In this document: piece after piece, positions 1-37,841 of the stretch | How the letters are laid out: every line of letters starts with the position of its first letter | Numbering within the stretch: the stretch's first letter is position 1 | Assembly (NCBI GenBank): GCA_902772915.1 | Contig: CACYCE010000035.1 | Span: 1-37,841 of the forward strand | Length of the DNA stretch: 37,841 nt | Direction: 5' to 3' | From: an uncultured Erysipelotrichaceae bacterium | GTDB lineage: Bacteria; Bacillota_I; Bacilli_A; RFN20; CAG-288 | Program-made: the position numbers and the translations under genes | Notes under the pieces: model-generated | Told to the model about the DNA's origin: nothing | What the model saw: the letters and a program-made list of their open reading frames with translations, nothing else | The model's database searches: none

Positions 1-519
1 GTTTCTAGACATATGGCCAAAGTCAAAGACCTATGTTTTGAATTCAATAATACAAAACCATCTGATCCAAAAAGAAACGAAATAATCAATGAATTAGTGA
101 CAGGCTATAATCAATACGTATTTATTGAGTCTGGATTTAACTGTGTCATTGGTAAAAACATCCATTTTAAAGGGATGGCGATGATTAATATGAATTGCAC
201 GTTCTTGGACTCTAATATTATCACCATAGGGCATTGTGCATTAATTGGACCAGGATGTAATTTGATTTGCACTAATCACGCCTTAAATGGAGAGGAAAGA
301 TTAAAAGGTCTATTTAATGATAAACCAATTAATATTGGCTCTAATGTTTGGCTTGGCGCTAATGTTACGGTACTTCCTGGCGTTACAATAGGCGATAATG
401 CTATTATAGGTGCGGGTTCAGTTGTGACCAAAGATATTCCTTCAAATGTAATTGCGGTTGGAAATCCTTGTAGAGTATTAAGAGAAATAACTGATGAAGA
501 TAAGCTATTAAAAAATTAA
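1..519 (+). CDS. Maltose/galactoside O-acetyltransferase family protein (5' end cut by window)
   Basis: Left-handed beta-helix (hexapeptide repeat) acetyltransferase that would move an acetyl group from acetyl-CoA to a sugar hydroxyl in the cytoplasm. The reading frame is open from base 1, and the first visible ATG (13) falls inside the N-terminal helical 'Mac' region: the EFNNTKPSD segment normally lies some 30 residues into the family, so the true start is upstream. Counting from that ATG, repeats of the [LIV]-G-x4 type run from about residue 46 to 150. The motif CTNHA carries the presumed catalytic His89, and the protein ends with the usual VGNPCRVLREI. The sugar substrate cannot be read from sequence. 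A TetR-type regulator gene follows 22 bases later and may share the transcript. Confidence 0.9.
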   Translation, partial: VSRHMAKVKDLCFEFNNTKPSDPKRNEIINELVTGYNQYVFIESGFNCVIGKNIHFKGMAMINMNCTFLDSNIITIGHCALIGPGCNLICTNHALNGEERLKGLFNDKPINIGSNVWLGANVTVLPGVTIGDNAIIGAGSVVTKDIPSNVIAVGNPCRVLREITDEDKLLKN

Positions 520-541
520 CGATTTGAAAGAAGAGTCATTC

Positions 542-1114
542 ATGAATAAGCAGGAAAGCAAATATTTTAGTACTGCCTCATATATGGATGAGGCTCTTTT
601 ATCTTTGCTCGAGGAGAAAGATTATGAATTTATAACCGTAAAAGAGATATGTAAAAGAGCGGGTGTTAATCGTTCAACGTTTTATCTTCATTATGAAAAT
701 ATCAATGAATTATTAGAAGAAACCATCGAATTATTAAATGAAAGATTTGTTTCATCCTTTCCTAAAGAACTAGTAATCTCCGCGAAAGGAAGAATATTGA
801 CTTCTCCAGAATTTCTCATTCCTTATCTTAACTTTGTTAAAGATAACAAAAGAACATATAAATTAATTCATCAAAAGCCCGAACTGTTTTCTGCTGATAA
901 AGCATTTAGAAAAATGTATAAAGATATATTTAATCCAGCATTAGATACTTTTAATGTTAATGAAAAAGAAAAGAAGTATGTTTTTGAATTTTACACCAAA
1001 GGATCCTTAGCGATTATCCAAAAATGGGTGGAAGAAGACTGCAAAGACGATATCGATTTCATTGTCGAATTAATCGCTAGACATACATTTGCAAATGAAA
1101 AAGATCATAAATAA
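542..1114 (+). CDS. TetR/AcrR family transcriptional regulator
   Basis: A 190-residue TetR-type repressor. The N-terminal helix-turn-helix reads FITVKEICKRAGVNRSTFYLHYENINELL (about residues 31-59 counted in two pieces around the AGVNRS turn). The C-terminal part is a helical ligand/dimer domain of the type common in Firmicutes regulators of membrane proteins. A TTG in frame at 524 could start a longer form, but the purine-rich GAAAGAAGAG at 527-536 sits at good distance from the ATG at 542, so I use 542. The next gene starts inside its 3' end, so the regulator and the membrane protein are probably made from one mRNA and may be functionally linked. Target genes and ligand are unknown. Confidence 0.88.
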   Translation: MNKQESKYFSTASYMDEALLSLLEEKDYEFITVKEICKRAGVNRSTFYLHYENINELLEETIELLNERFVSSFPKELVISAKGRILTSPEFLIPYLNFVKDNKRTYKLIHQKPELFSADKAFRKMYKDIFNPALDTFNVNEKEKKYVFEFYTKGSLAIIQKWVEEDCKDDIDFIVELIARHTFANEKDHK

Positions 1115-1724
1115 GTTAATTGCCATTTATCGATATGGAGATGTAGCGTTTTATATATCTTTGCTTGGCCCTTTGATTATGGGGACGATCCATTTAATAT
1201 TTGTCATTCTTCGCTTTGACTGGATAGTCCTTAATTACTGCATTTTTTCATATTTGATGATGCTATTTAAAGTGTGGCAATGGGCTATAGAAAAATATCA
1301 CATTAAACCCAATCACTATGTTGCAGGAATCATATCTATATTAGTAGTTCTAGCCCCTATGATGGCATCTTTTATTCTCACTATCATGTATAAGGATGCG
1401 CCTCATTATCTTTTCGAATGGCTTGTTTATGCATATGCTCTATACGGCACGATAAAAATGGTTTTCGCAGTTAAAGGATTGATTAAGAAAAACAAAACGG
1501 ATAGGCAATATGTCTTGTCTTATCTTGGCTTAATAGGCGCCTTATACACAGTCCAGATGATGGAATTCAGACTCATTATGTTCACTAGCAACGGCGTTGT
1601 TGATGAGTCAATGAATATGATGCAATTATTCACCCAAGGATTCATATTTGTTTTTTCTCTTTTTATTGCTGGACTATTCATTTATAAAAATTTGAAGTAT
1701 AAGACCGTTTTCAATAAGAAATAA
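1095..1724 (+). CDS. Polytopic membrane protein of unknown function
   Basis: About 209 residues with five or six hydrophobic helices: near residues 15-37, 40-58, 75-97, 102-122, 140-160 and 180-198. I recognise no catalytic motif. The ORF overlaps the end of the TetR regulator by 20 bases and has no clear Shine-Dalgarno site before ATG 1095 (a TTG at 1089 is an alternative), which suggests translation coupled to the upstream gene. TetR regulators are often co-transcribed with the membrane protein they control, so a regulator/transporter-like pair is a reasonable guess, but the function is not readable. An AT-only hairpin with a T tract follows at 1811-1848. Confidence 0.75.
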   Translation: MKKIINKLIAIYRYGDVAFYISLLGPLIMGTIHLIFVILRFDWIVLNYCIFSYLMMLFKVWQWAIEKYHIKPNHYVAGIISILVVLAPMMASFILTIMYKDAPHYLFEWLVYAYALYGTIKMVFAVKGLIKKNKTDRQYVLSYLGLIGALYTVQMMEFRLIMFTSNGVVDESMNMMQLFTQGFIFVFSLFIAGLFIYKNLKYKTVFNKK

Positions 1725-1810
1725 TTCTCGTTATGTGTCTTGAAAAAGGACTAATACAAAATATTAAGGCAAAACCAAATAAGGCTCACTTCATGATGAT
1801 TCCCCTTTTA

Positions 1811-1848
1811 TAAATATGTACTAAGAGCATATTTATATTTTTTTTATT
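1811..1848 (+). terminator. Probable intrinsic terminator
   Basis: Perfect 8-bp inverted repeat (TAAATATG / CATATTTA at 1811-1818 and 1828-1835), 9-nt loop, then a T-rich run. The stem is almost all A-T, so its strength is doubtful. It separates the TetR/membrane-protein unit from preTA. Confidence 0.5.
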
Positions 1849-1879
1849 TGTTTAAAATAAAACCAAGAGGAACAATTGT

Positions 1880-3118
1880 ATGAAACCTAAATACGTCGAA
1901 GAATTAGAACAGGGTTTCACTCCTTTAACCGTCTGCGAAGAAGCCTCCAGATGTTTATTGTGTTTAGATGCCCCTTGTTCAAAAGCTTGCCCTGCCGGAA
2001 CTGATCCAGGCAAATTCATCAGATCAGTAAGATTTAGAAACTTTAAAGGAGCTGCCGAAACAGTTAGAGAGAACAATGCCTTAGGTGCTATTTGCGCTCG
2101 TGTTTGTCCTACCGAAAAATATTGTCAGTTAGGCTGTTCTCGTTCAGGTATAGATAAACCTATCGATATTGGAAAGATTCAAAGATACATTACTGACTTT
2201 GAAGAATCTATAGGTATGGATATCTTGAGAGTCGAGAATGAAGATAATGGTAAATCAATAGGTATTGTTGGTTCTGGTCCTTCCGCTTTACAAGCTAGTG
2301 TTGAATTAAGAAAGCTAGGTTACAAGGTAGTAGTCTACGAAAAAGAAGAAAAGTTAGGTGGAACCTTACGATTGATACCTGAATATAGACTTCCTGATCG
2401 AATCATCGACGTTGAAATTGAAAGAATTAAAAAGATAGGTGTTGAATTTAAAACAAAAGTAAATGTCGGTAAAGATATCTCTTTAGAAGAAATTAAAAAT
2501 AGACATGACGCCATTATCATTGCTGCGGGCTTTTCAAAAGGTAAATGTTTAGATTTATTCAAAAATAACGATAATGTCGAGATTGCTTTCGACTTCTTAA
2601 AAAGAATAAAAGAATGCAAAGGAAAAGAAAAAGTTTCGAATAACATCTTAGTTATAGGCGGAGGAGATGTTGCTATGGATGTCAACACCACCTTGAAGTT
2701 ATTAGGGTGCAAAAACGTCACTGATGTCGTCTATGAAGAATTCTGTGAATTCAAAGCCAGCAAAAAGGAATTAGAAAGTGCTCAAAGATTAGGTGTGTCA
2801 ATAATCGATGGATATGTACCTGTTGAAGTTAATAATAAAGAAGTAGTCTTTAAACATAGAGTCTTAGATGCATGCTTAAAGATTATCGCAGATAAGATTA
2901 TTCTCGCTGTAGGTCAATACGCTGATGTTGAAAATCTCAATTTGAAATTAGTTAAAGGTGAAGTTAATTCTAAAGATGTCTACTTAACTGATGATCCTAA
3001 AGTTTTCGTCGCTGGAGATTTAGCTCACTCACCTTACGATAAGACGGTTGTTGGAGGCGTAAGAACCGGTAAAGAAGTCGCCCACCTTATCGATTCAAAG
3101 TTAGGAGGAAAGAAATAA
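1880..3118 (+). CDS. preT: Dihydropyrimidine dehydrogenase, FAD/NAD(P)H electron-input subunit PreT
   Basis: A 412-residue flavoprotein that takes electrons from NAD(P)H and passes them through Fe-S clusters to PreA for reduction of uracil or thymine to the dihydropyrimidine. The N-terminal cluster domain has Cys25, 28, 33 and 37 and a second set at Cys72, 76, 82 and 86. An FAD-binding Rossmann motif starts at G131 (GSGPSA), an NAD(P)H-binding motif lies near G260 (GGGDVAMD), and the second FAD motif is VFVAGD near residue 376. Length and layout match PreT and the matching half of mammalian DPYD. The start has an AGAGGA ribosome site. The stop overlaps the preA start by one base (TAATG), giving tight coupling. 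The related GltD subunit lacks a PreA partner, so context settles the call. Confidence 0.93.
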
Positions 3119-4365
3119 TGATTAACAAAGATTTATCTGTAACCTTCCTAGGTGTAAAATTTCCTAATCCTTTCTGTCTTTCTTCTTCACCTGTTGGCAA
3201 CTGCTATGACATGTGTAAGAAAGCTTATGAAACTGGTTGGGGTGGAGTTGTATTTAAGACTATTGGCCCTAAATCCTATTTTATCGATGAAGTCTCTCCT
3301 CGTTTCGACAAATTAAATAAAGAATCTACTCCTTTTATCGGCTTTAAAAATATGGAGCAGATTGCTGAGCATTCATTAGAAGAAAACTTAAGCGATTTAA
3401 GAAGACTTAAAAAAGAATTCCCCAATCAAGTTCTCATCGCTTCAATTATGGGTAATGATGAAGAAACTTGGGAAGACCTAGCTAGAAAAGTCGAAGAAGC
3501 GGGAGCGGATATGATTGAAATGAATCTCTCATGTCCACAAATGACTAGTCACGCTATGGGTAGCGATGTAGGTACCAATCCTGAATTATGCAAGAAATAT
3601 TGTCAAGCTGTTAAAAGAGGCTCATCTTTACCGATGATGGCGAAGATGACTCCTAACATCACTGATATGGTTCCTGTAGCTCTAGCTTGTTTAGAAGGAG
3701 GAGCGGATGGTATTGCAGCGATTAACACCATTAAATCTATCTGTAATATCGATTTAGAAAAGAAGATTGGCCTACCTATAGTCGATGGAAAATCTGCTAT
3801 CTCTGGTTATTCAGGTAAAGCTGTCAAGCCAGTGGCTTTACGTTTTATCCAACAAATGAGACAAGATCCTCGCCTTAAAGATTTACAAATTTCTGGAATT
3901 GGTGGAATCGAAACTTGGGAAGACGCCGCTGAATTCATCTTGGTAGGTTCAACTACTTTACAAGTCACAACTTCCATCATGCAATATGGCTATAGAATCG
4001 TTGAAGATATGAAAAATGGCTTGATGCACTATATGGAAGAGCAACACGTCGATTCTCTACATGAATTAATTGGTTTAGCTAACAAGAACATCATTCCTGC
4101 TGAGAATCTCAATAGAGATTATATTGTTAGACCCACTTTTGATTTAGATAAGTGTGTAAATTGCGGAAGATGTTATATCTCTTGTTACGACGGTGCTCAT
4201 CAAGCTATTGTCTGGGATGCAGAGAAGAGAACTCCTTCTCTGAATAAAGATAAGTGTGTAGGATGTCTACTTTGTTCTCTCGTCTGTCCTGTTGGAGCAA
4301 TTTCCAAAGGAGAAATCACTATTAAACCCAATAGGAAAACTAAAATTGAAGATATAAAATTATAA
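3118..4365 (+). CDS. preA: Dihydropyrimidine dehydrogenase, catalytic FMN subunit PreA
   Basis: A 415-residue protein: a dihydroorotate-dehydrogenase-like FMN barrel (about residues 5-300) followed by a two-cluster ferredoxin domain with Cys346, 349, 352, 356 and Cys380, 383, 386, 390. Visible FMN/substrate motifs are NLSCPQ (136-141), KMTPN (176-180), AINT (201-204) and SGIGGIET (259-266). With PreT it should form the cytoplasmic enzyme that reduces uracil/thymine and can reduce 5-fluorouracil; the direction in vivo is inferred. The residue that lines up with the mammalian active-site cysteine appears to be Val151 ([10 protein letters not shown]), which I believe is usual for the bacterial form but could not check. 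A strong terminator follows directly. Confidence 0.93.
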
Positions 4366-4372
4366 GAAGTAT

Positions 4373-4408
4373 AAAAGAGATTCGAAAATGAATCTCTTTT
4401 ATTTTTTA
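4373..4408 (+). terminator. Intrinsic terminator of preTA
   Basis: An 11-bp perfect stem (AAAAGAGATTC / GAATCTCTTTT) with a 6-nt loop and a following T run, starting 8 bases after the preA stop. Confidence 0.88.
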
Positions 4409-4444
4409 CAAATATTCTTTTATGTCTAATAGATATTAAAGTAA

Positions 4445-4457
4445 TATAATCTAAAAT
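4445..4457 (+). promoter_or_regulatory. -10 element(s) directly upstream of the FtsX-like permease
   Basis: TATAAT at 4445-4450 and an overlapping TAAAAT at 4452-4457. These would place the mRNA start about 9 or 2 bases before the ATG at 4466, where no Shine-Dalgarno sequence is present. No convincing -35 is seen. Confidence 0.5.
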
Positions 4458-4465
4458 ATAAAAGT

Positions 4466-6799
4466 ATGAATCTTGTAAAATTGATGTTTGTGCCTTTAAT
4501 CAAGCGCTTTAAAAAAATGTGGATTGCCTTAATTTTAATTTCCGCCATAGGCATCACAGCTCTTCTTTCTATGCGTTCAGCGCAATATTCATTGATTAAC
4601 AATTCTAACGCCTATTTAAAAGAATACGGGTATCCTGACGGATACATTCAACTCAGTTCTCCTTTAAATAAAGCAGGTATTTCTATTGCCCAAGAAGATT
4701 TAGATCGTTACGGGGTTGAAAAATACGAATTGAGAATGAATTACGATACGATCTTCACCACTCAAGAAAACAAAATTCTCTCCACTAGAATTTTCACTTA
4801 TACTTTAAATTCCATCTATAAATTCACATCGAGAGAAAAATCAGTTAACTCATATTCCAATCCAATTAAAATCGATTATAACTTTGCTAAAAACAACAAT
4901 ATTAAATTAGATTCCACAATAAAAGTTAAATTTGAAAATGAAGTTAGGGAATATAAAATCGAAGAAATAGTCTCTACTCCTGAATCTCTATTGATTCAAC
5001 AAAACCCTTACGCTGCAACTGATGATTATCATTTTGGATATCTTTTTATCGATACAAATAGTTCAGAAGTCTTCAAAGGTAAAACTCAATTTAACGAGGT
5101 GCTTCTCAAATTCAAAGACGGAGCGGATGTTAAATCTACTTTCAATACTATCTTGTTATTTTTATCTACGATGATATCTCCATCTTTAGTTTCTTTATAT
5201 TGGTATGGAAATGATTCTCCTATAAGAAGTTCAGTAAATGGTACTTGTTCAGATTTAAGGGTTTTAACAATAATCCTTTCCTCAATTTTCTATGTCATTA
5301 TGCTAATTGCGATAGTCTTATTCTTAAACCAAATGATAAGACAATGTCGAAAAGATATAGGAATACTGCGCGCTTTAGGTTACTCCAAAGGAAATATTGT
5401 ATCTTTATTTTGCTGCCTATCAGCTATAGCGGGATTTATTTCTAGTGCAGTCGGAGTAGGTTTTTCATATCTTGTTGGTTATTTCTTACTAGACGGATTA
5501 AATAACTCATTCTTTTTCCCGAACATGAATTTCTACATAAATGGATTGGATTATTTAATAGGTGTAGGTATTTCAATTGGAGTATCTGTTTTAGGTGCTT
5601 TATTCGCTTCTTTATTATTAACTAATATCAAACCAAGCGAAGCAATGAAATCTATCCCTCCTTACTCTACTAAGACTCCTTTCTTAGTAAGAACCATCTT
5701 CAAAAAAGCTCCTATAACTTTAAAAATAATGATTTCACAATCAAGTAGAAATATAAGAAGAGTAATATTTACAATCTTTGGTATGGCGGCTTGTGCGACG
5801 ATGATTATCGTCGCTTTCTCAGCGTCGTTATCTAAAAATGAGATTATAGATCAGACATTTAGATATCGTATTAATTACGATGCTCAAGTCTTTTTAAAAG
5901 AAAAACCTACTCAAACTCTCTATGATCAATTAAATGCTGATCCTAATATTTCTGATTACACTCTAATGGAATATTATTCGGTTCAAATTACTTTTAAAAA
6001 CAACAAAACTAATAGAATTATCAACGCTTTAGATCCTTCTTCCTCGTTAATAAGAATTCCTTCCTATAATATGAAATATGAAATTCACATACCCGAAAAT
6101 GGAATTATTCTTTCTTCTAATATCGCTTCTAGATTAGGTGCAGTAATAGGAGATAATGTCACTATAGGAAATGTGGAATTAAAAGTTGTAGATATATCTA
6201 AACAATTATTGGAGCAAAAACAATATATCTCTTTAAACACCTCTAATCTTTTAGAAGTGGCTGATAAAAGGATTAGCATCATTGCTAAAACTAGCAACGT
6301 CGATTCTTTGGTTCAAAAATGCGTAGATTTTGGACAATTCCAATCAGTTACTACCACCCGAGCTTTAACTGAGAAATATCAAATTAGATTTTCTGGATTA
6401 GATGCTGCTACCTGGATTCTAATAGCGGTATCAGCAATTCTCGGTTTTGGCATTATTTTCAATATGCAACAAACCAATTTGAAAGAACAAAAGAACAATC
6501 TGGCAACTTTAAGAACTCTAGGTTATCAATCTTCTAAAATCTCATATTCCGCCTTAACTCAATTGTTAATGCAGTATATTATCGCTTTATGTATAGGTCT
6601 ACCTCTAGGTAATTTCTTAACTAATTACCTTCTAAATATTATGTCTTCTACTAGCAGAACTTATCCTAATCCAATTTCACCTTTATTCTATTCAGTGGTT
6701 TGCTTGATAGTTTTAATTTTCGTCTTAATTTCTCATTTTGGAACAATAAGAGAAATGAAATATTGGGACTTACCATCTTTGGTAAAAGAGAAAGAATAG
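4466..6799 (+). CDS. FtsX/MacB-type ABC transporter permease, no adjacent ATPase
   Basis: A 777-residue membrane protein with the duplicated FtsX layout. One helix (about 15-36) leads into a large extracytoplasmic domain (40-260), then three helices (about 263-290, 305-345, 360-388). A fifth helix (430-455) precedes a second outside domain, and the last three helices are near 645-668, 690-720 and 740-765. The permease signature ...RALGYSKGNI appears in the first half and ...RTLGYQSSKI in the second. Such permeases work with a MacB/LolD-like ATPase in lipid or peptide export or mechanotransmission. None is encoded next door, so the partner must be elsewhere. Translation probably starts on a nearly leaderless mRNA. 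Confidence 0.88.
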   Translation: MNLVKLMFVPLIKRFKKMWIALILISAIGITALLSMRSAQYSLINNSNAYLKEYGYPDGYIQLSSPLNKAGISIAQEDLDRYGVEKYELRMNYDTIFTTQENKILSTRIFTYTLNSIYKFTSREKSVNSYSNPIKIDYNFAKNNNIKLDSTIKVKFENEVREYKIEEIVSTPESLLIQQNPYAATDDYHFGYLFIDTNSSEVFKGKTQFNEVLLKFKDGADVKSTFNTILLFLSTMISPSLVSLYWYGNDSPIRSSVNGTCSDLRVLTIILSSIFYVIMLIAIVLFLNQMIRQCRKDIGILRALGYSKGNIVSLFCCLSAIAGFISSAVGVGFSYLVGYFLLDGLNNSFFFPNMNFYINGLDYLIGVGISIGVSVLGALFASLLLTNIKPSEAMKSIPPYSTKTPFLVRTIFKKAPITLKIMISQSSRNIRRVIFTIFGMAACATMIIVAFSASLSKNEIIDQTFRYRINYDAQVFLKEKPTQTLYDQLNADPNISDYTLMEYYSVQITFKNNKTNRIINALDPSSSLIRIPSYNMKYEIHIPENGIILSSNIASRLGAVIGDNVTIGNVELKVVDISKQLLEQKQYISLNTSNLLEVADKRISIIAKTSNVDSLVQKCVDFGQFQSVTTTRALTEKYQIRFSGLDAATWILIAVSAILGFGIIFNMQQTNLKEQKNNLATLRTLGYQSSKISYSALTQLLMQYIIALCIGLPLGNFLTNYLLNIMSSTSRTYPNPISPLFYSVVCLIVLIFVLISHFGTIREMKYWDLPSLVKEKE

Positions 6800-6959
6800 A
6801 TTTACTTTCATTTTGTTAGATTACTAAGTTTTTGTGCATAGTTTCTAAAAAACAACTTTTTTAATATCATTTATGCTTATTTATACTCAAGAAACTTGCA
6901 ATTTAATTTCGTTTATAGCATATTTTTTATATGACTCTTAAAGTGTCTAGTTTCCAAAA

Positions 6960-7802
6960 ATGTTTAAATACAATTACACAAAAGAAGAAATCGAAAATCT
7001 CATAGATAATTTAAGAAATATCTATAGCGTAGTGAGATTAGTTAACCCCAAGATTGCAAAAGTCGTTTCTAACGGCCGCGATCACGCTTTGACTTGTTTT
7101 AAATATTGGGATAGAAACGAAAGATGTAAAAACTGCATATCATTAAGAACGGTAGCGGAAAAAAAGACCACTACTAAATTTGAATTTTTCAATGATGATA
7201 TCTATTTTGTAACTTCTGTTTTCATTGAAGTTAACGGAGTCCCTCAAGCTTTAGAATTAGTAATGAAACTTAATGATGAAACCTTAGTAGATGTCTCTGG
7301 TCAAACTAAATTATTAGATAAAATTTACAAACACAACGATAAAATATATAAAGATGCTTTAACAGGGGCGTATAATCGCGTTTATTTTAACGATAATTGT
7401 AAGAATATCAATGACGCTACCTGCGTAGCTTTTATCGATTTAGATAACTTCAAGACTATCAACGATACTTATGGTCACTTGTTAGGAGATAGTGTTTTAA
7501 TTAGTGTTACTAAAGCAATCATGAATAACTTAAAGGATGAAGATAAATTGATAAGAATGGGTGGAGATGAATTTATAATCATCTTTAAAACAAAGGACAA
7601 AGAATATATCAATTCTACTTTAGATAAAATTAAAGGCGATGTATCTAATCTTCAAATCAGTTTTGAAAAAATAAATATAAAGACCACTATCTCTATCGGG
7701 GCGAGCTTCGCTCATAAAGAAATCTTAAAAATGGTAGAGGAAGCCGATGAAGAACTTTATCTATCAAAGAGAAATAAAAATTCTATCAGTATCAATAAAT
7801 AA
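6960..7802 (+). CDS. Diguanylate cyclase with N-terminal cysteine-bearing sensor region
   Basis: A 280-residue cytoplasmic protein. The C-terminal cyclase domain begins with DALTGAYNR (132-140) and has intact GGDEF at 201-205, with FIDLDNFKTIND (158-169) supplying the metal-binding acidic residues. It should join two GTP into c-di-GMP. The product-inhibition site is KDED (192-195) instead of RxxD, so feedback control may be weak. Residues 1-115 look PAS-like and carry the pair Cys56 and Cys59 in RCKNCIS, a pattern seen in PAS-type sensors that bind a ligand or metal; the signal is unknown. No membrane helix and no clear Shine-Dalgarno site. A hairpin terminator follows immediately. The opposing EAL enzyme lies at 26500-28656. 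Confidence 0.9.
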   Translation: MFKYNYTKEEIENLIDNLRNIYSVVRLVNPKIAKVVSNGRDHALTCFKYWDRNERCKNCISLRTVAEKKTTTKFEFFNDDIYFVTSVFIEVNGVPQALELVMKLNDETLVDVSGQTKLLDKIYKHNDKIYKDALTGAYNRVYFNDNCKNINDATCVAFIDLDNFKTINDTYGHLLGDSVLISVTKAIMNNLKDEDKLIRMGGDEFIIIFKTKDKEYINSTLDKIKGDVSNLQISFEKINIKTTISIGASFAHKEILKMVEEADEELYLSKRNKNSISINK

Positions 7803-7805
7803 ATG

Positions 7806-7844
7806 CCTCATTAAAGAGTTAGACACTCTAAAATGAGGTTTTTT
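7806..7844 (+). terminator. Intrinsic terminator after the diguanylate cyclase gene
   Basis: Outer stem CCTCATT / AATGAGG, inner stem AGAGT / ACTCT, then six T. The stem begins 4 bases past the stop codon. Confidence 0.88.
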
Positions 7845-7849
7845 CATAT

Positions 7850-7874
7850 CGAACAAAATGTACTAATTTGTTCG
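7850..7874 (+). promoter_or_regulatory. Palindrome upstream of the iron-type ABC operon (candidate operator)
   Basis: Perfect 8-bp inverted repeat CGAACAAA-N9-TTTGTTCG ending 6 bases before a TTGAAA -35 box. It has no T tract of its own and follows a complete terminator, so a protein-binding site is more likely than a second terminator. It does not resemble a Fur box. Confidence 0.45.
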
Positions 7875-7880
7875 GCTTTA

Positions 7881-7909
7881 TTGAAACAGAGATATATTAA
7901 TGTTAAATT
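7881..7909 (+). promoter_or_regulatory. Promoter of the FecCD-type ABC operon
   Basis: TTGAAA (7881-7886), 17-bp spacer, TAAATT (7904-7909) preceded by TGT (extended -10). The expected start is near 7916, about 10 bases before ATG 7926, and there is no Shine-Dalgarno sequence in between. Confidence 0.6.
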
Positions 7910-7925
7910 ATTTCTATCTTTGTAT

Positions 7926-8981
7926 ATGTCTGATTTAAAAAAAGGTGATTTAGTAGAAAAATATCAAATTAATTACAAGAAAAAGATTATTACTTTCTTT
8001 GTAATTTTTATTTTGACCATTTTAATGTTTTTAATTTCTACGTTTGTTGGGAGTAGCGGAATGTCGTTTGTCGATGTTCTAAAAGCGATATTTAAAATTG
8101 GAGATCAAACTAATCAAATTATCGTTTGGAATATACGTTTACCTCGCGTAATTGCGGCGATAATTTGTGGAGCCGGGTTATCTTTAGCGGGTTTAGTAAT
8201 GCAGACTAATCTCAATAATCAGATGGCTTCGCCTTCGACTTTAGGTGTATCTCAAGCGGCTGTCTTTGGGGCAAATTTAATTATCATTCCTCTAGCTAAT
8301 TCCGCTTTAGGTAAAAATTCATATTTTATAACTTTCTTCGCTTTCATCTTCGCTATGATTTCAATCCTATTGATATTGGGTCTTTCTTCCATACGAAAAT
8401 TCAATCCTGGAACTCTAGTTCTAGCAGGTATAGGATTAGGGATGCTATTCCAAGCTTTAACTACTATAATTCAATATTTTTCTTCTGATACTCAATTATC
8501 TAACGCTGTATTTTGGACATTTGGAGATTTAGGGCGCGCTACTTACTCAGAAGATTTGATGATGCTAATTGTAGTAGTTCTATCCCTAATAATCTTCATG
8601 TTCTTCTCTAATAGTTACAACGCTATGCTTTATGGAGATGACGTAGCTACTTCTTTAGGAGTAAAGGTCCCTCTAGTTAGATTTATATCTCTATTTTTAG
8701 CATCTTTAATTACCGCAACTTGTATTTCTATTCTAGGTATCATCGGCTTTATAGGAATTATCGCTCCTCACATTATGAAAAGAACTATTGGCTATAATCA
8801 TAAAAGCTTAATTCCAACTTCCGCTATCTTTGGTTCTTTAGTCCTTTTAATTGCGGATACTATTTCTAGAATTATCGTCCCCGGTACGAGCTTACCTGTA
8901 GGAGCTATCACTTCTATTCTAGGGGTACCTCTATTCATCTATGTAATTTTCGCTAAGAAGGAGGGAGGTAAATCTCTATGA
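7926..8981 (+). CDS. FecCD/BtuC-family ABC permease (iron-complex, heme or corrinoid import)
   Basis: A 351-residue inner permease with about nine or ten helices. Typical family segments include NIRLPRVIAAIICGAGLSLAGLVMQ (shown in two parts: RLPRVIAAI and GAGLSLAGLVMQ), NNQMASPSTLGVSQAA, and the C-terminal coupling region GFIGIIAPHIMKR, followed by LPVGAITSILGVPLF. The frame is open back to 7833, but that extension starts inside the upstream terminator and would add 31 atypical residues, so ATG 7926 is chosen; it also fits the family length of about 330-350. The last four bases overlap the ATPase start (ATGA). The imported compound cannot be fixed from sequence. Confidence 0.92.
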   Translation: MSDLKKGDLVEKYQINYKKKIITFFVIFILTILMFLISTFVGSSGMSFVDVLKAIFKIGDQTNQIIVWNIRLPRVIAAIICGAGLSLAGLVMQTNLNNQMASPSTLGVSQAAVFGANLIIIPLANSALGKNSYFITFFAFIFAMISILLILGLSSIRKFNPGTLVLAGIGLGMLFQALTTIIQYFSSDTQLSNAVFWTFGDLGRATYSEDLMMLIVVVLSLIIFMFFSNSYNAMLYGDDVATSLGVKVPLVRFISLFLASLITATCISILGIIGFIGIIAPHIMKRTIGYNHKSLIPTSAIFGSLVLLIADTISRIIVPGTSLPVGAITSILGVPLFIYVIFAKKEGGKSL

Positions 8982-9733
8982 TAGAAATTAAAAACCTCTC
9001 TTGCACCTATTCTAAAAAGAATGAAGATGTTATCAAAGATATATCGATAAATTTTGAAGAGGGAAATATAAATATCATTTTAGGGAAAAATGGGGCAGGA
9101 AAATCTACGATTATCAAATGTTTAACTTCGCTTCTCAATTATTCTCAAGGCGAGATTTATATCGATTCTAAGAATTTAAAAGAGATGAAATTAAAAGATA
9201 AAGCTAAACTTATCGGTTATGTTCCTCAAGATAACGAATCTTCTTACCTAAGCGTATTTGAAACTGTCTTGTTAGGAAGAATACCTTATCTATCATATAG
9301 ATATGCTCCTTCTGATTATCAAAAAGTTGAACAAGTTCTCTTCGAATTAGGTATAGAGCATCTATCTTCTAAGAAGGTCTGCGAGTTATCCGGAGGAGAA
9401 AAACAGAAAGTAGCTATTGGAAGAACATTAGTTCAGGGAAGTAAATATATCATCTTTGATGAGCCTACTTCATCTTTAGATATATCATCCCAAATTAACA
9501 TCTTTAAATTAATTAAAAGATTAGTAAAAGAAAAAGGAATCACACCTATTATTTCTATGCACGATTTAAATTTATCTATAGAATACGGAGATAGATTCTT
9601 CTTTTTAAAAGAAGGAGAGCTGGTTAAAAGTGGCTCTAAAGAGATAATTACAAGTAAATTATTAAACGATGTTTTCGATGTAGATGTCGAAATAAAAAAT
9701 ATTGAAGATAAACAATTCATTGTTCATAAATAG
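8978..9733 (+). CDS. ABC transporter ATP-binding protein (FecE/FhuC/BtuD type)
   Basis: A 251-residue cytoplasmic ATPase that drives the adjacent FecCD permease. Walker A is GKNGAGKST (36-44), the Q-loop is VPQDNE (82-87), the signature is LSGGEKQK (137-144), Walker B is YIIFDEPT (157-164) and the switch histidine is in SMHDLNL (near 193-199). The start has GGAGGGAGG at 8961-8969 in the permease gene's tail and overlaps the permease stop, so the two are translated together. The binding-protein gene follows after 12 bases. Confidence 0.94.
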   Translation: MIEIKNLSCTYSKKNEDVIKDISINFEEGNINIILGKNGAGKSTIIKCLTSLLNYSQGEIYIDSKNLKEMKLKDKAKLIGYVPQDNESSYLSVFETVLLGRIPYLSYRYAPSDYQKVEQVLFELGIEHLSSKKVCELSGGEKQKVAIGRTLVQGSKYIIFDEPTSSLDISSQINIFKLIKRLVKEKGITPIISMHDLNLSIEYGDRFFFLKEGELVKSGSKEIITSKLLNDVFDVDVEIKNIEDKQFIVHK

Positions 9734-9745
9734 GAGAAATTAAAA

Positions 9746-10951
9746 ATGAAAAAATCTAGTTTATTATTCTTCGCTTTAGCTGCTTTGGGTCTAGGATCTT
9801 GCTCTAATCCTACAGTTAATTCTTCTGTTGCTTCCACTATTTCATCAGCAACTCAATCTTCTACTGCTGTATCTTCTTCCACGACTTCTTCTATTTCTAC
9901 TACAATCACAATAAAAGATTTAATGGATAGAGAAGTTACTATCGACAAATCTAAAGTTGATAGAGTCGTCTGTATCGGTGCGGGGGCTTTAAGACTCTAT
10001 TCTTATGTAGGAGACATGTCTAAATTAGTGGGTGCTGAAGATATTGATAGAGGAGGAACTGATCCTTTTTCTTCCACCATTAGACCTTATTATCACGCTA
10101 ATAAAAATATCTTAGATGCTTTGCCTTCTTGTGGTAAAGGTGGACCTAAAAATCAAGCCCCAGAAACGGAATTAATCGCTTCTTGTCGTCCCAATATTAT
10201 AATTTCTGAATATGCTAAGGATGTCTCTAGCGAATTGCAAAACACTTTAAATATACCTGTCATCTGCTTATCTTACGGGAAGAAACAAGTGTACGATGAA
10301 AATATTATTAAATCGATAACTTTATTAGGAGAAATCTTCTCTAAAGAAAATCGAGCAAAAGAATTAGTGGATTATATAGGTTCAATCTCTACTGAAATAA
10401 CTAATATCACTAAAGATATTAAAGAAGAAGATAAAGTTACTACTTATGTAGGATGCATAGGTAATTTTGGTGTTCAAGATATCTATTCATCTTTCTGCAA
10501 CTATCCTATTTTTGAAGTCGCTAATATCAAAAATGTATTAACTACTCCTACTTTCGCTTCCGGTTATGTGACAGTCGATGCTGAAAAATTACAACAATTG
10601 AACCCTTCTAAGATTATTATTGATGCGGCAGGTTTACCTAAATTTAAAAACACTTACACAGAAAATAAAGCAATCTTTAATAACTTGGATGCTTTCAAGA
10701 ATGGTGAAATATATTTACAAGTTCCTTATAACGCTTATTACACCAATTTAGAATTAGCTTATGTCAACACTTACTTTGCAGCCTATATAAATTACCCTTC
10801 TTTATTTGGAGATAAATTTACTATGGCTAACAAAGCTAACGAAATCTTAGAGAAATTTGTAGGTAAACAAATCTATACTGATATTCAAAATAAGACTTAC
10901 GGTGGTTATCAACAAATCACCAATATGGAAACTTTCTTGCAAAATGTCTAA
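9746..10951 (+). CDS. ABC transporter substrate-binding lipoprotein (FepB/BtuF-like)
   Basis: A 401-residue secreted lipoprotein. The signal peptide ends in a lipobox at LGSC with Cys19 as the lipidated residue, followed by a Ser/Thr linker (about 20-53). The two-lobed helical-backbone domain starts at TITIKDLMDREVTIDK, with VDRVVCIGAGALRLYSYVG and PNIIISEYA typical of class III periplasmic binding proteins of siderophore, heme or cobalamin systems. It should capture the substrate at the cell surface for the FecCD permease. A good AGGAG ribosome site precedes it, and the methyltransferase start lies within its last codons. Ligand identity is open. Confidence 0.92.
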   Translation: MKKSSLLFFALAALGLGSCSNPTVNSSVASTISSATQSSTAVSSSTTSSISTTITIKDLMDREVTIDKSKVDRVVCIGAGALRLYSYVGDMSKLVGAEDIDRGGTDPFSSTIRPYYHANKNILDALPSCGKGGPKNQAPETELIASCRPNIIISEYAKDVSSELQNTLNIPVICLSYGKKQVYDENIIKSITLLGEIFSKENRAKELVDYIGSISTEITNITKDIKEEDKVTTYVGCIGNFGVQDIYSSFCNYPIFEVANIKNVLTTPTFASGYVTVDAEKLQQLNPSKIIIDAAGLPKFKNTYTENKAIFNNLDAFKNGEIYLQVPYNAYYTNLELAYVNTYFAAYINYPSLFGDKFTMANKANEILEKFVGKQIYTDIQNKTYGGYQQITNMETFLQNV

Positions 10952-11528
10952 TTTGGAAATTAAAGAATTCTTTGATAATTTGGCACCTTCTTGGGATAAA
11001 AAACAAAATGATACAGAAGAAGAATTGAAATCATTCCTCTCGATTTTAAATATCAAAAAAGGGGAAGCTATTTTAGATGTAGGATGTGGGACGGGTATAA
11101 TAAGCGGGATTCTCTTTCAATTATCTTCAAAAGATGTCATAGGTATAGATGTATCTAAAAATATGATTGATATCGCAAAAGAAAAATATAAAGACAATCC
11201 GCATGTTAAATTTATAAATGAAGATTTTACTTTGTCTAACTATTCTTCTTACGATCACATAGTAATATTCAACGCTTACCCACATTTTTTAGATGTAGAT
11301 TTATTATCTAAGGTTTTATATAACTCCTTGAAAAAAGGAGGAAGAGTAAGTATAGTGCATAATCTCTCACGCCAACAATTAGATTCTCATCATTCGGGTG
11401 AGCAAGTTAAGATAGTATCGCGTTTCCTTCTTCCAGTTAAACAAGAAGCCAATCAATTTTCTTCAAAATTTAAAATCTTAAAAGCTGAAGAAGATGATAA
11501 ACATTACTTCATTCAACTTCAAAAATAA
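10944..11528 (+). CDS. Class I SAM-dependent methyltransferase in the ABC operon
   Basis: A 194-residue cytoplasmic methyltransferase. Motif I is ILDVGCGTGIISG (about 44-56), motif II ends in GIDVSKNM (about 72-79), and motif IV is near DHIVIFNAYPHF. A longer frame opens at 10902, but the 14 added residues lie inside the binding-protein gene. ATG 10944 overlaps the binding-protein stop by 8 bases and gives the normal N-terminus with FFDNLAPSWD. Its fixed place at the end of a metal-chelate import operon suggests it modifies the imported compound or a linked metabolite; this is inference. A bidirectional terminator follows 7 bases after the stop. Confidence 0.88.
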   Translation: MSNLEIKEFFDNLAPSWDKKQNDTEEELKSFLSILNIKKGEAILDVGCGTGIISGILFQLSSKDVIGIDVSKNMIDIAKEKYKDNPHVKFINEDFTLSNYSSYDHIVIFNAYPHFLDVDLLSKVLYNSLKKGGRVSIVHNLSRQQLDSHHSGEQVKIVSRFLLPVKQEANQFSSKFKILKAEEDDKHYFIQLQK

Positions 11529-11535
11529 TATAAAA

Positions 11536-11565
11536 GGGGCACTTTATTGATAAGTGCCCTTATTA
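11536..11565. terminator. Bidirectional terminator between convergent genes
   Basis: Perfect stem GGGCACTT / AAGTGCCC (11537-11544, 11552-11559) with A-rich and T-rich flanks on both sides. It serves the methyltransferase gene on the plus strand and the lipid kinase gene on the minus strand. Confidence 0.82.
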
Positions 11566-11582
11566 ATATTTCTTAAAATAAA

Positions 11583-12428
11583 TTAACGTCTAGACCAAGC
11601 TTCGTATTCTAAGACGTCAGAGACAGTCTCACCATCGATTTGCATCGCAGTAGGTCTACTGAAAGTAACTTTAATTCTCTTACCAGTGTGAATAGTACAA
11701 ATGCCTTTTTTATTAACGTGAGTACCTTTGAAAATAGAAGGGAAGTTAATTAAAGCCATAATCTTAGTCTTAGTGTGATAGACGATATTGGTTAAATTTC
11801 CTTGCTCATTTAAACGATCCTGATTAGGGGCGATCATCATACCTCCGCCCATGTATCTTCCATTCATGGTAGGAGCTAACCAAGTGTGTTTATATTTAAA
11901 GGTCTTACCATCAACTTCAACAGTGCATTGAACTCTCTTAAAGTGGAATAATAATCCTTTTATGGCGATTTTAGTGTAGTCGATTTTCTTAGCGTTAGCT
12001 TCTCTTAATTTATCACCAACTTCACAACAGTAACCGTCGATTCCAAAAGCCGCATTGTTAATGAAATAATATTCTTTACCTTTAACTCTAACTACAGGTA
12101 AGTTATCTAAATAATTATTAATTCTAAAGAAGACAGAGTTCTCTTCGTTAGTATCTTTCAAAAAATCGTTACCGCTACCAGCTGAATACAAATAGATGGG
12201 GTTAGAAGGGAATTTGTCATCTAAAGCATTGATGATTCGATTTAGAGTTCCGTCTCCTCCAACAATGTAAACTTCATCTTCTTCAGTTAATTCATCGAAG
12301 AATTTCTTGATGTCGAATCCGACAACATTAAAGACTTTAGTTTCAGTATGTAAAAGCTCAACGGCTTTCTTCATACCTTCTTCACCTTTATTTGAATTGG
12401 CTAAAGGGTTATATAAAACATATTTCAT
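11583..12428 (-). CDS. Diacylglycerol kinase-family lipid kinase
   Basis: A 281-residue kinase of the DAGK catalytic family (DgkB/YegS type). The nucleotide site GGDGT is at 57-61, followed by SAGSGNDFLKD near 79-89 and the conserved NNAAFGIDGYC segment. Such enzymes phosphorylate diacylglycerol (or a related lipid or undecaprenol) with ATP at the inner membrane face. The ORF follows plsC on the same strand with a 16-base gap containing an AGGAGG site, so the pair is an operon: PlsC makes phosphatidate by acylation, and this kinase can remake it from diacylglycerol. The exact lipid substrate is not proven by the motifs. Confidence 0.9.
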   Translation of the reverse strand: MKYVLYNPLANSNKGEEGMKKAVELLHTETKVFNVVGFDIKKFFDELTEEDEVYIVGGDGTLNRIINALDDKFPSNPIYLYSAGSGNDFLKDTNEENSVFFRINNYLDNLPVVRVKGKEYYFINNAAFGIDGYCCEVGDKLREANAKKIDYTKIAIKGLLFHFKRVQCTVEVDGKTFKYKHTWLAPTMNGRYMGGGMMIAPNQDRLNEQGNLTNIVYHTKTKIMALINFPSIFKGTHVNKKGICTIHTGKRIKVTFSRPTAMQIDGETVSDVLEYEAWSRR

Positions 12429-12444
12429 ATACTATTTCCTCCTA

Positions 12445-13284
12445 TTATGCTTTGTATTCTTTTAAACCTAGATAATTTTCCTTGAGAATATTATAAACCA
12501 TCTCGTCTATTTCAAAACTAGACTTATCTTTATATTCCTCATATTTTAATACTTTACAGACCTTAATTTTAACTTTGGTACTTTTTAAAGGCCATCTCTT
12601 AGCAATCTGTTCAGTGTTCTTAGTAACGATAATTACTAAATCAGATTCGCTTTTTAAAGGCAAATTCATCGCTCCAGCCTTCAAAGGTAAAATAGGCTCA
12701 GAAGTAGTATTTCTCGTACCTTCAGGATAGATACCTATAGATAGTTTTCCACTTTTGACAAATTCCGCGCTCTTTTTAAAAACAGGGACAGCTTGTCTAG
12801 GGTTTTCTCTATCTAAAGGAGAGAATCCACATTTATACATATATTTAGATACTAAGGGCATCTTGAACAATGAACGTTTAGCAATCCAAGCCAATTTTAG
12901 TTTAGGAAATTTCATATTTACCACAATCGGATCGAATTTAGAGCGATGATTAGCCATTACTACAACCTTTTTAGATTGATCGATAAGTTCGTAATTATCC
13001 ACACTTACTTTAACTCTACCTAGATGACATAAGAAGAATACGGTTTGGTCAAAAAAGAAGCGGTAAAAAGAAGAAGGCTTTTCGATATAATCTCCTTTAA
13101 TTTTCACTGGTAAAGCTAAAAGAAGAACGCACATTAAAGAAAAAGCAAACCACCCTAATAAAAAAGCTATCAACAAAAGAATAGGAATATAGAAGTCATA
13201 CCAGTTATGTATTATATTTGCAAAAATACTAGTAACGATGGTACAAATAACAGCAGCTAAATAATCAAAAAAAACTAAAACCAT
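12445..13284 (-). CDS. plsC: 1-acyl-sn-glycerol-3-phosphate acyltransferase PlsC
   Basis: A 279-residue membrane acyltransferase that turns lysophosphatidate into phosphatidate. The catalytic HX4D motif is NHRSKFD (His113, Asp118), and the substrate-binding motif YPEGTR is at 187-192. Two hydrophobic segments at about 5-26 and 31-60 anchor it; this N-terminal extension is longer than in minimal PlsC. The ATG at 13284 has no Shine-Dalgarno sequence. Overlapping -10 candidates TATGAT and GATAAT (13293-13301 on the plus strand) put the mRNA start 2-5 bases upstream. It is divergent from a TetR regulator across 117 bp, so regulation by that protein is possible. Confidence 0.92.
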   Translation of the reverse strand: MVLVFFDYLAAVICTIVTSIFANIIHNWYDFYIPILLLIAFLLGWFAFSLMCVLLLALPVKIKGDYIEKPSSFYRFFFDQTVFFLCHLGRVKVSVDNYELIDQSKKVVVMANHRSKFDPIVVNMKFPKLKLAWIAKRSLFKMPLVSKYMYKCGFSPLDRENPRQAVPVFKKSAEFVKSGKLSIGIYPEGTRNTTSEPILPLKAGAMNLPLKSESDLVIIVTKNTEQIAKRWPLKSTKVKIKVCKVLKYEEYKDKSSFEIDEMVYNILKENYLGLKEYKA

Positions 13285-13292
13285 ATAATTGT

Positions 13293-13301
13293 ATTATCAT
13301 A
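13293..13301 (-). promoter_or_regulatory. -10 region of plsC
   Basis: On the minus strand TATGATAAT offers two overlapping -10 boxes whose expected start sites fall 2 or 5 bases before the plsC ATG. No clear -35 is seen. Confidence 0.45.
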
Positions 13302-13389
13302 ATAAAAGCCGTTCTTGTGATTTTTTTTATTTTATTGCGACATTTACGCTAAACTGACAAAAAAGCACACTTAAAATAATTATTTAATA

Positions 13390-13395
13390 TATAAT
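13390..13395 (+). promoter_or_regulatory. Consensus -10 box placing the mRNA start on the TetR start codon
   Basis: TATAAT is followed by exactly six bases and then ATG 13402. With the standard -7/+1 distance, transcription starts at the A of the ATG. There is no Shine-Dalgarno site. Confidence 0.6.
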
Positions 13396-13401
13396 TTAAT
13401 T

Positions 13402-13956
13402 ATGAATAAAAAGCACCAGTTTACAATTAACGTAATTCACAAAGCTCTAGAAGATTTACTTTTAGAGAAGAACTATTCGGAAATAAGCGCTTCGGATATA
13501 ATCTTAAAAAGTCAGATTTCCAGATCAACTTTCTATTCCCATTATAAATCTAAAGACGATGTTCTCCTTTCTCTATGTGAAATGATATTTACTCACGTCT
13601 TTTCACCTCATTTATTAAAAGAAAGCGGACACGATTTTTCTTCATCAAATTCTTTCGATTATAAAAATATAGTTATTCATACATTTTGTCACTTCGAAGA
13701 AGATAAAGTTCTTTTTAAGGCTATATTATCAAGTGAATCTAGTCATATCTTCATTTCTAAATTAAAGGAAAATTCCGCTCCGTTAATGAACGCATTGTTA
13801 CCAATATCTAAAAATATCAACAATAAAATACCTCAAGATATTGCTTTATCAATCATGCTATCAATTTTTACTGAATTATTAACTAAATGTGTAATGGATG
13901 CTTATCCTCCTAAAGAATTAGCGTCATATTTCTTCAAATTCTTAGGCATAGAGTAA
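13402..13956 (+). CDS. TetR/AcrR family transcriptional regulator
   Basis: A 184-residue regulator with an N-terminal TetR helix-turn-helix: SEISASDIILKSQISRS followed by TFYSHYKSKDDVLLSL, about residues 24-57. The C-terminal 110 residues are helical and of the short TetR_C type, with no readable ligand. It is divergent from plsC and lies 62 bases upstream of the RpiB-like isomerase gene, so either neighbour could be its target. The short TTTACGCTAAA near-palindrome in the shared intergenic region is a weak operator candidate. Translation is probably leaderless. Confidence 0.87.
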   Translation: MNKKHQFTINVIHKALEDLLLEKNYSEISASDIILKSQISRSTFYSHYKSKDDVLLSLCEMIFTHVFSPHLLKESGHDFSSSNSFDYKNIVIHTFCHFEEDKVLFKAILSSESSHIFISKLKENSAPLMNALLPISKNINNKIPQDIALSIMLSIFTELLTKCVMDAYPPKELASYFFKFLGIE

Positions 13957-14018
13957 GTACTTTGTAAACTAACTAATTTTAAATAGACTATAATAAACAA
14001 GAAAGGAATAATATTACA

Positions 14019-14654
14019 ATGAGAATCGCCTTAATCAACGAAAACAGTCAAGCTTCTAAAAACCCTATCATATTCAAAGAATTGAAAGATGTCGCTGAAC
14101 CTTTAGGGCACGAAGTAATCAACATCGGAATGTTTAACCCCGAAGATAAAGCCTTAACTTACGTGCAAAATGGTATTATCGCTGCGGTCTTGTTAAATTC
14201 TAAAGCGGCGGATTTTGTCATTTCTGGATGTGGAACTGGTGAAGGAGCAATGCTAGCTTTAAATAGTTTCCCCGGAGTAATCTGCGGATATGTAGTTGAA
14301 CCTACCGACGCTTATTTATTCAGACAAGTTAACGATGGAAACGCCATAGCTATGCCTTTTGCTAAAGGATTTGGCTGGGGTGCAGAAATCAATTTACACT
14401 ACGTATTCGAAAAACTATTATCCACTCCTGGCGGAGAAGGATATCCTAAAGAGAGAAGAGAGCCCGAGCAAAGAAATAAGAAAATTTTAGATAAAGTTAA
14501 AGAATCTTCTTACAGAGACTTAGTCGATATCTTACAAGATATAGATCAAGACTTAGTAAAAGGGGCTTTAGATCGTCCTTCAGTTATCCAAACGATTGAA
14601 AAATACGCTAAAGACGAAAAAATTAAGAATTACGTTCTTAACTTGGTCGATTAA
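14019..14654 (+). CDS. RpiB/LacA/LacB-family sugar-phosphate isomerase
   Basis: A 211-residue enzyme of the ribose-5-phosphate isomerase B / galactose-6-phosphate isomerase family, catalysing aldose-ketose interconversion of a phosphorylated sugar. The family core runs to about residue 150, with the catalytic cysteine in SGCGTGEG (Cys71) where classical RpiB has SGCGTGIG. A roughly 60-residue helical C-terminal extension (from about 148) is absent from minimal RpiB and marks a subfamily whose substrate is uncertain. TATAAT at 13989-13994 and an AAGAAAGGA ribosome site give it its own promoter. No other sugar gene adjoins it. Confidence 0.85.
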   Translation: MRIALINENSQASKNPIIFKELKDVAEPLGHEVINIGMFNPEDKALTYVQNGIIAAVLLNSKAADFVISGCGTGEGAMLALNSFPGVICGYVVEPTDAYLFRQVNDGNAIAMPFAKGFGWGAEINLHYVFEKLLSTPGGEGYPKERREPEQRNKKILDKVKESSYRDLVDILQDIDQDLVKGALDRPSVIQTIEKYAKDEKIKNYVLNLVD

Positions 14655-14664
14655 CTAGTTAATT

Positions 14665-14725
14665 AAGGGGGGCTGTTGTCCAACCCACATTAGTTATGTG
14701 GTTTTTTTAACATCCCCCTTTTTAA
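14665..14725 (+). terminator. Nested double terminator
   Basis: The inner hairpin CCACAT-TAGTT-ATGTGG (14685-14701) is followed by seven T. It sits in the loop of an outer stem, AAGGGGG..TGTT with AACA..CCCCCTT (14665-14677 and 14709-14720), which is itself followed by T residues. Either can terminate alone. Confidence 0.75.
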
Positions 14726-14728
14726 ATC

Positions 14729-14757
14729 TTTAATAAAACAATTTATAGTCATATAAT
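14729..14757 (+). promoter_or_regulatory. Promoter of the membrane-protein gene at 14783
   Basis: TTTAAT (14729-14734), 17-bp spacer, consensus TATAAT (14752-14757). The ribosome site GAAAGGA follows at 14767-14773. Confidence 0.55.
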
Positions 14758-14782
14758 TAATAAGTCGAAAGGATTAATAAAT

Positions 14783-15349
14783 ATGGCGACAAATACTAAA
14801 TCAAAAACAAACACTAAAGGGGTCTTATTCTTAGTTGCGGGTTTCTTACTATTATTAAGATATCTACTCACTTATTCAGTACCAGCTTTCCAACTAAAAA
14901 ATATTCCTCAGATTATCTTAAATATCTTCATTTTGTTCTTAGTCATCTTCTTCTACGGATTCTTCCTGATAAAATTTAATGACAATGAAAAAGTTAAGAC
15001 TCTCGCTCCTTCAATTTTACTTCTAATTATCGGTGGTCAATATTCCACTTCTATATTTACTAACGCTGAAGTTAACGCTTATATGTCGATGATTGGTTCT
15101 ATAATCTGGTTATTATTAATCGTAACTGGTTTCATCTCTTGCTTTATATACAATAAAATTATTCAAACAACTTTCGGTGCATGTTGTATAGTCGGAGCTT
15201 TCTTCGTCTTAGCTAGTTACATCTCAGGTTTAATCACATCTTTGTCAAACGGTGGTAAATTCAACACCATGGAATTATTTACTACCTTGTTGTTAATTGG
15301 AGCTTACGTCTTATTATTTATTCCTTCTGTTAAAAAAGAATACAGATAA
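14783..15349 (+). CDS. Six-helix membrane protein of unknown function
   Basis: A 188-residue protein with a short Lys/Thr-rich cytoplasmic start followed by six hydrophobic helices near 14-32, 40-63, 73-92, 98-122, 127-152 and 160-182. There are no charged residues inside helices that would suggest a transporter site and no motif I recognise. It has its own promoter and ribosome site and is closed by a bidirectional terminator shared with the convergent DUF362 gene, so it is monocistronic. Function unknown. Confidence 0.75.
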   Translation: MATNTKSKTNTKGVLFLVAGFLLLLRYLLTYSVPAFQLKNIPQIILNIFILFLVIFFYGFFLIKFNDNEKVKTLAPSILLLIIGGQYSTSIFTNAEVNAYMSMIGSIIWLLLIVTGFISCFIYNKIIQTTFGACCIVGAFFVLASYISGLITSLSNGGKFNTMELFTTLLLIGAYVLLFIPSVKKEYR

Positions 15350-15354
15350 AACTG

Positions 15355-15385
15355 AAAAAGGCACTTCACACAGTAAGTGCCTTTT
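15355..15385. terminator. Bidirectional terminator between convergent genes
   Basis: Stem AAAAGGCACTT / AAGTGCCTTTT with an 8-nt loop. The A and T tracts make it functional in both directions. It shares the GCACTT stem core with the hairpins near 11537 and 32618. Confidence 0.85.
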
Positions 15386-15404
15386 AGTTTGCTATAAAAG
15401 TTTT

Positions 15405-16289
15405 TTATAATTTGATGATTTCGTATTCTCTAGAGCCTAAGTTGTGCTTAGCTGCAACTTCAACAGTATGAATACCGTGTCTAGAATCCATTCTTTCAAT
15501 TAAAGCCGCCTTGCCTGAATCGGAAGAATTCTTAACTGCATCGTAACAAGCTTGATCGATAGCGACAGGATCAAGGGAAGCAAATATACCTAAATCTCCC
15601 ATCTCTGGTTCAGCAGGATGATCATCACAATCGCAATCTACTGACAATCTATTAGCGACATTAATATAAGCCATGTTCTTAGCACCGACATAGCCAATAA
15701 CAGCATCGCAAGCATCAGCCATAGATTCTAAGAATTCATCTTGTTGAGCTATATATTCCTCCCAACATCTTTTAGAATCGGTAGTCTTACCTCCGGAGTG
15801 GATATAAGCTTTACCATGAGTTGAAGCTATACCTATAGAGATATTTTTTAAAGCTCCACCAAATCCACCCATGGCGTGACCTTTAAAGTGAGAGAGAATT
15901 AAAACTGAATCGTAATTATTTAAATGCTCCCCAACGATATCTTTATCTAATCTAACTCCGTGGTGAACAGGAATTTCAATCTCACCTTTTTCATCCATTA
16001 AATCAACTTTAAATCTAGGTCTGAAACCGTGAGCATCGATAGTCTTCCAATGTTCAGCTTTCTCTTGGCGTGAGCCACCATAAGCTGTGCAGCATTCTAC
16101 TATAGTGCCTTTTAAATAGTCTACTAAATCTCCGATTAATTCCGGATGCAAATAGTTATTACCACCCATTTCACCAGTGGAAATTTTAACTGCGACTTTA
16201 CCTTTAAGTTCTCGTCCTAGAGCTTTATAAATCTTAATTAAATTCGCAGGAGTTATTTCTTCAATAAAATAGACTTTAGATTTGGCCAT
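15405..16289 (-). CDS. DUF362 domain-containing protein
   Basis: A 294-residue protein of the DUF362 family, an enigmatic group often joined to Fe-S domains. Recognisable parts are VAVKISTGEMGGNNYLHPEL near the start, the central LILSHFKGHAMGGFGGALKNISIGIAS (given here as SHFKGHAMGG and GGALKNISIG), and the C-terminal DLGIFASLDPVAIDQAC. Unlike many relatives it has no two-cluster ferredoxin insert, although DCDC and other cysteines remain. The frame extends to 16325, but ATG 16289 has the AAGGAG site at proper distance and gives the normal N-terminus MAKSKVYFI. Function is not established; redox or metal chemistry is a guess from the family. Confidence 0.87.
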   Translation of the reverse strand: MAKSKVYFIEEITPANLIKIYKALGRELKGKVAVKISTGEMGGNNYLHPELIGDLVDYLKGTIVECCTAYGGSRQEKAEHWKTIDAHGFRPRFKVDLMDEKGEIEIPVHHGVRLDKDIVGEHLNNYDSVLILSHFKGHAMGGFGGALKNISIGIASTHGKAYIHSGGKTTDSKRCWEEYIAQQDEFLESMADACDAVIGYVGAKNMAYINVANRLSVDCDCDDHPAEPEMGDLGIFASLDPVAIDQACYDAVKNSSDSGKAALIERMDSRHGIHTVEVAAKHNLGSREYEIIKL

Positions 16290-16420
16290 AATAAACTTCT
16301 CCTTGTTAGATAAATAATAACACAAGAACTAAAAGTTAACCTCATAAATATTATTTTATTATTTAGATAAATATGTTATGTTAATTTATACTTAATTAAG
16401 AATTAAGAAAGGGGATAAAA

Positions 16421-17791
16421 ATGAGCTTTTCTTATCATCATTTAGATAAATGGGCAACTTGCAATGTCGATTTAATAGAGGAGTGTTTAGAGAAAAATCC
16501 TAAAGCTGTAGTTTTAGTTTCCGGAGCCTCATCTTCAGGTAAATCTTATTGTGCGTCATTACTAGAATCCTTACTTAAATCTGCTTCTTATAGAGCAGTC
16601 ATAATCTCTTTAGACCAATATAATATCGGTCTATCAGGTATCATTCCTAATAAAGTTAACAAAAACTATTTCAATTCCAATATCTCCAATATGAAAGAGA
16701 TTATTAAAGTTGTTAAAAAAGTTATTTACGATGTGCCTTTCGAAAAGAAATACGATAAGGAAGTTTTAAATATTCTCTCCGAGAAATTGAAATCTTTCTT
16801 TGATTCTAAAGAAGAATTAAATAAATTCTTAGATGGTTTATATAACGAGTGGAAAGTCTTAAATTTTGATGAACCGACTGTTTACGATTTAAAAGAAGCT
16901 GCTAAAGATATCAAATCTCTATTAAAGAACAAATCTATAAATGTTAAGAAATACTCTAAAGTTATATCTGAAAGGGAAGAATCTAATCAAATTATCAGCG
17001 GCTCAGATTACGATGTAATAATAGTCGAAGGTATTTATTGCTTAGATGAAGTTCTATTAAATTCTTTAAAAGGTGTTTACACCATCAAGAATTTTATAGA
17101 CTCCAATCCCAAATCCTTATTCTTAAGAAGAGTCATTAGAGATGCTAAATCCACTTCCGCTTCTAACGTCTTTACTATTACTAATTATTTTAAATATATC
17201 ATTCCGTCTTATCAGGACACTATCTATCCTTGCAAGAGATTCGCTGATGTTGTATTTAATAATGACATGTCATTTTTAGAGATGAGAGGAGGGGATCTCT
17301 ACACCACTAAAGTAGAATTCAAGACTCTAGATAAAAATATCATCAACAAGATTAAAGAAGCTTCTACTATCAAATCAGTAACCTATCAAAAAGATACTTA
17401 CTTCTCGGTGGAAAACGAAGTTAATCAATCTAATAATTTATTGAGATTAAGATCCATATCTGAAGATAAAGGACTAACTTACACTCCTTCTTCTTTAGTC
17501 CATAAAGGCATACCTAAAAATAGAAAAGATGGAAAGATTATTAGACCTATCAATATCTTCTTAAAAGAAGGGGAATTAAATAAAGTCTGGTCATCTGAGC
17601 AAGATGTCTTAATGGATTTTGTCAGAGCGGGATTCTTCATTGGACCAATTCAAAAGAAAATTAAAACTAAATTAACTTACAACGGTCAAAATCTCACCAT
17701 CAGAGAAATAGATAACAGGGAATTCTTCGTTGAAATCGACGAACCTGAATGTGAGAAAGTTGTTAAATCTTTAGGAAGGTTAGTTAAATAA
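16421..17791 (+). CDS. Uridine-kinase-like P-loop domain fused to a CYTH-like domain
   Basis: A 456-residue two-domain protein. Residues 1-285 follow the uridine kinase/phosphoribulokinase fold: P-loop GASSSGKS (35-42), LDQYN (64-68), NFDEPTVYDL (148-157), Walker-B-like IIVEGIYCL (200-208) and RRVIRD (236-241). Residues 290-456 look like a CYTH/triphosphate-tunnel domain: KVEFK (297-301), LLRLR (340-344), LTIREID (425-431) and EFFVEIDEP (434-442), with alternating charged strands. Plant TTM1/TTM2 enzymes have the same kinase-plus-CYTH order and act on pyrophosphate or nucleotides. Substrate here is unknown. AAAGGGG is the ribosome site. A phosphatase lipoprotein gene starts 3 bases after the stop. 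Confidence 0.82.
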   Translation: MSFSYHHLDKWATCNVDLIEECLEKNPKAVVLVSGASSSGKSYCASLLESLLKSASYRAVIISLDQYNIGLSGIIPNKVNKNYFNSNISNMKEIIKVVKKVIYDVPFEKKYDKEVLNILSEKLKSFFDSKEELNKFLDGLYNEWKVLNFDEPTVYDLKEAAKDIKSLLKNKSINVKKYSKVISEREESNQIISGSDYDVIIVEGIYCLDEVLLNSLKGVYTIKNFIDSNPKSLFLRRVIRDAKSTSASNVFTITNYFKYIIPSYQDTIYPCKRFADVVFNNDMSFLEMRGGDLYTTKVEFKTLDKNIINKIKEASTIKSVTYQKDTYFSVENEVNQSNNLLRLRSISEDKGLTYTPSSLVHKGIPKNRKDGKIIRPINIFLKEGELNKVWSSEQDVLMDFVRAGFFIGPIQKKIKTKLTYNGQNLTIREIDNREFFVEIDEPECEKVVKSLGRLVK

Positions 17792-17794
17792 ATA

Positions 17795-18970
17795 ATGAAG
17801 AAATATATTCTTTTAAGTTTAATTTCTATAGGTTTATTAAGTTTGGGAAGTTGTAATTCATCTAGAATCAGTTCTACTTCAATAATTACTTCTGTTCAAG
17901 AAATTACCACTAGCATCAACGGCGTCGATAAAAAGGGCAATGTCTTTTTAAATCTAGGAATCTCTTCTTTAAATAATTTAAATGTCGTTTACGGCGATGA
18001 AGTTGAAGTTAGTTTAGGGGATTTGAAATTTAAGATGCCTTACGCTGACACCTTAACTTGTGTAGGGTATGGTAATAATGTTTTGATTAATTCTGAAAAT
18101 AGCTTATCTTTACGAGCTTGTTATGAAGCTTTCGCTTTCAATAGTGGAATCTTCTATTACGATTCTAATTTTAAAACTTATGAATATAGAGATAACAAAG
18201 GACCTAACGATTATCCAGTAACTATTAGAATTAGTGAAAAAGGGAAGTACAAAGAAGATTACGAATCTACTCATATTGCTTTAATAGAAAATTCACCTTC
18301 TATAAGTAAAGAAGTTTATTCTAACTTCAGACCATTAAGTGGAGGAAATTTAAAAGAGAATTTCCTCTTCCGCTCTTCTTCACCTATAGACGATTCTATA
18401 AATAGAGCTCAAACTGCAAATTCATTATTATCTCAATACAATATTAAATACGTATGGAATCTTTCTGATACTGCCAATGAGGCTGATTTTACTATTAGTA
18501 AAGCTCAATTTGACGTAACTAATTACACATCTTTAATGAAAAATAATTCAGTTCTATTTAATCAATTGGCATCTGAAGTTCTTTCTGATAGTTTCTTTAT
18601 TGGCTTAAAACCTCTATTTGAAACTTTATTAACTGACAAAGAAAACATTATGTTCCACTGTGATGCTGGTAGAAATAGAACAGGTATGGTTGCAGCTCTA
18701 TTAATGGCTATAGGTGGAGCTTCTTACGAAGAAATCGCTGCAGATTACATGCTTAGTTACATCAATTTAAATGGGGTAGAAATAAATAGCAACATCTACA
18801 ACCACATCAAAAAGAACACTATAGATTCTATATTCTTAAAAATGACTTCTAAATCTTCTTTAGAAGAATTAACTAAAGAAACTATACAAACTGAAGTTAA
18901 TTCCCGTCTACTTAAAGCTGGTTTAACCCAAGAAAAGTTAGATAATATAAAGATAGCAATATCTAAATAG
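17795..18970 (+). CDS. Secreted tyrosine-phosphatase-like lipoprotein
   Basis: A 391-residue surface lipoprotein with lipobox LGSC (Cys20). Residues 45-165 form a small beta domain with VVYGDEVEVSLGD. Residues 175-391 match the Y_phosphatase3-type dual/tyrosine phosphatases: NFRPLSGGNLKENFLFRSS (given as FRPLSGGN and FLFRSSSP) and the CX5R active site HCDAGRNRTG with Cys289 and Arg295. It would remove phosphate from protein tyrosine or from small phospho-compounds outside the membrane; cysteine phytases share the HCx5R loop. It lies 3 bases after the kinase/CYTH gene without a good ribosome site of its own, so translation is probably coupled. A hairpin terminator ends the operon. Confidence 0.88.
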   Translation: MKKYILLSLISIGLLSLGSCNSSRISSTSIITSVQEITTSINGVDKKGNVFLNLGISSLNNLNVVYGDEVEVSLGDLKFKMPYADTLTCVGYGNNVLINSENSLSLRACYEAFAFNSGIFYYDSNFKTYEYRDNKGPNDYPVTIRISEKGKYKEDYESTHIALIENSPSISKEVYSNFRPLSGGNLKENFLFRSSSPIDDSINRAQTANSLLSQYNIKYVWNLSDTANEADFTISKAQFDVTNYTSLMKNNSVLFNQLASEVLSDSFFIGLKPLFETLLTDKENIMFHCDAGRNRTGMVAALLMAIGGASYEEIAADYMLSYINLNGVEINSNIYNHIKKNTIDSIFLKMTSKSSLEELTKETIQTEVNSRLLKAGLTQEKLDNIKIAISK

Positions 18971-18980
18971 TTCTTAAAAT

Positions 18981-19020
18981 ATAAATGTTTAGGCATTTCT
19001 AAGCATTTATATTTTTTATT
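18981..19020 (+). terminator. Intrinsic terminator of the kinase/phosphatase operon
   Basis: A 12-bp stem, ATAAATGTTTAG / CTAAGCATTTAT (one G-U pair), 6-nt loop, then ATTTTTTATT. Confidence 0.85.
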
Positions 19021-19071
19021 GAAATAGTAAGGTCTAAAATAGAAGAAAGTAATAAAACCTGGAGGCTAATT

Positions 19072-19911
19072 ATGAAATTATATAAAGAAGGTAGATATAC
19101 AGGAGAAAGAGCTTTGTACGAGACTCACGATGCAAAAATTGAAAATTGCATCTTCGATGATGGTGAATCTCCTTTAAAGGAATCTTCTAATTTAGATATC
19201 TCCCACTCTTCATTCTGCTGGAAATATCCACTTTGGTACGATAAGAATGTTAAAGTTGAACACTCTACATTCTTTGAAATGGCTAGAGCGGGAGTCTGGT
19301 ATACACAAGATATCACTCTTAACGATGTCTTGATTTGCGCTCCTAAAAATTTTAGAAGATGCAAAAAATTAACCTTGAAAGATGTCACTTTTACTGATGC
19401 TAAAGAAACTTTATTCAACTGCGAAGATGTTAAATTAATTAACGTCTCTGCTAAAGGCGATTATTTTGGTATGCACTGTTCAAATATGAATATTGAGAAT
19501 TTAAAAGTCGATGGTAATTACGCTTTCGATTCAGCAAAAAACGCTACTTTTAAAAACTGCAAATTATTAACTAAGGACGCTTTCTGGAACTGTGAAAATA
19601 TCAATATTGAACATTCTTATATCTGCGGTGAATACTTCGGATGGAATTCTAAGAATATCACCTTAAAAGATTGTACTATCGAATCTTTACAAGGCTTCTG
19701 TTACATGGAAAATGTGAAATTGATCAATTGTAAAGTATTAAATACCAACTTGGCTTTCGAATATTCTACTGTAGATGCTGATATCACTACTAGATTGATT
19801 TCTATTAAGAACCCTAAAGGGGGAAGAATCGTCTGCAGAGGTTACGATGAATTAATTATGGAACCTAATTTAGTCGATCCTTCTAAGACTGAAATCATTG
19901 TTAAAGAATAA
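19072..19911 (+). CDS. DUF3737 family protein (right-handed beta-helix type)
   Basis: A 279-residue protein with repeating 20-22-residue strands (for example KIENCIFDD, LDISHSSFCW, KLTLKDVTF, VKLINVSA, ATFKNCKL, ITLKDCTI) that would stack as a beta-helix. The N-terminus, EGRYTGERALYETHDAKIENCIF in pieces EGRYTGERALY and KIENCIF, matches DUF3737. Cys, Trp and His are unusually frequent. No signal peptide, so it is cytoplasmic. The PatB-like C-S lyase gene starts 5 bases later, a pairing I have met before for this family, so a role with sulfur or amino-acid metabolism is a guess. GGAGG ribosome site at 19063-19067. Confidence 0.85.
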   Translation: MKLYKEGRYTGERALYETHDAKIENCIFDDGESPLKESSNLDISHSSFCWKYPLWYDKNVKVEHSTFFEMARAGVWYTQDITLNDVLICAPKNFRRCKKLTLKDVTFTDAKETLFNCEDVKLINVSAKGDYFGMHCSNMNIENLKVDGNYAFDSAKNATFKNCKLLTKDAFWNCENINIEHSYICGEYFGWNSKNITLKDCTIESLQGFCYMENVKLINCKVLNTNLAFEYSTVDADITTRLISIKNPKGGRIVCRGYDELIMEPNLVDPSKTEIIVKE

Positions 19912-19916
19912 ATAAT

Positions 19917-21095
19917 ATGGGAAAATACGATTTCAATAAAATAATTGATAGATCTAACACTTCTTGCTGGAAGTGGGATCTCCGCAATAATGAGAATGAA
20001 TTACCCATGTGGATTGCGGATATGGATTTACCTACCGCTCCTTGTGTCGTAGAAGCATTAAAAAGGAGAGTTAATCATCCTATCTACGGATATACTTATC
20101 CTTCTGATAAGTGGTATCAAGCATGGATTAATTTCTATAAAGAAAGACATAATTTTAATATAGAAAAAGATTGGTTGATTTTTTCTACTGGAGTAATTCC
20201 CACTATATCCTCTACAATTAGAAAGCTAACTACTCCTAACGAAGGAATTGTAGTCTTGACTCCTATATACAATACTTTCTTCAATTCCATAATAAATAAT
20301 GGAAGAAGACCTATAGAATCTAAATTGATTTATAAAGATGGAACTTATTCTATAGATTGGAAAGATTTAGAAGATAAATTAAGCGATAATCAAACTATGA
20401 TGTTAATCTTCTGTAATCCTCATAACCCTATAGGTAAGATATGGTCTAAAGAAGAAATTGTCAGAATCGGTGAATTATGTAAAAAATATAACGTGTTAGT
20501 AATTTCTGATGAAATTCACTGTGAATTGACCGCCCCTAATAAATCTTACACACCTTTTGCCTCAGTTAATTCTATTAATAAAGAGATATCTATTACCGCT
20601 GTAGCTCCTTCTAAAGCTTTTAATATGGCAGGACTAAATTCTTCAGCTATTATAGTTCCTAACCCCTATCTAAAAGCCAAAGTTGAAAGACAACTTAATA
20701 CCGATGAATGTGCTGAGCCTAACGTCTTCGCTTGCGATGTAGCTATAGCAGCTTTAAACGAAGGTAGAGATTATTTAGATGAATTGAGAATTCACATTCA
20801 AAATAATAGAGAATTAGTAGAGAAGTTTATAAAAGAGAAAATACCTGAAATAGAAGTAACTAAGCAAGATTCTACTTACTTATTGTGGTTAAACATCTCT
20901 AAAATAAGTAATGACTCTGATGATTTTACTTCCTTTATAAGAAAAGAAACAGGTTTATGGTTAGCTTCAGGATCTATTTATAGAGGAGATGGTAAATCAT
21001 TTGTAAGAATGAACGTCGCTTGTCCTACTTCCCTAGTTGAAGACGGATTAAATAGATTGCTTAAAGGCGTGACTTTATATAAAAATAAACAATAA
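19917..21095 (+). CDS. PatB/MalY-family PLP-dependent C-S lyase (cystathionine beta-lyase-like)
   Basis: A 392-residue class I/II aminotransferase-fold enzyme. Markers are LPMWIADMD (29-37), NPHNPIG (167-173), the cofactor aspartate in ISDEIHCEL (196-204), the PLP lysine in APSKAFNMAG (Lys233) and the C-terminal arginine in FVRMNVACP. Such enzymes cleave cystathionine or cysteine with release of thiol, pyruvate and ammonia, and some act as regulators. Cytoplasmic. The start lacks a Shine-Dalgarno site and lies 5 bases after the DUF3737 stop, so it depends on upstream translation. A long hairpin terminator ends the unit. Confidence 0.92.
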   Translation: MGKYDFNKIIDRSNTSCWKWDLRNNENELPMWIADMDLPTAPCVVEALKRRVNHPIYGYTYPSDKWYQAWINFYKERHNFNIEKDWLIFSTGVIPTISSTIRKLTTPNEGIVVLTPIYNTFFNSIINNGRRPIESKLIYKDGTYSIDWKDLEDKLSDNQTMMLIFCNPHNPIGKIWSKEEIVRIGELCKKYNVLVISDEIHCELTAPNKSYTPFASVNSINKEISITAVAPSKAFNMAGLNSSAIIVPNPYLKAKVERQLNTDECAEPNVFACDVAIAALNEGRDYLDELRIHIQNNRELVEKFIKEKIPEIEVTKQDSTYLLWLNISKISNDSDDFTSFIRKETGLWLASGSIYRGDGKSFVRMNVACPTSLVEDGLNRLLKGVTLYKNKQ

Positions 21096-21138
21096 AATTT
21101 TATTAAAAGTAAATTTATAAAAAATCATTTCAAAGCAA

Positions 21139-21178
21139 AAAGGGAACTGGCAATATTTGCTTAGTTTCCTTTATTTTT
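21139..21178 (+). terminator. Intrinsic terminator after the C-S lyase gene
   Basis: Stem AAAGGGAACT / AGTTTCCTTT (one G-U), inner stem GCAA / TTGC, then ATTTTTAG. Confidence 0.85.
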
Positions 21179-21256
21179 AGCCATTTCTTGAATTTTCGTG
21201 CATTTATATAAACTCTTGATTGTAAAAATATTATTAAAATGAAAACACTTTCAATG

Positions 21257-21284
21257 TTTACATTAATAAATATGGTGTCATAAT
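21257..21284 (+). promoter_or_regulatory. Strong promoter of the 69-residue protein
   Basis: TTTACA (21257-21262), 16-bp spacer, CATAAT (21279-21284) with TGT just upstream (extended -10). The expected start is at about 21291, the first base of a long hairpin. Confidence 0.65.
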
Positions 21285-21290
21285 ATCATC

Positions 21291-21354
21291 AACCTAAGTT
21301 AGGAGCATAACTTCCCTCTTAATTTAGGTTAAGTATCAATTTGTCGATTGGTAC
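21291..21354 (+). promoter_or_regulatory. Structured 5' leader with two hairpins
   Basis: Hairpin 1: 15-bp stem 21291-21305 with 21316-21330 (two G-U pairs), loop CATAACTTCC. Hairpin 2: GTATCAAT / ATTGGTAC (21333-21340, 21347-21354, one G-U). The ribosome site GAAAGGAGG (21356-21364) is outside both, so the hairpins more likely protect the 5' end than block translation. Confidence 0.6.
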
Positions 21355-21372
21355 TGAAAGGAGGATATTATT

Positions 21373-21582
21373 ATGAATATGTCCGAACAAGAAATCAATA
21401 AGAGAATCGCCAATGTTGAAAGAAGAATGAACACTCTTATCGATGAGATGGATGAAAGAGGTTATGTCCCTTTCGATGGCGTCTTAGCTGAAGCTACCGA
21501 AGGTGATAGACTTTCTAAAATCTATGATAGCTTATTAGATGAAAGAGATTATCTCTTAGGCGAACTCACTAAGATTAAATAA
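21373..21582 (+). CDS. Small acidic protein of unknown function (69 residues)
   Basis: A short, mostly helical, highly charged protein. The EINKRIANVERRMNTLIDEM region (5-24) and the C-terminal YDSLLDERDYLLGELTKI have heptad-like spacing, so a coiled-coil hairpin or dimer is likely. No signal peptide or membrane helix. The expression signals are among the best in the window: an extended -10 promoter, a 5'-terminal hairpin, a consensus GAAAGGAGG ribosome site 8 bases before the ATG, and a perfect terminator directly after. That implies an abundant protein. I do not recognise the family. Confidence 0.8.
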   Translation: MNMSEQEINKRIANVERRMNTLIDEMDERGYVPFDGVLAEATEGDRLSKIYDSLLDERDYLLGELTKIK

Positions 21583-21607
21583 ATCTTAGAATATCATTGT
21601 ATTTACT

Positions 21608-21636
21608 AGGAGGAGATGAAGTTCTCCTCCTTTTTT
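21608..21636 (+). terminator. Intrinsic terminator of the 69-residue protein gene
   Basis: Perfect 9-bp stem AGGAGGAGA / TCTCCTCCT, 6-nt loop, then a run of T. Confidence 0.9.
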
Positions 21637-21641
21637 CATAT

Positions 21642-21676
21642 AAAAAAAGATTCTTAGAAATTATTCCTAAGAATCT
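21642..21676 (-). terminator. Intrinsic terminator of the minus-strand 137-residue protein gene
   Basis: Perfect 10-bp stem AGATTCTTAG / CTAAGAATCT with a 9-nt loop and, on the minus strand, seven T. Confidence 0.9.
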
Positions 21677-21683
21677 CTTTTAA

Positions 21684-22097
21684 TTAAGCTACAACCTTTC
21701 CTTCAGTCATATTAGAGATGACAAAGTCGAACACAGATTTTAAATTATTAAATTTATAGACGTTGTATTGTTCTTGATGTAATTCAAATAACATGACGGT
21801 CATTTGTAAACTAATTAAAGGGAAATAGCAATAGACCTTACCGTTTTTAACATTAGCAGTAGAATAAACTTTTGAATCTTCAATAATCTTAGTTAACTTC
21901 TCTTTCTTATCTTCAGTTAACAAAGAAGCATCAAAGGAAGCACCTAAATAAATATTTCTAAAATCCTCAAAGGAATTTTTAACTTGAGTAGCGATCATCA
22001 TACCTTCGGTATACGCTAATTGGTTGTCGAATTCATAGACTCCGAAAACCCCATTTCCAAAATCCATTTTCATAGTGAGCTTCTTCTCTTCAGCCAT
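21684..22097 (-). CDS. Conserved-looking protein of unknown function (137 residues)
   Basis: A soluble protein with no signal peptide or membrane helix. The N-terminus, KKLTMKMDFGNGVFGVYEF, is strand-rich, followed by a helical middle (about 50-80) and a C-terminal part that again mixes strands and helices, ending MTEGKVVA. I recognise no family. It has a complete unit of its own: promoter TTGTAA-N17-TTTAAT upstream, a GGAG ribosome site 8 bases before ATG, and a perfect terminator after the stop. It converges on the 69-residue protein gene across 101 bases. Confidence 0.75.
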   Translation of the reverse strand: MAEEKKLTMKMDFGNGVFGVYEFDNQLAYTEGMMIATQVKNSFEDFRNIYLGASFDASLLTEDKKEKLTKIIEDSKVYSTANVKNGKVYCYFPLISLQMTVMLFELHQEQYNVYKFNNLKSVFDFVISNMTEGKVVA

Positions 22098-22141
22098 AAT
22101 ATATATCTCCTTATTTTTAATTACTTTTTATATCTTTTTAA

Positions 22142-22170
22142 ATTAAACAATAATTAATAGATAATTACAA
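22142..22170 (-). promoter_or_regulatory. Promoter of the 137-residue protein gene
   Basis: On the minus strand TTGTAA, 17-bp spacer, TTTAAT (plus coordinates 22165-22170 and 22142-22147), giving a leader of about 38 bases. Confidence 0.5.
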
Positions 22171-22181
22171 GTTTATTCATA

Positions 22182-22213
22182 CAAAAGAGGTTCCCCGGAG
22201 GGAGGGAACCTCT
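22182..22213 (-). terminator. GC-rich hairpin, possible terminator of the esterase gene
   Basis: Perfect 10-bp stem AGAGGTTCCC / GGGAACCTCT (22186-22195, 22204-22213). On the minus strand it is followed by TTTTG, so it may stop transcripts coming from the esterase gene 260 bases away. On the plus strand it instead precedes a ribosome site and a tiny ORF. Confidence 0.45.
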
Positions 22214-22242
22214 CATAGAAAGGATAGAAAGGAGATAAAAAT

Positions 22243-22260
22243 ATGAATATTCGATTATGA
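22243..22260 (+). CDS. Possible five-codon leader ORF (MNIRL)
   Basis: ATG at 22243 has an excellent AAGGAG site 8 bases upstream, itself preceded by a second AAAGGA. Translation would stop at TGA after five codons. A GC-rich hairpin lies upstream and a plus-strand terminator-like hairpin downstream. No plus-strand gene follows for 1.4 kb, so it is not an obvious leader of another gene. It could be a short regulatory RNA, or the remnant of a lost gene. Confidence 0.3.
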   Translation: MNIRL

Positions 22261-22263
22261 TAG

Positions 22264-22312
22264 AGATAAGGTGAAAGATGTTATTAAAACCTTATCTACT
22301 TTTATTATATTT
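22264..22312 (+). terminator. Terminator-like hairpin after the five-codon ORF
   Basis: Perfect 9-bp stem AGATAAGGT / ACCTTATCT (22264-22272, 22289-22297), 16-nt loop, then a T-rich stretch ending in five T. The remaining bases to 22473 (part of the 376-bp gap 22098-22473) hold nothing else I can name. Confidence 0.55.
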
Positions 22313-22473
22313 TTCTAAAAGTAAAAGAAAAGAGACGAAACTACTAATGTCCAAAAAAAGTCCCACATAGTTGTAAAATACTATATTCTATAAGTCGACT
22401 TTTACTAAAATCCTAAGATTTTCTAATTCTTTGTTATGAGAAGCTAGTGGCTTATCATCTAGGCGATAAATAA

Positions 22474-23379
22474 TTAATTTATATGTTCTTTAAAGAAGTT
22501 TGTCTGCTCTATTACAATTTTTTTAGATATATCTAAATTCATATTAACTTGGAAGTCATGTTGATATATATCATTGTTAAATTCATCTTCTTTAATAGAA
22601 TAAATAACCTCTACTCCTCTTTCTTTTAAGTGCTTATACATAGGTATTACATTTTCTTTTAAGAAATCGAAATAACCCGAGAGTAAATAAGTCGGAGGAA
22701 AAGACGAATTAATAGAATTATAAGCATCTAATAAAGGCATCAATTTATATTTTCTGAATTTACCTATATAGACATCTCCTTCAAACCCATCTTCAGTCTT
22801 TTTAGTTATCCATCTAGAAGTATCGTAATATCCGCAATTTAAAGCACAAGCTTTAACTTTTATTAAGTTGTTAACTTCCATATTAAATAGAGCTCTAAAT
22901 TTAGGATTGGATTTAATTACTAAATAATGCATTGCTAATTCCGCTCCTGCGGAATCTCCAATAACGAAGGTATTATTAATATCTAGACCGTATTTATCTC
23001 TATTTTTATATATAAAATCAAATACTTTATTAACTTCAAATAATTGAGTTGGAAACTTCTTTTCTGGCGCTAAAGAATAATTGATATTAATAACTTTAAA
23101 TCCTTGTAAAGCTAAATATGCACAATAATATTTATATACTTCTTTATAGCCGTATATAAAACCTCCCCCATGTATATTTACAATTACAGGTAACTTCTCT
23201 TTTAAAGATTTAGAAGAAGGATAAGAAATATCTAATAAATTAAAAGGGATATTTCTTCCATACTTTAAATCAGATATAACCTCTAATCCTGGAGGATATT
23301 TTAAATCTTTATCCCTGTTGTAATCAGATAAGCCTATATTTTTTCTAGCTTCTAAAACTATATCAAAATCTTTACTCAT
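22474..23379 (-). CDS. Alpha/beta hydrolase of the HSL/acetyl-esterase type
   Basis: A 301-residue cytoplasmic hydrolase. The oxyanion-hole motif HGGG is at 70-73, the nucleophile elbow GDSAG at 141-145 (Ser143), with a likely acid near GYFDFLKEN and the histidine in NDIYQHDF close to the C-terminus. The family hydrolyses short-chain carboxyl esters, and the natural substrate is unknown. Most codons are the AT-rich type typical of the window. The ATG at 23379 has no strong ribosome site in view. It stands alone between two regions of unknown genes, and the GC-rich hairpin near 22186 may be its terminator. Confidence 0.87.
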   Translation of the reverse strand: MSKDFDIVLEARKNIGLSDYNRDKDLKYPPGLEVISDLKYGRNIPFNLLDISYPSSKSLKEKLPVIVNIHGGGFIYGYKEVYKYYCAYLALQGFKVININYSLAPEKKFPTQLFEVNKVFDFIYKNRDKYGLDINNTFVIGDSAGAELAMHYLVIKSNPKFRALFNMEVNNLIKVKACALNCGYYDTSRWITKKTEDGFEGDVYIGKFRKYKLMPLLDAYNSINSSFPPTYLLSGYFDFLKENVIPMYKHLKERGVEVIYSIKEDEFNNDIYQHDFQVNMNLDISKKIVIEQTNFFKEHIN

Positions 23380-23550
23380 ACCTATACTTTACTTTACCTT
23401 TCTCAATTTAGAAAGAAAAAGATTTAAAAAGTCTTTTTATTTAAAAGATAGAAAAGTAATATTTACGCATTTTTAAATTGTATTTTTACTGTGAATTAAA
23501 AATTTTTAATATTAATGCAAAATTTGAAAGAAATATCTCGAATAAGTAAT

Positions 23551-23632
23551 GAGAAGAAAGCTAGTTCTCTAATCAGCTTATTTTTACTTCTTTAAAGCTG
23601 ATTAAGTGTCAGGTGTTCTCTCCATCTCACCC
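23551..23632 (+). promoter_or_regulatory. Structured region upstream of the 67-residue protein
   Basis: A perfect 10-bp stem TAATCAGCTT / AAGCTGATTA (23570-23579, 23595-23604) is flanked by GAGAA (23551-23555), which can pair with TTCTC at either 23565 or 23616. GGTG / CACC lies further on. No T tract follows, so this is not a terminator. It may be a leader RNA or an operator. Confidence 0.35.
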
Positions 23633-23644
23633 TATTAAAAAAAG

Positions 23645-23848
23645 ATGGATTTACATAAATTTAAGAATATGAAAGAAGAAATCAAATTAGAAATATCTCA
23701 ATCTCTCCATCGCTACTACCTAAATAAAGCTCTTATTTTAAATGATGAGCATTTATTTAAATATCACGTCTATATTCTTCAACGTCAAAAAGAAGAAGGA
23801 AAAGTTATTAATAAAAGCGAAAGAAAGAGACTATTAGAATTCATATAG
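23645..23848 (+). CDS. Small basic protein of unknown function (67 residues)
   Basis: A helical, Lys/Arg/Glu-rich protein with two amphipathic segments (about 5-22 and 33-52) and the C-terminus ERKRLLEFI. No signal peptide or membrane span. The start is uncertain: neither ATG 23645 nor ATG 23669 has a Shine-Dalgarno site, though TATTAA sits six bases before 23645 as in the leaderless genes of this window. It is followed after 15 bases by a 33-codon ORF and then the two secreted proteins, so it may head their operon. I do not recognise it. Confidence 0.6.
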   Translation: MDLHKFKNMKEEIKLEISQSLHRYYLNKALILNDEHLFKYHVYILQRQKEEGKVINKSERKRLLEFI

Positions 23849-23863
23849 AAAGGAAAAATGAAC

Positions 23864-23965
23864 ATGAATATATACATCTTGCCTAGAGCTAGTCCTAACC
23901 GCTTGCTCTGGGCGCCCTTATCTAGGTTAGAGAAAAGGAATGAATTATATGAAATTCAAATTTAA
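23864..23965 (+). CDS. Possible 33-residue leader ORF over a GC-rich structured RNA
   Basis: ATG 23864 has AAAGGA nine bases upstream. The peptide (starting MNIYILPRASPNRLLWAPL) ends 17 bases inside the next gene, so its translation would bear on that gene's start at 23949. Codons 13-18 (CGC TTG CTC TGG GCG CCC) are GC-rich, unlike the AGA/TTA-rich usage around it. The same bases form competing stems: CCTAGA/TCTAGG, CTAACC/GGTTAG, AGAGC/GCTCT and the palindrome GGGCGCCC. RNA structure may therefore be what is conserved here. An in-frame ATG at 23858 is too close to the ribosome site. Confidence 0.4.
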   Translation: MNIYILPRASPNRLLWAPLSRLEKRNELYEIQI

Positions 23966-25010
23966 TATTAAAAATAAAAAGAAAGCTCAAAACATCGCTT
24001 TAGGAAGTGTCGTTACTGCAGGGTTATTAGCTGTAGTAGGAGTGATGTCCTCAGGCTTTCAAAACTGGAATGTAGATAGTTGGTTTAAACCTTCAACTAA
24101 AGTTCAAATAATTAGCAGTAACTCCAAAGATAACAACGAGGTTAAAAACGACACAAATAATTCTAAAGACTATCAAGACATCACTAATACAGTAACTAAT
24201 TTTGAAAGCCACGGCATCAAGATGGCTTACTTTAATGAGATACCTCAAAAAGGTGATGTTACAGCGTATATTTCTTATACTGTCGAACCAGAGGCTCATA
24301 CAGGAACAATAGTTTACGCTGTAACTTGCCCTGAAGTAGAAAGTTACAAATATACAGACTATTTAGAAATAACTCACGACGAAGAAAAAAATACTCTAGC
24401 AATTAAATGTTTAAAAGCCTTCACTCATCAATTCATATTGAAGATTTATTCTGAAGAAAACCCCTCGATCTATGGTCAAATATCTATAGATTACAAGTCT
24501 AAATTACTCGACTCTGATGTAATTCTTTCAGTAAATAGTTCTACTCATTATTTTGATATTGATGTTAACAATACCCTTTCAGGAGGTTCTATATCTATCG
24601 ACGATAGCTATTATATAAGATCTTTTGCTTTTAAAGATTCTTTCATAGAACAAGTTAAACAAATATTAAATTACGAATCTATTAGTGAATCTTTCAATTA
24701 CCACGAAGCTAAATATTTCTTAGGAAGCGATCCTTCAATTATATATTCTCAAAAGATTCAATATGACGCCTATTCATTTATCCATCAATTCTACACTCAA
24801 GAAAACGACAATGACAGTTGTACTTACTTAACAGAAAAATCCGCTGATGTCATATCTAGCTTATTTGATGGAATCAATCCGGTATTTACAATTACTTGGG
24901 AAGTTGGTAGTGGAGAAGATTTAAAAACCTTTACTAGAGACGTAGCTTGGAAGATTGATTCTATCGCTGCAAGAAGTATCACTCCTTCTAACGATCACAT
25001 CATCTTCTAA
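23949..25010 (+). CDS. Secreted or membrane-anchored protein of unknown function, paralogue A
   Basis: A 353-residue protein with a basic start and one hydrophobic segment (about 15-37, IALGSVVTAGLLAVVGVMS) without a lipobox, so it is an anchored or cleaved extracytoplasmic protein. Residues 40-80 are a polar Asn/Ser/Lys linker and the rest is beta-rich. Residues 151-202 (with CL, SIDYKSKLL, VNSSTHYF) and 225-237 (SFAFKDSFIEQVK) align with the next protein. ATG 23949 is preferred to ATG 23940 because AAAAGGA ends at 23939, directly against the first ATG but nine bases before the second. I recognise no family. A hairpin with a T tract separates it from its paralogue. Confidence 0.75.
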   Translation: MKFKFNIKNKKKAQNIALGSVVTAGLLAVVGVMSSGFQNWNVDSWFKPSTKVQIISSNSKDNNEVKNDTNNSKDYQDITNTVTNFESHGIKMAYFNEIPQKGDVTAYISYTVEPEAHTGTIVYAVTCPEVESYKYTDYLEITHDEEKNTLAIKCLKAFTHQFILKIYSEENPSIYGQISIDYKSKLLDSDVILSVNSSTHYFDIDVNNTLSGGSISIDDSYYIRSFAFKDSFIEQVKQILNYESISESFNYHEAKYFLGSDPSIIYSQKIQYDAYSFIHQFYTQENDNDSCTYLTEKSADVISSLFDGINPVFTITWEVGSGEDLKTFTRDVAWKIDSIAARSITPSNDHIIF

Positions 25011-25017
25011 TTTACAT

Positions 25018-25045
25018 GCTGGTTAAAAATAAACCAGCTACTTTT
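25018..25045 (+). terminator. Hairpin terminator/attenuator between the two secreted paralogues
   Basis: Perfect 7-bp stem GCTGGTT / AACCAGC, 7-nt loop, then TACTTTTTG. It would reduce read-through from paralogue A into paralogue B. Confidence 0.65.
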
Positions 25046-25061
25046 TGAGGAGGAATAAATC

Positions 25062-25919
25062 ATGTTTCGATTATTGAATTTAGTAATGTTTATTACAACA
25101 TTTCTAGCAAATGCTAATTTCATGTCCGTGAATAAAACACCATCAAACGACCTAAAAAACCCACTTATAAAAATTAAAAAAGCCTCGGTAAATTCGTCTA
25201 CTTACAAGCTGTTTTACAGCATTTATCCAAATTGTTCAAATCCAGATATTCATTATAAAATCGAAAAAGTTGATTCCTCCTCGCCTAATGCTAGTTCATA
25301 TTATTCTTGCGTAGTTGACCAGATAGAAAAAAGCTGCACCATCACTTGTTTACAACCTAGTGATTATCAATATAGATTAGTTTTATTCGACAGAAAGAAT
25401 TCTTCTGTAAGTTGCAGTGTACTTTTAGATTATGAGCAGAAGTTACTTTACTACCCTTATATAAATGTAAATAATAGCACTCTATATTTTAATAAAGGTA
25501 ATTCTATTTATTCTAAAGGAACTATTAAATATAACGTTACAAATGAGTCATTCACTTTCAATTCTTCATTTATAAATTTCATGAAAAGCAAACTTGTTAA
25601 ATCATATTCAGATATGGAAGTAAGTAATGTTACTTACTCTTCATATTTTACTTATTCATCGTGGATGTTATTTGATCAAATGACACTTAGTTCATTCTTA
25701 AGTAAATTTAGTTGTACATATACAGTAAGTGGATATGACTCTGATGATGAATATTTCTCTTATCAAGATTCGTCTTCATTATCAATTAACGATATAAAGA
25801 ATAATAAAAGTACCTACTACCCTTTCTACAACGGGATGATTATAGGCACTTACAATTGGACATATAATTCTAAAAACTTTTACGAAAATATAGTTATAGA
25901 TTGCACTGATAAAATCTAA
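25062..25919 (+). CDS. Secreted protein of unknown function, paralogue B
   Basis: A 285-residue protein with an N-terminal signal peptide (about residues 1-20, no lipobox) and a Ser/Tyr/Asn-rich beta-type body. Residues 93-143 (ITCLQ, LLDYEQKLL, VNNSTLYF) and 163-175 (SFTFNSSFINFMK) align in order with residues 151-202 and 225-237 of the upstream protein, so the two are distant tandem duplicates. It has more cysteines than its partner (about residues 58-118), which would suit disulfides outside the cell. GGAGG ribosome site 9 bases before ATG. Its stop overlaps the end of the convergent XRE-regulator gene by 4 bases. Function unknown. Confidence 0.78.
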   Translation: MFRLLNLVMFITTFLANANFMSVNKTPSNDLKNPLIKIKKASVNSSTYKLFYSIYPNCSNPDIHYKIEKVDSSSPNASSYYSCVVDQIEKSCTITCLQPSDYQYRLVLFDRKNSSVSCSVLLDYEQKLLYYPYINVNNSTLYFNKGNSIYSKGTIKYNVTNESFTFNSSFINFMKSKLVKSYSDMEVSNVTYSSYFTYSSWMLFDQMTLSSFLSKFSCTYTVSGYDSDDEYFSYQDSSSLSINDIKNNKSTYYPFYNGMIIGTYNWTYNSKNFYENIVIDCTDKI

Positions 25920-26434
25920 TTATTTTTAGATTCTTCATTATTCTCTTCTTGTTTATTATCTAGCTCTTTAAGTTTGTAGCTAGTCCATTTTAAAGAGGAA
26001 GAAAAACCTATAATTAAACAGATTATACCTACAGCTGCTAAAGGTATACCTATATACGCTATAAACAATTTAGTAGCGCTCACTCTCTTAGATAAAGAAA
26101 CAGCTAAATCTACTATAGACCATATAATTAAACCTACTCCAACTGGAGTAAATAAAACACCAATCCATCTAATTAAAGATCTAATTAAAGGATTTTTAAC
26201 CATGTGAATGGAATTGTTATTAAATGTCTGACCTGTTTTAACATCATCTTTTAATTCATTAGAGGTGGTATGCAAAGCTGTAGCGAGCAATTCAAATTGT
26301 TCGTCAGTAGGTATTAATTTACCTTTTTCCCACGATGAAATTATTTTAGAACTAGTCTTAGTTCTCCTTGCTAATTCATCTTTAGATAGATGAAACATTA
26401 TTCTTTTTTGTTTAATTTTTTCACCGATAGTCAT
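25916..26434 (-). CDS. XRE-family regulator with two C-terminal membrane helices
   Basis: A 172-residue protein. The N-terminal Cro/C1 helix-turn-helix spans about 4-60 (LSKDELARRTKTSSKIISSWEKG in the recognition region, cut here as LSKDELARRTKTSS and ISSWEKGKLIP). Residues 82-110 and 122-146 are hydrophobic helices, and the tail is a charged Lys/Glu/Asn stretch. Such membrane-tethered XRE proteins are common in Firmicutes, and their signals are mostly unknown. It converges on and overlaps the secreted paralogue B gene, and it may be co-transcribed from the EAL-protein direction since a terminator lies between (26470-26501). The stop is TAG, rare in this window. Confidence 0.86.
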   Translation of the reverse strand: MTIGEKIKQKRIMFHLSKDELARRTKTSSKIISSWEKGKLIPTDEQFELLATALHTTSNELKDDVKTGQTFNNNSIHMVKNPLIRSLIRWIGVLFTPVGVGLIIWSIVDLAVSLSKRVSATKLFIAYIGIPLAAVGIICLIIGFSSSLKWTSYKLKELDNKQEENNEESKNN

Positions 26435-26469
26435 AAATATTTATCAACTAATTTATGATAACACATAAT

Positions 26470-26501
26470 TAAAAAAGTAGATTGACTTCACAATCTACTT
26501 T
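26470..26501 (-). terminator. Intrinsic terminator of the EAL-protein gene
   Basis: Perfect 11-bp stem AAAGTAGATTG / CAATCTACTTT followed on the minus strand by a T run. The first stem base overlaps the stop codon of the coding region. Confidence 0.88.
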
Positions 26502-28656
26502 ATAAAGTATTATTTGATACTACGTATTTACCTTTAGCGATATCTTCTAATAAGGTTTCCCTAGGAAGAGGCTTACCAAATAAATAACCCTGCAATCTTC
26601 CACAACCAGCATCTTTTAAGAAAGTCATTTCTTCTTTAGTCTCGACGCCTTCAGTTAATGTCTTCATTCCAATATCATCAGCCATATCAATTACTGATTT
26701 AATTAATGTGCGAGACTTCTCATTTTCATTAAAGCCTGATAAGAATTTCATATCAATCTTTAAAACATCAAATTCGTAGTCTTTCAAAACATTAAACGAA
26801 GAATAGCCAGAGCCAAAGTCATCTAACCACAGAGCGTAACCTTGTTCTCTTAATCTCGCAATGGCTTTATTCAAAGCTCCTAAATCATCAATCAAAGCTG
26901 ATTCAGTTATTTCAACGTGCAGCAATTGCTTAGGTACATTATATTTCTTGACTGTTTCTTCTAGAACTGAAACAGCATCCATCAATTTAAAATCTAATCT
27001 AGAGAAATTGATCGATATAGGTACTATAGGTAATTTCTTATCTAAAGCGTCTCTTATATCTCTACAGACGTTTTCCAATATCGCTGTATCTAATTTATGA
27101 ATTAAATGAGTATCCTCTAAGACCGGTACAAATTGACCAGGATTCATGAAACCGTGAACAGGATCTATCCATCTAGCTAAAGCCTCACATCCGCACAATT
27201 TAGAATCGTTAGCCCAGACTACGGGTTGGTAATAAGCTTTAATCCAACCTTGCTCTATCGCGTTATCTATATTGTTAACTACATACTGCTTCATATAGAA
27301 AGCATCGTGCATCTTCTTGTCGAATTCTAAATAATATTTATCTCTTCTATTGCTAATTACTGAACAAGCGTATCTAGCCTTATCTATAGCTAAATGCGGA
27401 TCTTCATCTCTATCGGCGAAGACATATCCACCAAATTTAATTTCAATTCTAATATCTTTATCGATAGAAGCGACATCTTCATGCAATCTATCTACCTTAT
27501 CTTTAAAAGTTGATACATCAGCTAAAGCTAAGAAATGATCATCAGATAATCTACAAGTATAATGAGGGTCAAAATAAGAATTAATTAATCTTCCTATTTC
27601 TTTAAGTAATAAACTACCTTGCTTGAACCCTTTTTGATCGTTGTAAATCTTAAAGTCATCAATATTCATAAAGAGATATATTTTAGTGCCGATTTCTAGA
27701 TTAGGATTTAAGATTACCGCTTCCATCTCCTTCATGAAGTGATTAGAAGAATGAATATCTACTAAAGAATCGTAATTAGCGATTCTCTCTAGATTCTCAT
27801 CTTTTCTAGCTTCTCTAACACGCTGATTGTAAATAGAGATACAAATCATAGTTAAGGAAATAAAGAAAGTAATATAGTTAACTTCATCACCAGGTTGGAA
27901 CAAATAAGCTGGATTTTTAACGGCGGAAGATTTAATCAAGAAATAGAAGCCTAAGAAGATCGATCCTAATAACCCTATAGATACATAAGGTTTCCAAATT
28001 AATAGACAGCCTACATATATACTCATGGTTAAGAAACACATTATCTCTTTACCAGAATAATAATCGGAATAAGAGACCTTCATACCGAAGACTAAACAAA
28101 TAGAAGCGAATAAGGTAATGACAACCATCGCTAAAATTTGGTTGTTCTCTTTCTTTTTAAATCTGTATAATGAGCTTCCAAATATAGATAGACCGAAGAA
28201 TATAGATAGCACATATAAAAGAATTAAGAAGATATTTCTAACTTGGTTAGTAGCGGAGAAAGATTCAATAAAGATTAAAAATCCCCAAATGACGCTAAAT
28301 GAAGCAAACACAGAATTGATAATTAAATCAGCTTTAGGAGATAATTTGTTAGAAAAGTAAGTTAAACAGAAAACAGTTAACCCTAAGCCAACAAATAGCA
28401 TCAGCCAGAAGTTAGATGTGTAATCAAATAACAATTTCCCAATATCCGTATTAGGATTAGCGGATATATAAGGAATCATATCTTCAAAGGTTCTTCTAAG
28501 AATCATCCATATTTCTAATATGACAATGACAATCGCCATAAAAACACCGCTTCGTATGCTAGCTTCATTCAAATAGCCTCTAACATATTTTGAATTGCGG
28601 TATATACCTAGAAGATTAAAGAAAAAATCTTTAATTTTAATTAAATTTTCTTTCAT
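26500..28656 (-). CDS. Membrane c-di-GMP phosphodiesterase with degenerate GGDEF and intact EAL domains
   Basis: A 718-residue protein: eight predicted helices (about 34-53, 83-101, 112-131, 142-160, 174-192, 206-221, 226-242, 258-276) form a sensor, then a GGDEF domain (about 290-440) and an EAL domain (about 455-705). The cyclase motif is SDDHF (371-375) rather than GGDEF, so it should not make c-di-GMP. The EAL domain keeps Glu491 (CEALAR), Asn550 (SINFS), Glu582 (VEITES), Asp612/Asp613 (LDDFGSGYSS), Lys633 (LKID), Glu669 and Gln689, so it should hydrolyse c-di-GMP. The ATG has no ribosome site; its promoter places the start of the mRNA on the ATG. Confidence 0.93.
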   Translation of the reverse strand: MKENLIKIKDFFFNLLGIYRNSKYVRGYLNEASIRSGVFMAIVIVILEIWMILRRTFEDMIPYISANPNTDIGKLLFDYTSNFWLMLFVGLGLTVFCLTYFSNKLSPKADLIINSVFASFSVIWGFLIFIESFSATNQVRNIFLILLYVLSIFFGLSIFGSSLYRFKKKENNQILAMVVITLFASICLVFGMKVSYSDYYSGKEIMCFLTMSIYVGCLLIWKPYVSIGLLGSIFLGFYFLIKSSAVKNPAYLFQPGDEVNYITFFISLTMICISIYNQRVREARKDENLERIANYDSLVDIHSSNHFMKEMEAVILNPNLEIGTKIYLFMNIDDFKIYNDQKGFKQGSLLLKEIGRLINSYFDPHYTCRLSDDHFLALADVSTFKDKVDRLHEDVASIDKDIRIEIKFGGYVFADRDEDPHLAIDKARYACSVISNRRDKYYLEFDKKMHDAFYMKQYVVNNIDNAIEQGWIKAYYQPVVWANDSKLCGCEALARWIDPVHGFMNPGQFVPVLEDTHLIHKLDTAILENVCRDIRDALDKKLPIVPISINFSRLDFKLMDAVSVLEETVKKYNVPKQLLHVEITESALIDDLGALNKAIARLREQGYALWLDDFGSGYSSFNVLKDYEFDVLKIDMKFLSGFNENEKSRTLIKSVIDMADDIGMKTLTEGVETKEEMTFLKDAGCGRLQGYLFGKPLPRETLLEDIAKGKYVVSNNTL

Positions 28657-28662
28657 ATTTAA

Positions 28663-28691
28663 AATATATCACAAATAAAAGAGCGTGATAA
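28663..28691 (-). promoter_or_regulatory. Leaderless promoter of the EAL-protein gene
   Basis: Minus strand: TTATCA, 17-bp spacer, TATATT preceded by TGA (extended -10), then six bases, then ATG. The predicted start is the A of the ATG (28656). Confidence 0.6.
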
Positions 28692-28732
28692 TTCAACCCC
28701 GATATTTTTATACTGCTAGAATAATAAATCGC

Positions 28733-29251
28733 TTAAATAACTTTGTAGAATTCTTCCACTTTCTTTCTATCTCTATGACGAGGGGAGGCTTCTCCACCTT
28801 TTAAAGCAGGATATCCTACAGGTAAGAACAAGATAGGTTTAATATTAGAAGGTAAGTTGAATATTTCTTGAACTTTCTTAGAATCAAACATTCTAACAAT
28901 ACAGCTTCCTAAACCTAACTCACAAGCCTCTAAGGCCATTTGAGTAGTAACAATACTGCCATCAATATCAGCGGTGTCCACACCAACTTCTGAAGTTGAA
29001 TGCCACACTTTATCCATATCTATACATACTAAAAAGACTAAAGGTGAATTGTAAGTACAAGGAGTTGCTAATTTAGCTTTTGCTAAACCTTCTTGTGATT
29101 TAATTACATAAACATATTGAGCTTGCAAGTTTCTAGCGGTAGGCGCGTTTCTTACCACTTCTAAAATATCATCAATCTTTTCTTGCTCGACTTCCCTAGA
29201 AGAAAAAGCACGGCAAGAATATCTCTGCTTAGTCAAATCTAAAAAACTCAT
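28733..29251 (-). CDS. Nitroreductase family protein
   Basis: A 172-residue FMN-dependent oxidoreductase. The N-terminal RYSCRAFSSREV (10-21) and the VRNAPTARNLQ segment (33-43) are the FMN-phosphate and isoalloxazine contacts of the family, and GLGSCIVRM (about 113-121) and LFLPVGYP follow. It would reduce nitro-aromatics, quinones or enones with NAD(P)H in the cytoplasm; the physiological substrate is unknown. Length is typical of the short subgroup. AAAGGA of its ribosome site lies inside one arm of the hairpin at 29263-29304, 14 bases from the ATG, so expression may be tied to read-through from the upstream trigger-factor-like gene. Confidence 0.9.
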   Translation of the reverse strand: MSFLDLTKQRYSCRAFSSREVEQEKIDDILEVVRNAPTARNLQAQYVYVIKSQEGLAKAKLATPCTYNSPLVFLVCIDMDKVWHSTSEVGVDTADIDGSIVTTQMALEACELGLGSCIVRMFDSKKVQEIFNLPSNIKPILFLPVGYPALKGGEASPRHRDRKKVEEFYKVI

Positions 29252-29262
29252 GATGAATTAAA

Positions 29263-29304
29263 AATTCCTTTCTTAACTATATTTTATAGTCTTTGAAAGG
29301 AATT
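29263..29304 (-). terminator. Hairpin between the trigger-factor-like and nitroreductase genes (terminator or ribosome-site lock)
   Basis: Outer stem AATTCCTTTC / GAAAGGAATT, inner stem ACTAT / ATAGT. On the minus strand it is followed by TTTAATT. Its second arm contains the only ribosome-binding sequence of the nitroreductase gene. Confidence 0.6.
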
Positions 29305-29311
29305 ATGTTAA

Positions 29312-30235
29312 TTATTGATTATTAGATGCTAAGAAAGAATTAACTTTTTTAGATAGAATGTCTTGTTTTATACTCTCTAATCTAGTTTCTCTGAAATTTT
29401 TAATTTGCTCGTCAGTTAACTTATAAGCCTTTTGATAGTTTGCTAAGATATCATCGATATCATTAGATGTAACTTCTAAATGTTCTTTCTTAACAATCTC
29501 ATCGAAGATGACATCAATCTTTAAAGATTTGATAGCTTCTTTTCTCAATTTAGCTTTAAAATCATCCTTAGTTTGACCAATCATCTTTAAATAATTATCT
29601 AAATCAGTTCCATATTGAGCCATAGCTTGAGAATAATAATTTAACATCTCATCGACTCTCTTGTTGATCTTCTCTTCTTCTAAATCTAATTCGAAGTTAT
29701 CTGCTAGATGTTGGAACAATTTAGAAACGTAATCATTATCAGCGTCGACTTTAGCTTTAATTTCTAAGTCGCTCTTCATCGCATTTCTCAATTTCTCCAC
29801 ATTTTCAAAATTCAACTTCTTAGCGAATTCATCGTCTAAGTTAGGTTTAGAAGAGACTTTGTGAATCTTGCATTTAAAGATCGCTTCTTTACCCGCTAAA
29901 TTAGGGGCGCCGTAATTTTCAGGAAATGTGACTTTAACTTCGACATCATCACCTTTTTTATGACCGATTAACTGTTCTTCAAAGCCAGGGATGAAAGAAT
30001 GTGAACCTAATTCTAAATCGTAATGTTCACCTTTACCCCCTTCAAAAGGTGTCCCATCTAAAAAACCTTCGAAGTCGATATTTGTAACATCTCCTTGTTT
30101 AGATTCCCCTTCTTTTTCTATAAAGAATTGAGGGTTTGCTAACATCTTATTCAATTCGTTATTAACATCTTCGTCAGTAACTTTCTTAGGTTCTTCTTTA
30201 CCTAATTTTAAATTCTTATATTGAGGAAAATTCAT
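29312..30235 (-). CDS. Trigger-factor-like FKBP-type PPIase/chaperone lacking the ribosome-binding domain
   Basis: A 307-residue protein. Residues about 47-127 are the FKBP-like prolyl isomerase domain (GDVTNIDFEGFLDG, PGFEEQLIGHKKGD, FPENYGAPNLAGK). Residues 128-307 are the helical, SurA-like chaperone domain of trigger factor. Full-length trigger factor is about 430 residues, with a ribosome-docking domain before the FKBP part. Here only about 45 residues precede it, and the start is real: GGAG eight bases before ATG and no open extension. It probably acts as a free chaperone/isomerase, perhaps beside a full Tig encoded elsewhere. TATAAT on the minus strand (30262-30267 in plus coordinates) gives a short leader. 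Confidence 0.88.
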   Translation of the reverse strand: MNFPQYKNLKLGKEEPKKVTDEDVNNELNKMLANPQFFIEKEGESKQGDVTNIDFEGFLDGTPFEGGKGEHYDLELGSHSFIPGFEEQLIGHKKGDDVEVKVTFPENYGAPNLAGKEAIFKCKIHKVSSKPNLDDEFAKKLNFENVEKLRNAMKSDLEIKAKVDADNDYVSKLFQHLADNFELDLEEEKINKRVDEMLNYYSQAMAQYGTDLDNYLKMIGQTKDDFKAKLRKEAIKSLKIDVIFDEIVKKEHLEVTSNDIDDILANYQKAYKLTDEQIKNFRETRLESIKQDILSKKVNSFLASNNQ

Positions 30236-30261
30236 CTGTATTACTCCATTTCAACTTAGTT

Positions 30262-30267
30262 ATTATA
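30262..30267 (-). promoter_or_regulatory. -10 box of the trigger-factor-like gene
   Basis: Consensus TATAAT on the minus strand about 27 bases before the ATG, leaving a 20-base leader with the GGAG site. No good -35 was found. Confidence 0.5.
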
Positions 30268-30456
30268 TCTTATAAATGTTAATAAAGCGATATAATGAAT
30301 CTATATAATCCTATTTATAAGCATGTGCTAAAAGAACCAAGATAAAATTTCTTGTATACATTTTGTTTTATAAGCACCACAAATCCATTCTAAATGAAAT
30401 TAAAATGTAGGCAAGTAGTGTTAATTCATTGCAAATGAATAGAAAGGATCATTTTT

Positions 30457-32607
30457 ATGGATAACGCAAGTATTTTGATACTATGTCTGATTATTGCGGC
30501 AACGCTAATCACAATTTTTTACGTTTTCTTCTTATATCACAAGATTGGGCGTATAAAAATCGCTAACCCAGATGTCGAAAATATCTCTGGTTACATCCGC
30601 GAAGGCGCTATGGCCTTCTTACGAAGAGAATTCAAGGTCATTATTCCTTTTGTTCTTATAGTCGCTGTCATCTTGGTTGTTTTAGGATTTATTCCTGTAT
30701 TTAAAAACGTCGAAGGAATCGGATGGGAAGGTGGATTATCATTTATCATCGGTGCAACCTTCTCTGCCCTAGCTGGTTATATAGGCATGTTATCCGCTAC
30801 TAAATCTAACGCTAGAACTACCGATGCTGCCGCCAATAGAGGTATGGGTGGAGCTTTAAGAGTCGCTTTCACCGGTGGTTCGGTCTTAGGTCTAGCTGTC
30901 GTCGGCTTAGGTTTATTAGGTTTAACCGCTCTATTTATTTCCTTCTTCTATATCTACTCGGCTATGGGTTCAGCCCAAATGACTGCTCTTTCCCAAGCCT
31001 CTCATGTTATTTCAGGTTACGGCTTAGGCTGTTCTATGATTGCTCTATTTGATAGAGTTGGTGGAGGTATTTACACTAAGGCTGCTGATGTCGGTGCAGA
31101 TATCGTTGGTAAGATCGAAGAAAATATTCCTGAAGACGATCCTAGAAATCCCGCCACTATCGCTGATAACGTCGGTGACAATGTCGGTGATATTGCTGGT
31201 ATGGGTTCTGACTTATGTGAGTCGTATGTCGGTAGTATCATCTCTTGTTTAACTCTAGGTGCAATTCTAGTTCAACAAGGAGTTAGCTCAGGTCAACCTA
31301 TAAATTTCTCTTTCGTTCTCTTCCCTTTAATCATTGCTGCTGTAGGTGTTTTAGCTGCAGTCTTGTCAGTAATCTTGGTTCGTTCTCGCGAATGGAAAGA
31401 TCCTCAAAAGACTCTAGACTTAGCTACTTACATATCTACAGGTATTGTCTTTATTACTACTATCTTCTTAGCAATCTTCTACCTCCAACGCGCTCAAGCT
31501 ATAGGTGCTGTCTCAGCAGGTTTGGTCTCAGGTATCTTAGTCGGTAAGATTGCTGAATTATACACTTCTTCTGATTACAAAGGTGTTAAAGAAGTTGCTA
31601 AAGAATCCGAAACTGGCGATGCAACTAACGTCATCTCCGGATTAGGTCTAGGTATGAAATCTACTTTCTTAACAGTCTTAGTTCTCGCCCTAGGTATTGT
31701 TATCGCTTACTTATTCTTAGGAAATTACGGAATCGGTTTAGCTGCTGTAGGTATGTTATCAGTTGCAGGTATAACTATCTCTGTAGATGGTTACGGCCCT
31801 ATTTCTGACAATGCTGGTGGTATCGCAGAAATGTCTAAATTAGATCCTTCCGTTAGAGAAATCACCGATAAATTAGATGCCGTAGGTAATACTACCGCTG
31901 CTGTGGGCAAAGGTTTCTGCATCGGTTCGGCGACCTTCACAGCCTTAGCCTTATTCTTATCTTACGCGCAAGCTGCTAACTTATTTGATGCCGCAGGTGC
32001 AGCTAACTTAAATGTCTTGTTACCTGAAGTTATCATCGGCCTACTCTTAGGTGCGATGTTACCTTATCTCTTCTCTTCTTTAGTTATTGGTTCTGTTGGT
32101 AAAGCGGCTAACCAAATGGTTGTTGAAGTTAGAAGACAATTTGCAGAAAATCCCGCCATCTTAGAAGGTAAACAATTACCTGATTATAAGAAGTGCGTTG
32201 ATATTTCTACTAAAGCATCCTTAAGAGAAATGATTCTCCCTGGTATTATCGCTGTTATTTCGCCGTTCATCGTCGGATTTGTCTTAGGTAAGAGAGGATT
32301 AGGTGGAATGTTAATTGGCGCTTTATCTTCCGCTATTATGTTAGCAATCTTCATGGCTAACTCTGGAGGAGCTTGGGATAATGCTAAGAAGTACATCGAA
32401 CAAGGTCACTTTGGTGGTAAAGGTTCTAAAGCTCATAAAGCTGCCATCACCGGTGATACTGTCGGAGATCCTTTAAAAGATACCGCCGGTCCTACTATGG
32501 ATATCTTAATCAAATTGATGTCTATCATCTCCTTGATTATGGCTCCGGTCTTCTCTCAAACTTCTTCTTTGTGGGAAGTCTTAATTAAAGCCGTCTCTGG
32601 TCAATAA
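30457..32607 (+). CDS. hppA: Membrane-bound ion-translocating pyrophosphatase
   Basis: A 716-residue integral membrane enzyme with about 16 helices that hydrolyses cytoplasmic pyrophosphate and pumps Na+ and/or H+ out. Diagnostic stretches are GGGIYTKAADVGADIVGKIE (in pieces GGGIYTKAADVGAD and VGKIE), DDPRNPATIADNVGDNVGDIAGMGSDL (in pieces DDPRNPATIAD and GDNVGDIAGMG) and the late KAAITGDTVGDPLKDTAGP (AAITGDTVGDPLKDT). GNTTAA at 477-482 has Ala at the position that is Lys in K+-independent enzymes, so it belongs to the K+-dependent group. Na+ versus H+ specificity cannot be settled by eye. AAAGGA ribosome site follows a small ATTCATT/AATGAAT hairpin (30424-30440). Monocistronic. Confidence 0.95.
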   Translation: MDNASILILCLIIAATLITIFYVFFLYHKIGRIKIANPDVENISGYIREGAMAFLRREFKVIIPFVLIVAVILVVLGFIPVFKNVEGIGWEGGLSFIIGATFSALAGYIGMLSATKSNARTTDAAANRGMGGALRVAFTGGSVLGLAVVGLGLLGLTALFISFFYIYSAMGSAQMTALSQASHVISGYGLGCSMIALFDRVGGGIYTKAADVGADIVGKIEENIPEDDPRNPATIADNVGDNVGDIAGMGSDLCESYVGSIISCLTLGAILVQQGVSSGQPINFSFVLFPLIIAAVGVLAAVLSVILVRSREWKDPQKTLDLATYISTGIVFITTIFLAIFYLQRAQAIGAVSAGLVSGILVGKIAELYTSSDYKGVKEVAKESETGDATNVISGLGLGMKSTFLTVLVLALGIVIAYLFLGNYGIGLAAVGMLSVAGITISVDGYGPISDNAGGIAEMSKLDPSVREITDKLDAVGNTTAAVGKGFCIGSATFTALALFLSYAQAANLFDAAGAANLNVLLPEVIIGLLLGAMLPYLFSSLVIGSVGKAANQMVVEVRRQFAENPAILEGKQLPDYKKCVDISTKASLREMILPGIIAVISPFIVGFVLGKRGLGGMLIGALSSAIMLAIFMANSGGAWDNAKKYIEQGHFGGKGSKAHKAAITGDTVGDPLKDTAGPTMDILIKLMSIISLIMAPVFSQTSSLWEVLIKAVSGQ

Positions 32608-32617
32608 AAATTAATTT

Positions 32618-32650
32618 AAGCACTTGAACTTCATAATTCAAGTGCTTTTT
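32618..32650 (+). terminator. Intrinsic terminator of hppA
   Basis: Perfect 11-bp stem AAGCACTTGAA / TTCAAGTGCTT, 8-nt loop, then T5. Confidence 0.9.
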
Positions 32651-32683
32651 ATATTTAAAAATATCTTTATGTTTAATCCTTTA

Positions 32684-32692
32684 TGCTAAGAT
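32684..32692 (+). promoter_or_regulatory. Extended -10 promoter of cls, leaderless arrangement
   Basis: TGC-TAAGAT ends six bases before ATG 32699, so the predicted start is the ATG itself. No Shine-Dalgarno site and no clear -35. Confidence 0.5.
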
Positions 32693-32698
32693 TTATAT

Positions 32699-34255
32699 AT
32701 GAGTAAAAAAGAACACATAAGCCTCAAACATAAAAAAAATCATCAAACTATTCCTCCGCGTCACCTCTTAGGAATGTTAATAATCTTAGCGGAAGTTATA
32801 GGTGTCTTTGCAGGTGTATTAGTTCTCGCAATATACTTCACTTGGGTTTGGTATATAATTGGCGCAATTCACATTCTTTTATTTTTATTGATTCTCTCTT
32901 CTTCAGATAACCCTGATTATAAAATTCCTTGGATTGTTTTTATATTGTTAGTACCAATTCTAGGTCCTTTATGTTACATCTTGTTCTACTCTCGTAAATT
33001 ATCTAAAAAGCAAACTAAGAAATTAAAATTATTAAAGAATACTAGAATCCCTTTTAACCACTCTTACCATTACGAGAAATTAAAAGAAGACAATCCTCTA
33101 ATTTATTCAGATGCTAAATATTTAACTCACGCAGAAAAGACTAATTTACATAGAAATACCGCTATTAAATATTACCATCTAGGAGACGATATCTTCCCCG
33201 ACTTATTAAAAGATATAAATAACGCTAAAGAGTTCATCTTCTTAGATTATTACATCATTAGAGAAGGAATCTTCTGGGATACTATTCTTGATGCGCTAAT
33301 TAAGAAGTCTAAAGAAGGTGTTGAAGTGAGACTTCTCTACGATGATATAGGATGCATGAGAAACTTACCTGGTAATTACGACAAATATTTAGATAGCCTT
33401 GGTATTCACACTCGTCAATTCAATAGATTGAAATATCAACCTAACAGCGAATTTAACAATAGATCTCATAGAAAAGTCACAGTAATCGATGGATTATATG
33501 GTTACACAGGAGGATTCAACCTCGCTGATGAATATGTCAATAAAATCGTCAAATTCGGACATTGGAAAGATTCGGGTATCAGAGTTGAAGGTGAATTAGT
33601 CGATGAATTTACTAAACAATTCTTATGTGATTACGAACTCTCCTCCCCTAAACAAATAGATTTCAATTTTGAGAAATATTATAGAAAGCATCTAGTTCCT
33701 AACGATGGCTATTGTATTTCTTTCACAGATGGTCCTCGTCCTATTTACCCTCGTGAAACTGCTAAAGGAGCGATTCTTAATTTATTAAATCACGCTACTA
33801 AAAATGTCTATATAACTACCCCTTATCTAATCACTGATAATGATGTTATGACCGCTATTGAAACTACCTCTTTAAGAGGAATAGATGTAAGAATCATAAC
33901 TCCGCATATCCCTGATAAAAAATTGATATTTAAAATGACGCAATCTTCTTATAAGAGACTTATGGAAGCGGGAGTTAAAATCTACGAATATACTCCTGGA
34001 TTCATCCACACTAAATCTTACCAAGCCGATGGTCAAGTCGCTATTATAGGAACTATCAATCTAGACTATAGAAGCTTAGTTCACAACTTTGAAAACGGCG
34101 TGTGGATGTACAATCACGAAGTAATAAAAGATATTGAAAAAGACTTCTTAGAAACTCAAAAGATCTCTATGCGTATAGAAAAGAAAGATGTTAAGGACAA
34201 CATCATTTGGAGATTCTTCAGAGGAATAGTAAAAATCTTCGCCCCTTTAATGTAA
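32699..34255 (+). CDS. cls: Cardiolipin synthase (phospholipase D family)
   Basis: A 518-residue membrane enzyme that joins two phosphatidylglycerols into cardiolipin. Two N-terminal helices (about 24-48 and 50-66) and a third hydrophobic stretch (78-97, IPWIVFILLVPILGPLCYIL) form the PLDc_N anchor. Two HKD motifs are intact: His257-Lys259-Asp264 (SHRKVTVID) and His437-Lys439-Asp444 (IHTKSYQAD). The domain order and length are standard. Translation appears leaderless. The stop codon sits in the loop of the bidirectional terminator, and the metalloprotease gene converges from the other side. Confidence 0.95.
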   Translation: MSKKEHISLKHKKNHQTIPPRHLLGMLIILAEVIGVFAGVLVLAIYFTWVWYIIGAIHILLFLLILSSSDNPDYKIPWIVFILLVPILGPLCYILFYSRKLSKKQTKKLKLLKNTRIPFNHSYHYEKLKEDNPLIYSDAKYLTHAEKTNLHRNTAIKYYHLGDDIFPDLLKDINNAKEFIFLDYYIIREGIFWDTILDALIKKSKEGVEVRLLYDDIGCMRNLPGNYDKYLDSLGIHTRQFNRLKYQPNSEFNNRSHRKVTVIDGLYGYTGGFNLADEYVNKIVKFGHWKDSGIRVEGELVDEFTKQFLCDYELSSPKQIDFNFEKYYRKHLVPNDGYCISFTDGPRPIYPRETAKGAILNLLNHATKNVYITTPYLITDNDVMTAIETTSLRGIDVRIITPHIPDKKLIFKMTQSSYKRLMEAGVKIYEYTPGFIHTKSYQADGQVAIIGTINLDYRSLVHNFENGVWMYNHEVIKDIEKDFLETQKISMRIEKKDVKDNIIWRFFRGIVKIFAPLM

Positions 34256-34268
34256 GGCGAAGATTTTT
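34231..34268. terminator. Bidirectional terminator whose loop carries the cls stop codon
   Basis: Perfect 13-bp stem AAAAATCTTCGCC / GGCGAAGATTTTT (34231-34243, 34256-34268). T tracts on both sides make it usable by cls and by the convergent lipoprotein gene. Confidence 0.88.
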
Positions 34269-34279
34269 TATATTTTTTA

Positions 34280-36475
34280 TTAATCTTTAGTAAAAGTGAT
34301 ATATGTAGAGTACACTCCCAAGTCATTATTAATCTCACCGACGTTAAATGACCATCCTAAATCTATTCCGCTATTCAATTTAGAGCCGTTGACAAATTGA
34401 AGAGCATATTTAGACATCGAGAAGGAAGAACCTTCGAAGAATAGCCCTGTATCGCTAAAGCGAGAGGTAGTTCTAATAGTATCTTCAACATCATCTCTAA
34501 TCAATTGAACTAAATTATATTCTTGGTAGTCAGTACCTAAGACAGAAATTCTATCAACGCTATCGAAAGAATTAGACATCGCTAGTTCCATACTACCCAA
34601 GGTTACATCGTTGTAGAAAGGTAAATTGTAATCACCCTTACCATCTTTTTGAACCAACCTAGAATCAATATGATAAATTCTTATACCAGGTTTATTTTGG
34701 CCGTAATCGTAATAAGTACAATCAAATTCATTCAGGCCTTTAGGAGAGAATAATTCTACTAAGATATATTCATCAAACATGGAATTATATTCATTCCAAG
34801 AAGGAGTTAACAATACAAATTCCCCACTGCTTTCTGAATCTTTCAATTCAATAGTAACAGTGTCTTCAGGTATGTAAACTTTTCCCCAACCAAGAGCTAA
34901 TCTACTATAAGGGTCGTGGTCGCCTAAATTATTTACTTGCAATGTAAATCCACCCATAGGCAAATAATTACCACTGTAATCATAAAGATCTTCTAACCCG
35001 AAGATGTGACCAGATTCATGGCGGAAGGTATGAGAATCTACAATTACGTGCGACAAATCTCCATCTCCATATTTAGATCCTGTTCTAGATATAGTTTTAG
35101 GATTGTTGAATTCATACATATCTTCATAGCTAACCCACATATAATGACCAACTTTTCTAGTAGAACTAATCTTAGATGGGATAGAAGATCTAATTACTTT
35201 AGGCCAGAAGTTTTTATTAGTTATAGGATTATCTAATCTCACACCAGTGTGATTGGAAGGACAGCCATAAATGGCACTTACTCCATCCAAATAGCCATCG
35301 TTATCGTAGTCGTAATCGTGCCAATCTTCTTCAGGATTATTGCTGAAATAAGACTCTACTGCTCTTTCCACTATAGTCTTAATTTTATGTTCTTCGTAAC
35401 CGTCCTCAACTTCACTAGATGAGAAACCTACATCAAACCATTCAGCAACCTTACCATTGAGAGTAATTTTACCTCTAGATTCAGTTTCATACCAAGTTTT
35501 AACTGAATGCCATCCAGTTTGTTCTCTAGTTCCAAAGAAAGCGGTATTTAAATCTTGTTTAACATTGTCCTTCTTGTCAGAAGAAGTTATGTAATTACTA
35601 GTATCAGTAAAATTCAAAGGTAAAACTAACCATTTCAAATCACCTTGAGAAGGCGAACGAGTGAAGTAATATTGATCGTAATAATCCTCGTAATTTTGAC
35701 TTAATTCTTGAGGAGAAACTGAAAGTTCTGCAACGATATTAATGTCGAAATAAGTCTGTTTAGTAATTCCATTATAAGTGTAAGAGACGCTAACTGGATA
35801 TTGACCTAAGGTATCTTTATCAACTTTGGAGGTGTCAAATTTCAATTTACTAGTTCCAATCTTTTGAACAAAACCAGAAGTGTAAGAGACGCTAACACTA
35901 GCAGAAGGAACTACTTCTTTATTAATTAAATATTCCTTTCTGCAATTAATTATGGATATGTTATCCAACTCTTTCTCTTTAATTGAGAAATGAATTAAAT
36001 CGAAAGTTGATTCATCTAAAGACAAAGAAGGATCGTCAGTCGTGATATATCTAACTTCAATATCTCCTTGCTTCTTACCTGTTATTAAACCATTTTCACT
36101 AATAGAAGCAATATTTTCATCTGAAGTCATCCAAGTGAAACCTGCTTGAGTATATTCACCTATATCTTCTAAAGTTACATAATCGATTTTTCGTAAAGAT
36201 AATTGATAAGTTTCTTCAGTAACTATACTTCTTCTCTCCGCCTTAATTCTAATGTAGAATTTTCTACCCCTTTCATCGTAAGAAACTAAAGATGTTTTAT
36301 ATTCGTATTGTGAACTTGATGTTGATATCGACGTATTTCCGAAAGAAGAAATCTGAGAATTGATGCTGTTTGAAGAATTAAGACCACTACCAAAAGTAAA
36401 TCTAATAGATTTACAGCCAGTTAAAAGTAGAGTGCACGAGGCAATTAAAGTACATAATTTAATTGATTTTCTCAT
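34280..36475 (-). CDS. Secreted M6-like zinc metalloprotease lipoprotein with Ig-like domain
   Basis: A 731-residue lipoprotein. The signal peptide ends in LTGC (Cys21), followed by a Ser-rich linker. A BIG2-type Ig-like domain lies about 95-150 (FTWMTSDENIASISENG). The protease region has the zinc motif HESGHIFGLEDLYD, with HExxH at 486-490 and a downstream Asp. DYDYDNDGYLDG (about 387-398) looks like a calcium loop, as in M6 (immune inhibitor A-like) peptidases. It should act at the cell surface on host or dietary protein; the target is unknown. A TTG two codons upstream (36481) is possible, but GGAG spacing favours ATG 36475. Confidence 0.88.
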   Translation of the reverse strand: MRKSIKLCTLIASCTLLLTGCKSIRFTFGSGLNSSNSINSQISSFGNTSISTSSSQYEYKTSLVSYDERGRKFYIRIKAERRSIVTEETYQLSLRKIDYVTLEDIGEYTQAGFTWMTSDENIASISENGLITGKKQGDIEVRYITTDDPSLSLDESTFDLIHFSIKEKELDNISIINCRKEYLINKEVVPSASVSVSYTSGFVQKIGTSKLKFDTSKVDKDTLGQYPVSVSYTYNGITKQTYFDINIVAELSVSPQELSQNYEDYYDQYYFTRSPSQGDLKWLVLPLNFTDTSNYITSSDKKDNVKQDLNTAFFGTREQTGWHSVKTWYETESRGKITLNGKVAEWFDVGFSSSEVEDGYEEHKIKTIVERAVESYFSNNPEEDWHDYDYDNDGYLDGVSAIYGCPSNHTGVRLDNPITNKNFWPKVIRSSIPSKISSTRKVGHYMWVSYEDMYEFNNPKTISRTGSKYGDGDLSHVIVDSHTFRHESGHIFGLEDLYDYSGNYLPMGGFTLQVNNLGDHDPYSRLALGWGKVYIPEDTVTIELKDSESSGEFVLLTPSWNEYNSMFDEYILVELFSPKGLNEFDCTYYDYGQNKPGIRIYHIDSRLVQKDGKGDYNLPFYNDVTLGSMELAMSNSFDSVDRISVLGTDYQEYNLVQLIRDDVEDTIRTTSRFSDTGLFFEGSSFSMSKYALQFVNGSKLNSGIDLGWSFNVGEINNDLGVYSTYITFTKD

Positions 36476-36698
36476 AATCAATCTCCTTTATATATTTTTT
36501 AAAAGTATAAAAATAAGTTCGTCTTTTGTTCTTATTATTATTGCATAATAATATATTCATATCAAACTTAGGATGAATATCAATTCTCAATGATTTACCC
36601 TATCAGCAATGTGCAAGATATCATTTTTAAAAAATAAAATAACAAAGTTACTAATAATAAAAATATGTTAAACTTTTTAAAGGAAAGGTGCTTGTTTT

Positions 36699-37661
36699 AT
36701 GAAAAATTTTCTCACTAAAGAATACATGGGAATGAAATTCTATTTCTTTATCCCCTTATTCTTAATTGGCTTAGTCGGCTTGATTGTCGGCTCATTCATG
36801 GATCTACAAATATCTACAAATATGGCCAATATAAATTCCGGTTTTGGTAGATTCTTTGAAACTTGGGGAGCCTTCTTACCTTGCTTTATCTGCCCTTTAG
36901 GTCTAGGAATCGCTTCTAAACCTATCATTAAAAAAGGAGGTAAGCCTTGGGCTATTGCTCTAGCTGCTTTTATTTCTATAGCTGCTATAGCTGGAGTTAG
37001 CTACCTCAATATAAAAGATATGAGTGGCTCAGCTACTACTGCGGGTTATGGATATACTTTACCTAAAGTTGCTGCGATTATCATCGTCATCGTCTTCAAT
37101 CTAGGTATGTACGCTGTCGGTTATTTCTTCGCAAATGAAGAACTTGGCTTTAAGAAATTATTAACTATCGGTTTAGTAATAGTTCTCGCCTTCGGTTTAT
37201 TACATTTATTTACTAACGTCTTTAAAATTATGGCTAACCGCCCTCGTTATCGTTTCTTAGCTTGGGAAGATAACGCCTATTCTATCGATAATTTCGCTCC
37301 TTGGTATAAGTGGGCTTTTGGTAAAAAGTTAATAACTAACAATTCAGACTCATTAAAATCCTTCCCTTCTGGTCACACAGGAAGTATGGCTATAGTCTGT
37401 TTATTACCTACTGCATTTCTAGCTTTCAAGAGAACTAACGAAAGCAAGTTAGCTAAATATTTAGGTTATTGTATTCCCTTTGTCTTTGTCATCGTCATGG
37501 GCTTTGCTCGTATAGTTAACGGCGCTCACTTCTTATCTGATGTATCATTCGCTACAATCTTAGGTTGCTTAATAAGCTTACTATGTGCTTATGTAGGTCA
37601 AATAATCTTAGATAAATACGATTCTAAGCCATCATTAGAAGAAGAAATTAAATCTATCTAA
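36699..37661 (+). CDS. PAP2-family membrane phosphatase
   Basis: A 320-residue protein with about six helices and the PAP2 catalytic triad of motifs. Motif 1 is KIMANRP (176-182), closer-spaced than the usual Kx6RP. Motif 2 is PSGH (223-226). Motif 3 is ARIVNGAHFLSD (Arg271, His277, Asp281). It would dephosphorylate phosphatidate, phosphatidylglycerol phosphate or undecaprenyl pyrophosphate on the outer face of the membrane. The 120 residues before motif 1 include extra helices typical of a Firmicutes subgroup. AAAGGAAAGG lies before the ATG with rather long spacing (about 11 bases). Monocistronic, with its own terminator. Confidence 0.92.
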   Translation: MKNFLTKEYMGMKFYFFIPLFLIGLVGLIVGSFMDLQISTNMANINSGFGRFFETWGAFLPCFICPLGLGIASKPIIKKGGKPWAIALAAFISIAAIAGVSYLNIKDMSGSATTAGYGYTLPKVAAIIIVIVFNLGMYAVGYFFANEELGFKKLLTIGLVIVLAFGLLHLFTNVFKIMANRPRYRFLAWEDNAYSIDNFAPWYKWAFGKKLITNNSDSLKSFPSGHTGSMAIVCLLPTAFLAFKRTNESKLAKYLGYCIPFVFVIVMGFARIVNGAHFLSDVSFATILGCLISLLCAYVGQIILDKYDSKPSLEEEIKSI

Positions 37662-37673
37662 TTTAAATCATAT

Positions 37674-37699
37674 AAAAAGGGGTTGCTTAACCCCTTTTT
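37674..37699. terminator. Bidirectional terminator after the PAP2 gene
   Basis: Perfect 11-bp stem AAAAAGGGGTT / AACCCCTTTTT with a GCTT tetraloop, between convergent genes. Confidence 0.92.
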
Positions 37700-37728
37700 A
37701 CTTTGCATAAATATTTTAATGATTAATA

Positions 37729-37841
37729 TTATAGATCTATCTTTTCGAAAGCTTTAGCACCGATTCTATACCCTAAAAAAGTAGATAGTATAAATAATAT
37801 GATACCTCCTGCTAAAGTAGAGATTTGAGCAATTAACCCTA
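37729..37841 (-). CDS. C-terminal end of a membrane protein (runs off the window)
   Basis: An open minus-strand frame enters from the right edge and stops at TAA 37729-37731. The 36 visible residues contain one strong hydrophobic helix (LAGGIILFILSTFLGYRIG) and a short charged tail (AKAFEKIDL), as at the C-terminus of an integral membrane protein. The AT-biased codons and the shared bidirectional terminator support it as real. Too little is visible to assign a family. Confidence 0.6.
   Translation of the reverse strand, partial: GLIAQISTLAGGIILFILSTFLGYRIGAKAFEKIDL

Follow-up and report, generated by a model that had tools for sequence, protein, structure and literature searches.

The described systems closest to the locus analyzed here are the filamentous phages (Tubulavirales), the Big-domain surface proteins, and, for genes neighboring family members at two loci only, diversity-generating retroelements (DGRs). 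About 30% of inovirus species are reported to possess an "atypical" morphogenesis gene with an N-terminal TMD (PMC6813254), and gut gram-positives, namely Enterocloster, are known to secrete inoviruses (PMC10061712). The Enterocloster inoviruses resemble the carriers of the protein family described below in having gram-positive gut commensal hosts, and they differ from them in that these hosts are clostridial and the phages are Zot-annotated (PMC10061712). Neither the fold nor the notion of Ig-like proteins at the surface is new. What is new, relative to the libraries that we searched, is the family itself, its carriage on elements, and its pairing; a literature search, which was not exhaustive, found no paper describing the family.

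The stretch of DNA subjected to our analysis (hereafter, the window) comprises 37,841 nucleotides of a contig from an uncultured Erysipelotrichaceae bacterium (CACYCE010000035.1). Two of its ORFs, P0001 and P0002, lie on the same strand with a gap of 51 bp and are preceded by a small ORF, P0003. The features of this locus are as follows:

23645..23848, + strand: P0003, a small ORF of 67 aa, homologous to small ORFs of member-carrying elements
23849..23948, + strand: intergenic leader with a hairpin between P0003 and P0001 (-23.8 kcal/mol, z -2.03, moderate only)
23949..25010, + strand: P0001, 353 aa with the second ATG as start, membrane-anchored family member
23994..24050, + strand: N-terminal TM segment of P0001 (hydropathy peak 2.14 over 19 residues)
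24054..24086, + strand: membrane-proximal motif GFQNWNVDSWF of P0001, common to element surface proteins
24207..24500, + strand: predicted Ig-like domain of P0001 (residues 90-187 of 356)
24978..25007, + strand: C-terminal family end of P0001 (I..........I.F type), from the alignment
25018..25038, + strand: hairpin between P0001 and P0002 (region 25008-25061, z -1.94)
25062..25919, + strand: P0002, 285 aa, family member with a short N-terminal export signal and without the C-terminal I.F end
25158..25439, + strand: region of P0002 matching the Ig-like domain of P0001 (approximate, from the BLASTP alignment)

The full ORF of P0001 spans 23940-25010 (+) and encodes 356 aa; its second ATG at 23949, the start already chosen in the original prediction, has the better ribosome-site spacing by eye. 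Downstream, an XRE-type HTH gene with TM segments (25916-26434, -) is convergent with P0002 and overlaps it by 4 bp. The GC contents of P0001 (0.321) and P0002 (0.280) are not unlike those of neighboring genes.

The two proteins had been proposed to be homologous from a series of motifs recurring in the same order. Indeed, CL, DYKSKLL / DYEQKLL, VNSSTHYF / VNNSTLYF, and SFAFKDSFIEQVK / SFTFNSSFINFMK follow one another in P0001 / P0002, and BLASTP aligned the pair at E 5e-10 with 29% identity over 131 aa. The Smith-Waterman score of the ectodomains was 141, a value reached neither by 2000 global shuffles (maximum 96) nor by 2000 local-window shuffles (maximum 113). In addition, an independent family profile, made from 31 relatives with both window proteins left out, gave E values of 5e-31 for P0001 and 1.9e-15 for P0002; among the other window ORFs the next best of 93 stood at E 0.038, and none of 1000 shuffled copies did better than E 0.062. 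Profile similarity, one of the two points on which the original prediction had staked this homology, is significant for both proteins. Since the matches cover positions 3-340 (P0001) and 54-285 (P0002) of the 343 in the profile, the relation exceeds the stretch first noticed. Judged by sequence comparison, P0001 and P0002 both belong to a single uncharacterized family, within which they have diverged. As to their N-termini, described beforehand as anchored in one and cleaved in the other, P0001 has a clear TM segment and P0002 a short and weaker hydrophobic one (hydropathy 1.44); the difference holds, and cleavage of P0002 is putative.

We obtained an AlphaFold model of P0001 from a 10-row alignment of the window proteins and relatives, in which seven strands occupy residues 92-185. 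Its ten-residue blocks from 121 to 180 average pLDDT values of 71-85, against an overall mean of 45.7 and a poor remainder; the model is weak outside about residues 106-187, and the C-terminal half is without a confident model. Prediction from the single sequence was poor (pLDDT 34.9). Foldseek returned mostly Ig V-type domains as the best PDB matches, 4 of them at E <= 0.001, and VIA-align gave Z values of up to 5.5 over residues 90-189, which are middling by the tool's own note. The shared core is thus predicted to be an Ig-like beta-sandwich, modeled on P0001, with P0002 placed by alignment. Such a predicted sandwich on an exported protein is what the family has in common with Big-domain surface proteins, and many members bear a P.nA signature that we take to resemble Big_2. 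The family differs from them by its single domain and family-specific C-terminal region, and all 10 members scanned fell below the curated cut-off of every Pfam Big model (best, Big_8 at E 0.13 in one member).

Members mostly measure 285-465 aa; at the N-terminus they have, by eye, a TM segment or a signal resembling a lipobox. Their core pattern is Y.v.P.nA...C..pF...S..np...DY..K, and the C-terminal I.F end that P0002 lacks is conserved in most full-length members. One member, at a fixed chromosomal site in genome G013 (L010:1291-2386), is split into two ORFs, apparently by a frameshift. The original prediction of an unrecognized extracytoplasmic family is supported. No family in Pfam, NCBIfam, PHROGs, or PADLOC covered P0001 or P0002, ten family members had no significant match in Pfam, and a search of PDB sequences with the family gave no match. 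Likewise, tblastn of P0001 against phage and plasmid collections gave no match, scans of viral contigs with family members revealed no relative, and a pattern scan of contigs with P0001 yielded 8 pattern matches with no relative among them. Weak library matches of the window proteins to Vasohibin (E 0.062), DUF4179 (E 1), and SecF (E 0.043) were ignored.

The copy number that the original prediction had proposed to count is two in the window's own genome, both inside the window, and zero in the other genomes of the genus (0/4, with 5 searched in all). A single-protein query found a member in 10 of the 23 genomes of the bacterial family. At the level of the order, profile A1 detected the family in 39/279 genomes and 13/56 genera, and at that of the class, profile A3 gave 29/395 genomes, part of which are N-terminal-only matches. 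Relatives at 8 loci belong to uncultured Firmicutes/Bacilli MAGs. Within the order, the distribution of the family is patchy.

The original prediction also placed small ORFs and structured leaders ahead of the pair. P0003 does precede it. Leader structure proved weak to moderate, with a z of -0.80 for the RNA fold of 23535-23645 besides the values listed above. Rfam had no match in the window. A search of the 23 own and family genomes with the 549-bp leader region found no strong second copy; matches at E <= 1 were listed in all 23, and those besides the self match were short (best E 2.2e-4). A hairpin with a CCGCTT loop, common to the window leader and locus L056, was dropped, as its matches look random when all loci are scanned.

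Among 2321 ORFs, phmmer matched P0003 to ORFs of L056 (E 4e-4), L048 (E 0.014), and L118 (E 0.031), with shuffle z values of 10.3, 5.1, and 8.0, respectively. All three homologues lie <=3.3 kb from a family member, a linkage to be read with the fact that they were found in loci picked for the family and that two are rows of the order-wide model. In a search of 273 genomes of the order, the only strong matches came from the window genome, G062, and G156, which also supplied the model rows; outside these genomes nothing fell below E 5e-4, and a weaker match in G146 (E 0.014) sits directly upstream of a family member. By these matches, P0003 is element-type and belongs to the same element gene set as the family. 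A 79-aa ORF of the element found in the window's own genome (see below) was not supported as a P0003 relative, with 294/2000 shuffles scoring as well.

The genomic contexts of family members were examined for five element markers, namely a membrane P-loop ATPase, a large exported protein (c13), a rolling-circle Rep, a tyrosine integrase, and a reverse transcriptase. The sample comprised 49 loci with a full member, that is, 57 fetched regions plus the window, minus 9 without one (L082, L111, L120, L121, and L123-L127). At least one marker occurs in the fetched flank of 18/49 loci and none in 31/49, counts that include near-duplicates (L043/L063 and both L058 copies), short contigs, and an integrase in L075 that may be a host recombinase. 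In L055, a T2SSE-type ATPase (E 1.4e-22) is found with small TM ORFs upstream. On contig C14 of genome G024 (L203/L204, 17629-38753), a 10,542-bp unit occurs twice in perfect tandem repetition, with a further 41 bp: positions 17629-28211 repeat exactly 10,542 bp onward, in a run of 10,583 bp. Within each unit are two tandem family genes, encoding 354 and 321 aa and separated by a 60-aa ORF, together with an integrase and an ATPase. Given that the contig was assembled from a metagenome, the repeat may stem from a circular molecule that the assembly rendered as a dimer; the unit is defined either way. In addition, a 348-aa member differing by 5 residues (by eye) is present in genomes of two families (L043 and L063), with an integrase beside each copy.

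The window's own genome harbors a related element. A broader ATPase profile (A8), which found relatives of the element ATPase in 43/273 genomes of the order, led to contig C54 (L200, 1-10476); neither A5, the narrower ATPase profile, nor A6, the profile of the large protein, had a match in this genome. On the 10,476 bp of C54 there are an XRE-like gene (by eye) and small ORFs. Two larger genes encode a surface protein of 652 aa that weakly matches Big domains and an exported protein of 526 aa whose C-terminus has, by eye, a TM segment and a basic tail. The contig also carries the ATPase (E 2.4e-44), a Rep_trans protein (E 5.5e-19), and a tyrosine integrase (E 2.8e-21) cut by the contig end. 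This is a nearly complete integrative element, and no P0001-type gene is present among its 10,476 bp. Rep_trans was found in L115, L148, and L200, and of these only L115 has a family member as well within its fetched flank; no Rep was recognized in the L058 unit.

The carrier elements, known here from their genes, recall filamentous phages. They and the own-genome element are similar to these phages in size (~10 kb in two cases) and in having an integrase, a TM P-loop ATPase, short TM ORFs, and, in some, a rolling-circle Rep; the G024 unit and C54 are both integrative units of phage size with an integrase of their own. One difference lies in the ATPase, which combines a P-loop with one or more N-terminal TM segments and matched neither Zot nor any informative PHROG. 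Its hhalign comparison with true Zot gave 26% probability over 17 columns, confined to the Walker A stretch, close to the 22% over 25 columns of an unrelated PhoH control. Zot was not found in the own genome; across the order it was detected in 29/273 genomes at E <= 0.01, with 9 above the cut-off, and three of those nine (L138, L141, and L144) look PhoH-like by eye. Searching PDB sequences with the ATPase returned four weak unrelated rows, and phage records and viral contigs gave no ATPase relative besides one weak tblastn match (E 0.3). The element Rep has distant relatives in 8 records of the phage collection, 7 of which are small gut virus genomes; the P0001 family has none in the phage records or viral contigs searched.

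Two of the loci with family members, L056 and L060, also contain a DGR (L056:5085-5483 and L060:9487-9781), recognizable by a reverse transcriptase and by TR/VR repeats with mismatches at adenines. The TR lies beside the reverse transcriptase gene and the VR at the 3' end of an anchored protein gene, and 16/16 mismatches in L056 and 17/20 in L060 fall at TR adenines. The diversified target is a neighboring anchored protein and not the P0001 family, and no DGR was found in the window. These neighbors suggest that the elements compete over recognition.

In the tree of the family, P0001 groups with L003, L005, and L047 (support 98/91), apart from the members at a fixed chromosomal site that are described below. 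L003 (L063) is integrase-linked, L047 has element-type small basic ORFs as neighbors, and L005 lies between other genes on a short contig. Given this grouping of P0001 among element-type members, the element-type character of P0003, and the presence of a related element in the own genome, the window pair is probably an element-derived cassette. Our preferred reading, to which we assign a rough probability of 0.58, is that P0001 and P0002 are a diverged pair of surface proteins, that P0001-P0003 form a cassette derived from an element, and that the Ig-like domain is displayed or released for surface binding. The family travels partly on ~10-kb integrative elements in this order of gut Bacilli, whose gene set combines XRE regulators and small basic ORFs with surface proteins, a membrane P-loop ATPase, a tyrosine integrase, and, in some, a rolling-circle Rep. 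The P0001-P0002-P0003 cassette would have come from such an element and either stayed behind in the chromosome or been moved there, and the Ig-like domain would act outside the membrane, tethered in P0001 and released in P0002. Candidate binding partners would be a host receptor, a partner cell, or the particle of a sibling element. We infer the derivation, topology, and binding function of the cassette; surface binding is probable, with indirect support from the N-terminal hydrophobic segments, the predicted Ig fold, the carriage on elements, and the DGR neighbors. Counting against the cassette reading, about 8 kb on each side of the window pair contain no integrase, ATPase, Rep, or reverse transcriptase that would mark an intact element, the P0003-type ORF being the sole trace; the own-genome element lacks a P0001-type gene, 31/49 loci are unmarked, and the GC content is unremarkable.

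A bolder extension of this reading, which we regard as conceivable yet well short of even odds, is that the order harbors uncharted filamentous-virus-like elements, in which the P0001 family would serve as Ig-like host-interaction (tip or exclusion) proteins, with a DGR-hypermutated neighbor in some, and the window pair would be a cassette that was kept. The family spans an order of uncultured gut Bacilli, yet has no counterpart in the four libraries named above, and it occurs near small integrative elements that did not turn up in the collections of phages, plasmids, and viral contigs that we searched. If these elements are filamentous viruses, recognition of the host or superinfection exclusion would be a natural role to propose for their Ig-like proteins, and the copies of the DGR would offer a direct way to learn which surface is under pressure.

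It is rather unlikely, in our estimation, that the two are resident host surface proteins, i.e., a vertically kept adhesin or envelope-maintenance protein that elements picked up from their hosts. In a sister genus, a member does occupy a fixed position in the chromosome, next to the genes for transketolase and L-serine dehydratase; the transketolase cluster was seen in 8 fetched loci, and L010 and L011 have the same neighbors (gene names by eye). A resident host role is likely there, and these fixed copies would show hosts keeping such proteins. The unmarked 31/49 loci and the lack of element genes next to the window pair also fit this explanation. Against it, the family is missing from the other four genomes of the window's genus and is patchy in the order, P0001 stands apart from the fixed-site set (98/91), and P0003 is element-type.

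The original prediction called the neighbors diverged tandem duplicates, of which adjacency and homology stand; the tree neither establishes nor rejects that they are sisters. A recent tandem duplication would have produced P0002 from P0001 in this lineage, with fast divergence and loss of the anchor and the C-terminal end, and the anchored and released forms would then share one ligand. This does happen in the family, since the two L058 members are sisters (97/90), so that the formation of tandem pairs was probably not a single event. Forcing P0001 and P0002 into one clade costs 4.8 log units and is not rejected (AU p 0.078). The best tree, however, sets P0001 with L003, L005, and L047, and P0002 adjoins this group with weaker support (85/90). 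As those relatives come from other genomes, any duplication that gave rise to P0001 and P0002 would be old. A very long path separates them in the tree (4.19 changes per column), and the long branch and odd letter make-up of P0002 leave its place in the tree unsure. We consider a recent duplication unlikely.

Improbable, to a greater degree, is an immunity or exclusion pair, with which the host would block related elements or phages at its surface by means of captured anchored and released proteins. The retention of element-type surface proteins beside a related element in one genome agrees with it in a general way only, and PADLOC matched P0001, P0002, and P0003 to 0 families and to no defense model. 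Finally, that the likeness of P0001 and P0002 is an artefact of low complexity in secreted proteins rich in Ser, Asn, and Tyr is scarcely credible, for although P0002 is rich in these residues (0.161, 0.102, and 0.102, respectively), the global and local-window shuffles and the independent profile contradict it.

Apart from the pair itself, a GF..W....W(F) motif follows the N-terminal TM segment of element surface proteins in L048, L057, L076, L077, L111-L115, and L121, as well as that of P0001 in the window (24054-24086). These proteins have otherwise different bodies, and the motif is possibly a shared sorting or assembly signal. In L111 (4717-10760), four tandem anchored proteins share the N-terminal motif within one element, apparently through local expansion. 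Elsewhere in the window, an ORF at 34280-36481 (-) encodes a lipoprotein-like product that contains the HExxH motif as HESGH; by eye, this is probably a secreted metalloprotease.
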